A stretch of DNA of 40,915 nt. It comes from Bdellovibrionales bacterium. GTDB lineage: Bacteria; Bdellovibrionota; Bdellovibrionia; Bdellovibrionales; UBA1609. Below, in pieces: positions 1-40,915 of this stretch (positions are counted from its first letter, which is position 1; every line of letters begins with the position of its first letter). The notes beneath the pieces were generated by a model. That model saw only the letters and a list, made by a program, of their open reading frames with translations. It was not told the origin of the DNA and searched no databases. The stretch spans positions 1-40,915 of the forward strand of contig JAPPLY010000004.1 of assembly GCA_028819305.1 (NCBI GenBank). Reading direction: 5' to 3'. A program made the translations under genes and the position numbers.

Positions 1-2
1 TG

Positions 3-98
3 TTAAATATGCTGAAAAAGAAAACAGATATTTCTTTTATTTCCGAAGTAACAGGATTATCTGAAAAAGAAATAAAGAAGTTAAAAAACGGGAAATAA
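3..98 (+). pseudogene. 3' end of Rpn-like PD-(D/E)XK nuclease/transposase gene (cut by window edge)
   Basis: An open frame enters from the left edge and stops at the TAA at 96-98. The visible residues include the stretch TDISFISEVTGLSEKEIKKL. From memory this is the usual C-terminal signature of the Rpn family (recombination-promoting nuclease, also called PDDEXK transposase), where a 'mLkkG.di..Ia..TGLs.eeI..L' pattern ends the protein. The catalytic domain lies outside the window, so it cannot be judged whether the gene is intact. Decayed mobile DNA follows immediately, which fits a mobile-element region. Confidence 0.5.
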
Positions 99-223
99 AC
101 AGGAATGAAGTCTATTCAAGGAAAGATAATTTGAGCTAGTATAGAAAAGCCATTACTATTTGATGTGTTCACCTGGAATTATATCTACACTGCACTCACA
201 ATTTGAGAAGCCTTCTTTTTCTT

Positions 224-400
224 TTAGTAATACATTTGGAAATATTTTTGGACATGCTTTTTTACTTCAGGCCGCTTAATGTACTCACTGTAATACAAAA
301 GTCGTTTTTCTCTTGGTACTGGCCCTTGCATATATTCTCGTTGATAATCTTTCTTTCTTTTTCGTTGGCACTGCTTCTGTCCGCAAGTAAGCTTTTGTTC
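224..400 (-). pseudogene. Possible fragment of a Cys-containing 'CQRxRK' protein
   Basis: On the minus strand the stretch from CGQKQCQRKRKKDYQREY to the stop has a Cys-x4-Cys-Gln-Arg-x-Arg-Lys pattern. It resembles a short zinc-binding domain seen in some deltaproteobacterial hypothetical proteins. The sequence upstream in the same frame looks non-coding (Phe/Ser-rich, no plausible domain), and I see no ribosome binding site or start tied to this part. A hydrophobic plus-strand frame covers the same bases and looks like its shadow. I treat this as a decayed fragment at most. Confidence 0.25.
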
Positions 401-540
401 TATCAACCGACTAGATAGTGTGGAAAAAAAATTAATTACTTGAGTTTCTGTTATTAAACAGAGATAGAAGAAGCAAGCAACAAAGGGGGAATCCTTGAAA
501 AGATACACAGAAGAGGAAAAAGCAGAGATACTCATAGTTA

Positions 541-735
541 GTCGGTTCTGAAAAAGTCAGTTTAGGGGAATAAAAACAAAAAAGACACAGCAAAAGACCT
601 TAACAGCTTTTGCATATTGAAAACACTCGCTGACAATATCGGATTGATCTTGTCTCCTCTTATCCCTCCAAGGTAGTTCCTTCCCAGCCTATGCTCTCGC
701 TTCATATGATCTATCACTGGCTCTATCGAACCCTC
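541..735 (-). mobile_element. IS5-type transposase 3' remnant, copy 1
   Basis: Read on the minus strand, this gives the C-terminal end of an IS5-type (DDE) transposase: IEPVIDHMKREHRLGRNYLGG, then RGDKIN and a leucine-rich tail. This matches the typical 'IEPvIgHlK.dhRlgRNyLkG..GDaiN..Lsa..yN...LLr' ending of that family. The outer edge carries GGTTCTGAAAAAGTCAGTTT, and the same edge plus about 170 bases recur at 29153-29326. Only the last ~55 codons survive, so it cannot encode a transposase. The junction with foreign sequence lies near 735. Confidence 0.65.
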
Positions 736-924
736 CTCTTTAAAAAACTCCTCTTCACACCATGTTTCCATACATTCATCGGTAAATTCTTCAAACAAAG
801 CATAATATTCATACTCTGTTAAATCATTTCGATAGGTGTACGCATTGTAAATGCTCCCCACGCATTGAAATAAGATAATAACAATAAACATATTGATTTT
901 TTTCAACAAGTGTCTTATTTTCAT
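562..924 (-). pseudogene. Small secreted protein fused to an IS transposase tail
   Basis: This 120-residue frame has a very good start: AAGGAGG lies 5-6 bases before the ATG at 924. Residues about 8-27 form a hydrophobic segment that looks like a signal peptide or anchor. Residues about 28-62 are acidic and aromatic with two Cys. From about residue 64 (KEEGSIEPVIDH onwards) the protein becomes the C-terminal end of an IS5-type transposase. The simplest reading is that an IS remnant replaced the original 3' end and left an in-frame chimera. The N-terminal part matches no family I know. Whether the fusion is expressed cannot be seen. Confidence 0.5.
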
Positions 925-1523
925 TATAGCCTCCTTTTGTTGTTGGTTTGTTTTGAGTTCAAAAACTTATAAGCAAAATCTGTTCCAAGATGTATTTCAA
1001 ATCTGATTTGAGTATCTATTTTCCGTTTTGGCATGGATCGTCCCTAAAAAATGGATCTTAATGCCTTCACTTTCCCTTGCCATAATCTTTTGGATTGACA
1101 GGCCAGCTATCTCCTTTTAAAACCCAGGAACTAGAAGTTTTTGAAAAAAGCCTAAGAAAAAGGCGATCAAAAGCAACCTGACGGCGAAGCCTTTATATAT
1201 CTAAACAGTCTTTTTTTATCTTAGTAACATCTATTTGAACTCTGTCAGAAAGAGTGACCAGTAAAGCTCCCGCTGTTTTGTATTTGTTATCTTTCATTAT
1301 TTATGCACTATTTAATAATTCTAAAAATAGGCATGAAAATTGCTATAGGTTAAGACATAGCAATTTTTTTTGTTTTTTATACTGAACAGATCAAAAATAC
1401 CTATTTATACGGGGATATGTTTGTGCCTTTTTAAGCTGCTCTCTGCTTTTAGGAGAAAAAAAGAGAGCCGAAAAACTAACAATCGAACAGGTATAGTCAT
1501 ACAATGAAAAGGAGAAATTATTT
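925..1523. other. 599-base stretch without an intact gene
   Basis: No convincing gene is visible. On the minus strand a short frame starts at ATG 1299 (MKDNKYKTAGALLVTLSDRV) and stops after about 34 codons. Further along the same strand, other frames carry plausible protein-like pieces interrupted by stops. This suggests a decayed gene, but I cannot name the family. A terminator-like hairpin at 1337-1371 and a weaker hairpin at 1438-1468 (GCTCTCT/AGAGAGC), just before the next gene, are the only structures I see. Confidence 0.4.
1337..1371 (+). terminator. Rho-independent terminator without an upstream gene
   Basis: The ten-base arms AAATTGCTAT (1337-1346) and ATAGCAATTT (1357-1366) form a perfect stem with a ten-base loop. 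A run of T follows, to about 1371. This is a textbook intrinsic terminator for plus-strand transcription. No intact plus-strand gene lies upstream in the window, so it may be left over from a gene that has decayed, or it may end a longer transcript from the left. Confidence 0.7.
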
Positions 1524-2753
1524 ATGATACAAACAATCGAAAAAGAGCAGGTCCAAGAAAAAGAACAAATACAAGAAACAGAACAGATACCAGAAAATAA
1601 AGATTTACAAAAAAATCTCTTATCTGTATTTTCTCATGTTTTTAAAAATTTTCAGGAACTAACACAGGTAGATACTTCTCAATCGAATATTCTTCAGCAT
1701 CCTGAAGAAAAATCTCGTATTGATAGCATGAAAGATAAATTAAAAAATCTATCTCCACCTCAATATTATCCTCGTTTGGCTAGTGAGATTTTTGGCATGG
1801 GACCCATTACAGATTTGATACAAAATAAAAATATTTCAGAAATTATCATCAATGGAGGTCGTGATATCTTTTATGAGAAAAAAGGAAAATTACATATTTT
1901 AGAAGATCATTTTTTATCCGATTTAACTTTCCGTAATTTTACTCATCGTGTTCTGGATGAAATAAAACAGACTCTCAGTTTAAAACAACCCTTTACTGAT
2001 GGAAACTGGAGAGGATGGCGGATCCATATAGCCATGAGACCTGTAGTGAATGTGGATTTTCATTTGAGTTTTAGAAGGCACCCTGAAGACCCATGGACAC
2101 TTCCCAAACTGAAAGATCAAGGATGGGCACCGGAGAAAGCTCTTCATTTAATCGAAAAACTTCTTTCTCAAAGAAGTAATATTTTAATTGTGGGACCTAC
2201 GAGTTCAGGAAAAACATCTGTACTCAATGCCTGTCTTAAATGTTTGCCCCATAATGAAAGAGTTATTATCATTGAAGATAGCAGTGAGCTATTATTACCC
2301 AACTCTGTTAGTACGAAGCTTCTTACTCGCTCCAATAGCAACAGCCCGGATACTCTTTTAGATATTGATCAAAGTGAATTAGTTCGACAAAGTCTCCGTA
2401 TGCGGCCAGACAGAGTTGTTATGGGGGAGGCGAGGGGACCAGAAGCCAAGGATTTACTAATGGCTTTAGCCACTGGACATAGCGGCAGTCTAGGGACTTT
2501 GCATGCTAAAGATCATAAACAAGCTCTTTGGCGTTTGGAAATGTTAGTGCAAATGGGAGCTCCTTCGTGGGATACAGACACCATTAGACAGATGATTGTT
2601 CTTAGTATTACCCATTTAATGGTACTCGGTCGTTATATGGGAGAGAGAAAGCTTATGGGAATTTATAAGCTTTCTGGAGTGGAACAGACAGGTTTTTTAT
2701 TTGAGGCCCTGTACGCTCATTTATCCAACCCCGATTCTTGCTTTGTTAATTGA
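1524..2753 (+). CDS. CpaF/TadA-type secretion ATPase (VirB11 family)
   Basis: This 409-residue ATPase belongs to the type II/IV secretion superfamily, whose members power pilus assembly or protein export as hexamers at the inner membrane. The Walker A motif GPTSSGKTS is at about 224-232, an Asp-box (IIIEDSSEL) at about 248-256, a Walker B region (RVVMGEARGPEA) at about 297-308, and a His-box (TGHSGSLGTLHA) at about 317-328. These are the CpaF hallmarks. The first ~28 residues are a Gln/Glu-rich repeat. The start is ATG with GGAG nine bases upstream. No other tad/cpa or pilus genes are nearby, so its partner machine must lie elsewhere or it works alone. The 3' end overlaps the convergent aspS by 37 bases. 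Confidence 0.85.
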   Translation: MIQTIEKEQVQEKEQIQETEQIPENKDLQKNLLSVFSHVFKNFQELTQVDTSQSNILQHPEEKSRIDSMKDKLKNLSPPQYYPRLASEIFGMGPITDLIQNKNISEIIINGGRDIFYEKKGKLHILEDHFLSDLTFRNFTHRVLDEIKQTLSLKQPFTDGNWRGWRIHIAMRPVVNVDFHLSFRRHPEDPWTLPKLKDQGWAPEKALHLIEKLLSQRSNILIVGPTSSGKTSVLNACLKCLPHNERVIIIEDSSELLLPNSVSTKLLTRSNSNSPDTLLDIDQSELVRQSLRMRPDRVVMGEARGPEAKDLLMALATGHSGSLGTLHAKDHKQALWRLEMLVQMGAPSWDTDTIRQMIVLSITHLMVLGRYMGERKLMGIYKLSGVEQTGFLFEALYAHLSNPDSCFVN

Positions 2754-4522
2754 ATCCCTAGCTCCAAGAGCTGATCCCTTTGAGGGGGAGAAGGAGCAGA
2801 GGACATGAGACATAAACCACTTGTGGTTTTGGGGAAAGCAATCACATCTCGAATATTGTCTGTGTCACTTAAAAGCATCAGCAACCTATCTAAACCCCAA
2901 GCTATTCCACCATGAGGGGGAGTGCCATAGCGTAGAGCTTCCAGAAAAAAACCAAATTTTTCCTGACATTCTTCGGGGCTTAAAGAAAGAGCTTTAAACA
3001 AAGCGGCTTGTGTTTGGCTATCATGGATACGTACGCTACCCCCCGCTAGTTCTTGACCATTACAAACCAGGTCGTAAGCTTTCGCTCTTATAGTTTGTTG
3101 GTTCCACTTTTGGTCTAATAACAAGGGGAGGTCTTCGTCCATAGGAGCTGTAAAGGGATGGTGACAGGCTTTCCATCTCTGCTGGCGGCTATCATATTCC
3201 AGAAGGGGAAACTCTCTTATCCATACAAACTGATCTTGTTTGTCTTGGATCAGCCCTTCTTCTTTTCCTAATTGACGAATCAAAAAATGAGCTGCCGGAT
3301 AAATTTCTTGTGCTAAACCAGCTAGCATAAATACCATGTTCTGATCCTTTCCCCCTGCTGCTTTAAATAGTTTTTGCAAAAATTCTTTTTGAATCCATTT
3401 GTCTGCCGGGGACTTTAGTGTTCTATCTGGTAAGGATTTGATCCAAAGCAGACCCCCTAAGCCTTGTTTTTGAACTTCCGCTGTGAGTTTTTTAATACGG
3501 CTGTTACTAAAATTTTCTTGTTTAGAAAGAACCAGGGTGTTAATAACCCCTCCTCTTTTTAAAGTTTGTTCAAATACAGGGAAACCACAACCAGATACAT
3601 CCTTACTTATATCTTTTAACTTTAAGGGGTTTCTTAAGTCTGGGCGGTCCGTTCCGTACTCATCCATAGCTTTTTTGTAAGAAAGGGTGGGAATAGCTTC
3701 TATAGTTTGATTTTTAAATTTTTTCCAGAGGGCTTTTAACAAAGCTGTATTTACTTGTAAAATATCTTCTTCATTAACAAAACTCATTTCTATGTCAATT
3801 TGTGTGAACTCGGGTTGTCGGTCCGAGCGTAAATCTTCGTCTCGAAAACAGCGGGCTAATTGAAAGTAACGATCTGTTCCCGCTATCATTAAGAGTTGCT
3901 TGAGCGTTTGAGGGCTTTGCACTAAAGCATAAAAAGATCCTTTGTGAATACGGGAGGGGACCAGATAATCCCTCGCCCCCTCCGGTGTGGTTTTATATAA
4001 AATAGGGGTGTTCACCTCTATAAAGTTCATTTGACTTAGCTCTTTACGTACTTCTTGATAAACCTCATGGGCTAACTGCATGTTTTTTTGTAAACGCTGT
4101 GATCTTAAATCTAAGTAGCGATATTTTAAACCCAGGTCTTCAGACACATTTTGGCTATCTACTAAGAAAGGAGGAGTGTCTGCACGGGAAAGTAATTCAC
4201 AACGGTGTGCTTTTACCTCTACTTCTCCTGTCGGATTTTTATCACTCACCATATCTTTAGGCCGTGCACATACTTTTCCCTGAATAGCTATTACACTTTC
4301 TAAACCAAATGAAGAAACCTTTTTTAATTCCTCTTTTTTAGGGTCTAAAATCACTTGCGTATAGCCTGTTTTATCCTTCAGGTCTATGAATAGGACCCCT
4401 CCATGATCTCTTATTTTTTTTATCCATCCCATTAGCACCACTTCTATATGCACATGGGAGGCTCTTAATTCGCCACAATAATGGCTCCGTTTTAATTCTT
4501 TAATAAAAGGTTTTTGTTTCAT
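2717..4522 (-). CDS. aspS: Aspartate-tRNA ligase
   Basis: This 601-residue class II synthetase charges tRNA-Asp (or tRNA-Asp/Asn if non-discriminating) in the cytoplasm. An N-terminal OB-fold anticodon-binding domain (about 1-110) starts with the usual RSHYCGELR. Class II motif 2 is visible in FRDEDLRSDRQPEFTQIDIE, a GAD insertion domain fills the middle, and motif 3 is GIAWGLDRLLML near the C-terminus. Length and order match the bacterial type. The start is ATG 4522 with AGGAA upstream. It runs divergently from the sigma-factor gene and overlaps the CpaF-type gene tail to tail. Confidence 0.95.
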   Translation of the reverse strand: MKQKPFIKELKRSHYCGELRASHVHIEVVLMGWIKKIRDHGGVLFIDLKDKTGYTQVILDPKKEELKKVSSFGLESVIAIQGKVCARPKDMVSDKNPTGEVEVKAHRCELLSRADTPPFLVDSQNVSEDLGLKYRYLDLRSQRLQKNMQLAHEVYQEVRKELSQMNFIEVNTPILYKTTPEGARDYLVPSRIHKGSFYALVQSPQTLKQLLMIAGTDRYFQLARCFRDEDLRSDRQPEFTQIDIEMSFVNEEDILQVNTALLKALWKKFKNQTIEAIPTLSYKKAMDEYGTDRPDLRNPLKLKDISKDVSGCGFPVFEQTLKRGGVINTLVLSKQENFSNSRIKKLTAEVQKQGLGGLLWIKSLPDRTLKSPADKWIQKEFLQKLFKAAGGKDQNMVFMLAGLAQEIYPAAHFLIRQLGKEEGLIQDKQDQFVWIREFPLLEYDSRQQRWKACHHPFTAPMDEDLPLLLDQKWNQQTIRAKAYDLVCNGQELAGGSVRIHDSQTQAALFKALSLSPEECQEKFGFFLEALRYGTPPHGGIAWGLDRLLMLLSDTDNIRDVIAFPKTTSGLCLMSSAPSPPQRDQLLELGIQLTKQESGLDK

Positions 4523-4575
4523 ATTTTATTCCTATTTTGATAGTATAGACTTTTTTTTGAACTGCTTTTCCTGTA

Positions 4576-4603
4576 TTGTCAAGCTATACTGGTTTGGTAT
4601 AAC
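4576..4603 (+). promoter_or_regulatory. Sigma-70-type promoter of the sigma-factor gene
   Basis: TTGTCA (4576-4581) and TATAAC (4598-4603) are separated by 16 bases, close to the consensus. They lie about 80 bases before ATG 4686. This supports ATG 4686 as the true start rather than the TTG at 4557, which would lie upstream of the promoter. Confidence 0.5.
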
Positions 4604-4621
4604 AAGGGCAAAAGACCGGGA

Positions 4622-4673
4622 AGTTACGAAAAAGCTTGTCCCCACAGAAAAAGGGATAATATCTATTGGGTAT
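4622..4673 (+). repeat. Palindromic repeat, copy in the sigma-factor leader
   Basis: The segment running AGTTACGAAAAAGCTTGTCC, then CCACAGAAAAAGGGATAAT, then TTGGGTAT closely matches 21100-21150 inside tamB. Both copies keep the same open frame (T-x-K-LVP-x3-GII-x2-GY). Here it lies between the promoter and ATG 4686, so it is probably in the 5' untranslated leader, although the frame stays open into the gene. The central stem is more degenerate than in the tamB copy. Confidence 0.6.
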
Positions 4674-4685
4674 AAAGCAGGGTTT

Positions 4686-5576
4686 ATGAAGAAAAAAAAG
4701 AAAAAAGAACATCCAGCAGAGGTTATGCGCTCCCATGCTCCTGTTGTAAGTGATCCTATGCAGCTTTATCTACAGGAAATTAGTCAATTTCCTGTCTTAA
4801 GTAAAAAGGAGGAGGAAAAACTTAGTAAACAGTTTTATGAAACCAAAGATCCTAATATAGCTCGTTTGCTGGCTCAAGCTAACTTACGATTTGTAGTTAA
4901 AATAGCGGCTGAATACACCCGCTTTGGTGCTCGCCTCATTGATTTAGTGCAAGAGGGTAATGTCGGACTTTTACATGCCATTAAGGAGTTTAACCCTTAT
5001 AAAGAAGTGCGATTGATTACTTATGCTGTCTGGTGGATTAGAGGATATATTCAGGAGTACCTTTTGCGGCAATATTCTTTAGTACGGATTGGCACTAGTG
5101 CCAAACAAAGAAAATTATTCTACCTTCTTAGGAAACAGCAAGAACAGCTCAATCAAGCTCTGCCTTATGGGGCAGATACGCAGCAACTACTGACTCACTC
5201 CGGTTTTAAGGAGAAAGAGGTGCAAGATATGCGTCAGCGGCTTAATGTACGAGATTTGAGTTTAGACCAGCCGCTTTCAGAAAACAGCACTTCCACATTG
5301 TTAGATATACAACCACAGGTGGAAGAAGAATCTATGGAAGATAACTTAAGCTTTTTTCAAGAAGAAGAAATGATGCGAAAAAGTATTAAAAATATTCGAT
5401 CTAAACTGAACACTAAGGAGCTTTTCATATTAGATAAACGCTTACTTTCAGATCATCCTCTTACTCTTCAGGAGATTGGAAAAAAATTTTCTGTTACTAG
5501 GGAAGCCATTCGCCAGGTGGAAAGTCGTCTGATAAAAAAAATCAAGGATCAGATGGTGCACTTGTTGCAAAACTAA
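4686..5576 (+). CDS. RpoH-like (sigma-32 type) RNA polymerase sigma factor
   Basis: This sigma-70-family factor of 296 residues (from ATG 4686) directs RNA polymerase to a promoter subset, in RpoH-type proteins usually heat-shock genes. Region 1.2 begins at DPMQLYLQEISQFPVLS. Region 2 is clear in ANLRFVVKIAAEYTRFGARLIDLVQEGNVGLLHAIKEFNP and ITYAVWWIRGYIQEYLL. Region 4 with its helix-turn-helix is LTLQEIGKKFSVTREAIRQVESRLIKKI. The long sigma-70 non-conserved region is absent, as in RpoH. A start at TTG 4557 would add 43 residues, part of which is repeat-derived. I prefer ATG 4686, which has a promoter upstream and AGGG just before it. The last 35 bases overlap the convergent ctpA gene. Confidence 0.85.
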   Translation: MKKKKKKEHPAEVMRSHAPVVSDPMQLYLQEISQFPVLSKKEEEKLSKQFYETKDPNIARLLAQANLRFVVKIAAEYTRFGARLIDLVQEGNVGLLHAIKEFNPYKEVRLITYAVWWIRGYIQEYLLRQYSLVRIGTSAKQRKLFYLLRKQQEQLNQALPYGADTQQLLTHSGFKEKEVQDMRQRLNVRDLSLDQPLSENSTSTLLDIQPQVEEESMEDNLSFFQEEEMMRKSIKNIRSKLNTKELFILDKRLLSDHPLTLQEIGKKFSVTREAIRQVESRLIKKIKDQMVHLLQN

Positions 5577-6783
5577 AAAACTGAAACATTTTCAACAAAG
5601 AAACCGCTTGAAGGAAGTCCGTGTCTTCGGTATCAGTAGTCTCTTTTACCTTAAGCTCTATATCCGGCTGAATCCCTTGCTCATGGATAGAGTGTCCGTT
5701 TGGAGTGTAATAATGTGCTATTGTTAATTTTACCGCGTTCCCATCTTCCATAGGGATTAAAGACTGTACAGACCCTTTACCAAAGCTTTTTCTACCCAAT
5801 AATATAGCTCTTTTATTTTCCTGTAAGGCCCCTGCTAATATTTCTGCTGAACTGGCGGAATAACTATCTATAAGAACAAGGATAGGAAAACCAGAAAAGG
5901 TATTATAGGAAGAAGCTTTAAATGTCTGATCATGGTCCTTCATCCTCCCTTTAATATTGACAATAATACCTTTTTTAATAAAAAGATCAGCTATTTTTAT
6001 AGCCGGTTCAAATAAGCCACCTGGGTTACCTCTTAAATCTAAAATCAATCCTTTTAAATCAGAGCGGAGAGTATGATCTTCTTTCTTTTTATATTTATTG
6101 ATAATTTTTTGCATTTCACTGAAGGTGCGCTTGGTAAAAGTGTTAATGCGGATGTAGAGAAATTGATTTCCTAAGTCCTGATAAGAAACAGAATGAACAT
6201 CAATGATTTTTGATCGTAATTTCAATTGGTTTATTTTTTTTGAATTAGGTTCCTTAATGAGAAGGCTTATTTTACCCTTCATTTTGGTTTTTAATAAGTT
6301 ATTTATTTCTTTTCTGTTTAAACCTATTGTTTTTTGATTATTGACTTTGATAATAATATGTCCTGCTTTTAAGCCAGCGGCTTGAGCTGGAGAGTTTTCT
6401 AAAACAGAAATGACTATAAGCAGCTTATTTTTTATGGCCAGTTCTATACCAAAACCTTTAAATTGGCCTCTGGCTTCCTCTTTAAATGTATTGAGTTCTT
6501 CTGCTGACAGAAAATGAGAATAAGGGTCTAGTTCCCTTATCATTCCTTTAATGGCCCCCTTAGTAAGTTGTTCTGTGGACATTTTGCGAACATAAGAGCT
6601 TTCAATGATGTTCAATACATCAGAAAATGTTTTAAGATGCTGGTATCTTTGATCGTTATCCTGTTGTTCTTCTATAAGAATCGAAGGGGAGTCCTTTTTC
6701 TGAAAGTTTTTATCAGCTTTTCCCTTTTCCTGAGCGAGGACCAAAGGAAGTAGAAAAAAAGAAATAAAAATCGTCCTTTTCAT
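5542..6783 (-). CDS. C-terminal processing peptidase (CtpA/Prc, S41 family)
   Basis: This 413-residue exported serine protease has a short signal peptide (MKRTIFISFFLLPLVLAQ). A CtpA N-terminal segment precedes a PDZ domain at about 105-180 (FGIELAIKN... PAQAAGLKAGHIIIKVNN). The S41 core follows with LILDLRGNPGG at about 246-256. The likely catalytic Ser-Lys pair is Ser311 (in SASSAEI) and Lys336 (in FGKG), with the 25-residue spacing usual for the family. Such enzymes trim C-terminal tails of periplasmic proteins and take part in cell-wall and envelope control. It ends inside the tail of the sigma-factor gene. No partner such as a lipoprotein adaptor or a murein hydrolase is adjacent. Confidence 0.9.
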   Translation of the reverse strand: MKRTIFISFFLLPLVLAQEKGKADKNFQKKDSPSILIEEQQDNDQRYQHLKTFSDVLNIIESSYVRKMSTEQLTKGAIKGMIRELDPYSHFLSAEELNTFKEEARGQFKGFGIELAIKNKLLIVISVLENSPAQAAGLKAGHIIIKVNNQKTIGLNRKEINNLLKTKMKGKISLLIKEPNSKKINQLKLRSKIIDVHSVSYQDLGNQFLYIRINTFTKRTFSEMQKIINKYKKKEDHTLRSDLKGLILDLRGNPGGLFEPAIKIADLFIKKGIIVNIKGRMKDHDQTFKASSYNTFSGFPILVLIDSYSASSAEILAGALQENKRAILLGRKSFGKGSVQSLIPMEDGNAVKLTIAHYYTPNGHSIHEQGIQPDIELKVKETTDTEDTDFLQAVSLLKMFQFFSFATSAPSDP

Positions 6784-6940
6784 TAGAAAAGCATAAACTT
6801 CAAACGCAGGAAAAGAAAGCTCTTAATTAAGATATTAGATGTTTATACCGATTTTTATTAAATTTCATTTCATCTTTAAGGGGATTATTTGCTCTTTAGA
6901 GCCTCGTTTGCTTATCGGACAGGGATCAAACTAGATGTGT

Positions 6941-8020
6941 TTAAAGAACTATAATCAGACCTTGGAGTAAAACCACTGTAGCCATAAAAGCATACCTAAC
7001 AAAGATGGGAATTTCCCATCTTCTTATTTTTCCTTTTACTAATAAATAAGTACAGAAGATGTAAAGCAGTGTAGGAATAAAACTGAGGAGGTCATTATAT
7101 AAGATTAAATAAACAAGGGATAAAAGAGCCAGGAGAAGACATAAACTAGAGAGGAAAAAACCCAAAGGTAAGCTTAAGTCACCTGTGGCAAACAAATTCA
7201 GTTTAGCTCTCTTTTTTCTATCTCGATCGGCATACACCATACTAAAGAATACATGAAAGGCCGTAGCTAAAAAATTAAAATGCACTGTGGAAAAGGCTAA
7301 AGTAAAAAATAAATTGTGAAAAGAATAGGAAATAGAAACAAAAGCAGATAGAAAAACAGGTAGTATAAAAATAAGACAATTTAAAAACCATAAAGGAAAC
7401 CCTAATGTGTAGGCAAAGAGAGTAGGGTTTAGCTCTTTTTTTAAAAACCACCTATGAACCTTTACTTTTTTAGATAAGAATAAAGTGAAAACAGAGGGAT
7501 TAACTAAAATAAAGTGATGAGTGTAAGGAGCTATTTTAAGATCGGCCAGGGAGTTACCAGCATAGTCAAAGTTTTTTTCTCCGTATTTTTCAACAAGAAA
7601 GAGAGCTTTTTTCTTTCCTACTAGGTTTTTCCCTAATGTAGATCCCCAAGCAGAATCAAAAAAGCCAGTCCTTTTTTTTATTTTGTCAGCGTAGGTTTGT
7701 GTGGAGCCTGTGCATAAAACCAACTCCCGCCCTCGCTCTTTTTCCTCTTTTAGGTAATTTATAAAATCTTTTGATAAAGGCAGGGCTTCTAAAGAAAAAC
7801 AGGCTCGTTTTTCCAGTTCCAACTTAAAATATCCAGCCTTTTTTATTTTTATTTTTCTAATTATGATTTTTATCAACTCAATAGGGTGCCATACTAAAAC
7901 AGATAAAAAGGATTCCCACGGAAGATCCGTTTTTATAAGGGTGCCATCCAGATCTACTACTAAAGGCTTGCTTATTGGTGGTTTTTCTTCTTTTTTTGCT
8001 ATTGCTTCTGCTTCATTCAA
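6941..8020 (-). CDS. HAD-like phosphatase fused to UbiA-like membrane domain
   Basis: This 359-residue protein joins two domains. Residues about 19-175 are HAD-like: motif I DLDGTL (23-28), Thr104 in LCTGS as motif II, and GNSLADLK (155-162) as motif IV. Residues about 195-359 contain six to seven hydrophobic segments, with ADRDRKKRAKL and FATGDLSLPLG where UbiA prenyltransferases have their first Asp-rich loop. The fusion is a known family (HAD plus UbiA, related to decaprenyl-phosphate phosphoribosyltransferase-like proteins). The usual NDxxD part of the first loop reads HVFFS here, so only the last Asp is kept. Prenyl-transfer activity is therefore uncertain. It may act on an isoprenoid lipid at the inner membrane, which is an inference. 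Confidence 0.7.
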   Translation of the reverse strand: MNEAEAIAKKEEKPPISKPLVVDLDGTLIKTDLPWESFLSVLVWHPIELIKIIIRKIKIKKAGYFKLELEKRACFSLEALPLSKDFINYLKEEKERGRELVLCTGSTQTYADKIKKRTGFFDSAWGSTLGKNLVGKKKALFLVEKYGEKNFDYAGNSLADLKIAPYTHHFILVNPSVFTLFLSKKVKVHRWFLKKELNPTLFAYTLGFPLWFLNCLIFILPVFLSAFVSISYSFHNLFFTLAFSTVHFNFLATAFHVFFSMVYADRDRKKRAKLNLFATGDLSLPLGFFLSSLCLLLALLSLVYLILYNDLLSFIPTLLYIFCTYLLVKGKIRRWEIPIFVRYAFMATVVLLQGLIIVL

Positions 8021-8283
8021 TGTGTCTTCTCCTTAAAACAGTTTTTACTTGAATATTCCTGTTTTTATAAGCTTTCGGCAAGAGAAAACAGGTACGAGAT
8101 TTTTAGAATAGGCTTATCCAAACCTCGGTTTTTCCATGACATCTTATGCTAAAAATCCTCCAATTAACAAGACTTAAGGCGTATTTATAAGCATATACTA
8201 TATTTCTAAGTATTTAATTTATCATTTAATTTTATAATTTTTTACAAAGGATTTTTTTTAAATGGTATCAGGAGAGATACTCA

Positions 8284-9132
8284 GTGGATTTTTTACATCA
8301 AGATATATCATCAAGATTAGACGAAAAGAAGATAGCTAAAACTAGAGCAAATGATCTTAGTGGAAAAGAATGGTTAAAAAATTCTGTATCTATATGGAGT
8401 GATTTATCTAAGGATAATGAAGAAAGAAAGATGAATCATCCAGCTATATTTCCTTGGAAATTAGCCTATAAAATTATAGAAACATTTACTGATCACACTA
8501 GAAAAAATATATTAGATCCCTTTTTAGGGTCAGGTTCCACTTTAATTGCTTGTCATAAACTTAATAAAAACGGTATAGGTTTTGATATTAATAAGGAGTA
8601 TATATCCCTTTCAAAAAAACGTATAAAAGATATATCTGCATCAAGTAAAAATAACCCACATATTAAATTGATAAAAAGTACGGCTCTTAATATTAGAAGA
8701 TACCTACCCGATGATACGATTGATTTATGTTTTACCAGTCCTCCTTATTGGGATATATTAAGTCAAAAAAGAACAGTGGATGGAAAGAGTAAAAAAGAAT
8801 ATTCATTTTCGAGAGAAAATATAGGGTTAGTTGCTTCTTATGAAGAATATTTATTAATAATGAAAAATATATTTCGTGAGATATTCAAAGTGATGAAACC
8901 GAACTCCTATTGTATAATAAATGTAATGGACTTGAGGAAAAAGAATGTTTTTTACCCGCTACATATGAATATTACAGATGCTTTAACATCAATAGGTTAT
9001 ATTTTAGATGATATAATTATATGGGATAGGAAACAAGATTATAACAATTTACGTCCATTGGGATATCCTTATGTTTTTAGAGTGAATAAAATTCATGAAT
9101 TTTTACTTATATTTAAAAAATGTCAGAATTAA
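8284..9132 (+). CDS. DNA methyltransferase (SPPY type, probably N4-cytosine)
   Basis: This 282-residue AdoMet-dependent DNA amino-methyltransferase starts at GTG 8284, with AGGAG ten bases upstream. Motif X-like HPAIFPWKLAYKII is at about 52-65, motif I DPFLGSGST at 78-86 (AdoMet site), motif II GFDINKEYI at 99-107, and catalytic motif IV TSPPYW at 151-156. The SPPY form is typical of N4-cytosine enzymes, though some N6-adenine enzymes have it, so the base modified is a likely call only. The X-I-IV order leaves the target-recognition part in the C-terminal half. It is the first gene of a tight cassette: its end overlaps the next gene by 13 bases. Codon use is visibly more AT-rich than in the flanking genes, which suggests horizontal transfer. 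Confidence 0.9.
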   Translation: MDFLHQDISSRLDEKKIAKTRANDLSGKEWLKNSVSIWSDLSKDNEERKMNHPAIFPWKLAYKIIETFTDHTRKNILDPFLGSGSTLIACHKLNKNGIGFDINKEYISLSKKRIKDISASSKNNPHIKLIKSTALNIRRYLPDDTIDLCFTSPPYWDILSQKRTVDGKSKKEYSFSRENIGLVASYEEYLLIMKNIFREIFKVMKPNSYCIINVMDLRKKNVFYPLHMNITDALTSIGYILDDIIIWDRKQDYNNLRPLGYPYVFRVNKIHEFLLIFKKCQN

Positions 9133-10007
9133 ACCAACCTGAGCTTGCTTACTTTCTTGGACTCTGTATTACCAGGGGCTATTTTTCTGATTCTAAAATA
9201 ATTGTAAATTTTAGCTATAAAAAGCGCTCGTTCAATTTACCTCCAAATTGTTTATCTGCTAATCTATCAAAAAAAGATCGTGAGTACACCATTGATGGAA
9301 TAAGAGTCACTGAATTATTAAAAGGATATTTACAAACGGAAATTATAACAAATCGAGATGACCAAAGATATTCTATGACTGTAGTAATCCCACAAGGAAG
9401 TATGGTATCACAAACTTTAAACAGTATTCTTGGCCCTCTGGAGTCTTTTAGTTATAAGACTACAAATATCCCTGATGTTATTTGGAACTCTTCAATTGAT
9501 ATACAAAAATATTTTATAAGAGGAGTAGCTGATTCTTGTTCTATTCCTACTTATGGAGATAGAGATCAGAATAATCAGACAAGAATTTGTATAGACATTC
9601 CATTTGAAAACTGGAATCTACCTGTAAGTATATGTAAATTACTACAAGAAAAATTAAGTATTCCGGTAGCTAATATATTATGGGGACATCCAAACCTAAG
9701 AACTCCAAGTCAACCTGAATCTCGTAGTTGGTCTAAAGAACACAGAGTTAGACTATTTTCAACAGAGTTTGCACAAATAGGTTTTGGCTTTGAGTTCAAA
9801 CAACAAATTCTAGAATATTTTATTTCCTTTGAAAATGATAAAAGAAAATCGTCAATATTTTGTTGGCCAAATAAAAAATACAATAATAGAAAACGAGAAA
9901 AACATCTTGACGAAAGTAGCGATAAAATACCTTTAAAAGCTAGAAAACATGTTTGTAACTTCCGGGAAGTGTGTTTGTCTATGGGGTGTGAACAAAAAGA
10001 GAGATGA
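9120..10007 (+). CDS. LAGLIDADG-fold-like protein lacking catalytic acids
   Basis: This 295-residue protein shows two degenerate LAGLIDADG-type helices: YFLGLCITRGYF at about 11-22 and YFIRGVADSCSIP at about 131-143. In active homing endonucleases an Asp or Glu fills the eighth motif position. Here these positions align with Arg19 and Cys140, so DNA cleavage by this protein is unlikely. The C-terminal part (about 246-292) has Cys248, His277, Cys279, Cys285 and Cys290, a possible metal site. It overlaps the methyltransferase gene by 13 bases and the nuclease gene by 4 (ATGA), so the three are probably translated together. I infer a DNA-recognition role for the neighbouring nuclease. No exact family name can be given from sequence alone. 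Confidence 0.6.
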   Translation: MSELNQPELAYFLGLCITRGYFSDSKIIVNFSYKKRSFNLPPNCLSANLSKKDREYTIDGIRVTELLKGYLQTEIITNRDDQRYSMTVVIPQGSMVSQTLNSILGPLESFSYKTTNIPDVIWNSSIDIQKYFIRGVADSCSIPTYGDRDQNNQTRICIDIPFENWNLPVSICKLLQEKLSIPVANILWGHPNLRTPSQPESRSWSKEHRVRLFSTEFAQIGFGFEFKQQILEYFISFENDKRKSSIFCWPNKKYNNRKREKHLDESSDKIPLKARKHVCNFREVCLSMGCEQKER

Positions 10008-10507
10008 AAGAATCTACATTATATTTGCCAGTTAAAAACTGGATAAATAATTATCTAAAAAGAAATTTGAAAACTCAGAAGGTTAAAACCTATATAGGAG
10101 CTGACGAATTTATTAGTAAAATTTTAATTAGGGAAAATTTGTATGATAAAATTATAAATTCTCACTATTTCAATATAAAAATTGATGTATTTTCTGTTGT
10201 TATTAAAGATGATAAAGCAGAGTTAGTTCTTATAGAGTGTAAGAGTACTCGATTAGGTTTAATTCATCTTAGTCAATTAATAGGGTATTCACGTATCATA
10301 AATCCTCTATGTTCAATTTTATTAAGTCCGGAGGAAATCACTACTGGATTAAAAAATTTCTTGAATAACCAAGGCCATAGTTTATTGAATTATGGAAATA
10401 ATAGAAAAATAGTTATTGCAAAGTGGATAGCGAGTAGAGGTGAAATAGACATTATAAATTGTTTGCCTAAAGGATATTTATCTCCTTCAAAAATGTCAAT
10501 TTGGTGA
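10004..10507 (+). CDS. Small PD-(D/E)XK nuclease, probable restriction subunit
   Basis: This 167-residue protein has the core of the PD-(D/E)XK nuclease fold: Asp61 (KIDVFSVV), then Glu78-x-Lys80 in ELVLIECKS, then Gln91 in QLIGYSRI, which fits the Gln-x3-Tyr element after the core in many such enzymes. The N-terminal ESTLYLPVKNWI resembles the leading helix of related restriction-like proteins. At 167 residues there is little room for a separate DNA-recognition domain, which fits a partner providing specificity. Its ATG overlaps the stop of the LAGLIDADG-like gene (ATGA at 10004-10007). The end overlaps a convergent small gene by 12 bases. Cleavage of DNA unprotected by the neighbouring methyltransferase is an inference from context. 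Confidence 0.75.
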   Translation: MKESTLYLPVKNWINNYLKRNLKTQKVKTYIGADEFISKILIRENLYDKIINSHYFNIKIDVFSVVIKDDKAELVLIECKSTRLGLIHLSQLIGYSRIINPLCSILLSPEEITTGLKNFLNNQGHSLLNYGNNRKIVIAKWIASRGEIDIINCLPKGYLSPSKMSIW

Positions 10508-10702
10508 TATATCTGGAGAATGCAGTAATGGTTTATGTTGCTTATTAGAAGATTTGTTTTTAAGAGCGAATTGCAAAAATTCATCAGCATTTGTAAATGT
10601 GTCAAAACATTCCGCATGAACAGGATAAGGTTTAAATTCTGGAGCTAATAAGCTATATTCTTCGGATTCGACAATATTTTTACAAACTATGCATTTTTTC
10701 AT
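10496..10702 (-). CDS. Small zinc-finger-like protein
   Basis: This 68-residue protein carries Cys4-x2-Cys7 (CIVC) and His29-x2-Cys32 (HAEC), a spacing that fits a small treble-clef or LIM-like zinc site. The rest is polar and the C-terminal tail looks disordered. The ATG at 10702 is preceded by AAGAGG nine bases upstream, which supports real translation. It runs convergently into the nuclease gene with a 12-base overlap. It could be a cargo or control gene of the restriction-like cassette, or an unrelated host gene at its edge. I do not recognise the family. Confidence 0.5.
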   Translation of the reverse strand: MKKCIVCKNIVESEEYSLLAPEFKPYPVHAECFDTFTNADEFLQFALKNKSSNKQHKPLLHSPDISPN

Positions 10703-10791
10703 TTACTTACCTCTTTATAAGGAGTTTAATACCAACAAAGAATTTGAGTGTAAAGATTTGAGTATGGAAACCGATCTATAATGCGCTGTAT

Positions 10792-10822
10792 AAAATCTCC
10801 TATAGACTGAGAGGATAGGAGA
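10792..10822 (-). terminator. Probable terminator of tolB
   Basis: TCTCCTAT (10796-10803) and ATAGGAGA (10815-10822) form a perfect eight-base stem with an 11-base loop. Read on the minus strand it is followed by TTTTA. It lies about 90 bases past the tolB stop, at the edge of the restriction-like cassette. The T run is short, so strength is uncertain. Confidence 0.5.
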
Positions 10823-10912
10823 AGCTCACCTACTATTTCCCCTTTTCATGGTTGTTGGGGTAGTATATGTCCTTAAAAGAATATGATTCATAGTGACGGA
10901 AGGGGTTTATTT

Positions 10913-12328
10913 TTACTTTAGCAAAGGCGACCACTTTGGGCTTTTGTAATTATGTATATCAGTAGTAATGCGTGTTGTACGGAAGTTCAGTAAGTTCATA
11001 ATATATAATTGATTTTGACCGGTACGGTTGCTGGTAAAAACAATATGCCGACCATCCGGCGCAAAAGAAGGAGATTCATTGTTAGCCCACTTGCCGTTTG
11101 GTTTTTGAAAACTGGTCAGCCTACGTAGGTTAGAACCATCTGGACTCATAATAAAAATGTCAAAGCGTCCATTTGAAAAACCGGAAAATACCACCTCTTT
11201 TCCATCTGGTGAGTAGTCAGGTGTGGAGTTATAGGAACCATGCCAGGTGACAGGGCGTATGTTTTTTCCGTTCATATCCATAGAGTAAATCATTATTTTA
11301 CCTCCACGATCAGAAGAAAATAAAATGTTTTTCCCTTTAGGATGAGCTACCGGTTCTACATTAATGGATCTGTTTGGCCCAAAAGTAATAGCTTTGATAG
11401 AGCCATCCTTAAGTGACATCTTGGCGATGTCCATATAACCCCTTCCTAAAAAGAGAGAGAGCAAAATATGTTTCCCTCCTGGTAGAAAGTCCGATCCTAA
11501 ATGGGCTCCCTCTTTTTTGGAAATAATCTGACGGGTCTTAGTAGAACGATCATATAAGAGAAGAGAGGCATTTCTTCTTTTTTTACTTTTTCGATATAAA
11601 AAAGAGGTGTAGGCTATGTAGCGGCCATCATTGGACCAACTGGGTGATAACACAGTGGAGTTATGATAAGAAATTTGTTTTTTATTTTTTCCGTTCCAGT
11701 TCATAATAAAGAGTTCTTTTTTACTACCAGTCATAGTTCGTACAGCTACAATTTTTGTTAGAAAGATCCCTGGCTTTTTCGTCAGTGCGGCAATAATGTC
11801 ATTACATATTTTATGAGATAATTTTTCCACCAGTTTCTGGTCGGCTATATATTTTTTTTGAAACACCTTTCGTTTTAAAGGAACATGGTAAAGATAAAGA
11901 TGGAGGTGTATTGTGTTTTCTTCAAAGGAGTATCTGCTCAGAACCAGGTAATCTGCTTTTAAAAGCTGCCAGTTTTTCCATATAAAACCGTCGGGATCTT
12001 CGGGGTAAGGTTCTAATTTTTTCTCCCCAGGTTTTTCCAGGAAAGCTTCTTGTTCAATCAGTTTAAAATAACTGGAAGAAGATAAGTTATCTTTTATGAT
12101 GGTAAAAATCGTAGCTCCTGCTTCTAAAGCAGGTTGAGAAGAGGGGCCAGATAGCACTAAGGGTTGAATAGCCATTTGGCTCTCTCTTATATAAGCTTTT
12201 CCTACATCAATGGAAACATAGGCTTTTGTAAAGACGGGGCAGACAATGACAAAAATGGTAATCCACACAGAAAAAACATTTTGCAAATATCTTGTTTTAT
12301 ATTTTAATAGGTTAAACTTTAATATCAT
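10913..12328 (-). CDS. tolB: TolB-like periplasmic beta-propeller protein
   Basis: This 471-residue exported protein belongs to the Tol-Pal system, which links the inner and outer membranes and supports envelope constriction at division. A hydrophobic segment near residues 18-36 fits a signal peptide after a basic N-terminus. The N-terminal TolB domain (about 40-160) precedes five PD40 propeller blades with SP-W/Y/F-DG motifs: SPSWSNDGRYIAYTS, GSDFLPGGKHILLS, EPVAHPKGKNILFSS, TPDYSPDGKEVVFSG and SPSFAPDGRHIVFTS. Length is typical or slightly long. It lies downstream of a TonB/TolA-like gene on the same strand, 366 bases away. No pal, tolQ or tolR gene is adjacent. Confidence 0.92.
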   Translation of the reverse strand: MILKFNLLKYKTRYLQNVFSVWITIFVIVCPVFTKAYVSIDVGKAYIRESQMAIQPLVLSGPSSQPALEAGATIFTIIKDNLSSSSYFKLIEQEAFLEKPGEKKLEPYPEDPDGFIWKNWQLLKADYLVLSRYSFEENTIHLHLYLYHVPLKRKVFQKKYIADQKLVEKLSHKICNDIIAALTKKPGIFLTKIVAVRTMTGSKKELFIMNWNGKNKKQISYHNSTVLSPSWSNDGRYIAYTSFLYRKSKKRRNASLLLYDRSTKTRQIISKKEGAHLGSDFLPGGKHILLSLFLGRGYMDIAKMSLKDGSIKAITFGPNRSINVEPVAHPKGKNILFSSDRGGKIMIYSMDMNGKNIRPVTWHGSYNSTPDYSPDGKEVVFSGFSNGRFDIFIMSPDGSNLRRLTSFQKPNGKWANNESPSFAPDGRHIVFTSNRTGQNQLYIMNLLNFRTTRITTDIHNYKSPKWSPLLK

Positions 12329-12523
12329 TATCTTTCCTTTTTATATATGCCAGTCATGTTTGAATCTTTTGTCTTTTATTCTCTCCTGAAGAAAATGGTT
12401 ATCTTCTCTTTATTGATTACCATATATTTGTTTATTTTTCCTATTTTATTTTAAGCGTAGTTTTATTATTGCCATTTATGTACTTATACCGATTGTATTT
12501 GTTTTTTGTAATCGTGAATGGTT

Positions 12524-12639
12524 TTTTCTGGAGAGAATAATATGTAAAAGTGAGTTCGGCTTTGAACACAGAGCGGCTAGAAGTCGCTCTGTGGCAAAAC
12601 GCATGTCTGAACCTTTTACATATTATTCTCTCCAGAAAA
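12524..12639. repeat. 116-bp fold-back element (27-bp perfect inverted arms)
   Basis: The arms 12524-12550 and 12613-12639 are perfect reverse complements over 27 bases (arm core GGAGAGAATAATATGTAAAA). Further inside, 12554-12557 pairs with 12609-12612, TTTG (12561-12564) pairs with CAAA (12595-12598), and CACAGAGCG (12567-12575) pairs with CGCTCTGTG (12585-12593) around a 9-base loop. The whole unit can fold into one long hairpin. It fills much of the 366-base gap between the TonB/TolA-like gene and tolB (12329-12694), in which I see no gene. It could be a MITE, a REP-like element or a structured RNA. The long T run of a simple terminator is absent. Confidence 0.85.
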
Positions 12640-12694
12640 GACTTGTAACTTTATCCATGTAAAAAACAAAAGATTCAAACGAAAGGAATGTAAA

Positions 12695-13495
12695 TTACTC
12701 AGGGAACTTGAACACAACTCCTTTTAAAAGCATTTTTTCAATCTCTTTTGTAGGGGGTTTTGGCAATGGAGAGGCTCGTTCTATCGTCTCCAGCACTCTA
12801 GCGTCAAAATCTGCATTTCCGGAGGATTTAGTAATCTCACCTCTTAGGATGTGACCCTCTTTATTGATGATAGTGAACACCTCCGTTCGGAAATTTCTAT
12901 CCGCTAATTCTTGAGGAAGGCTCCAGTACATGTTGATATGCGCTCTTAGAGATGTAAAATACTTAAGTTCTTGAAACCCCATTTCCATCCCTTCTGTTGT
13001 CGCGTTGGAAACATGAGGGGGTGTTTGTTCAGATGGTTCTAGTTCTTTTTTTATTTTTTCAATACTCTCCATAGCTTCTAATTTATCCAGAGCTTGGTGT
13101 TGCTTTTGTTCAATATTTTTTAATTCCTTTATTTTATCCATGGCTTTGCTTTGTGTTTCTTTAAGCGTTTCCGTATCTGGCTTTTTTTTAGCTTTTGGTT
13201 TTTTGACTTTTACTTTTGGGGCTGGTTTTTTCTTAATTGGTTTTTCTTTTTTTACTGCTTTTTTGGGTTGTTTTTGAGCCGATTTTTTTTTCTTTGTTGT
13301 AGGCCCTTTTTTTATGGTTCCCTTTTTTTCCAGTTCAGACGAGCTTATCGTATTTACTTGAATCGCATTTTTAATGGGAGTGTTTTTTTTTTGCAAAAAA
13401 TCAAAGGAAGGATTAAATATAATATATCCAAATAGGAATATATGTATCAAAAAAGAATAAAAAAGAAAGCGAGAAAAAAAATGACTATAATTCAT
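12695..13495 (-). CDS. TonB/TolA-family energy transducer
   Basis: This 266-residue protein has a single N-terminal membrane helix (about residues 9-28). A Lys/Pro-rich spacer (about 60-125) is typical of TonB/TolA proteins that span the periplasm. The C-terminal domain from about 175 has the TonB family pattern (YWSLPQELADRNFRTEVFTIINKEGHI... SSGNADFDARVLETIERASPLPKPP). Such proteins carry inner-membrane motor force to outer-membrane partners. The location upstream of tolB suggests a TolA role. However, tolQ and tolR are not adjacent, so TonB remains possible. The two copies of AAAKKKK-like Lys stretches make the spacer highly basic. Confidence 0.8.
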   Translation of the reverse strand: MNYSHFFSRFLFYSFLIHIFLFGYIIFNPSFDFLQKKNTPIKNAIQVNTISSSELEKKGTIKKGPTTKKKKSAQKQPKKAVKKEKPIKKKPAPKVKVKKPKAKKKPDTETLKETQSKAMDKIKELKNIEQKQHQALDKLEAMESIEKIKKELEPSEQTPPHVSNATTEGMEMGFQELKYFTSLRAHINMYWSLPQELADRNFRTEVFTIINKEGHILRGEITKSSGNADFDARVLETIERASPLPKPPTKEIEKMLLKGVVFKFPE

Positions 13496-13622
13496 TGCGC
13501 TTCCTTTTTATCATACATCAGATTTATTAAATAGTTCATAAATATTCCATCCATTTCCATACCGGTTCGGTTTCAAGCCTTTTTTTAATGGTGGATGTAA
13601 TGAAAGTAGATGATGGTAATAG

Positions 13623-14726
13623 TTACGAAAAAGGTTCATAATCCATATTTAAGTCCCTGGCGACAGGTTCATAAGTTATCTTTCCTTTATATACATTTAA
13701 ACCACGGGCTAGAGTGGGGGATTGACGAAGAGCTTTTTCCAATCCTTTATTGGCAATGTCCAGGGCGTATTGGAAAGTGACATTAGTTAAGGCATAAGTG
13801 GAAGTGCGAGCCACAATACCTGGAATATTAGGAACAGCATAATGAATCACCCCTTCATATAAAAAGGTAGGACTTTCATGGGAAGTGGGGCGAGAGGTTT
13901 CTACACAACCTCCTTGATCTACAGAAACATCCACCACTACACTGCCTTCTGACATGTTGGCAATCATTTCTTTTGTAACCAGCTTAGGTGCTTTGCTTCC
14001 CGCTAACAAAACCGCTCCAATCAGGAGGTCAGCCGTACGAACCGCCCCTTCAATATTTTCTTTGTTGGAATAAAGAGTTTGCACTCTTCCATGATAGTGG
14101 TGATTAATATACTCCAGACGGGAAGGATTCAGGTCCAGGATAGTCACTTTTGATCCCAGACCAATCGCGATAAAGGCCGCATTAACTCCTACAACACCCC
14201 CTCCGATAATAACTGTATGTCCTTGAAAAACGCCTGGCACACCTCCCAATAAAATACCCTTTCCTCCATGATCTTTTTGTAAATAAATAGCGCCGATTTG
14301 ACTTGCCAATCGGCCCGCCACCTCACTCATAGGTTTTAAAAGAGGAAGAGAGCCATTTTCTTCCTGGATGGTCTCATAGGCTACAGCCTTCACTTTTTGT
14401 TTCAACAAAGCCTGAGTTAGCTCCGGTTCTGGTGCTAAATGTAAAAAAGTATAAAGTATTTGGTCTTCTTGTAATAGGTTGTATTCTTCCGGAAGAGGTT
14501 CTTTTACTTTCACAATCATTTCCGATTGACTATAAATATGTTCCCTTTTAGGAACTATTTTTGCACCGGCTCCTTCGTAGGCTGTATCCAGTATTAAACT
14601 TCCTTTCCCCGCACCGGATTCGACTAAAACTTGATGACCGTTTTCCACTAACTGACGCACATTACTTTCTGTTAAACCAACTCGGTTTTCTGCTTGTTTG
14701 ATTTCTTTAGGTATACCTATTATCAT
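13623..14726 (-). CDS. ald: Alanine dehydrogenase
   Basis: This 367-residue enzyme reversibly deaminates L-alanine to pyruvate and ammonia with NAD+. The N-terminal MIIGIPKEIKQAENRVGLT is the family signature. Arg15 and Lys75 (substrate binding), His96 and Asp270 (catalysis) are all at the expected positions. The Rossmann NAD site GGGVVGVNAA lies at about 175-184, followed by ILDLNPSRL with the adenosine-binding Asp. Length is typical. The gene stands alone on the minus strand between the TonB/TolA-like gene and ruvB, with 225 bases of spacer on its 5' side. It could supply pyruvate or ammonia from amino acids in a peptide-rich habitat, which is an inference. Confidence 0.95.
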   Translation of the reverse strand: MIIGIPKEIKQAENRVGLTESNVRQLVENGHQVLVESGAGKGSLILDTAYEGAGAKIVPKREHIYSQSEMIVKVKEPLPEEYNLLQEDQILYTFLHLAPEPELTQALLKQKVKAVAYETIQEENGSLPLLKPMSEVAGRLASQIGAIYLQKDHGGKGILLGGVPGVFQGHTVIIGGGVVGVNAAFIAIGLGSKVTILDLNPSRLEYINHHYHGRVQTLYSNKENIEGAVRTADLLIGAVLLAGSKAPKLVTKEMIANMSEGSVVVDVSVDQGGCVETSRPTSHESPTFLYEGVIHYAVPNIPGIVARTSTYALTNVTFQYALDIANKGLEKALRQSPTLARGLNVYKGKITYEPVARDLNMDYEPFS

Positions 14727-14951
14727 AGTTTTTCCTCTTGTTTAGATTATACCGAATAAGTCAAAAATCCTCCATTTTCCCAGGGACATGTTTACAAATT
14801 TTGTTCACCCTTTGGAGGAAGCTTACATAAACAACAAACTCCAGTCCTCTCGGAACCTGCCCCACAAAACTGATTATCCCTGCAAAAGCAAGGAGCAGAG
14901 AATGGGGATCATACAAGATCAGTATAAGAATAAATATAAATATGAACTACA

Positions 14952-15962
14952 TTATGAATTTATACTTTTTTCTTTCAAATGGCTATTTGCTTTTTCTGTT
15001 AAAACGCGCCCCCGAGCGGTTTTTCTTATAAGACCTTGTTGAATTAAAAAAGGTTCATAAAAATCTTCTACAGTGTCTGTTTCTTCCCCTAGCACGGCGG
15101 AGAGAGTGTCTATCCCTACCGGTCCTCCTTGAAAATGCTCTTTCATTAAAGTAAGAATTTTTAAGTCCATAAAGTCCAAGCCGCATTCATCTACCCCTAA
15201 ATACTCCAGAGCCTGTCTAGCTTGTTCTTGATCTATGGCTCCTGTACCATGTACCTGCACAAAATCTCTTACTCTTTTTAATAACCGGTTAGCTACACGG
15301 GGCGTGCCACGGCTGCGATAGGCAATTTCTTCGGCCCCTTCTTTCGTGATAGAAATCTTAAGAAGGTGGGAGGAACGGGAGATAATTGTTCTTAAATCTT
15401 TCTTGTCGTAAAAAGAAAGCCGTTCTACTATGCCGAAGCGATCCCTAAAAGGAGATTTTAAAAGTCCGATTCTTGTTGTAGCTCCGATAAGAGTAAAAGG
15501 GGGCAGTTGAAAACGTACACTGCGTGCTCCAAAACCCTCTCCTGTAACAATATCAATATAAAAATCCTCCATGGCGCTATATAAATACTCTTCTACATCT
15601 TTTGTAAGACGATGTATTTCATCAATAAATAAAACAGTGCCTTCCTGTACTGTAGTTAAAATGGCTGCAATATCTCCTTTTCTTCGGATAGCGGGGCCGG
15701 AAGTGGATTTGATATTCACCTTTAGGGTATTGGCAATAATATGAGCTAATGTGGTTTTTCCCAGTCCAGGGGGGCCACTCAACAGACAATGATCCAGAGG
15801 CTCTTTTCTTTTTAAGCAGGCAGATACAAAAACTTTTAATTTATCTTTGACTTTATCTTGCCCTGGAAATTCCTTAAACTCAATAGGGCGAAGGTGCTGT
15901 ATAGATGAAGCTTGAGATTCCACTTCTTTGGATTTAGTTGTTTCTGATATTGTTTGGTCCAT
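14952..15962 (-). CDS. ruvB: Holliday junction branch-migration helicase RuvB
   Basis: This 336-residue AAA+ ATPase drives branch migration of Holliday junctions with RuvA. Visible features are [19 protein letters not shown] at the start, Walker [10 protein letters not shown], Walker B FIDEIHRL, sensor 1 [11 protein letters not shown], the arginine-finger region SPFRDRFGI, and the C-terminal winged helix ending in [15 protein letters not shown]. Length matches the family. It follows ruvC and ruvA on the same strand, with a 116-base gap after ruvA. Confidence 0.97.
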
Positions 15963-16078
15963 TTTGATAAATTCCTATTTCAATAGTTCATTATGTAGTT
16001 ATATTAAAAGCTTGATCTTCTTAAATAGGTTATTTCTGAAAATCTACCTTCTTTATACCCAGGAAAATACAAAGTATT

Positions 16079-16666
16079 TTATTTATACCCATTCCCCGGT
16101 TGGAGATAAGATAAGGCTTGTTTTAGCTCCTCTTCCATATTATCCTTCCATTTTATCTGATCCAAAACAGAGCGAATTTCCCCTGAACGAAACCCTAAGT
16201 TCAATAGAGCTGTAGTTAAAGATTTTCGTGTATTTAGTTGTTTTTCATTTTGTTCTAACCATCCCTCTTTAAGTTGACCTTTTAAAGATAAAATAATTTG
16301 TTGAGCGCTTTTTTTACCGACGCGAGGTAAGCGTGTTAAACTATTAATATCCTCTTCTTCGATCATTTTCAGTAGCTCTTGTAGAGATGGCGCAGAGGAA
16401 ATAAGGGCCAAAGCCATCTTAGGGCCTATTCCATTAATGCCGATAAAGGCCAGAAAAAGTTTTTTTTCCATTATAGAGGAAAAGCCAAATAATTTGATGG
16501 CATCTTCCCTGACCTGAGTGTGTATCCATAATTCCGCCCTTTCAGATATAAAAATATCTTTTAGTGTTTTAGAGGAAGAATAAACTTCGTAACCCACCCC
16601 ATTCACATCCAGAATAGCTGTGTCTTCGTTTATTTCTTTAACTGTTCCTTTTAAAAAAGCAATCAT
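16079..16666 (-). CDS. ruvA: Holliday junction DNA helicase subunit RuvA
   Basis: This 195-residue subunit binds four-way junctions and loads RuvB. The N-terminal OB domain has MIAFLKGTVKEINEDTAILDVNGVGYEV in typical form. Tandem helix-hairpin-helix motifs follow (FIGINGIGPKMALALISS and LTRLPRVGKKSAQQIILSLKGQL). The C-terminal domain III that contacts RuvB is at about 150-195. The gene begins 29 bases inside the end of ruvC, so the two are likely translationally coupled. Confidence 0.95.
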   Translation of the reverse strand: MIAFLKGTVKEINEDTAILDVNGVGYEVYSSSKTLKDIFISERAELWIHTQVREDAIKLFGFSSIMEKKLFLAFIGINGIGPKMALALISSAPSLQELLKMIEEEDINSLTRLPRVGKKSAQQIILSLKGQLKEGWLEQNEKQLNTRKSLTTALLNLGFRSGEIRSVLDQIKWKDNMEEELKQALSYLQPGNGYK

Positions 16667-17189
16667 GGTTTATTCCTGCTTTCATTTGAACAGATGAAGC
16701 TAAAGAATGTAAGTTTGTATTTTGTTTTTGGTAGATATGACACAAAGCAACTGCTAGGGCATCTGTAGCGTCATTTACTATATTATTCTTTTTTACTTTA
16801 AAAATATTGAGAACAAAGGTCTGTACCGCTTTTTTGTCGGCATTTCCCGAACCTGTAACAGATTGTTTTATATAACGGGCCGCATAAGGATACACCTCTG
16901 AACCGGCACTTATGGCCTGGTAAGTACAGAGTCCAAAAACCTGGCCCAGCTTAAAAGCGCTATCCGGGTTTTTTCCAAAAAACACCTTTTCCAGGGCTGT
17001 GTCTGAGATAGTATGTTGTTGATAAATTGTCTCTAGTTGTTGACCGATGGCAAGTAGTCTTTGCTCTAAAGGTTTTTTAGAGTCGGTGGATAGCACACCA
17101 AATTTTAACAATGAAAACGGGTCTTGCTTTATATCTACAATGGCAAAGCCAGTTCGTACTGTTCCCGGGTCTAAGCCAAGTACTATCAT
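16638..17189 (-). CDS. ruvC: Crossover junction endodeoxyribonuclease RuvC
   Basis: This 183-residue RNase H-fold resolvase cuts Holliday junctions in concert with RuvAB. The acidic catalytic residues are in place: Asp7 (GLDPGTVRTGFAIV), Glu67 (ALEKVFFGKN), Asp140 and Asp143 (NDATDALAVALCH). The GSGNADKK loop is typical. The tail after about residue 155 is longer and more polar than usual, probably because the end overlaps ruvA by 29 bases. It is the first gene of the minus-strand ruvC-ruvA-ruvB set. Confidence 0.95.
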   Translation of the reverse strand: MIVLGLDPGTVRTGFAIVDIKQDPFSLLKFGVLSTDSKKPLEQRLLAIGQQLETIYQQHTISDTALEKVFFGKNPDSAFKLGQVFGLCTYQAISAGSEVYPYAARYIKQSVTGSGNADKKAVQTFVLNIFKVKKNNIVNDATDALAVALCHIYQKQNTNLHSLASSVQMKAGINHDCFFKRNS

Positions 17190-17299
17190 ATTCTCCTACT
17201 CCTATATAATCTTATACTGGATCGGTCTATTTTAAATTTTATATATAATAATAATTCTTCCTTTCCTAAAAAGCCAACTGAAAACGACTGACAAAAAGG

Positions 17300-18394
17300 A
17301 TGAGTTCATGTATTATTAATCTAATGAAACCCACTAAATCTTTCTTAATGAAGCGATATATGGCGATTTATAGGAAAAATCCCAAGTCAAAAGTTTTTGT
17401 TTTTTTAACAGATCTATATCGAAAACAAGGAGCTTTGGATAAAGCGCTGGACTTGTGTAGAAGAGGTATAAAAGAGCATCCTCAATTTGCTTCAGGGCAT
17501 ATTGCACTAGCTCTTCTTTTTTTGGATATGAACAAGCTGGAGCTGGCCGTGGAGTCCCTGGAAAAGGCGGTTGATTTATCTCCGGAAAATCTCTTTGCTT
17601 ATAAAATGCTGGGGCAGGTCTGTTTGAGGTTGAAGAAACCTGAAAAAACACTACAAGCTTATAAAATGGTTTTATTTTTGGATCCAAAAAATGAAAAAGC
17701 GAACAATATTGTTAAAAAATTAGAACCCATGACAGCCGCTCAGTATGATAAAACAGGTTTTGCTTTTAAACATCTAGAAGAAGTAGCTCAACATATTTCT
17801 GTTTCCTCTCCTGATATAAAAGAGGAAGGGCCTCCTATTTTACATCCTATACCTAAAGAAATAGTATCTGGCAGGAAAAGGGAGCAGTTTGAGGCGCAGA
17901 TGGCAACGATAGAAGCTTTAATTTATAGAAAAGAGTTTGCTAAAGCCAGACAGTTCTTACAGGAAATGAGAAATATTTATGCTTATAATAAAAGTTGGAA
18001 GATACATATTCAGAAAGTAGAAAAAAAACTTCCCCCTATAGATAGAGAACCAAAGAGTGGAGAAGTCGGGAAGGACTCTTTTTCTGCCTATAATACTGTG
18101 TTTGCCTCTGCCTCTCATCTGGATAAGGGGGAGACAAAAAGTTCGGTTTTAGGTACTCATGCCGCTTATAATACTTTAACGGCTACCCCCGCTGTTCACG
18201 GTGTAAAAAACCAACAGGGTTCTATTACTAAGGGTTCTGAAAAAGAACTGCCTTCAGAGGAAGTGAGGAAAAAAGCGGAATACTCTCATCAGGTTAGTAC
18301 CCGATCACAGGAGAAACAAGAGAAGATCAAAAAGCTTAGGCGAATATTGAATCGTATTGAATCTATTCAATTTCATGTTGCGAACCAGACTTAA
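17300..18394 (+). CDS. TPR-repeat protein
   Basis: This protein of about 364 residues has three to four tetratricopeptide repeats in its first half, e.g. PKSKVFVFLTDLYRKQGALD, FASGHIALALLFLDMNKLELAVESL, and LFAYKMLGQVCLRLKKPEKT. TPRs bind partner proteins. The second half is polar and low-complexity, apart from one more helical repeat near 220-250, and it ends in a basic coiled-coil-like tail (QEKQEKIKKLRRILNRIESIQ). The ATG at 17300 has AGGA directly touching it, so the start is uncertain. Met9 (17324) and Met17 are alternatives. There is no signal peptide, so it is probably cytoplasmic. The exact role is unknown. It lies upstream of efp on the same strand. Confidence 0.7.
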   Translation: MSSCIINLMKPTKSFLMKRYMAIYRKNPKSKVFVFLTDLYRKQGALDKALDLCRRGIKEHPQFASGHIALALLFLDMNKLELAVESLEKAVDLSPENLFAYKMLGQVCLRLKKPEKTLQAYKMVLFLDPKNEKANNIVKKLEPMTAAQYDKTGFAFKHLEEVAQHISVSSPDIKEEGPPILHPIPKEIVSGRKREQFEAQMATIEALIYRKEFAKARQFLQEMRNIYAYNKSWKIHIQKVEKKLPPIDREPKSGEVGKDSFSAYNTVFASASHLDKGETKSSVLGTHAAYNTLTATPAVHGVKNQQGSITKGSEKELPSEEVRKKAEYSHQVSTRSQEKQEKIKKLRRILNRIESIQFHVANQT

Positions 18395-18500
18395 GCTTTT
18401 CTAAAAAATCAATGTGGGAATAACAGCAATTGAGTTTACAATAGTTAGGGTAATTTGATTATAGAAAATGGTTTAATTACAAATAAAAAAGAGGGGGATT

Positions 18501-19070
18501 ATGGTTAGCACCAGTCATTTTAAAAAGGGTTTAAAAATTCTTGTTAAAGGAGAGCCTTATACTATCATTGATTTTCAACATGTAAAACCAGGAAAAGGAA
18601 ATCAATTTACAAGAACAAAACTGAAGCATTTAGTAACAGAAACTTATATTGATTTAACTATTCGTTCTGGAGAAAAATTTAATGTGCCGGATGTGAGCTA
18701 TAAAGATATGAGTTTTCTATACAAAGACAATAATAACTTTCATTTTATGGATAGTATTTCTTACGAGCAGATGACTATAAGTGAAAAATCTTTAGGTTCC
18801 CATGTTGGTTTTTTAACAGAAAATATGGTGGTGAAAGTGTGTTTGTTAAATGACCAAGCCGTGGGGATAGAACTACCAAAAACAGTGCGGTTAAAAATTA
18901 CTGACACAGATCCTGGTTTAAAAGGAAATACGGCTACTAGTGCAACAAAGTTGGCTACTCTGGAAACAGGTCTTGTAATACAGGTGCCTCTTCACTTAAA
19001 TAAAGATGATATAGTGAAAGTAAATACTAGCGATAGTACCTATATTGAAAGAGTGAAACCTGATAAATAA
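18501..19070 (+). CDS. efp: Translation elongation factor P
   Basis: This 189-residue factor rescues ribosomes stalled at polyproline stretches. The three-domain plan is clear. Domain I has the loop KPGKGNQF with Lys32 at the tip, the residue modified by beta-lysylation in EpmA-type bacteria. The C-terminal OB domain holds the signature DTDPGLKGNTAT. Length is the norm. A strong ribosome site (GAGGGGG) precedes ATG 18501. A Lys tip argues against the Arg/rhamnose type. No epmA or epmB gene is in the window; the lysS at 35120 is a full-length LysRS, not EpmA. Confidence 0.97.
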   Translation: MVSTSHFKKGLKILVKGEPYTIIDFQHVKPGKGNQFTRTKLKHLVTETYIDLTIRSGEKFNVPDVSYKDMSFLYKDNNNFHFMDSISYEQMTISEKSLGSHVGFLTENMVVKVCLLNDQAVGIELPKTVRLKITDTDPGLKGNTATSATKLATLETGLVIQVPLHLNKDDIVKVNTSDSTYIERVKPDK

Positions 19071-19089
19071 TGCTGGTTAATAAGGGAGT

Positions 19090-19113
19090 GGAAAATCACT
19101 AAAGTGGCTTTCC
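19090..19113. repeat. Palindromic repeat between efp and the next gene
   Basis: GGAAAATCACTAAAGTGGCT followed by TTCC forms an imperfect inverted repeat with CACT-AA-AGTG at its centre. The reverse complement of 19097-19117 matches 40766-40786 downstream of recG at 20 of 21 bases, so this is a dispersed element rather than a local hairpin. There is no T run, so a terminator role for efp is doubtful. Confidence 0.6.
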
Positions 19114-19168
19114 GTTTGAAAATTACGAAAGTAATAATAACCACTGATTATAAAAGAGAGAATACAAA

Positions 19169-20227
19169 ATGGTTCTTGTCGTTGAAAAAGACATTCAAAA
19201 GATGCTCTCCTCAGGACGTTCCCCTTCTGCTATTGCTAAAAATATTCTTAAAAAAATAAACAAGGGAAGTATTCCTGATACTCCTAAAAATTTTTTAGCT
19301 GTATGCCGGTTCATGTATCAATCTGGACTGTATGGTTTCTTGATAAAAACAACTATTTCAAGATTGCAGAATAATCAAGTGATACCCTGGACTTTTATTA
19401 TTGAAATTCTAGAATCTCAAAAAATTTCCATTCCTGAAGATAAAAGAGATTTTTTTATAAAGGGTATTTTAGAGCAAGATCAAATAGCGTTTATGCTCAC
19501 AAATCATAAATGGGACCAGTATTATCAGGAATTAAAGACTATGAGGATGGAAAAGATAGAGCAAATAAGAAGAGAAAACAACCGAGAGTTTATAAGACTT
19601 ATGGAGGATTTAGAGTTTATTCAAGCCCAAGGGGTTTTAAAAAAAGAAGGAGAAATTCTTAAAGAGCTAAAAAAACTGGATCCGGAAAATCCTGAGATAA
19701 ATGAAAAATGGCTTCAGTTTCAGGAAAAATGGGGACGTCAACTCATCCTACAAAAGAAGACGGGTTTATTGGATAAGAAAATTATTTCCTCTCCTCCTCT
19801 TTCTAAAAAAGAGAAAAAACAGGCGGAAAAGATAGCTAAATCCATTAAACTCACTCTCAAAAAAAATCCGGAGAAGAATTATGATATGGCCCTATTATTT
19901 TCATTTATTGGCTATCCTTACATAGCTATACAGATTTTAAAAGATCATTTAAATAATATGTCCGCCCGGTGGCTTTACTTGGATTTGCTTTTGCAAAGTG
20001 AGTTTTATTTGGATTGTTTAAGCTTTTTAGACATAATGGAAGTGCAATACAATGAAGATCCTGATACTGTATTTGCCTTAACATACATACGAGCCAAAGC
20101 TTATTATGGTCTAGGAAAAAAAGACAGGGCAAAAAGTATTTTATCTGATTTATTACAAGTACGACCTAATTATCGTCTCACACATCATCTTTTAAAACAG
20201 TGGGAAAAAGGAGTATCTGAGTTTTGA
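19169..20227 (+). CDS. Unknown helical protein upstream of tamB
   Basis: This 352-residue protein is not recognised. It is rich in Lys, Glu and Leu and predicted mostly helical. A coiled-coil-like stretch spans about 125-195 (MRMEKIEQIRRENNREFIRLMEDLEF...). The C-terminal part (about 230-345) has TPR-like helical pairs, e.g. YIRAKAYYGLGKKDRAKSIL and LLQVRPNYRLTHHLLK. There is no signal peptide or membrane segment. The start is ATG 19169 with AGAGAG upstream. Its stop overlaps the TTG start of tamB by 3 bases, so it is probably co-translated with the Tam genes. A role in envelope assembly is possible from context alone. Confidence 0.6.
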   Translation: MVLVVEKDIQKMLSSGRSPSAIAKNILKKINKGSIPDTPKNFLAVCRFMYQSGLYGFLIKTTISRLQNNQVIPWTFIIEILESQKISIPEDKRDFFIKGILEQDQIAFMLTNHKWDQYYQELKTMRMEKIEQIRRENNREFIRLMEDLEFIQAQGVLKKEGEILKELKKLDPENPEINEKWLQFQEKWGRQLILQKKTGLLDKKIISSPPLSKKEKKQAEKIAKSIKLTLKKNPEKNYDMALLFSFIGYPYIAIQILKDHLNNMSARWLYLDLLLQSEFYLDCLSFLDIMEVQYNEDPDTVFALTYIRAKAYYGLGKKDRAKSILSDLLQVRPNYRLTHHLLKQWEKGVSEF

Positions 20228-23200
20228 TTAAAAAAATAAACAGAAAATTTATTTTATATATCTCTTTTATTTTGTTTATACCTCTTATCCTCTTCGGATT
20301 TGGGAGAATTTACAAAAAAGGGAAGCAGGTAGCTGTCCAGTACATTTCTGAGAAAATGCAATCTGAAATCAAAAAAGTGGGAAAAGAGGATCAACTAAAA
20401 TGGGATACATTATCTATTTCGCTTTTTCCTTTAAAAATAAAAATAACAAATGTCCATATTTATCTGCCAGACAAAAAACTCTTTCCGGCTCCTTTAACAG
20501 TGCGTAATCTCATTGTTGAGCTGGATTATATAACCACTCTATTAAGTAGAAGATTATCTGCTAAAATTACTTTATTAAAGTCAGACATAAAAATAAGTAC
20601 AAAACACAAAGCGAGGAAAACGGTAAATATAAATACTCCTTTTTCTATGAATGTCTTAAAGAAAGTGCCTGTGAGTCATCTGATTTTAAAAGACACGAAC
20701 TTATTATTCACAACTAAGACGGGAGTGATATCCACCAGGGAACTGAATGCTAAGATCCGTTTAAATCCAATGAGAGTGGCGATACAAACGGACGCCCCTT
20801 TTATAACAGTGGGTGAACGGCCTGTATTTTCCTCTTCCATTGATATAAAAATAACACCGAACCAGGTACATGTAGCTTATTTTAAGATTAAAAATCAGGA
20901 CTCCTGGTTGGATATTTCTTCTACTGTAAACGGTGAGATAGAATCTCAAAAAATAGATTCAGGTAGAATGGTGATAAAAAGCTCTTTTACTTCAGAAGAC
21001 TTAAATGCTGTGACGGAAATAATAACCCCTGATTTTATACCGAGCGTATTTGAAAACTCCAGATTTAAAGGCTTGGCTGTTCGGAGGAAAGAACCAAAAA
21101 GTACGGAAAAGCTTGTCCCCGTGAAAACGGGGATAATCCCCGATGGGTATGATAATCCTTTTCGGGGAAAAATCACTTTGGATAGCCAATTAGAATACCG
21201 TAAAACTTCCCGTTTACGAGGCTATCTTAACTTATCTGCTGAATCCTTTTCCGCCTGGGATGTCTTTCTATCTCAAGTTCAGGTGAAGGGGATCATTAAG
21301 GATCAAGCCCTCTCTTTTGAAAAATTTCAAATTTATAATGAAGGTAAATGGAAATTGGATTTAAAACAGTCAAAAGTTTATTTACAAAAACCTTATCACT
21401 TTAAAGCAAAAGTAGCAGTTATGCAAAATAGCCAATTAAACGAATTGTTTAAAACCTTTCATTTAAAGGAGATACCTGTTGATTCTTATATCAATGGAGA
21501 ATGGAAGTGTGAAGGAAAAGTCCTTTTCAAACCTACTGTGGAATGTGAAGGGTCAGCTCATTTTAAGAAATTTACGGTTTGGGGAGAGGGGAAAAAATGG
21601 AATATTTTAAATATACCAAATTTAAAAATTAAAAATCGAATGGGGTTGGAAAATAATATTTTTACAGCTACTACAATAATACAGTCTGGTTCCGATTCTC
21701 TGCTCAGTGTAGATAGTGTATTAAATGAACAAGGTCATTTTGCTTCTCAATATACAGGTGTTGTGCATTTTTCTGATATTGACAATTTAGTGGAACTAGA
21801 TCCGAAAGGAATATTAAAAATATTAACTGGCACCATCTCTGTAGATAAGGAGAAAATCAATATTCAAGCTGATTTGGACATAGATGGTCTGGTTTTAAGT
21901 CAATTTTATATGGGGAATGTAAAAACACAATTAAGTTATACGGAAAAAGGTTTTTTGCATTTCCGAAATATAAATGGTCAAATTAAAAAATCTCAATATA
22001 CAGGTAACTTTAATATTAATATACCTGAGAATACTATACAGGTGTTTGCCCATTTTCCTTATCTTAACTTGGAAGACTTAAAATACGCTTTAAAAGATCG
22101 AGTGTATTTTCCTTTTGAGATAACTGGAAGAGGGACTGTAAGTGCTTACTTAAATGGGCCTTTAAAAATCAATGCGCTCAATTATAACTTACAGGCGCAA
22201 TTATTTAAAGTGGAATGGGAAAGAGAGTTTTTTAATAAAGCAACCATTCAACTGACATCAAGAGAAGGTCATGTAAAAACAAAAAAAGTGGAATTTTTGA
22301 GAAAAGCAGGAAAGATTGTTTTTCATGGGGAGGTGGATCCAAAAGGAAATATGACAGCGCAGATGGTAGGAACAGGATTGCATTTACAGGAATCTAAAAA
22401 TATTTCACACATTATAGGACTTGAAACAACAGGAATAGTGGATTTTACAATGAATTTAAATGGTTGGTTTTTAAGTCCACTCACTCAAGCCAGAATAAAG
22501 GTTACAGATTCTTTTTATAAAGGTTATCCCATAAAAGACTCGGATATACATCTTCGTATCAGGAGAGATCAAATAGAAGCAAAGGGTACTTTAGCTGATA
22601 AATTAAATGTTAAAAAATTTGTTTTTCCTTATAATAAAAATGGTTTTGTAGAGCTTCAGGCGATAACAAATAACTTAAACATAAAAGAGTTTTTTCTTTC
22701 AAAAGTGGAAGCTACTCAATTATATAATCAATTTCAATCTAGTATAAATAGCAATATAGATATTTCTTATCAGAGAGGTCAGTTTTCACCTTCTGTAACG
22801 GGCCGTATTGCTGTGAATAATATTACTGTTCATGCCAATTCATATAAATTAGTGAACCAGGTTCCCTTTTCGGTGAAGCTGGAAAAAGGGAATATTCAAA
22901 CAGATCCTATCTTTTTAAGATCAGGAAAGCAGTCTTTAAATATTACACAAAACGAGGAGAACAATATTAATATTAAAGGAAATATTAAGTTGGATTTTTT
23001 AATTTTCCTTTTTCCTTTTATTAGAGTATGGGAAGGGGATTTAGCAGTGGATTTGAAGATGCGCTCACAAATATCTTCCTTTTTTCCAACTGGAAAGGTA
23101 CGGTTGGAAAATGGTTTTATTCAATTACATCCCAGTATAGATCCTTTTGAAGAAATTTACTCGGATATGCAATGGAAGAAAAAGGAGCTTATTTTTCAGT

Positions 23201-24306
23201 CTCTTTATGCAAAGATGGGAGGAGGGGCTTTACAGGTAGCGGGAAATGTGACTTTTCCAGGAAAAGGGAAAGTGCCTGTAAATATAAAAGGGTCTTTTTC
23301 ACGGGTACAATTTAGTTCTCTTCCGGGAATTTATGCACAAGGTTCTGGTCAGGTTTCTTTTTCTGGAAGCTTTTTCCCTTATACTTTAGGAATCAAGGCC
23401 AACATTGAAAATGCAAGAATAGAAAAAGAATTTATCTCTAACGAATCTAATCAAGTGCTTTTGAGTCAGCGTCTTTTTCTATTGGAGGACAATGAAGATA
23501 GTTTTGAGCCAATTCAAATGCAGCTGGATTTATCTCTTGTGAATTCCGTACGAGTAGAAAACTCTACTGTTAGATCCTTATTTACAGGTAGGCAGGTGAA
23601 AATAACCGGCTCTCCTCTTGAGCCTCTTTTATCAGGAAAACTGACAGGCTTGCCAGGAGGTATTCTTATTTTTAGAGATCATGAGTTTGAGATTTTATCT
23701 TCTCGTATTTCCTATTTTTCTGATAAACCTTCTAACCCTATGGTTGATTTAAGAGCTAAAACTTTTGTACGGGAAGAAAGAGATGATGATGACTTTCCTC
23801 ATGAGCATAATATTCTATTAGGAGTAAAAGGTAGAGGTAGTGCGCCTGTGTTTACATTAACCAGTACGCCTAGTATGACGGAAAATGAAATTGTTTCTCT
23901 TTTGGCTTTTGGGTCTCGTTCCACTTTTAAACAAGGCAATACAATGGATAATTTGGCAAAATATTCTTATTATCATCTTGGTCCTGCTTTATTTCAAAAA
24001 GCTATTGATCGGGAGCTAAAAGATACTTTAGGAGTGGATCAGTTTCTTATTGTGCCGCATATTAGTTCAAAAGATCATACAACTTCAACAAAATTAATTT
24101 TAAGAAAAAAAATGTTTAACAGATTAAATCTTTCAGCTAGCCAAACCATTTTGGACGATAGTCCTGAAAGCGATATAAAAATGGAATACGAGATAAATAA
24201 AAGTATATCTATTATTGGTTTATGGCGTAACGAAGACCCATTGGAGGGCAGTGATATAAGCACCAATACTATAGGGTTGGATTTGGAGTATCAAATTGAT
24301 TTCTAA
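20224..24306 (+). CDS. tamB: TamB-like (DUF490) inner-membrane protein
   Basis: This 1360-residue AsmA/TamB-type protein spans the periplasm as a long beta-rich groove. It works with TamA in outer-membrane protein or lipid transport. One N-terminal membrane helix is at about 8-28, followed by AsmA-like sequence (DTLSISLFPLKIKITNVHIYLPD). The conserved DUF490 domain is at the C-terminus (GLPGGILIFRDHEFEILSSRISYF... PVFTLTSTPSMTENEIVSLLAFG). Start TTG 20224 overlaps the upstream stop, and the 3' end overlaps tamA by 11 bases, so the three are coupled. Residues about 293-318 come from a palindromic repeat also found near 4622, an in-frame insertion. The size is close to E. coli TamB. Confidence 0.88.
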   Translation: MIKKINRKFILYISFILFIPLILFGFGRIYKKGKQVAVQYISEKMQSEIKKVGKEDQLKWDTLSISLFPLKIKITNVHIYLPDKKLFPAPLTVRNLIVELDYITTLLSRRLSAKITLLKSDIKISTKHKARKTVNINTPFSMNVLKKVPVSHLILKDTNLLFTTKTGVISTRELNAKIRLNPMRVAIQTDAPFITVGERPVFSSSIDIKITPNQVHVAYFKIKNQDSWLDISSTVNGEIESQKIDSGRMVIKSSFTSEDLNAVTEIITPDFIPSVFENSRFKGLAVRRKEPKSTEKLVPVKTGIIPDGYDNPFRGKITLDSQLEYRKTSRLRGYLNLSAESFSAWDVFLSQVQVKGIIKDQALSFEKFQIYNEGKWKLDLKQSKVYLQKPYHFKAKVAVMQNSQLNELFKTFHLKEIPVDSYINGEWKCEGKVLFKPTVECEGSAHFKKFTVWGEGKKWNILNIPNLKIKNRMGLENNIFTATTIIQSGSDSLLSVDSVLNEQGHFASQYTGVVHFSDIDNLVELDPKGILKILTGTISVDKEKINIQADLDIDGLVLSQFYMGNVKTQLSYTEKGFLHFRNINGQIKKSQYTGNFNINIPENTIQVFAHFPYLNLEDLKYALKDRVYFPFEITGRGTVSAYLNGPLKINALNYNLQAQLFKVEWEREFFNKATIQLTSREGHVKTKKVEFLRKAGKIVFHGEVDPKGNMTAQMVGTGLHLQESKNISHIIGLETTGIVDFTMNLNGWFLSPLTQARIKVTDSFYKGYPIKDSDIHLRIRRDQIEAKGTLADKLNVKKFVFPYNKNGFVELQAITNNLNIKEFFLSKVEATQLYNQFQSSINSNIDISYQRGQFSPSVTGRIAVNNITVHANSYKLVNQVPFSVKLEKGNIQTDPIFLRSGKQSLNITQNEENNINIKGNIKLDFLIFLFPFIRVWEGDLAVDLKMRSQISSFFPTGKVRLENGFIQLHPSIDPFEEIYSDMQWKKKELIFQSLYAKMGGGALQVAGNVTFPGKGKVPVNIKGSFSRVQFSSLPGIYAQGSGQVSFSGSFFPYTLGIKANIENARIEKEFISNESNQVLLSQRLFLLEDNEDSFEPIQMQLDLSLVNSVRVENSTVRSLFTGRQVKITGSPLEPLLSGKLTGLPGGILIFRDHEFEILSSRISYFSDKPSNPMVDLRAKTFVREERDDDDFPHEHNILLGVKGRGSAPVFTLTSTPSMTENEIVSLLAFGSRSTFKQGNTMDNLAKYSYYHLGPALFQKAIDRELKDTLGVDQFLIVPHISSKDHTTSTKLILRKKMFNRLNLSASQTILDDSPESDIKMEYEINKSISIIGLWRNEDPLEGSDISTNTIGLDLEYQIDF
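21100..21167 (+). repeat. Palindromic repeat inserted in frame within tamB
   Basis: 21100-21150 closely matches 4622-4673 (shared AAAAGCTTGTCCCC, GGGATAAT and GGGTAT blocks). A perfect stem CCCCGT-GAAA-ACGGGG occupies 21117-21132, capped by a GNRA-type loop. A second pairing CCCCGA/TCGGGG frames 21138-21166. The element keeps the tamB frame open and adds about 20 residues (LVPVKTGIIPDGYDNPF), with no stop. Similar small hairpins occur at 40561-40574 and 40812-40827. This is the arrangement known from Rickettsia palindromic elements, but I cannot say whether it is related. Confidence 0.7.
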
Positions 24307-26794
24307 AAAAAAAAACTGTTTTTTGTTGGTTTTTATTTTGTTATTTCTTACTTACTCCCTGGTTTCTAAAGCAACGCCAGTAGCACCATTACAAACACCA
24401 CCTTCCCATTTATCTCGTTTTGCGATCAATCCAAAAGGAAGTCTGAAAAAACCACCGGGAAATGATATTATTATAGATGATATTAGAATTAGGACAAAGA
24501 ATTTAAAATTACAATCCTCTATTAATAAAGCACTTTTTAAATATAAGAATAAGGTGTTTTCCAAAAAACTCTCTGATGAGATCTATAATAAAATACTCCT
24601 TATGTTAAAAGAAAAGAAAGTGCTTCTTCCGGAAATAACAGAACCTTTGTTTCGTTTTTCTGGTAATAAATTAACCATCTCTTATATAATAAATAATCCA
24701 TATAGATATGGGTTTATTCTCAAAGGGAACACGGCTTTAGATAGATATCACTTACTTTCTAAAAAAAAATATGAAAAATATTTTAATAACAGTCAATTAA
24801 TCAGAAGAATTTTATCACAAATAAAAGAATCGTACCTGCAAAGAGGTTACGCAAATATCCGTTTGAAACATAAAGTTCATCAGGATAATAAACATTTTAT
24901 AAAAACGGTTTTAATTCTTATTGAAGAAAATAGGCAAATGAAAATAAAAAAAATACAATTGTTTGGTCAATTTTCCAAACCCCGACGTTATTATATTGAT
25001 TTTATTTCTAATTACAGTGGTCCGCTTATACGAAAAAAATTATTTTACAATATAGATATTCAAAAAGGAGTGAGAAATCTTGTTAACTCATTGAAAAATG
25101 AAGGGTATTTGCAAGCAAACGCGCATATCAGAGTCACGAATGTTTCGGAAAATCAGGTTATTGTTGATTTGATTTTAAATGAAGGGCCTTTGACGAGAGT
25201 GAAGAGTATAAATTTTAAAGGGAATAAGTATTTTTCCCATCAACAATTAACTCGTTTGATGAAAATAAAAGTTAATGGAAGCATGAATATCCCTTATTTA
25301 GAGCAAGACATTGAAGCTTTAATTAGCGTTTATAGACAAGCTGGATTTATTGAAATGGAGCTAAGTAATAAGGAGGAGGTTGTACAATATGATAAAAAAA
25401 CCTCTTCTGCCGTTCTCCAATTTAATATTATAGAAAAAGCTAAAGTGAGAATAGATAATATTGTCGTAAAAGGAAATCAGCTCACGAGGAGAAGTTTTAT
25501 TATAAATAATCTATCTTTAAAATCGGGTGATATTTTAACGCCTGAGAAAATAGCATTTTCAATTAGGAAACTCAGAAATCTAGGTATTTTTTCCAGGATT
25601 GAGATTTTAACGGAAGATGAGGATAAAAGTGCGGAGGATAGAACTCTCCTCATTCAAGTAGAGGAAAGAAAACCGAAGTCTGTTCGTTTTGCTTTAGGTG
25701 TGAATACAGAAAGAACCTTAACGGCCAGGGGTTTTGCTGAGTTTGTAAATAGAAATATTATGGGTACAGGACGTCGTTTTTTTTCAAATGTTAGATTACA
25801 ATCTAATATTGCGAAATATGTGCAACTGGACTCCTTAGCACCGGAATATTTAGAACATCAGGTATCTCTGAGTTATATAGAGCCTTTCTTTTTGGGATCG
25901 GGATTTGATGGTCATATTAATATATCTAATTCTTCTCAAATATTTTCACACACTTATACAATACAGGAGGGTAATATAACGGATATTGTAGATTCCATAA
26001 ATGTTAACTTTCTTTTAAAAAGAACAATTGATGACTTTATTACTTTGACATGGAAACTATTAAGTTGGGAGGGAAGAACACAGTTAAAAAAAATGGAAAT
26101 TTGCAATACATCAAAACCTCCCTCTCCTTTATGTGATAGCGATACACTTAATATTTCCACTACAGGTATTTCTCTCCAAATTGATAAAAGAAATAATATT
26201 TTATCCACTTCTGACGGTTTTTTATCACAAATATTTATGGAGTATTCTGGTCCTTTTTATGTTGTGCCGGCTTCAGAAGAAATTCAATTTATGAAGCTGG
26301 AAGTAAAACACTTTGATTTTCGCTCGCTTTTTAACAATTGGGTTTGGGCAAATAGTGTTCAAGGTGGATTTATTGCGAATATGAATAGTTTGGAACATGG
26401 GGGTTTTCCGGTTAGCAGGGTTTTTATATTGGGAGGGGTTAATTCATTAAGAGGTTTTGATGGCCTCATTACAGGTGAGAGAGTGCCTGATAAGGAGGAG
26501 TTCCCCATTGATGATGCTAACCAGATTATTGTTAGGCGATCTTCTTTTTATTTGTTGTTAAAAACAGAATTACGTTTTTCTATCAGTAAAAATTTTACAG
26601 GTACGGTATTTTATGATGGAGGAATTGTGACTATTTCAGGAGAAACTTTTGAACAACCTTATAGGCATTCTTCTGGATTTGGCTTAAGGTATAAAACACC
26701 ATTAGGTTCTATTTCAGGATATATCGCTTTTAAAATTGATCCAAAACAAGGTGAGTCCCCCGTTGTGCCTCATCTTTCTTTTGGGTCTTTTTAG
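24296..26794 (+). CDS. tamA: TamA/BamA-type outer-membrane assembly protein
   Basis: This 832-residue Omp85-family protein has a signal peptide (hydrophobic run at residues 8-24). At least four POTRA domains in the periplasmic half are recognisable by their G-N-x pattern, e.g. INFKGNKYFSHQQLTRLMKI and IVVKGNQLTRRSFIINNLSLKSGDIL. A C-terminal 16-strand barrel carries the signature LGGVNSLRGF and ends in Phe. E. coli TamA has three POTRAs in 577 residues, so this protein is longer and BamA-like. Pairing with tamB favours TamA function, but a BamA role is not excluded. Start TTG 24296 overlaps the tamB end by 11 bases. The order tamB-tamA is the reverse of E. coli. Confidence 0.85.
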   Translation: MISKKKNCFLLVFILLFLTYSLVSKATPVAPLQTPPSHLSRFAINPKGSLKKPPGNDIIIDDIRIRTKNLKLQSSINKALFKYKNKVFSKKLSDEIYNKILLMLKEKKVLLPEITEPLFRFSGNKLTISYIINNPYRYGFILKGNTALDRYHLLSKKKYEKYFNNSQLIRRILSQIKESYLQRGYANIRLKHKVHQDNKHFIKTVLILIEENRQMKIKKIQLFGQFSKPRRYYIDFISNYSGPLIRKKLFYNIDIQKGVRNLVNSLKNEGYLQANAHIRVTNVSENQVIVDLILNEGPLTRVKSINFKGNKYFSHQQLTRLMKIKVNGSMNIPYLEQDIEALISVYRQAGFIEMELSNKEEVVQYDKKTSSAVLQFNIIEKAKVRIDNIVVKGNQLTRRSFIINNLSLKSGDILTPEKIAFSIRKLRNLGIFSRIEILTEDEDKSAEDRTLLIQVEERKPKSVRFALGVNTERTLTARGFAEFVNRNIMGTGRRFFSNVRLQSNIAKYVQLDSLAPEYLEHQVSLSYIEPFFLGSGFDGHINISNSSQIFSHTYTIQEGNITDIVDSINVNFLLKRTIDDFITLTWKLLSWEGRTQLKKMEICNTSKPPSPLCDSDTLNISTTGISLQIDKRNNILSTSDGFLSQIFMEYSGPFYVVPASEEIQFMKLEVKHFDFRSLFNNWVWANSVQGGFIANMNSLEHGGFPVSRVFILGGVNSLRGFDGLITGERVPDKEEFPIDDANQIIVRRSSFYLLLKTELRFSISKNFTGTVFYDGGIVTISGETFEQPYRHSSGFGLRYKTPLGSISGYIAFKIDPKQGESPVVPHLSFGSF

Positions 26795-26942
26795 ATATTT
26801 TGCTATGATGTTTGTAATGATATGGAAACAGTGAGGGTAAGAATATCGCACAGGTCAGGAGTTTGCGCTCTTCAGAGGTTCTATTCCCTTGGGAGAAAAA
26901 CAGAGACGACGGAAATCTGCAAACCGGAATGGTATAGTATAT

Positions 26943-27629
26943 ATGTCTTTTTATAATTTAATTTTAGTTCGTCATGGGCAAAGTCAATGGAATCTGGAAA
27001 ATCGTTTTACCGGGTGGACAGATATTGATCTGAGTGGGCGAGGAAAAGAAGAAGCACAAAGAGCAGGAGCCTTGTTGAAGAAAAATAATTTTAACTTTGA
27101 TGTCGCTTGTACCTCTGTTTTAAAAAGAGCGATTCGTACTCTATGGGTTATCTTGGATGAAATGGATCAAATGTGGGTTCCTGTTATCAAATCATGGAGA
27201 CTAAATGAACGACACTATGGTAGCCTGACTGGTTTGAGTAAAAAGGAAACCATCGAAAAATACGGTGAAAAACAGGTGCAGCTTTGGAGAAGAGATTATA
27301 AAACCTCCCCCCCTCTTCTACCTGTTACTTATCAGGAAGGTAAAGATCGTTGTTATCAAAATATAGAGAAAATCCCTGTAGGAGAATCCTTACAACAAAC
27401 AAAAGAGAGAGTACTTCCTTTTTGGAAGGATACGGTCACCCCTTATCTTAAAGAAGGTAAAACTGTATTGATTACGGCTCATGGAAACAGTTTAAGAGCT
27501 TTAGTTAAACATATAGAGAATCTGAGTGATGTAGGTATTACTAAAGTGGAAGTTCCTACAGGTACTCCTATTGCGTATGCTCTTTCTAAAAGTACTCTCA
27601 AACCAGAAAGAGAAAGAAAAATCCTTTAA
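26943..27629 (+). CDS. gpmA: 2,3-bisphosphoglycerate-dependent phosphoglycerate mutase
   Basis: This enzyme of about 228 residues (from ATG 26943) interconverts 3- and 2-phosphoglycerate in glycolysis. The histidine phosphatase motif LVRHGQSQWN has phospho-His11. NRFTGWTDIDLSGRG follows, then LNERHYGSLTGLSKKE with the catalytic Glu, and the second His in ITAHGNSLRALVKHIE. These are the dPGM hallmarks. The longer frame starting at 26889 adds a basic stretch (MGEKQRRRKSANRNG) absent from the family, so ATG 26943 is preferred. It is 149 bases after tamA on the same strand. The gap 26795-26942 has no gene I can see. Confidence 0.93.
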   Translation: MSFYNLILVRHGQSQWNLENRFTGWTDIDLSGRGKEEAQRAGALLKKNNFNFDVACTSVLKRAIRTLWVILDEMDQMWVPVIKSWRLNERHYGSLTGLSKKETIEKYGEKQVQLWRRDYKTSPPLLPVTYQEGKDRCYQNIEKIPVGESLQQTKERVLPFWKDTVTPYLKEGKTVLITAHGNSLRALVKHIENLSDVGITKVEVPTGTPIAYALSKSTLKPERERKIL

Positions 27630-27659
27630 ATACGGCTGATCTCCTGTTATTATCAATTT

Positions 27660-28883
27660 ATGCCATACATTGAGAAAATCGCTTTGGAAAAAGCCAGGAA
27701 AATTAATAGTACCTCTTCCATTTACGGGACATTTGCTGAGATTGGAGCTGGTCAAGAGGTCGTTAATCATTTTTTCAAAGCGGGTAAAGCTTCACGAACT
27801 GTGGCTAAAAGTATGTCTGCTTATGATATGACTTTTAGCGATCAAATATATGGAAGGGAGGGGAGATATGTTTCGGAAAGTCGGCTCTTTAAAATGTTGG
27901 ATCATGAATATCGGTTATTGGAGAAAAGGCTCAAGAAAAAAAGAGGAAATAATACGAAGTTTTTTGCTTTTGCTGATACTGTAGCCGTCAGCACCGTCGG
28001 CAAATTTCACACATCTCATCATCATCATGGTTGGATGGGGATTCGATTTCAAAATGACTATATGTCTTCTTACAATGAAATTATTTTACATATAAGTTTA
28101 TTGGACAAAACCCGTTTGCAACAGTATGAAGCCTTGGGTGTTTTAGGGGTTAATCTTATTTATTCTGCTTTTTACGGGAAAAAAGATCATAAACATATTA
28201 TAAAGTCTCTTTTTGATAACTTTGAACCTAGTCGGGTGGACATTGATGTCCTTCGTTGTTCTGGTGAAATTTTTAAAAAACTCGATCATCATCAATTAAA
28301 TTTGGAACTGATCCGGCAAAAATCAACAGCAGCCTTACTCTTTCAAAAAAGCGGAGAAAATATCCTTCCCTCGGATGCTCTATATGGAAAACATGTATTG
28401 ATTCAATATCATTCGGCCCGGGGTAAAGTCTCCGATTCACTTATGAAAAAAGCCTTATCTTATATAAGAAGCACTAAAAAAATAAAATCTCATCCTATTT
28501 CCATTGTCAATATTCCCGTTCAGTATCTAAAAACAAAAAACACTTTTTATTATTTGAAAAAGTATTTATCTCCTTCTAATCAAAATAAGAGTCAGTATAT
28601 TTTAATTTCTGATTTTAAGAGATTATATGAATTAAGAAATTTTATTCGAAAGGCGACAGATCAATATATATTTATGATTTTAAATGAAGAACTTCTGATG
28701 AAAATATTAAAAAGTCATTTAAAATCTTCGGGTGATATATTAGAATTTTTTAGTCGCTTATGTGGACCAAAAACAGTTTTATTGATTTCCAATTCTAATA
28801 AATTAAAATTTTCTCCTCATTTTCACCATCTCAAACAATATTTAATGGAAACAAAACACATTATTTATCTGAACGATACCTGA
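27660..28883 (+). CDS. Conserved protein of unknown function (often mis-named TonB receptor)
   Basis: This 407-residue protein belongs, from memory, to a widespread family often labelled 'TonB-dependent receptor' or left unnamed. Its marks are GTFAEIGAGQEVVNHFFKAG, TVAKSMSAYDMTFSDQIYG, RLFKMLDHEYRLL, FFAFADTVAVSTVG, HHHHGWMGIRFQ and GVLGVNLIYSAFYG. There is no signal peptide, so an outer-membrane role is unlikely and the protein is probably cytoplasmic. A HTSHHHHGW run is striking and could bind metal. The last ~110 residues look less conserved and may be lineage-specific. It starts 30 bases after gpmA, so the two may be in one operon. I claim no function. Confidence 0.65.
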   Translation: MPYIEKIALEKARKINSTSSIYGTFAEIGAGQEVVNHFFKAGKASRTVAKSMSAYDMTFSDQIYGREGRYVSESRLFKMLDHEYRLLEKRLKKKRGNNTKFFAFADTVAVSTVGKFHTSHHHHGWMGIRFQNDYMSSYNEIILHISLLDKTRLQQYEALGVLGVNLIYSAFYGKKDHKHIIKSLFDNFEPSRVDIDVLRCSGEIFKKLDHHQLNLELIRQKSTAALLFQKSGENILPSDALYGKHVLIQYHSARGKVSDSLMKKALSYIRSTKKIKSHPISIVNIPVQYLKTKNTFYYLKKYLSPSNQNKSQYILISDFKRLYELRNFIRKATDQYIFMILNEELLMKILKSHLKSSGDILEFFSRLCGPKTVLLISNSNKLKFSPHFHHLKQYLMETKHIIYLNDT

Positions 28884-28926
28884 TCGTGTATAATCTTTTT
28901 CCCATCTCCTGGCCTCTCTAAGAATT

Positions 28927-29133
28927 TTAAGATTTTTTTAAAAGCCCCATTGAGCGTATAATCCGAGGCTTTTCATCCATTTTTTTAGTCTCTTTTTTAT
29001 TCACAAGAGTTTCGTTCTTATATTTTTCCATAACGAGGTTAAGAATTTCCTTATCTGATATTTTTCTCCTAAACATTCTTTTAAGAGTATTTTCAGCTTC
29101 ATTTGACAAAGGGTAATGGTGAATATCATCCAT
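28927..29133 (-). CDS. Small basic protein of unknown function
   Basis: A 68-residue charged, helical frame. No domain is recognised. The ATG at 29133 has no ribosome binding site I can see, and an IS remnant begins about 20 bases upstream of it (29153). Its 5' region may therefore have been replaced or lost. It may be a real small gene or the surviving 3' part of a larger one. Confidence 0.35.
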   Translation of the reverse strand: MDDIHHYPLSNEAENTLKRMFRRKISDKEILNLVMEKYKNETLVNKKETKKMDEKPRIIRSMGLLKKS

Positions 29134-29152
29134 AATTTGTTTTATTAAATAG

Positions 29153-29330
29153 TCGGTTCTGAAAAAGTCAGTTTAGGGCAACAAAAACAAAAAAAATCCC
29201 CTTTCTTAACAAAAACAAAAAAGACACAGCAAAAGACCTTAACAGCTTTTGCATATTGAAAGCACTCGCTGACAATATCAGATTGATCTTGTCTCCTCTT
29301 ATCCCTCCAAGGTAGTTCCTTCCCAATCTA
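29153..29330 (-). mobile_element. IS5-type transposase 3' remnant, copy 2, next to tRNA-Leu
   Basis: 29153-29326 repeats the edge and the coding tail of the remnant at 541-735. Shared features are GGTTCTGAAAAAGTCAGTTT, then GACACAGCAAAAGACCTT, then LGRNYLGGIRGDKIN in minus-strand translation. It has a ~28-base internal insertion (ACAAAAAC-rich) near the edge, and Asn/Ser differences. The match ends near 29326, about 30 bases from the tRNA 3' end. The frame has no transposase core, so it is a dead remnant. Confidence 0.7.
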
Positions 29331-29356
29331 TTGGATAGTTTGTGTTGGTTTTCGAG

Positions 29357-29444
29357 TGGTGCGCCCGGAGCGACTTGAACGCTCACATTCGTAATGAATA
29401 CCAGGCCCTCAACCTGGCCTGTCTACCAATTCCAGCACGGGCGC
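29357..29444 (-). tRNA. tRNA-Leu(GAG)
   Basis: The minus strand gives acceptor stem GCGCCCG (29444-29438) pairing with CGGGCGC (29367-29361), then discriminator A and an encoded CCA (29360-29357). The anticodon arm is CCAGG-TTGAGGG-CCTGG with anticodon GAG (plus-strand 29408-29410), for Leu codons CUC/CUU. The long variable arm typical of tRNA-Leu is present (TATTCATTACGAATG), and the T arm is GAGCG-TTCAAGT-CGCTC. The IS remnant lies just past the 3' end. Confidence 0.95.
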
Positions 29445-29458
29445 CTTAGGGTTCTGTA

Positions 29459-29464
29459 ATTATA
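29459..29464 (-). promoter_or_regulatory. Probable -10 box of tRNA-Leu
   Basis: On the minus strand TATAAT occurs 15 bases before the tRNA 5' end, a good -10 position. I find no clear -35 at 16-18 bases. A second TATAAT in a similar setting lies near 29520. Confidence 0.4.
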
Positions 29465-29560
29465 CTGTATTAACTGTAAAATCGGTTGATAAAACTAAGT
29501 GCTTTCTGTGTTCGCGTGATTATACTGCATTGCTGTAATAATAATACAGTTGAAGGTAGC

Positions 29561-29589
29561 TTGACACATTATATAAATCTAGTTAGTAA
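29561..29589 (+). promoter_or_regulatory. Possible promoter of yajC-secD-secF
   Basis: A perfect TTGACA (29561-29566) is followed after 17 bases by TAGTAA (29584-29589). The -10 is weak. It lies about 120 bases before yajC. Confidence 0.35.
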
Positions 29590-29710
29590 AATCATTTTAG
29601 GTTATTTATATTTGAATTTTTGATTCTTTAGTCAATGGTGATGTATCCTTCAGAGAAGAGCAGTTAGTTAATAAAGCTTTGTAAAGTTTGTTTTTTAAGG
29701 AGATTATGTT

Positions 29711-30067
29711 TTGATGTTACTATTATCCATCGCCTGGGCAGCAGAAGCCACTCCACTTAAGCAACCGAGCTTGTTTGAAAAAATGATGCCGTTTGTGTTT
29801 ATTTTTCTTTTGTTGTATTTTCTTTTCATCCGTCCGGCACAAAAAAAGCAGAAAAAACATCAAGCTCTTATAGATCAGTTAAAAAAAGGAGATAGTGTTA
29901 TTACTTCTAGTGGAATTTTAGGTATCATTCATGGTTTGACAGATAACTTTGTTACTCTGGAGGTGGCAGACAATACCCGTATTCGAATTTTAAGATCCCA
30001 AATTTCTTCTGTAGTGGAACCGGAAACAGGAAAATTAAAAATTGCCGCCAAGGAAAATAAGAAATAA
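29711..30067 (+). CDS. yajC: Preprotein translocase subunit YajC
   Basis: This 118-residue single-pass inner-membrane protein associates with SecDF at the SecYEG translocon. After a short hydrophobic start (LLLSIAWAAEA), the main membrane helix is at about 26-42 (MPFVFIFLLLYFLFIRP), directly followed by the family's RPAQKKQKKHQ and the conserved GDSVITSSGILGIIHG. Start may be TTG 29711 (GGAG eight bases upstream) or ATG 29714. It is the first gene of the classic yajC-secD-secF order. Confidence 0.93.
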   Translation: MMLLLSIAWAAEATPLKQPSLFEKMMPFVFIFLLLYFLFIRPAQKKQKKHQALIDQLKKGDSVITSSGILGIIHGLTDNFVTLEVADNTRIRILRSQISSVVEPETGKLKIAAKENKK

Positions 30068-30104
30068 AGATAGGGGTAGTTATTAGTTTCAGGAAGGTGT
30101 ATGA

Positions 30105-31811
30105 ATGATTGAAAACAATAAAATACGGTGGGTGATTGTTCTTTTTTCTCTTGCTTTAGCGGGAGCCTGGATGCTTCCCAATTTTTATTCGTTTAAAGAA
30201 AATCAGTGGTGGGTTTCAAAAGAAAAACTCATTTATGGGCTGGATATTCAAGGCGGCTTGCATCTTGTTATGGGTGTCAAAACAGATGAGGCGATTCAGG
30301 ATAAAGTCAAAAGCTTGATAGCAGATTTAAAAGACCAATTGGAAAAATCAGAAATAGCCGTAAATGATATAACCGCTTTAAAGGAAAAAACCGGACAAAT
30401 AAAGGTATCCTTAAGTAAAGAGGAGGATAAGGAAAAGGCAGAAAAAATAATAAAGGAAGAGTACACAGGTTCTATTTTAGGGGGGGCTCGTTTAAGAGTA
30501 TTAAGTGGATTAGAGGACCATTCTTTAGTTGTAGGTTACAACGAAGTGGAATTGATCCGCTTGCGCAAAGGTATTGCCAACCAAGTTGTAGAGGTGATTC
30601 GCCGACGGATTGATGAATTTGGTGTGAGTGAACCTGTTATTACTGTTCAAGGGGAAGATCGTGTGTTGGTTCAGCTTCCTGGTGTGGAGGACTCTGCACG
30701 AGCCAGGGATATTATTCAAAGGACAGCTAAGTTAGAGTTTCGTTTGGTGAATCAAGAGATACCGACAGAAAGATTAATGGAGTGGGTACAATCAATAGAG
30801 GCGGAAAAAGGATACTCTCTTAATCCACAGTTACCCTATCCAGAATATGTAAAAAAGATTAATGAAGATCTGAAGGATAAAATCCCAGCTAATCATATTT
30901 TGGTTTTTCAAAGAGCGGAATCTAGCAATAGTCTGCAAGCCGGTAAAATACCTGTTCTGGTAAGGACAGATAGTGGAGCGGGAGGGGATATTTTACAAAC
31001 CGCCTTTGTAGGGGTAGATGAGTTTAACAATCCAGAAGTGATATTTCATATTAATGTATCTGGTCGGAAGATTTTTTCCGAATTGACCGGAAATAATATA
31101 AAAAAACCTTTAGCCATTATTTTAGATAAAGAATTAAAATCCATGCCTATTATTCAGTCTCGTATATCGGATAGGGGTAGTATCAGTATGGGGCGAGGGA
31201 GTCAGGATATTCGTAAGGAAGCGGAAGATATTGCAATGGTGTTACGGGCAGGTGCTCTTCCTGCGCGTCTGGTGAAAATGGAAGAGCGCACAGTGGGTCC
31301 GACTCTCGGTAGGGATTCTATTGAAAAAGGGAAAAAAGCGGGCTTATTTGCGGGAATTTTGGTGATCATTTTCATGCTTCTTTATTATCGCACATTAGGT
31401 GTAGTAGCCAATATCGCGTTATGTATGAACATACTCTGTTTACTGGCTCTGCTTACCTCTCTTGGGGCAACTCTCACTTTACCTGGTGTGGCTGGTATTA
31501 TTTTAACGATTGGTATGGCCGTGGATGCCAATGTGATTATTTATGAGCGATTGAAAGAAGAATTAAAAAAAGGTTCTGCTTTGATATTAGCTGTAAGAGA
31601 TGGCTACCGGTACGCTCTTTCGGCTATTCTGGATGCGAATATCACAACGGCTATTGTATGTATAGTATTGATGTCTTTTGGAACTGGCCCAATCAGGGGA
31701 TTTGCAGTCACTCTTTTTTGTGGGATTGTCACCTCTGTTTTTACCTCTGTTTTTGTCTCTCGCACTATTTTAAATACTTTTATTCGTTGGTTTCATTTAA
31801 AAAGTTTATAA
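30105..31811 (+). CDS. secD: Protein translocase subunit SecD
   Basis: This 568-residue subunit of SecDF uses proton motive force to pull exported proteins into the periplasm. Features are one N-terminal helix (about 8-26), the P1 start YGLDIQGGLHLVMGV, the large periplasmic domain, and five C-terminal helices. The RND-type motif ILTIGMAVDANVIIYERLKEEL carries the functional Asp. The start is ATG 30105 with AGGAAGG upstream. secF follows after 60 bases. In that gap ATACCC-GAG-GGGTAT could pair. Confidence 0.96.
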   Translation: MIENNKIRWVIVLFSLALAGAWMLPNFYSFKENQWWVSKEKLIYGLDIQGGLHLVMGVKTDEAIQDKVKSLIADLKDQLEKSEIAVNDITALKEKTGQIKVSLSKEEDKEKAEKIIKEEYTGSILGGARLRVLSGLEDHSLVVGYNEVELIRLRKGIANQVVEVIRRRIDEFGVSEPVITVQGEDRVLVQLPGVEDSARARDIIQRTAKLEFRLVNQEIPTERLMEWVQSIEAEKGYSLNPQLPYPEYVKKINEDLKDKIPANHILVFQRAESSNSLQAGKIPVLVRTDSGAGGDILQTAFVGVDEFNNPEVIFHINVSGRKIFSELTGNNIKKPLAIILDKELKSMPIIQSRISDRGSISMGRGSQDIRKEAEDIAMVLRAGALPARLVKMEERTVGPTLGRDSIEKGKKAGLFAGILVIIFMLLYYRTLGVVANIALCMNILCLLALLTSLGATLTLPGVAGIILTIGMAVDANVIIYERLKEELKKGSALILAVRDGYRYALSAILDANITTAIVCIVLMSFGTGPIRGFAVTLFCGIVTSVFTSVFVSRTILNTFIRWFHLKSL

Positions 31812-31871
31812 ACCCAGAGGGGCTTAACATACCCGAGGGGTATATTTTAGGAAATTGAGAAAGGTAAAAAA

Positions 31872-32786
31872 GTGAAGCAACCAAAATTTGATTTTTTATC
31901 ATCCTCTCCTTTTATTACAACTACTTCGTTACTGTTGTCTGTAGTGGCTTTAGTGTGGATTATTATCAATGGTTTAAATTATGGTATTGATTTTGCTGGC
32001 GGTAATGAAGTTCAAATTCGTTTTCAACAAGCCCCTACGGTAGAAGAAATAAGAACTTATTTATCAACACAAGGGTTTTCAAAACCTTCTGTACAAACTT
32101 TTGGTGATGAGCAAAATGAATTTTTAATCTTTGTAGAAAATGTTTCTTCAGAAAAAGAAGAAGGAAAAAACCAATTAGTGATGGAGAATTTAATACATTC
32201 TCTTAAAGAAGACTTTGCAGCTCAAGGTGCAGAAATACGGAAAGTGGATTCTGTAGGGCCACAAATTGGATCTGAACTAAGACAGAAAGGGATTTTAGCT
32301 GTTTTTTATAGTTTAATTATGATTTTAATCTATCTGGCTATTCGATTTGATTACAAATATGCTCCTGCAGCGGTGATTTGTCTTTTCCATGACGCCATTT
32401 TAACGATGTGGGTATTTGCTCTTTTTCATTTAGTAGTTAATGTGCAAACCCTAGCGGCTTTATTAGCGATTATCGGGTACTCACTTAATGATACTATTGT
32501 TACTTTTGATCGTATTAGGGAAAATGGAGAATATTTCGGAAAGAAAGAATCTTTCTTTAAATTATGCAATCGCTCTATTAACGATGTGCTTTCTCGTACT
32601 TTATTAACTTCTCTTACTACAATGATGGCCGTATCTGTTATGTGGTTTTTTACGGATGGAGTTATTAGAGATTTTGCTTTTACCCTAGGAGTGGGTGTCA
32701 TTATAGGAACTTACTCCTCTATTTATGTAGCTACTCCTTTGGTTATCTTTATTGATCGTCTTCAAAGAAAGCGTAAGGCTTATTAA
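31872..32786 (+). CDS. secF: Protein translocase subunit SecF
   Basis: This 304-residue partner of SecD has one N-terminal and five C-terminal membrane helices. The signature NYGIDFAGGNEVQIRF is near residues 35-50 and the RND-type motif IIGYSLNDTIVTFDRIREN near 200-218. The start is GTG 31872. It ends 4 bases from the stop of the convergent lipoprotein gene. Confidence 0.96.
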   Translation: MKQPKFDFLSSSPFITTTSLLLSVVALVWIIINGLNYGIDFAGGNEVQIRFQQAPTVEEIRTYLSTQGFSKPSVQTFGDEQNEFLIFVENVSSEKEEGKNQLVMENLIHSLKEDFAAQGAEIRKVDSVGPQIGSELRQKGILAVFYSLIMILIYLAIRFDYKYAPAAVICLFHDAILTMWVFALFHLVVNVQTLAALLAIIGYSLNDTIVTFDRIRENGEYFGKKESFFKLCNRSINDVLSRTLLTSLTTMMAVSVMWFFTDGVIRDFAFTLGVGVIIGTYSSIYVATPLVIFIDRLQRKRKAY

Positions 32787-32790
32787 CTTT

Positions 32791-33288
32791 TTAAGCGCGC
32801 TTCATAGCCAATAATATTTCTAATAAAGAACCGAATAAGGAAAAATTACAATTTTTTATATATAGATTCGGCTTTTGTGATGGTTGGTCCTCTAGTTGGC
32901 TTATAAATTCCCATTCCTTTTTTGGAACATCTCCCCAATATTTATATCCTACTCCTTCTATATAAGAATTCACCTGATAGAGAGTGCTTTTATAATATTT
33001 TTGACATAATTGCCCCTTTTTACTTTCCTCTTCGCAAGGGACTTTTTTATAACCTGCAAATTTTTGCGAGTTTACAACAATAAAACCATTTTTTTTAACA
33101 ATAATTTTTTTAACCCAGGAAGCTCTTTCGTGATAAGTGGGATAGCCACCTATATCAACCGTTTTAAAAATCGGATCGTAATCAAATAAAACCTTCTTTT
33201 TTTCCCCTTTGCATATCGTACCACCACAGCCCGTTAGCAGTATGGCTATACTTAAGGTAATAGTAATAAGTTCTATAATTTTTTTCAT
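32791..33288 (-). CDS. Putative lipoprotein
   Basis: This 165-residue protein has an N-terminal lipoprotein signal: a positive start, a hydrophobic run, then LLTGC with the acylated Cys at 21. The mature part is small and Tyr/Lys-rich. It holds further Cys (26, 84, 94, 147), which could form disulfides in the periplasm. I do not recognise a family. ATG 33288 has only weak upstream GGAAA. It is convergent with secF, 4 bases apart. Confidence 0.6.
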   Translation of the reverse strand: MKKIIELITITLSIAILLTGCGGTICKGEKKKVLFDYDPIFKTVDIGGYPTYHERASWVKKIIVKKNGFIVVNSQKFAGYKKVPCEEESKKGQLCQKYYKSTLYQVNSYIEGVGYKYWGDVPKKEWEFISQLEDQPSQKPNLYIKNCNFSLFGSLLEILLAMKRA

Positions 33289-33480
33289 AATTTGTCATTT
33301 CCATGTAAATACGGTCATTATCTCATTATACTGGTTGTGTTTGAGTATTACTATATTTTTTTTTATTAATCCCACAAAAACCCAACCACTGCAACAGTGG
33401 GATCAGGAAGCCCAACTAAAACCCACCACTTCAAGTATAACTTAATATAATATCACGGGGAGGTAAAAATAAACCATACT

Positions 33481-34071
33481 TTATAAAGCCACCACTTGTT
33501 GTACTTCTGGTATTTGGTTTTTTAAGTGGGTTTCTATTCCTTGCTTAAGTGTGATGGAAGAAGATGGGCAACCAGAACAAGCTCCTTGCATTTTTAAAAA
33601 AACAGTTCCTTTCTCATAGCCAGCAAAGGTAATAAAGCCTCCATCCATAGAGACCGCTGGCTGAATATCCGTTTTCAGAATTTGTTTAATTTTTTGAACT
33701 GTCTGAGAATCCGTACTCGAAATGTTGTTAGGACTTTCCATTTTATTATTTTGTTCTTCTTCTGAAACAGGTGGGTGCAAGATAGCTTGTTCACTTTCTA
33801 TATGTTCCTTAATCATTTGAGAAAGAGGATCAACCAATACTTCCCATTCTACCCAGTTTTCCTTACTAATAGTAATAAAGTTAGATCCAATAAACACCTT
33901 GGAGGCCCAGGGAAACCCTAGTATTTTTTGAGCTAAAGGAGATCGCCCCGCTTTTGTTATATCCTCTGTTTCCCATGTTTCTTCGGTGATATTTCGACTG
34001 ATGGTGAACTTCATGGACTGAGGATTAGGTGTTGGCTCTACAGAGATTGTTATTTGTGGTTCTTGATTCAT
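33481..34071 (-). CDS. Nfu-type iron-sulfur cluster carrier
   Basis: This 196-residue protein has two domains. The N-terminal Nfu domain starts with VEPTPNPQSMKFTISRNI. The C-terminal NifU-like domain (about 120-196) has the cluster-binding CSGCPSS (two Cys). It delivers Fe-S clusters to target enzymes. The N-domain plus C-domain form is common in proteobacteria. Between the two is a linker of about 35 polar residues (HPPVSEEEQNNKMESPNN). It runs divergently from the aldolase gene. Confidence 0.9.
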   Translation of the reverse strand: MNQEPQITISVEPTPNPQSMKFTISRNITEETWETEDITKAGRSPLAQKILGFPWASKVFIGSNFITISKENWVEWEVLVDPLSQMIKEHIESEQAILHPPVSEEEQNNKMESPNNISSTDSQTVQKIKQILKTDIQPAVSMDGGFITFAGYEKGTVFLKMQGACSGCPSSSITLKQGIETHLKNQIPEVQQVVAL

Positions 34072-34165
34072 CGTTCTTAATAATAACTTATTTCTTCTGT
34101 CTTTTTCAATGGATTCGTATAAAGATACTTGATTTCAGTGTTCAATAAAGCTAAATTTTCCATTT

Positions 34166-35110
34166 ATGACCCCTCAAGTAAAAAAAGTGCTTGGTTTTTA
34201 TGAATCGGAAAACCCGGGTATTATAAGTAATTTGGCACGCATATTAAATCATGGCTATCTGGGCGGAACAGGTAAACTGGTGATTTTGCCGGTGGATCAG
34301 GGTTTTGAACATGGTCCTATTCCCAGTTTTGCGCGAAAAGAAAATAATAATACTGTTTTAGTATCTGATAGTCCCTATGATCCTCATTATCATTTTAAGT
34401 TAGCTATCGCTGCTGGTTGTAGTGCTTATGCGGCTCCTTTGGGTTTTTTACAGTCGGGAGCGAGGCACTTTGCCGGGGAAATTCCTCTTATTTTAAAAGT
34501 GAATAACTCAGATAGCCTTTATAAAGATTCTACAGCCCCTATTCCGGCCCTTACTTCTTCAGTGGAAGCAGCTTTACAATTAGGGTGTGCAGCGGTGGGT
34601 TTTACTATTTACCCTGGAAGTGAACAACGAAAACAAATGTACGAAGAAATAGCTCAAGTGTCCGAATACGCGAGGGAATGTGGACTAGCAGTGGTAATAT
34701 GGGCTTATCCGCGAGGAAAAGGAATCAGTAAAAAAGGGGAAACAGCCTTGGATGTGGTGGCTTATGCAGCCCATATTGCGGCTCAATTAGGGGCGCACAT
34801 CATAAAAGTAAAACCCCCTTCAGATTATATAGAGAATGATACAGTAAAAGATATAGTTACCCCTGAAACTTTAAAAACACTTTCTGGTCGTGTTCATTAT
34901 ATTGTTCAATCTGCTTTTAATGGAAGAAGAATTGTTATTTTTAGTGGAGGGCCGGCAAAGGAAAAAGAAATGTTTATTCAGGAAATTAAGGAGCTGGCCA
35001 AAGGAGGTTCTTTCGGTAGTATCGTAGGGCGAAATGCTTTTAAAAGACCTTTTAATGAAGCTGTTCCTTTATTAAGGGAGATAATGGATATTTATAAAGT
35101 ATCTAACTAA
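34166..35110 (+). CDS. Class I fructose-bisphosphate aldolase (DhnA/FbaB type)
   Basis: This 314-residue TIM-barrel aldolase cleaves fructose 1,6-bisphosphate through a Schiff base in glycolysis and gluconeogenesis. The family start is LVILPVDQGFEHGPIPSF. The Schiff-base Lys is probably 214 or 216 in HIIKVKPPSDY. The C-terminal phosphate site is VIFSGGPAKEK and FGSIVGRNAFKR. Upstream no good ribosome site is visible before ATG 34166. The lysS start follows by 9 bases, suggesting an operon. No class II aldolase is in the window. Confidence 0.9.
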   Translation: MTPQVKKVLGFYESENPGIISNLARILNHGYLGGTGKLVILPVDQGFEHGPIPSFARKENNNTVLVSDSPYDPHYHFKLAIAAGCSAYAAPLGFLQSGARHFAGEIPLILKVNNSDSLYKDSTAPIPALTSSVEAALQLGCAAVGFTIYPGSEQRKQMYEEIAQVSEYARECGLAVVIWAYPRGKGISKKGETALDVVAYAAHIAAQLGAHIIKVKPPSDYIENDTVKDIVTPETLKTLSGRVHYIVQSAFNGRRIVIFSGGPAKEKEMFIQEIKELAKGGSFGSIVGRNAFKRPFNEAVPLLREIMDIYKVSN

Positions 35111-35119
35111 GGAATAAAA

Positions 35120-36673
35120 GTGAAGAAAGAAGAAACAAGTAAAATGACAGGGGAAAGAAAAGATAATATTTTAAAAGAAGAAAAAAAAAGAAAGCTAAAA
35201 AAGCTTTTGGCAAATGATCTGGATCCTTATCCTCATGATTTTAGGCGATCGCATACCAGCTCTCAAATTAAGAAACAGTATGATTATTTAAAAGCGGGCG
35301 AGTCTGTTGCTGAAAAGGAGATATCAGCTACCGATCAGAAACGACAAAATGTTAAGCAAACAATAAAAACCGCTGGACGGCTAATGCTCAAAAGAAGCAT
35401 GGGAAAAGCCGTTTTTTTCAATATTCAAGATCAAGAAGGCACTTTACAATGTTATCTTAAAATACAAGAGTTGGATAAACAATCTAACTTGCTTTTTTCT
35501 TTAGTGGATATGGGAGATATTGTCGGTGTTTCAGGAACCTTGTTTCGTACAAGGAAAGGAGAGCTGACTTTACGCTGTAGTGGTTTTCAAATTTTATGTA
35601 AAAGTCTTGAACCTCTTCCTGAAAAATATCACGGAGTGGAGGATACAGAATTAAAATACCGCTGTCGTTATTTGGATTTGATTATGAATCCAGAGTCCAA
35701 AAAAGTTTTTCTTACACGCTCTCGTGTCATTAAGGAAATACGTTCTTTTTTAGATAACAAGGGTTTCATTGAAGTGGAAACTCCTGTGTTACAGCCTTTA
35801 TATGGAGGAGCGGTGGCTCATCCCTTTTCCACCCACCATCGGGCTTTAGATCATGACTTTTATTTAAAGATTTCCCCTGAGCTTTATTTAAAACGTTTGA
35901 TTATAGGAGGATTTGAAAAAGTATATGAGTTAGGAAAAAATTTTAGAAATGAAGGCATTGATCGTTCTCATAACCCGGAATTTATGATGTTGGAGTATTA
36001 TGAAGCCTATACGGATTATATAAAACAAATGAAACAATTTGAGGAATTAGTTTGTCATGTAGTGCAAAGTGTAAAGGGAAGTTTAAAATTGGAATATCAA
36101 GGTCGCCCTTTGGACTTTACACCCCCTTGGGAAAGAATTCGTGTTTTAGAAGGTATTGAAAAATGGGGAGGATTTTCAGTGGAACAAATGAACAATCAGG
36201 AATTATTTAAAAAAATGAAAGAATTAGGTTCGGATTTTGAAAAAGAAACGAACCGTGGCTCTATGATTATGGAAGCATTTGAGTTAACAGCGGAGAAACA
36301 TCTTTGGAATCCTGTGTTTGTTGTGGATTTCCCAAAAGAAGTGTCCCCTCTTACGAAAGAACACCGTACTCAAAAAGGTTTGGTAGAAAGGTTTGAACCT
36401 TATGTAGCTGGAATGGAGCTAGGTAATGCCTATACGGAGTTAAATAACCCCTTGGATCAAAGAGAGCGACTAGAGGAGCAAGAAAAACAAAGGCAGGTGG
36501 ATGGCATGGCACATCCTATGGATTACGATTTTGCAAAAGCTATTGATGTAGGTATGCCCCCCACTGGGGGAGTGGGTTTAGGTGTAGAAAGACTGATATT
36601 GGTGCTTACTAATCAACCTAGTATAAGAGATATTATTTTATTTCCTACACTTAAACCTATTAGTAAAGATTAA
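35120..36673 (+). CDS. lysS: Lysine-tRNA ligase (class II)
   Basis: This 517-residue class II synthetase charges tRNA-Lys. An N-terminal basic extension precedes the OB anticodon-binding domain (ITIKTAGRLMLKRSMGKAVFFNIQDQEG-like region). The catalytic core shows motif 1 near IEVETPVLQPLYGGA, motif 2 FRNEGIDRSHNPEFMMLEYYEAY, and motif 3 GVGLGVERLILVLT near the end. It is too long to be EpmA. The start GTG 35120 lies 9 bases after the aldolase gene. Its stop is followed by a short repeat that also occurs upstream of recG. Confidence 0.95.
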   Translation: MKKEETSKMTGERKDNILKEEKKRKLKKLLANDLDPYPHDFRRSHTSSQIKKQYDYLKAGESVAEKEISATDQKRQNVKQTIKTAGRLMLKRSMGKAVFFNIQDQEGTLQCYLKIQELDKQSNLLFSLVDMGDIVGVSGTLFRTRKGELTLRCSGFQILCKSLEPLPEKYHGVEDTELKYRCRYLDLIMNPESKKVFLTRSRVIKEIRSFLDNKGFIEVETPVLQPLYGGAVAHPFSTHHRALDHDFYLKISPELYLKRLIIGGFEKVYELGKNFRNEGIDRSHNPEFMMLEYYEAYTDYIKQMKQFEELVCHVVQSVKGSLKLEYQGRPLDFTPPWERIRVLEGIEKWGGFSVEQMNNQELFKKMKELGSDFEKETNRGSMIMEAFELTAEKHLWNPVFVVDFPKEVSPLTKEHRTQKGLVERFEPYVAGMELGNAYTELNNPLDQRERLEEQEKQRQVDGMAHPMDYDFAKAIDVGMPPTGGVGLGVERLILVLTNQPSIRDIILFPTLKPISKD

Positions 36674-36682
36674 CGATGCTTA

Positions 36683-36709
36683 TCGGTTCTGAAAAAGTTT
36701 TCTTATTCA
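36683..36709 (+). repeat. Direct repeat, left copy (by lysS end)
   Basis: TTCTGAAAAAGTTTTCTTATTCA spans 36687-36709. It matches 38372-38394 at 22 of 23 bases in the same orientation. The left side TCGGTTCTGAAAAAGT also matches the outer edge of both IS remnants (542 and 29154). This may be an old IS end. The right part overlaps the stop of the pseudoprotease gene. Confidence 0.65.
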
Positions 36710-38160
36710 AAACCTCCTGAACATCTGGAAGGGCTAAACAAGAGTCGGCTTTGTGATATAATATCTGGTATAGCTTTCTCTCCAAATGTAGCTAAAGTTA
36801 CATTTTGTTTTTTAGCTTCTCGAAGCCAAAATGCGGCTTTTTCTGTGCTTTTCGGATCCTTCTTATCACTCATAAATATTTCAAGCAGTAGGAGCTGAGC
36901 TAATAAAAAACCTTGTTCTGCGGCCTTTTTAATTAAAAACAAAACATTTTTTTTATTTTCAGGAAGATCTGCGCTATTGTGTTGCATCAGACCAGATAGG
37001 AATTGAGCAATAGTAGAGTCTTGTGCCGCTTTTTGAAATAAAAGGGCAGCCTTTTTTTTATCTACTGGAAGACCTAGTCCAAAATATAATAGTAATCCCA
37101 GTTGCAGCTGAGCAGGTGAAAGGTTGTGATCGGCTGCTCGTTGGAACCAAAAAGAAGAACTACGATATATCTGATGTGCGCGTATTTCATCATGTCGTGT
37201 ATTTTCAGCTTTATACTTTAGTCCCATACCTATCATGTACATAGCCCAGAGGTCTCCTTCTTTCGCGCTTTTGTATAGTTGTTTTATTTCTGTTGTGACT
37301 CTCGTTTTTAATTCGTCAACACTGACCTCTCTGAAGCTAGATTCTTCGTATAAGGGTGTCAGATGCCCTACTTTGTTTGCAAAAATAAAATTGGAAAAAT
37401 TTTCTGTGACAACTCCTACCACTTTTCCATTTTTATTTAATACAGGGCTTCCATTGATACTATTTAAAGTAAGTTGGTCTCCAGCGATCGTTATTTGTCT
37501 CGGCCTCTGTTTTTGAGGAATGTTTTTTCCGTTTATGACTGTTAAATCTTCAGACTGGAAACCTACGACATAAAGTTCACTGTCTTTATGAACCGGGGAT
37601 TTTGCAATTTGTAAATAAGGTCCTTTATAACCTTTTACTTTTAGGACGGCTATGTTGTCTTTGATGGATAAAGCTATATCCGTTATTTCCAAATTCAATA
37701 TGTTTCCTTCATGTATAAGGGTTATAGTTTCTAAATGAGATGCAGTAAGAAATTTCCGTACATCTTGTATAATGGGACTTACATGAGATAAAGTAAAAGA
37801 GGTCTCTACACTTTTTATATATACCTCAGATAGAGTTCCCCGGGGGCTTGTTCGGGCAGATTCTATAGAACCTATAAAATCTAAGAGTATAGTAAATACA
37901 TCCAGCATATAGGTGCTGATAACGAGTGTTTCACTATTTCCTAAAAAAAAACCAGAGCCTTGTCCGATATTAGGTTTATCAATTCTTACAAAAACTTGTT
38001 CTTTTTCTGCTAAGGTTTTTGCTAAAGTTGGAGCCAAACCTTTTGTTTCTTGCTCTGTTTTTTGCCCTATTAATTGTTGAGAAGTTATTGCTTGTGTTGA
38101 ATGATTAAATAAAATGGAAAAAATAGATAAAAGTAAACAAATATGAGTTAGTACTTTCAT
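36703..38160 (-). CDS. Trypsin-fold pseudoprotease with Sel1 repeats, exported
   Basis: This 485-residue protein has a signal peptide (about 1-24). Residues about 50-265 are trypsin-like: GQGSGFFLGNSETLVISTYMLD, DNIAVLKVKGY, and NGSPVLNKNGKVVGV, which align to HtrA-like cores. The catalytic His position reads Met85 (STYML), and the Ser in the usual GNSGGPVLN reads Asn236 (SINGSPVLN). Asp168 is kept. The domain is probably inactive. Residues about 300-455 have at least four Sel1-like repeats (AQLQLGLLLYFGLGLPVDKKKAALLFQKAA, etc.), protein-binding helical pairs. It is bracketed by direct repeats at 36687-36709 and 38372-38394. I infer a scaffold role, not proteolysis. Confidence 0.75.
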   Translation of the reverse strand: MKVLTHICLLLSIFSILFNHSTQAITSQQLIGQKTEQETKGLAPTLAKTLAEKEQVFVRIDKPNIGQGSGFFLGNSETLVISTYMLDVFTILLDFIGSIESARTSPRGTLSEVYIKSVETSFTLSHVSPIIQDVRKFLTASHLETITLIHEGNILNLEITDIALSIKDNIAVLKVKGYKGPYLQIAKSPVHKDSELYVVGFQSEDLTVINGKNIPQKQRPRQITIAGDQLTLNSINGSPVLNKNGKVVGVVTENFSNFIFANKVGHLTPLYEESSFREVSVDELKTRVTTEIKQLYKSAKEGDLWAMYMIGMGLKYKAENTRHDEIRAHQIYRSSSFWFQRAADHNLSPAQLQLGLLLYFGLGLPVDKKKAALLFQKAAQDSTIAQFLSGLMQHNSADLPENKKNVLFLIKKAAEQGFLLAQLLLLEIFMSDKKDPKSTEKAAFWLREAKKQNVTLATFGEKAIPDIISQSRLLFSPSRCSGGFE

Positions 38161-38371
38161 GCGCTATAATGTAACCCCTGTTTTTTCACCCCTGTAAAAG
38201 TCATTCTGCTTTAGACTAATGAAAACAAGCGAAGATCACTATTCTTAAGTATCATATTATAACAAAATAGTGTTGTTAATCAAGAAGTGTTTCTTTCATT
38301 TCAGCTGCTTTAAAAGGCTTTTTTTTAACTTTTTCTTATTGTTATACCAAATATAATTTTTTATTATATAT

Positions 38372-38394
38372 TTCTGAAAAAGTTTGCTTATTCA
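38372..38394 (+). repeat. Direct repeat, right copy (before recG)
   Basis: TTCTGAAAAAGTTTGCTTATTCA here repeats 36687-36709 with one mismatch and the same orientation. The TTG at 38384, the earliest possible start of the recG frame, lies inside it. Confidence 0.65.
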
Positions 38395-38413
38395 CTTTTA
38401 TCAAGGTATTTCA

Positions 38414-40531
38414 TTGGCAGAAAAAAAAAATACATTTATAAAAACTCTTAATCCAGAGTCACGGATTCAATATTTAAAAGGGGTAGGGCCTCGTTTGGCA
38501 GAAGTGTTTGCCAAAAAAGATATATATACCTTACAAGATTTAATTCATTGGTACCCTAGAACTTATAGAGATCAAAGAATAGTTCAGCATTTTTCACAAT
38601 TGATACCAGGTTCTTATGTAACTATGTACGGCTATGTTGCGCGGAAAAAGGTCTTCAAGTTACGAGGAAGAAAAACCATGTACGAGATGATTATTAAAAC
38701 TGATGGGGGATGGATTACTTGTAAATATTTCCGCCTTCCCTATAGGGGTTACTTTGATGGAATGGAAATAGATCAGAAAGTCAAAGTAATGGGACAAGTG
38801 AGTTATTATAGAAACCAGCCTGAGTTTCATCATCCTGATATCTATCCTTTTAAAAAAGAGGATGAAGATCAAAAAAATGTCCTTATTCCTGTTTATACGG
38901 AATTGGAAAAAGTGAGCCAAAATAAAATAAGAAAGATGATTGCTGCTGCTTTTTCCACTTTAAGACAAAATAAGGAGTTTCTAAACTCTGATCCTTTGCC
39001 TTCCTGGCTTAGAGAGGAAAAGGGCCTTATGAGTAAAATAGAGGCTCTTGAGCGTATTCACCAGCCTGAGCAAAATCAGGTGGAGGATTATCTGCAATTT
39101 TGTTCTCCGGCACAAAGGCGTCTTATTTTTGAAGAGTTTTTCTTTTTACAACTTTATATGGGAATGAAGAAGGTGGGATTAAAAAAAGAGCACACTTACT
39201 CTATAAAACCTTCTTCTGCCTTATTTGAGAAATTAAAAAGCTCTCTTCCCTTTTCTCTAACGGCGGCTCAGGAAAGAGTGTTAAAAGAAATTGAGCGGGA
39301 TTTGGAAAAAACACAGCCTATGCATCGTCTTATTCAAGGAGATGTAGGTTGTGGAAAAACCATTGTAGCTTTACTGTCTTGTTGCTCGGTGATAGAAAAC
39401 GGTTTTCAAAGTGCTATTATGGCACCTACAGAAATTTTAGCGGAGCAGCATTATAACAACGCTCTTTCCTTACTAAAACCTCTAGGTATAAACATCTCGC
39501 TATTAACAGGTAAAACCCGTGCTCGGGAAAAAAGAGACATATTGGAAAAACTGGTTAGTGGATACACTTCCCTTTGTATAGGGACCCACGCTTTGATTCA
39601 GGAATCGGTGCAGTTTAAAAAACTAGGCTTTGTGATTATTGATGAACAGCATCGTTTTGGAGTCCATCAAAGGGGTTTATTAAAGGAAAAAGGAATGCAT
39701 CCTCACTTTTTAGTGATGACAGCGACACCTATTCCCCGGAGTTTGGCTATGACTCTTTATGGAGATTTGGATGTATCTGTTATTGATGAAATGCCAAAAG
39801 GTAGAAAGTCAGTTGTAACTAGAAAAACCTATCCTTCTAAAAGAGAAAAAGTATGGGAGTTTTTAGAATCTCAAATTCAAAGTGGTCGTCAAGCCTATAT
39901 TGTATATCCCTTAGTTGAAGAAAGTGAGCATATTGATCTTAAAAATGCGGTAGAAGAGTATGAAAAATTAAAAGAGCGATTTCCTGATTTTACAGTAGGA
40001 TTATTACATGGTCGTTTATCTTTTTTTGAAAAGCAGGAAGTTATGTCTGCTTTTTTAAAAGGGGAAGTCCAGATATTGGTGAGCACTACGGTGATAGAAG
40101 TGGGTGTGGATGTAGCCAATGCCAGTATGATGATTGTGGAGCACGCAGACCGATTTGGTTTATCGCAATTACATCAACTAAGAGGTCGTGTGGGAAGAGG
40201 AGAACATAAGAGCTATTGTGTGCTTATGCTTTCTGATGGATTTTCCAATGAGGCTTCCTCTCGCTTAGCCATTATGGAAAAAACCAGTGATGGATTTAAA
40301 ATCGCGGAAGCGGATTTAGAAATAAGAGGACCAGGGGAGTTTCTAGGAACTCGCCAGGCAGGTCTTCCTGAGTTTAAAGTAGCTAGTCTGGTACGAGATG
40401 GTCTGGTTTTACAACAGGCTAAAGAATCCGCTCTTAAGCTGATAAAAAAAGACCCTCATTTAAGTCAGACGGAACATCAGCTTTTAAGAAAAAAGGTGCA
40501 AGAGCTTTCCACCCGCCTTCTACCCGGGTGA
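38414..40531 (+). CDS. recG: ATP-dependent DNA helicase RecG
   Basis: This branch-specific helicase of about 705 residues remodels stalled forks and Holliday junctions. The N-terminal wedge domain starts at LKGVGPRLAEVFAKKDIYTLQDLIHWYPRTYRD. Helicase motifs are Walker A GDVGCGKT, motif II DEQH, motif III TATPIPRS, motif V STTVIEVGVDV and motif VI QLHQLRGRVGRG. The C-terminal TRG-type region follows. I choose TTG 38414, which has AAGG seven bases upstream. An in-frame TTG at 38384, inside a repeat, would add ten residues. A role in repair fits the nearby ruvABC only by function, not by operon. Confidence 0.95.
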   Translation: MAEKKNTFIKTLNPESRIQYLKGVGPRLAEVFAKKDIYTLQDLIHWYPRTYRDQRIVQHFSQLIPGSYVTMYGYVARKKVFKLRGRKTMYEMIIKTDGGWITCKYFRLPYRGYFDGMEIDQKVKVMGQVSYYRNQPEFHHPDIYPFKKEDEDQKNVLIPVYTELEKVSQNKIRKMIAAAFSTLRQNKEFLNSDPLPSWLREEKGLMSKIEALERIHQPEQNQVEDYLQFCSPAQRRLIFEEFFFLQLYMGMKKVGLKKEHTYSIKPSSALFEKLKSSLPFSLTAAQERVLKEIERDLEKTQPMHRLIQGDVGCGKTIVALLSCCSVIENGFQSAIMAPTEILAEQHYNNALSLLKPLGINISLLTGKTRAREKRDILEKLVSGYTSLCIGTHALIQESVQFKKLGFVIIDEQHRFGVHQRGLLKEKGMHPHFLVMTATPIPRSLAMTLYGDLDVSVIDEMPKGRKSVVTRKTYPSKREKVWEFLESQIQSGRQAYIVYPLVEESEHIDLKNAVEEYEKLKERFPDFTVGLLHGRLSFFEKQEVMSAFLKGEVQILVSTTVIEVGVDVANASMMIVEHADRFGLSQLHQLRGRVGRGEHKSYCVLMLSDGFSNEASSRLAIMEKTSDGFKIAEADLEIRGPGEFLGTRQAGLPEFKVASLVRDGLVLQQAKESALKLIKKDPHLSQTEHQLLRKKVQELSTRLLPG

Positions 40532-40560
40532 AGGTGTCTGTCCCGCGAAAGCCTGTCATG

Positions 40561-40574
40561 CCCGTGAAAACGGG
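40561..40574. repeat. Small GNRA-loop hairpin
   Basis: CCCGT and ACGGG pair across a GAAA loop, and the same repeats inside tamB (21117-21132). It belongs to the family of 'CCCCG(C/T)GAAA' hairpins in this window. Confidence 0.6.
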
Positions 40575-40608
40575 AATCCCGTCGCCACGAGGAGAATCAT
40601 TTATCAGT

Positions 40609-40728
40609 AAATGTGTCCTTCAGGAAAACAGATTTGCCTCTTTCAGGACGGCCCTTGTCTTTCCTAGGTAGAAAGCCAATGGCCTTGGACCTTCAGCCGG
40701 CAAACTGTTTTCCTGAAGAAATACATTT
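40609..40728. repeat. 120-bp imperfect fold-back element
   Basis: The arms 40609-40638 and 40699-40728 are imperfect reverse complements over about 30 bases. They share CTTCAGGAAAACAG and TTTGCC, separated by about 60 bases that can themselves partly pair. The whole unit resembles a small MITE or REP pair. The open frame across it codes for no recognisable protein. Confidence 0.65.
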
Positions 40729-40772
40729 ATACAAAAAGGCAAGTCATTGCCCTCCCGTCCCAAGGAAACGTA

Positions 40773-40790
40773 AAGCCACTTTAGTGGCTT
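40773..40790. repeat. Perfect palindrome AAGCCACT-TT-AGTGGCTT
   Basis: Eight-base arms around TT. 40766-40786 matches the reverse complement of 19097-19117 (after efp) at 20 of 21 bases, so it is a dispersed element. Confidence 0.65.
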
Positions 40791-40811
40791 CCCGCGTCCC
40801 GCGAAACTTGT

Positions 40812-40827
40812 CCCCGCGAAAGCGGGG
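40812..40827. repeat. Small GNRA-loop hairpin CCCCGC-GAAA-GCGGGG
   Basis: A perfect six-base stem with a GAAA loop, preceded by CTTGT as in the copies at 4635 and 21112. Same family as the in-frame tamB element. Confidence 0.65.
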
Positions 40828-40915
40828 AGCGGGAATCTAGTTGGTTAATACAACTGAAAGCTTTTTTCCAGGATTCCTGCTGAATCCAGAAAAGATATGT
40901 TAAACTATGGATTGA

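Follow-up and report, generated by a model that had tools for sequence, protein, structure and literature searches.

In the Type IIT restriction enzymes BtsI, BsrDI and BspD6I, a large reading subunit is associated with a small subunit that has no specificity of its own, and the asymmetric site is served by two methyltransferases, separate or fused (PMC2909958, PMC4081073). In systems with asymmetric sites, each strand requires its own methyltransferase (PMC4081073). The large subunit of the Type IIT enzymes possesses its own PD-(D/E)XK site (P57, D58 and E72 in BtsIB), and in BtsI and BsrDI this subunit combines site reading with cleavage of one strand, the other strand being cut by the smaller subunit (PMC2909958, PMC4081073). 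Specificity and cleavage are also on separate chains in Type I systems, which have distinct S, M and R subunits. The LAGLIDADG fold is that of homing endonucleases such as I-DmoI and I-SceI, and it is found again, without nuclease function and serving another task, in WhiA/DUF199 (PMC3781837). A 2014 survey of Type II enzymes presents PD-(D/E)XK, HNH and GIY-YIG classes, and the word LAGLIDADG is absent from it (PMC4081073). No natural restriction enzyme using this fold for recognition was found described in the open-access literature.

The locus studied here belongs to a Bdellovibrionales bacterium and lies in a window of 40,915 nucleotides, i.e., the whole stretch of DNA that was analysed. 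It comprises three complete genes of the + strand: a DNA methyltransferase gene of the beta type, with an SPPYW motif (8284-9132, GTG start, 282 aa), the gene of a middle protein with a two-repeat LAGLIDADG fold devoid of catalytic acids, proposed as the DNA-reading subunit (9120-10007, 295 aa), and a PD-(D/E)XK-type nuclease gene, proposed to encode the cutting subunit (10004-10507, 167 aa). The coordinates, the strand and the overlaps of 13 and 4 bp given by the first-pass annotation are all exact. Its description of a three-part cassette holds, with two additions: most relatives possess two methyltransferases, and a fourth gene, a conserved mini-gene, occurs in the subtype of the window. 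As in Type II systems, a DNA methyltransferase gene adjoins a nuclease gene and, judged by this neighbourhood, the cassette is a restriction-modification system. We propose that it is probably a mobile, Type II-like one, whose restriction enzyme is split into a dead LAGLIDADG reader and a PD-(D/E)XK cutter; the hypothesis of the first-pass annotation, a homing-endonuclease fold recruited for specificity, is thereby supported.

The inserted segment (8037-10910) lies between two host genes of the - strand, a HAD-family gene (6941-8020) and tolB (10913-12328). In two congeners, these genes are only 25 and 91 bp apart and the cassette is absent, the homology with the window stopping at about 8036 and resuming at about 10911. 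These empty sites reveal an insertion of the cassette between the two host genes, in agreement with the transfer initially suspected from its base composition. The cassette is indeed more AT-rich than its flanks, with a GC content of 28.9% vs 35.4% for the whole window, and the lowest value of any cassette-length stretch outside the insert is 30.7%. Further copies are carried by plasmids of 6-9 kb and by phages. Plasmids, phages and empty site together show that it is mobile.

The distribution of the pair formed by the middle and nuclease genes was followed by scanning about 85,000 species genomes, the best 80 of 110 relatives being examined as further loci, and by searching proteins (plasmids, phages) and IMG/VR. 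The pair is present in at least about ninety loci, spread over many bacteria and phages that are unrelated to one another, including two L. plantarum plasmids and two gut phages. The L. plantarum version of NZ_CP060181 consists of a fused methyltransferase, WP_220639322 and WP_253735072. According to record titles, the hosts include Bacillota, Bacteroidota, spirochaetes, Gastranaerophilales, Desulfobulbaceae, Saccharibacteria, Synergistaceae and Candidatus Ruminimicrobiellum, although some of these labels may be binning errors, as many loci are on MAG contigs. A weak match in one further genome (G150, locus L002) was rejected as due to chance.

The homologues are not scattered apart from each other. 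The nuclease gene is directly 3' of the middle gene in 87 of 88 loci, typically with an overlap of 11 bp, the same adjacency is seen beyond these 88 in L101 and L123, and on viral contigs every nuclease match adjoins a middle gene. Furthermore, the pairwise distances of the middle protein and of the nuclease are correlated (r=0.83, exceeding all 2000 permutations; r=0.71 without the window). In the sole exception, L063, the nuclease has been lost from behind the middle gene, and in L035 it is split into two ORFs. The methyltransferases are kept in both damaged loci, as would be expected if a nuclease left without them were harmful. In three loci (L107-L109), related methyltransferases are present and the pair is absent.

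The middle protein has no confident match to a curated family (Pfam, NCBIfam, PADLOC, PHROGs), and PDB sequence searches, with single proteins as well as with 46-member profiles, gave nothing meaningful; its fold identity thus rests on structure comparison. The alignments used for AlphaFold2 held 44 relatives, without rows from phage and plasmid collections, and the model of the middle protein reaches a pTM of 0.83, residues 36-59 being poor. In a Foldseek comparison with the PDB, the best matches of this model are I-DmoI (E=2e-5) and WhiA (E=2.7e-5); I-Tsp061I, E-DreI and inteins are matched as well, all with a probability of 1.00. Among viral models, it matches homing endonucleases and inteins. 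TM-scores are moderate (0.3-0.7) and identities low (8-18%) in these matches, which point to the two-repeat LAGLIDADG fold originally proposed rather than to an unrelated one.

Both LAGLIDADG acids are replaced in the 47 sequences examined (47/47, window and L123 included), as had been noticed for the window. The first position is occupied by R19 (codon 9174-9176, + strand) and the second by C140 (codon 9537-9539, + strand); L123 has the same R and C, and the aligned relatives have N and T, in 45/45 cases each. The window has LGLCITRG at the end of the first helix, where relatives typically have LGMILGNG, and its second helix reads RGVADSCS, against RGIADVTG in relatives. Compared with homing endonucleases, the middle protein thus shares the fold, but it lacks both catalytic acids, lies outside any intron or intein and has fixed nuclease and methyltransferase partners. 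The most conserved region of its sheet is the C-terminal hairpin (0.82 vs 0.45-0.55 for the N-terminal hairpins), and H190, N192, R194, E207, H208 and E216 are invariant (HPN..R, W.KEH).

These invariant residues could be taken to indicate that the middle protein cuts one strand itself, by means of a new active site, the nuclease cutting the other strand as in BtsI and BsrDI. They nevertheless belong to a hairpin through which LAGLIDADG proteins touch DNA, where they would suit reading as well as cutting. As both LAGLIDADG acids are gone and no BtsIB-like D...(D/E)xK pattern was seen in the middle protein, we consider this arrangement unlikely. Compared by description with the Type IIT enzymes, whose large subunit has a PD-(D/E)XK site, the cassette has a large subunit with a LAGLIDADG fold without acids. 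Its only recognisable catalytic site is the PD-(D/E)XK site of the small subunit, and the middle protein may have a new one.

The model of the small subunit has a mean pLDDT of 92.5, and its Foldseek matches are AF1548 (E=3e-4), NucS, BamHI and MspJI. The residues initially pointed out, D61, E78, K80 and Q91, are invariant in the alignment of 46 sequences, the segment from D61 to E78-x-K80 corresponding to 10184-10243 (+ strand). With a core fold carrying D...(D/E)xK, as judged from predicted structure and alignment, the protein belongs to the PD-(D/E)XK superfamily. Its fold and D...ExK...Q arrangement are like those of the C-terminal domain of NucS, AF1548 and Mrr-like nucleases, but its sequence matches remain below all curated cut-offs and it has no NucS N-terminal domain. 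It has no confident match to Pfam, NCBIfam, PADLOC or PHROG models, the best match to a REase_II model being obtained in one of 46 members only (E=0.002).

It had been argued that a nuclease of 167 residues has little room to read a site. This argument is weak, as R.PvuII, with 157 residues, reads 6 bp unaided. A better argument against a self-reading nuclease comes from the relatives, whose two different methyltransferases imply an asymmetric site. In all the main-family loci that are uncut by a contig end (82/82), two methyltransferase domains, one adenine and one cytosine, are located upstream of the pair, fused or separate depending on the locus. An EcoRI-methylase-type adenine enzyme is combined with a C5 enzyme in 62 loci, an Eco57I/TaqI-like adenine enzyme with an SPPYW enzyme like that of the window in 14, and an Eco57I/TaqI-like adenine enzyme with a C5 enzyme in 6; loci with fewer methyltransferases end at a contig edge, the window excepted. 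The methyltransferases are thus exchanged class for class, with an adenine and a cytosine enzyme each time. Since one enzyme of each kind is present, the recognition site of the relatives is probably asymmetric. Of the two methyltransferases or methyltransferase domains expected of a Type IIT system, 82 relatives have both and the window has only one. Furthermore, the target-recognition region of the C5 enzymes does not vary more than their other parts, within or between methyltransferase groups. Together with the conserved C-terminal hairpin of the middle protein, this suggests, without proving it, that many members may read the same or a similar site; no published methylome giving the motif was found in the literature search.

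The methyltransferase of the window is complete, as announced, with a match to PF01555 (N6_N4_Mtase, E=8e-35) and both DPFLGSGST and TSPPYW. The SPPYW motif is usual in N4-cytosine methyltransferases, and the enzyme is N4-cytosine-like by motif. It is 46-49% identical to the methyltransferases adjoining the pair in L007 and L008. An AGGAGA (8270-8275) ends 8 bases upstream of its GTG start. It is worth mentioning that this ribosome-binding site lies in the loop of a short inverted repeat, GTATC-AGGAGA-GATAC (8265-8280), which could possibly exert a translational control but could also be due to chance.

Another explanation would be that restriction is due to the nuclease alone and that the middle protein regulates the expression of the cassette in a WhiA-like manner. 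WhiA is among its best fold matches, small nucleases can read a site unaided, as seen above, and controller proteins exist in some restriction-modification systems. None of the 46 middle-protein members, however, has an HTH or WhiA family match, and the neighbours of the middle gene are methyltransferases and a nuclease. This gene almost always precedes and overlaps that of the nuclease, in a nearly constant order, while upstream methyltransferases and gene spacing vary. Finally, a small homodimer would fit a palindrome and not the asymmetric site suggested by two methyltransferases. We thus regard a regulatory role as improbable, slightly more so than the new active site considered above. Least probable of all is a selfish or phage-encoded module acting by addiction or exclusion of competitors and not primarily in host defence: its plasmid and phage copies and its insertion in the window's lineage would fit, but 80 of the 87 fetched copies are in bacterial genome contigs, some of which may be prophage, and the biochemistry would be the same, with only another beneficiary.

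The split enzyme is thus the reading that we favour. From sequences and models, we infer that the middle protein and the nuclease form a physical complex, that the former reads DNA and that cleavage follows. The beta-sheet saddle of the LAGLIDADG fold would bind the recognition sequence, and the middle protein would recruit or orient at the site the PD-(D/E)XK subunit of 160-170 residues, which belongs to a fold group often without specificity of its own and would cut unmodified DNA. A double-strand break made by one type of cutter could involve two copies of it or two complexes. In most relatives, the adenine and the cytosine methyltransferase would each protect one strand of the asymmetric site, and in the window's subtype the single SPPYW-type enzyme would protect. 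Several points count against this scheme: the nuclease could read DNA itself, the window has only one methyltransferase, and known LAGLIDADG proteins read long sites, of about 14-22 bp, whereas the site of a restriction-modification system is necessarily short.

Beyond the window, we lean, a little more cautiously, towards a widespread and undescribed class of restriction enzymes, in which a dead homing-endonuclease fold would be the specificity subunit and a separate minimal PD-(D/E)XK protein the cutter, with adenine and cytosine methyltransferases being exchanged while the reader-cutter pair stays constant. Compared with Type I systems, the cassette has no helicase/translocase motor, its reader is not a TRD-repeat HsdS and its methyltransferases are of stand-alone Type II kinds. 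No description of the reader-nuclease arrangement was found in the open-access literature, preprints being outside the scope, and no model of Pfam, NCBIfam, PHROG or PADLOC describes the pair. Two literature candidates were set aside: MhoVII of Mycoplasma hominis (PMC12898733), which is one 524-residue nuclease, and BsaXI (PMC11997821), where LAGLIDADG is mentioned as a comparison only. Few DNA readers have been engineered as much as LAGLIDADG proteins. If our proposal is true, a system in which reading and cutting are naturally kept on two chains would serve as a ready-made template for splitting specificity from cleavage, and would reveal a path from a selfish homing gene to a defence part. 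An unannotated gene pair in at least about ninety loci becomes testable at once.

The window represents a divergent subtype, its middle protein and nuclease being 20-27% and 25-32% identical, respectively, to those of the main family. When 369 genomes from the phylum were searched with the methyltransferase profile, one close relative was obtained, L123, in a genome (G352) belonging to another family of the same order, with identities of 58% (methyltransferase), 44% (middle protein) and 52% (nuclease); viral and plasmid searches gave no further member. L123 shares the 13-bp overlap between methyltransferase and middle genes. Behind its nuclease gene it also has a convergent CxxC...HxxC mini-gene, 53% identical over 43 residues to that of the window (10496-10702, - strand, 68 aa). 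As this mini-gene was not found near main-family loci, it is probably a fourth part of the window's subtype. Intact frames at 44-58% identity, on contigs of 35% and 50% GC, argue against a decaying relic. In the window, the next gene upstream of the single methyltransferase is a host gene; the contig of L123 ends directly upstream of its methyltransferase, so that a second one is possible there. The window's genome (G000, about 2 Mb, 93% complete) contains many modification systems, as judged from 18 matches to the N6_N4_Mtase family. It gave no match to the EcoRI-type adenine methyltransferase and, for the Eco57I/TaqI-like one, only a 28%-identical partial match, which is no clear partner. 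The lone methyltransferase may protect a single strand, act on a palindromic site or be aided by another of the many methyltransferases of the genome.

Roughly a third of relatives have, next to the pair, small unannotated proteins of two related families (about 115 aa and 150-160 aa), which are absent from the window (e.g., L007 5199-5648, L008 6374-6823, L065 4497-4985 and L066 3105-3452). A version of about 355 aa occupies the same position in L068, L070, L072, L074, L084, L085 and L103, and in L103 this protein has a C-terminal NOV_C (DUF3883-like) domain in which an ExK motif is present, and it may be a second nuclease. On the viral contig L107 (723-5043), two methyltransferases (627 and 280 aa) are followed by a 530-aa protein of unknown type, possibly constituting another uncharacterised restriction system. 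Finally, in L038 and L011, a second, unrelated C5 methyltransferase gene is located 4-5 kb or less from the cassette, which suggests a defence-island context.

What the first reader, a model, noticed from the sequence alone, without database searches (positions are those of the whole stretch)
9120..10007. LAGLIDADG-like protein with Arg and Cys at the catalytic positions
The helices YFLGLCITRG and FIRGVADSCS align to the two motifs of a single-chain LAGLIDADG protein. The acid in each motif is replaced (Arg19, Cys140). The C-terminal cluster Cys248/His277/Cys279/Cys285/Cys290 could bind zinc and is not a usual part of homing endonucleases. Loss of cleavage with retention of a DNA-binding fold suggests a repurposed recognition module.
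Basis: partly seen in the sequence, partly recalled or inferred. Interest (0 to 1): 0.72.

Follow-up and report, generated by a model that had tools for sequence, protein, structure and literature searches.

The report
Restriction system with dead LAGLIDADG subunit
A protein shaped like a DNA-cutting homing enzyme, but lacking its cutting residues, sits between a DNA methylase and a separate small nuclease and probably tells that nuclease where to cut, which would be an unusual design for a bacterial restriction system.

Summary
The 9120-10007 ORF is predicted with good confidence as a single-chain LAGLIDADG saddle, and both catalytic acids are replaced (Arg19, Cys140). This is a family trait: 0 of 88 proteins have an acid at either position, against 47 of 47 at both in an acid-bearing phage homing-endonuclease set. 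It is not a decayed homing endonuclease but the middle gene of an overlapping cassette: DNA methyltransferase, LAGLIDADG-like protein, small PD-(D/E)XK nuclease. In 87 of 88 loci the nuclease gene follows directly, in 3 of these a nuclease copy is also fused to the LAGLIDADG-like protein, and in 88 of 88 a methyltransferase lies within 3.5 kb. Where two methyltransferases are seen, one is an adenine and one a cytosine type; the pair is swapped repeatedly while the other two genes stay together. Best reading: a Type II-like restriction-modification system in which the dead LAGLIDADG domain reads an asymmetric site and the nuclease cuts. No experiment supports binding or cleavage; the recognition role is inferred. 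The zinc idea is partly supported (Cys248/285/290 with His277 co-occur in 19 of 88; Cys279 is unique to this protein). I found no description in the open library searched.

The parts
8021..10912 (.). Inserted, A+T-rich segment that carries the cassette, between a HAD-type gene (6941-8020) and a TolB-type gene (10913-12328; the name TolB is recalled, not from a call)
   Evidence: GC 0.28-0.31 in windows inside it against 0.32-0.41 in the flanking windows; in two congeners the two flanking genes are adjacent, about 25 and 91 bases between the matched ends (DNA)
8270..8275 (+). Likely ribosome-binding site AGGAGA before the GTG start at 8284
   Evidence: read from sequence, (inference)
8284..9132 (+). 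DNA methyltransferase, N6_N4_Mtase family with a TSPPYW motif (probably N4-cytosine type, motif reading recalled), 282 aa
   Evidence: PF01555 E 8e-35; PADLOC MTase_II E 1.8e-47
9120..10007 (+). LAGLIDADG-like protein without catalytic acids, 295 aa; overlaps the methyltransferase gene by 13 bases
9150..9179 (+). First LAGLIDADG motif YFLGLCITRG, acid replaced by Arg19
9513..9542 (+). Second LAGLIDADG motif FIRGVADSCS, acid replaced by Cys140; Asp138 is invariant
9681..9743 (+). C-half beta-hairpin and insert, residues 188-208, with invariant His190, Asn192, Arg194, Glu207, His208
   Evidence: invariant in 82 of 82 rows of A4; 88 of 88 for 190, 207, 208; the search patterns lie here, so conservation is biased upwards
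9861..9989 (+). C-terminal Cys/His region (Cys248, His262, His277, Cys279, Cys285, Cys290); candidate metal site in a 19-member subgroup
10004..10507 (+). Small PD-(D/E)XK nuclease, 167 aa; ATGA overlap with the preceding gene
   Evidence: AlphaFold2 pLDDT 93.9, pTM 0.89; VIA-align Z 9.2 to the PaqCI nuclease domain; Asp61/Glu78/Lys80 in 79 of 82
10184..10243 (+). Catalytic core of the nuclease: Asp61 ... Glu78-x-Lys80
10496..10702 (-). Small convergent ORF (68 aa, CxxC...H..C); linked passenger or possible extra component in this phylum
   Evidence: found in 2 of 368 genomes of the phylum sample, the same two that hold the cassette, adjacent in both

Best explanation
A Type II-like restriction-modification cassette with a split restriction enzyme. 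The LAGLIDADG-like protein keeps the DNA-binding saddle of a single-chain homing endonuclease but has lost its own active sites. It would read an asymmetric site and hold or activate the small PD-(D/E)XK nuclease, which cuts the DNA. The methyltransferases of the cassette mark the same site on the host DNA. Shown by computation: the two folds, loss of both acids across the family, an intact PD-(D/E)XK core, gene linkage and fusion, insertion at a site that is empty in congeners. Inferred: DNA binding, the asymmetric target, the protein-protein contact, cleavage and defence.
For: Fold and acid loss. Nuclease fold and triad. Nuclease ORF directly downstream in 87 of 88 loci, and a further nuclease copy fused into one 544-aa protein in 3 of these. 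A methyltransferase within 3.5 kb in 88 of 88. Pair types: EcoRI-like adenine plus C5 cytosine 36; Eco57I-like adenine plus SPPY 27; C5 plus Eco57I-like 4; D12 adenine fused to SPPY in the one such protein scanned, L041, with others taken as alike from length. Two methyltransferases of unlike kind are what an asymmetric site needs; two are the stated norm for Type IIT systems (PMC4081073, passages). Methyltransferase pair types change at least 9 times on the LAGLIDADG-like tree, also between cassettes whose LAGLIDADG-like proteins are 79% identical (L038 or L040 against L041 or L044). LAGLIDADG-like and nuclease distances correlate, r = 0.92 over 41 non-redundant cassettes, 0 of 2000 permutations as high. 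Mobile context: insertion between genes that are adjacent in congeners, plasmids and phages, viral contigs, spread over many phyla including Thermoplasmatota.
Against: No binding, cleavage or methylation data exist. The window cassette, like L034, L035 and L043, has only one methyltransferase, so its second strand is unexplained. L043 has no nuclease beside it. In the three fused cassettes the extra small nuclease has lost Glu, Lys and Gln, leaving one intact site per complex. WhiA shows that a degenerate LAGLIDADG domain can hand base reading to another domain (PMC3781837, passages). PD-(D/E)XK nucleases of about 160 aa can carry their own specificity (recalled). Tight linkage alone makes distances correlate. 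No complex was modelled.
Confidence: 0.72

Rival explanations
1. The small nuclease is a complete restriction enzyme with its own specificity and the LAGLIDADG-like protein is a controller of gene expression, in the way of C proteins or WhiA.
For: WhiA is a degenerate LAGLIDADG protein that became a transcription factor (PMC3781837 passages; structural match Z 13.2). Controllers are common in restriction-modification operons (recalled).
Against: A nuclease domain is fused to the LAGLIDADG-like protein in L046, L059 and L060, which suits an enzyme subunit more than a regulator. No helix-turn-helix family among the Pfam families listed for 82 members (first 25 of 29 shown). Two unlike methyltransferases point to an asymmetric site, which a lone nuclease homodimer would not read.
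Confidence: 0.13
2. The LAGLIDADG-like protein has evolved a new active site (around His190, Asn192, Glu207, His208) and cuts one strand while the nuclease cuts the other, as in Type IIT enzymes with two different catalytic sites.
For: His190, Asn192, Arg194, Glu207 and His208 are invariant in 82 of 82 rows; in the fused cassettes only one PD-(D/E)XK site is intact, so a second site would be useful.
Against: No nuclease motif known to me fits that segment (recalled, not searched); the retrieval patterns cover residues 183-191 and 204-212, so conservation there is partly ascertainment; conserved polar residues on a hairpin are also what base contacts look like.
Confidence: 0.08
3. A decayed homing endonuclease that happens to sit in a restriction-modification cassette.
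For: The fold is that of homing endonucleases, and acid-bearing phage relatives exist (L029).
Against: 88 proteins across many phyla keep an open frame and a narrow set of non-acid replacements, with the same partner in 87 of 88. A decaying gene would be neither this conserved nor this linked.
Confidence: 0.03

Closest known systems
BtsI / BsrDI / BspD6I heterodimeric restriction enzymes (Type IIT/IIS)
   Same: Larger recognition subunit plus a small catalytic subunit; asymmetric site; two methyltransferases, separate or fused (PMC2909958, parts 1-2 of 3 read; PMC4081073 passages). The window nuclease resembles the BspD6I small subunit 2p14, Z 6.8.
   Different: BtsIB carries its own PD-EXK residues (P57, D58, E72) and nicks alone; here the larger protein is a LAGLIDADG fold without catalytic acids. 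No relation of the large subunits was shown.
WhiA (DUF199)
   Same: Degenerate LAGLIDADG fold without catalytic residues; Z 13.2 and 11.7.
   Different: A transcription factor with a C-terminal helix-turn-helix that does the binding (PMC3781837 passages); a nuclease or methyltransferase partner is not part of its description there.
Single-chain LAGLIDADG homing endonucleases (I-Tsp061I, PI-PfuI, I-DmoI)
   Same: Two-fold saddle, two LAGLIDADG helices.
   Different: Both catalytic acids replaced; tied to methyltransferase and nuclease genes.
PaqCI nuclease domain; NucS/EndoMS; AF1548
   Same: PD-(D/E)XK fold of the small nuclease: Z 9.2, 8.2 (2vld), 8.5; Foldseek E 1.8e-4 for AF1548 and 5.1e-4 for 2vld.
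   Different: PaqCI carries nuclease and recognition domains in one chain; LAGLIDADG occurs 0 times in its paper.

Membership tests
LAGLIDADG fold | Two-fold alpha-beta-beta-alpha-beta-beta-alpha saddle with paired motif helices | tested here: met
LAGLIDADG homing endonuclease | Catalytic acid at the end of each motif helix | tested here: not met
   0 of 88 at motif 1, 0 of 88 at motif 2; an acid two residues later (position 21) is in 70 of 88 but is Tyr in the window
LAGLIDADG homing endonuclease | Homing activity, often from an intron or intein | tested here: inconclusive
   No Rfam match at gathering score in the window; free-standing gene in a methyltransferase cassette; activity not testable
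Type II restriction-modification system | Methyltransferase gene beside the nuclease gene | tested here: met
Type II restriction-modification system | Nuclease with a known restriction-enzyme fold and core | tested here: met
Type II restriction-modification system | Site-specific cleavage blocked by the cognate methylation | not testable with these tools
   needs enzymes or methylomes
Type IIT restriction enzyme | Two methyltransferases for an asymmetric site | tested here: inconclusive
   Seen in most relatives, not in the window cassette, which has one
Type IIT restriction enzyme | Two different catalytic sites, one in the large subunit | tested here: not met
   The large protein has no LAGLIDADG acids and no PD-(D/E)XK domain except in the 3 fused cassettes; an unknown site is not excluded
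WhiA family | C-terminal helix-turn-helix domain | tested here: not met
   ORF ends at residue 295; the tail 247-295 has one helix of 4 or more residues in the model; no such Pfam match for the window protein
PD-(D/E)XK superfamily (small nuclease) | Fold and D...E-x-K core | tested here: met

The most novel reading that the evidence does not exclude
The first family of restriction systems whose sequence reading is done by a catalytically dead LAGLIDADG domain that delivers a separate, non-specific PD-(D/E)XK subunit: nature's own version of an engineered meganuclease-scaffold fusion, with methyltransferases of several unrelated kinds plugged in and swapped around a constant recognition-plus-nuclease pair.
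Probability: 0.65. Interest if true: 0.82.

Novelty: new variant of a known kind. Interest (0 to 1): 0.73.

Why it matters
The large 2014 review of Type II enzymes groups them mostly by PD-(D/E)XK, HNH and GIY-YIG sites, adds phospholipase D, and does not contain the word LAGLIDADG. A restriction system that borrowed the homing-endonuclease fold for recognition alone would add a recognition scaffold, give a natural precedent for meganuclease-guided nucleases, and show a second domestication of a dead LAGLIDADG protein besides WhiA. The repeated swap of methyltransferase kinds around one recognition-nuclease pair makes a sharp, testable prediction: one asymmetric site with A to mark on one strand and C on the other.

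Tried and rejected
Single-sequence searches gave nothing: no Pfam, NCBIfam or PADLOC match for the window protein, only chance in the PDB by sequence. The viral scan with the single protein found none; the alignment did. Family prevalence is low: 2 of 368 genomes of the own phylum, 3 of 391 in a class sample around G368, 1 of 395 in a phylum sample around G370 (each count includes the genome around which the sample was drawn, chosen because it has the protein), so I could not test the acid claim on a large unbiased set. The 80 genome loci are the best 80 of 158 and were found with two patterns in the C half.

Rows dropped before counts: L002 (same contig stretch as L033), L022 (second Lactiplantibacillus plasmid, same protein accession), L025-L027 (same contigs as L031, L030, L032), L029 (acid-bearing homing endonuclease, kept apart). 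The nuclease count of 82 leaves out L045 (over-long ORF), L099 (cut at contig end) and near copies L089, L103, L106. The phage homing-endonuclease set is 47 of 80 fetched loci, those longer than 3500 bases with an ORF of 181-329 aa.

Considered and rejected: chance similarity to LAGLIDADG; intron-encoded enzyme (no Rfam match); zinc site with all five named residues. The BtsI paper was read in parts 1 and 2 of 3; PMC4081073, PMC3781837, PMC10201449 and PMC11997821 were seen only as passages. Print searches listed no paper whose title or shown abstract describes a LAGLIDADG domain in a restriction-modification system; they cover only the open library.

Full report
What is there. It overlaps by 13 bases the end of a DNA methyltransferase gene (8284-9132, N6_N4_Mtase, E 8e-35) and by the four bases ATGA the start of a 167-residue ORF (10004-10507). 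Such overlaps suggest one transcript (inference). The protein has no match in Pfam, NCBIfam or PADLOC and only chance matches in the PDB by sequence. It is single-copy in its genome.

Fold. I collected relatives from plasmid and phage records, viral contigs and species genomes (158 relatives, the best 80 kept), and worked with 88 proteins: the window, 80 genome loci, 4 viral contigs, 3 plasmid or phage records. AlphaFold2 on 79 of them gave pLDDT 87.3 and pTM 0.90. The model is two alpha-beta-beta-alpha-beta-beta-alpha halves over about residues 1-246. VIA-align gives Z 14.4 to I-Tsp061I (181 residues, rmsd 3.0) and Z 14.3 to PI-PfuI, with the WhiA transcription factor at 13.2. Foldseek lists 45 PDB chains at E <= 0.001, all LAGLIDADG proteins or WhiA. 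Sequence profiles agree but are weak: probability 73 and E 3e-5 against a set of 47 acid-bearing phage homing endonucleases, 0.5 for a control.

The acids. The motif helices end at residues 19 and 140 in the model. Position 19 is N in 61, R in 20, K in 4 and H in 3 of 88; position 140 is T in 80, A in 4, C in 2 and S in 2 of 88. In the acid-bearing phage set both are D in 47 of 47. So the loss is fixed across the family as sampled, not a quirk of this gene. One caveat: an acid two residues past motif 1 (position 21) is in 70 of 88, but it is Tyr in the window.

The partner. The downstream ORF is a PD-(D/E)XK nuclease by fold: pLDDT 93.9, pTM 0.89; Z 9.2 to the nuclease domain of PaqCI, 8.7 to BsaWI, 8.2 to the Pyrococcus repair endonuclease 2vld, 6.8 to the BspD6I small subunit. 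These Z values are moderate, but the top rows are restriction and repair nucleases, and Asp61, Glu78 and Lys80 are kept in 79 of 82. The three exceptions are small nucleases beside a fused LAGLIDADG-nuclease protein (L046, L059, L060), whose fused copy keeps the core (read from the sequence). The nuclease follows the LAGLIDADG-like gene in 87 of 88 loci; L043 lacks it.

The methyltransferases. By homology a methyltransferase lies within 3.5 kb in 88 of 88: EcoRI-like plus C5 in 36, Eco57I-like plus SPPY type in 27, SPPY type alone by that test in 19, C5 plus Eco57I-like in 4, C5 alone in 2, both of which lie close to a contig edge. Of the 19, those of 611-617 aa are a D12 adenine enzyme fused to an SPPY domain in the one I scanned (L041); I take the others to be alike from their length. 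True single cases are the window, L034, L035 and L043; L033, L056 and L071 lie at contig edges. So where a pair is seen it joins an adenine enzyme and a cytosine enzyme (the cytosine reading of SPPYW is recalled). On the tree of the LAGLIDADG-like proteins the pair type changes at least 9 times (shuffled mean 41; long branches make the deep order unsure), and cassettes whose LAGLIDADG-like and nuclease proteins are about 79% identical carry different pairs.

How it likely works. The recognition-nuclease pair is the constant part (distance correlation 0.92, 0 of 2000 permutations, 41 cassettes), and the methyltransferases are exchangeable. A single-chain LAGLIDADG saddle can read an asymmetric site (recalled from homing endonucleases), and an asymmetric site needs two marks; that is the usual state in Type IIT systems, some of which have a larger subunit that recognises and a small one that cuts the second strand (PMC4081073 passages; BtsI). 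I therefore propose that the dead LAGLIDADG protein is the recognition subunit of a split restriction enzyme. It works like BtsI but is not filed as Type IIT, because a second catalytic site in the large subunit was tested by residue and fold and not found.

What does not fit. The window has one methyltransferase. The fused cassettes have one intact nuclease core. WhiA shows that a dead LAGLIDADG domain can leave base reading to another domain. Invariant His190, Asn192, Arg194, Glu207 and His208 could be base contacts, a docking surface or, less likely, a new active site; two retrieval patterns lie there, so the conservation is partly selected for.

The cysteines. Cys248, Cys285 and Cys290 occur together in 19 of 88 proteins and none of the three in the other 69; His277 is in all 19 and His262 in 18. 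That pattern suits a metal site in a subgroup. Cys279 is only in the window protein. The model is of low confidence around residue 250, so geometry is untested.

Mobility. The cassette lies in an A+T-rich insert between a HAD-type and a TolB-type gene (second name recalled) that are adjacent in both held congeners. The window genome is of the same order as the genome of L033, whose record names it Bdellovibrionaceae, so the host is most likely a bdellovibrionote. In print searches I found no account of a LAGLIDADG domain in a restriction-modification system; subscription journals were mostly not searched.

Noticed in passing
window 10496-10702 (-); L033 about 2369-2503 (-): A small convergent ORF with CxxC...H..C occurs in only 2 of 368 genomes of the phylum sample, exactly the two with the cassette and next to it in both; not found in the other fetched cassettes by tblastn.
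   Followed up: partly
G000 whole genome: A 2.0 Mb genome with many DNA methyltransferase matches: 18 for PF01555, 10 for PF02086 and 9 for PF02384, some overlapping or split. An adenine methyltransferase elsewhere could complete the single-methyltransferase cassette.
   Followed up: no
L046 5755-7864, L059 5974-8083, L060 2711-4820: LAGLIDADG-nuclease fusion with a zinc-finger-like insert (zf-tcix E 2e-4 in L059, below its cut-off), followed by a nuclease copy that lost Glu, Lys and Gln of its core.
   Followed up: partly
L028 2868-3944; similar-sized ORFs in L069, L086, L093, L094: An extra 341-358 aa protein between the C5 methyltransferase and the LAGLIDADG-like gene; in L028 it has a NOV_C (NO VEIN) domain, E 5.5e-9.
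   Followed up: no
L030 5199-5648 and L031 6374-6823: A 149-residue ORF follows the nuclease gene in both viral contigs; no Pfam match for the L030 copy; its start resembles the extra protein of L028 by eye.
   Followed up: no
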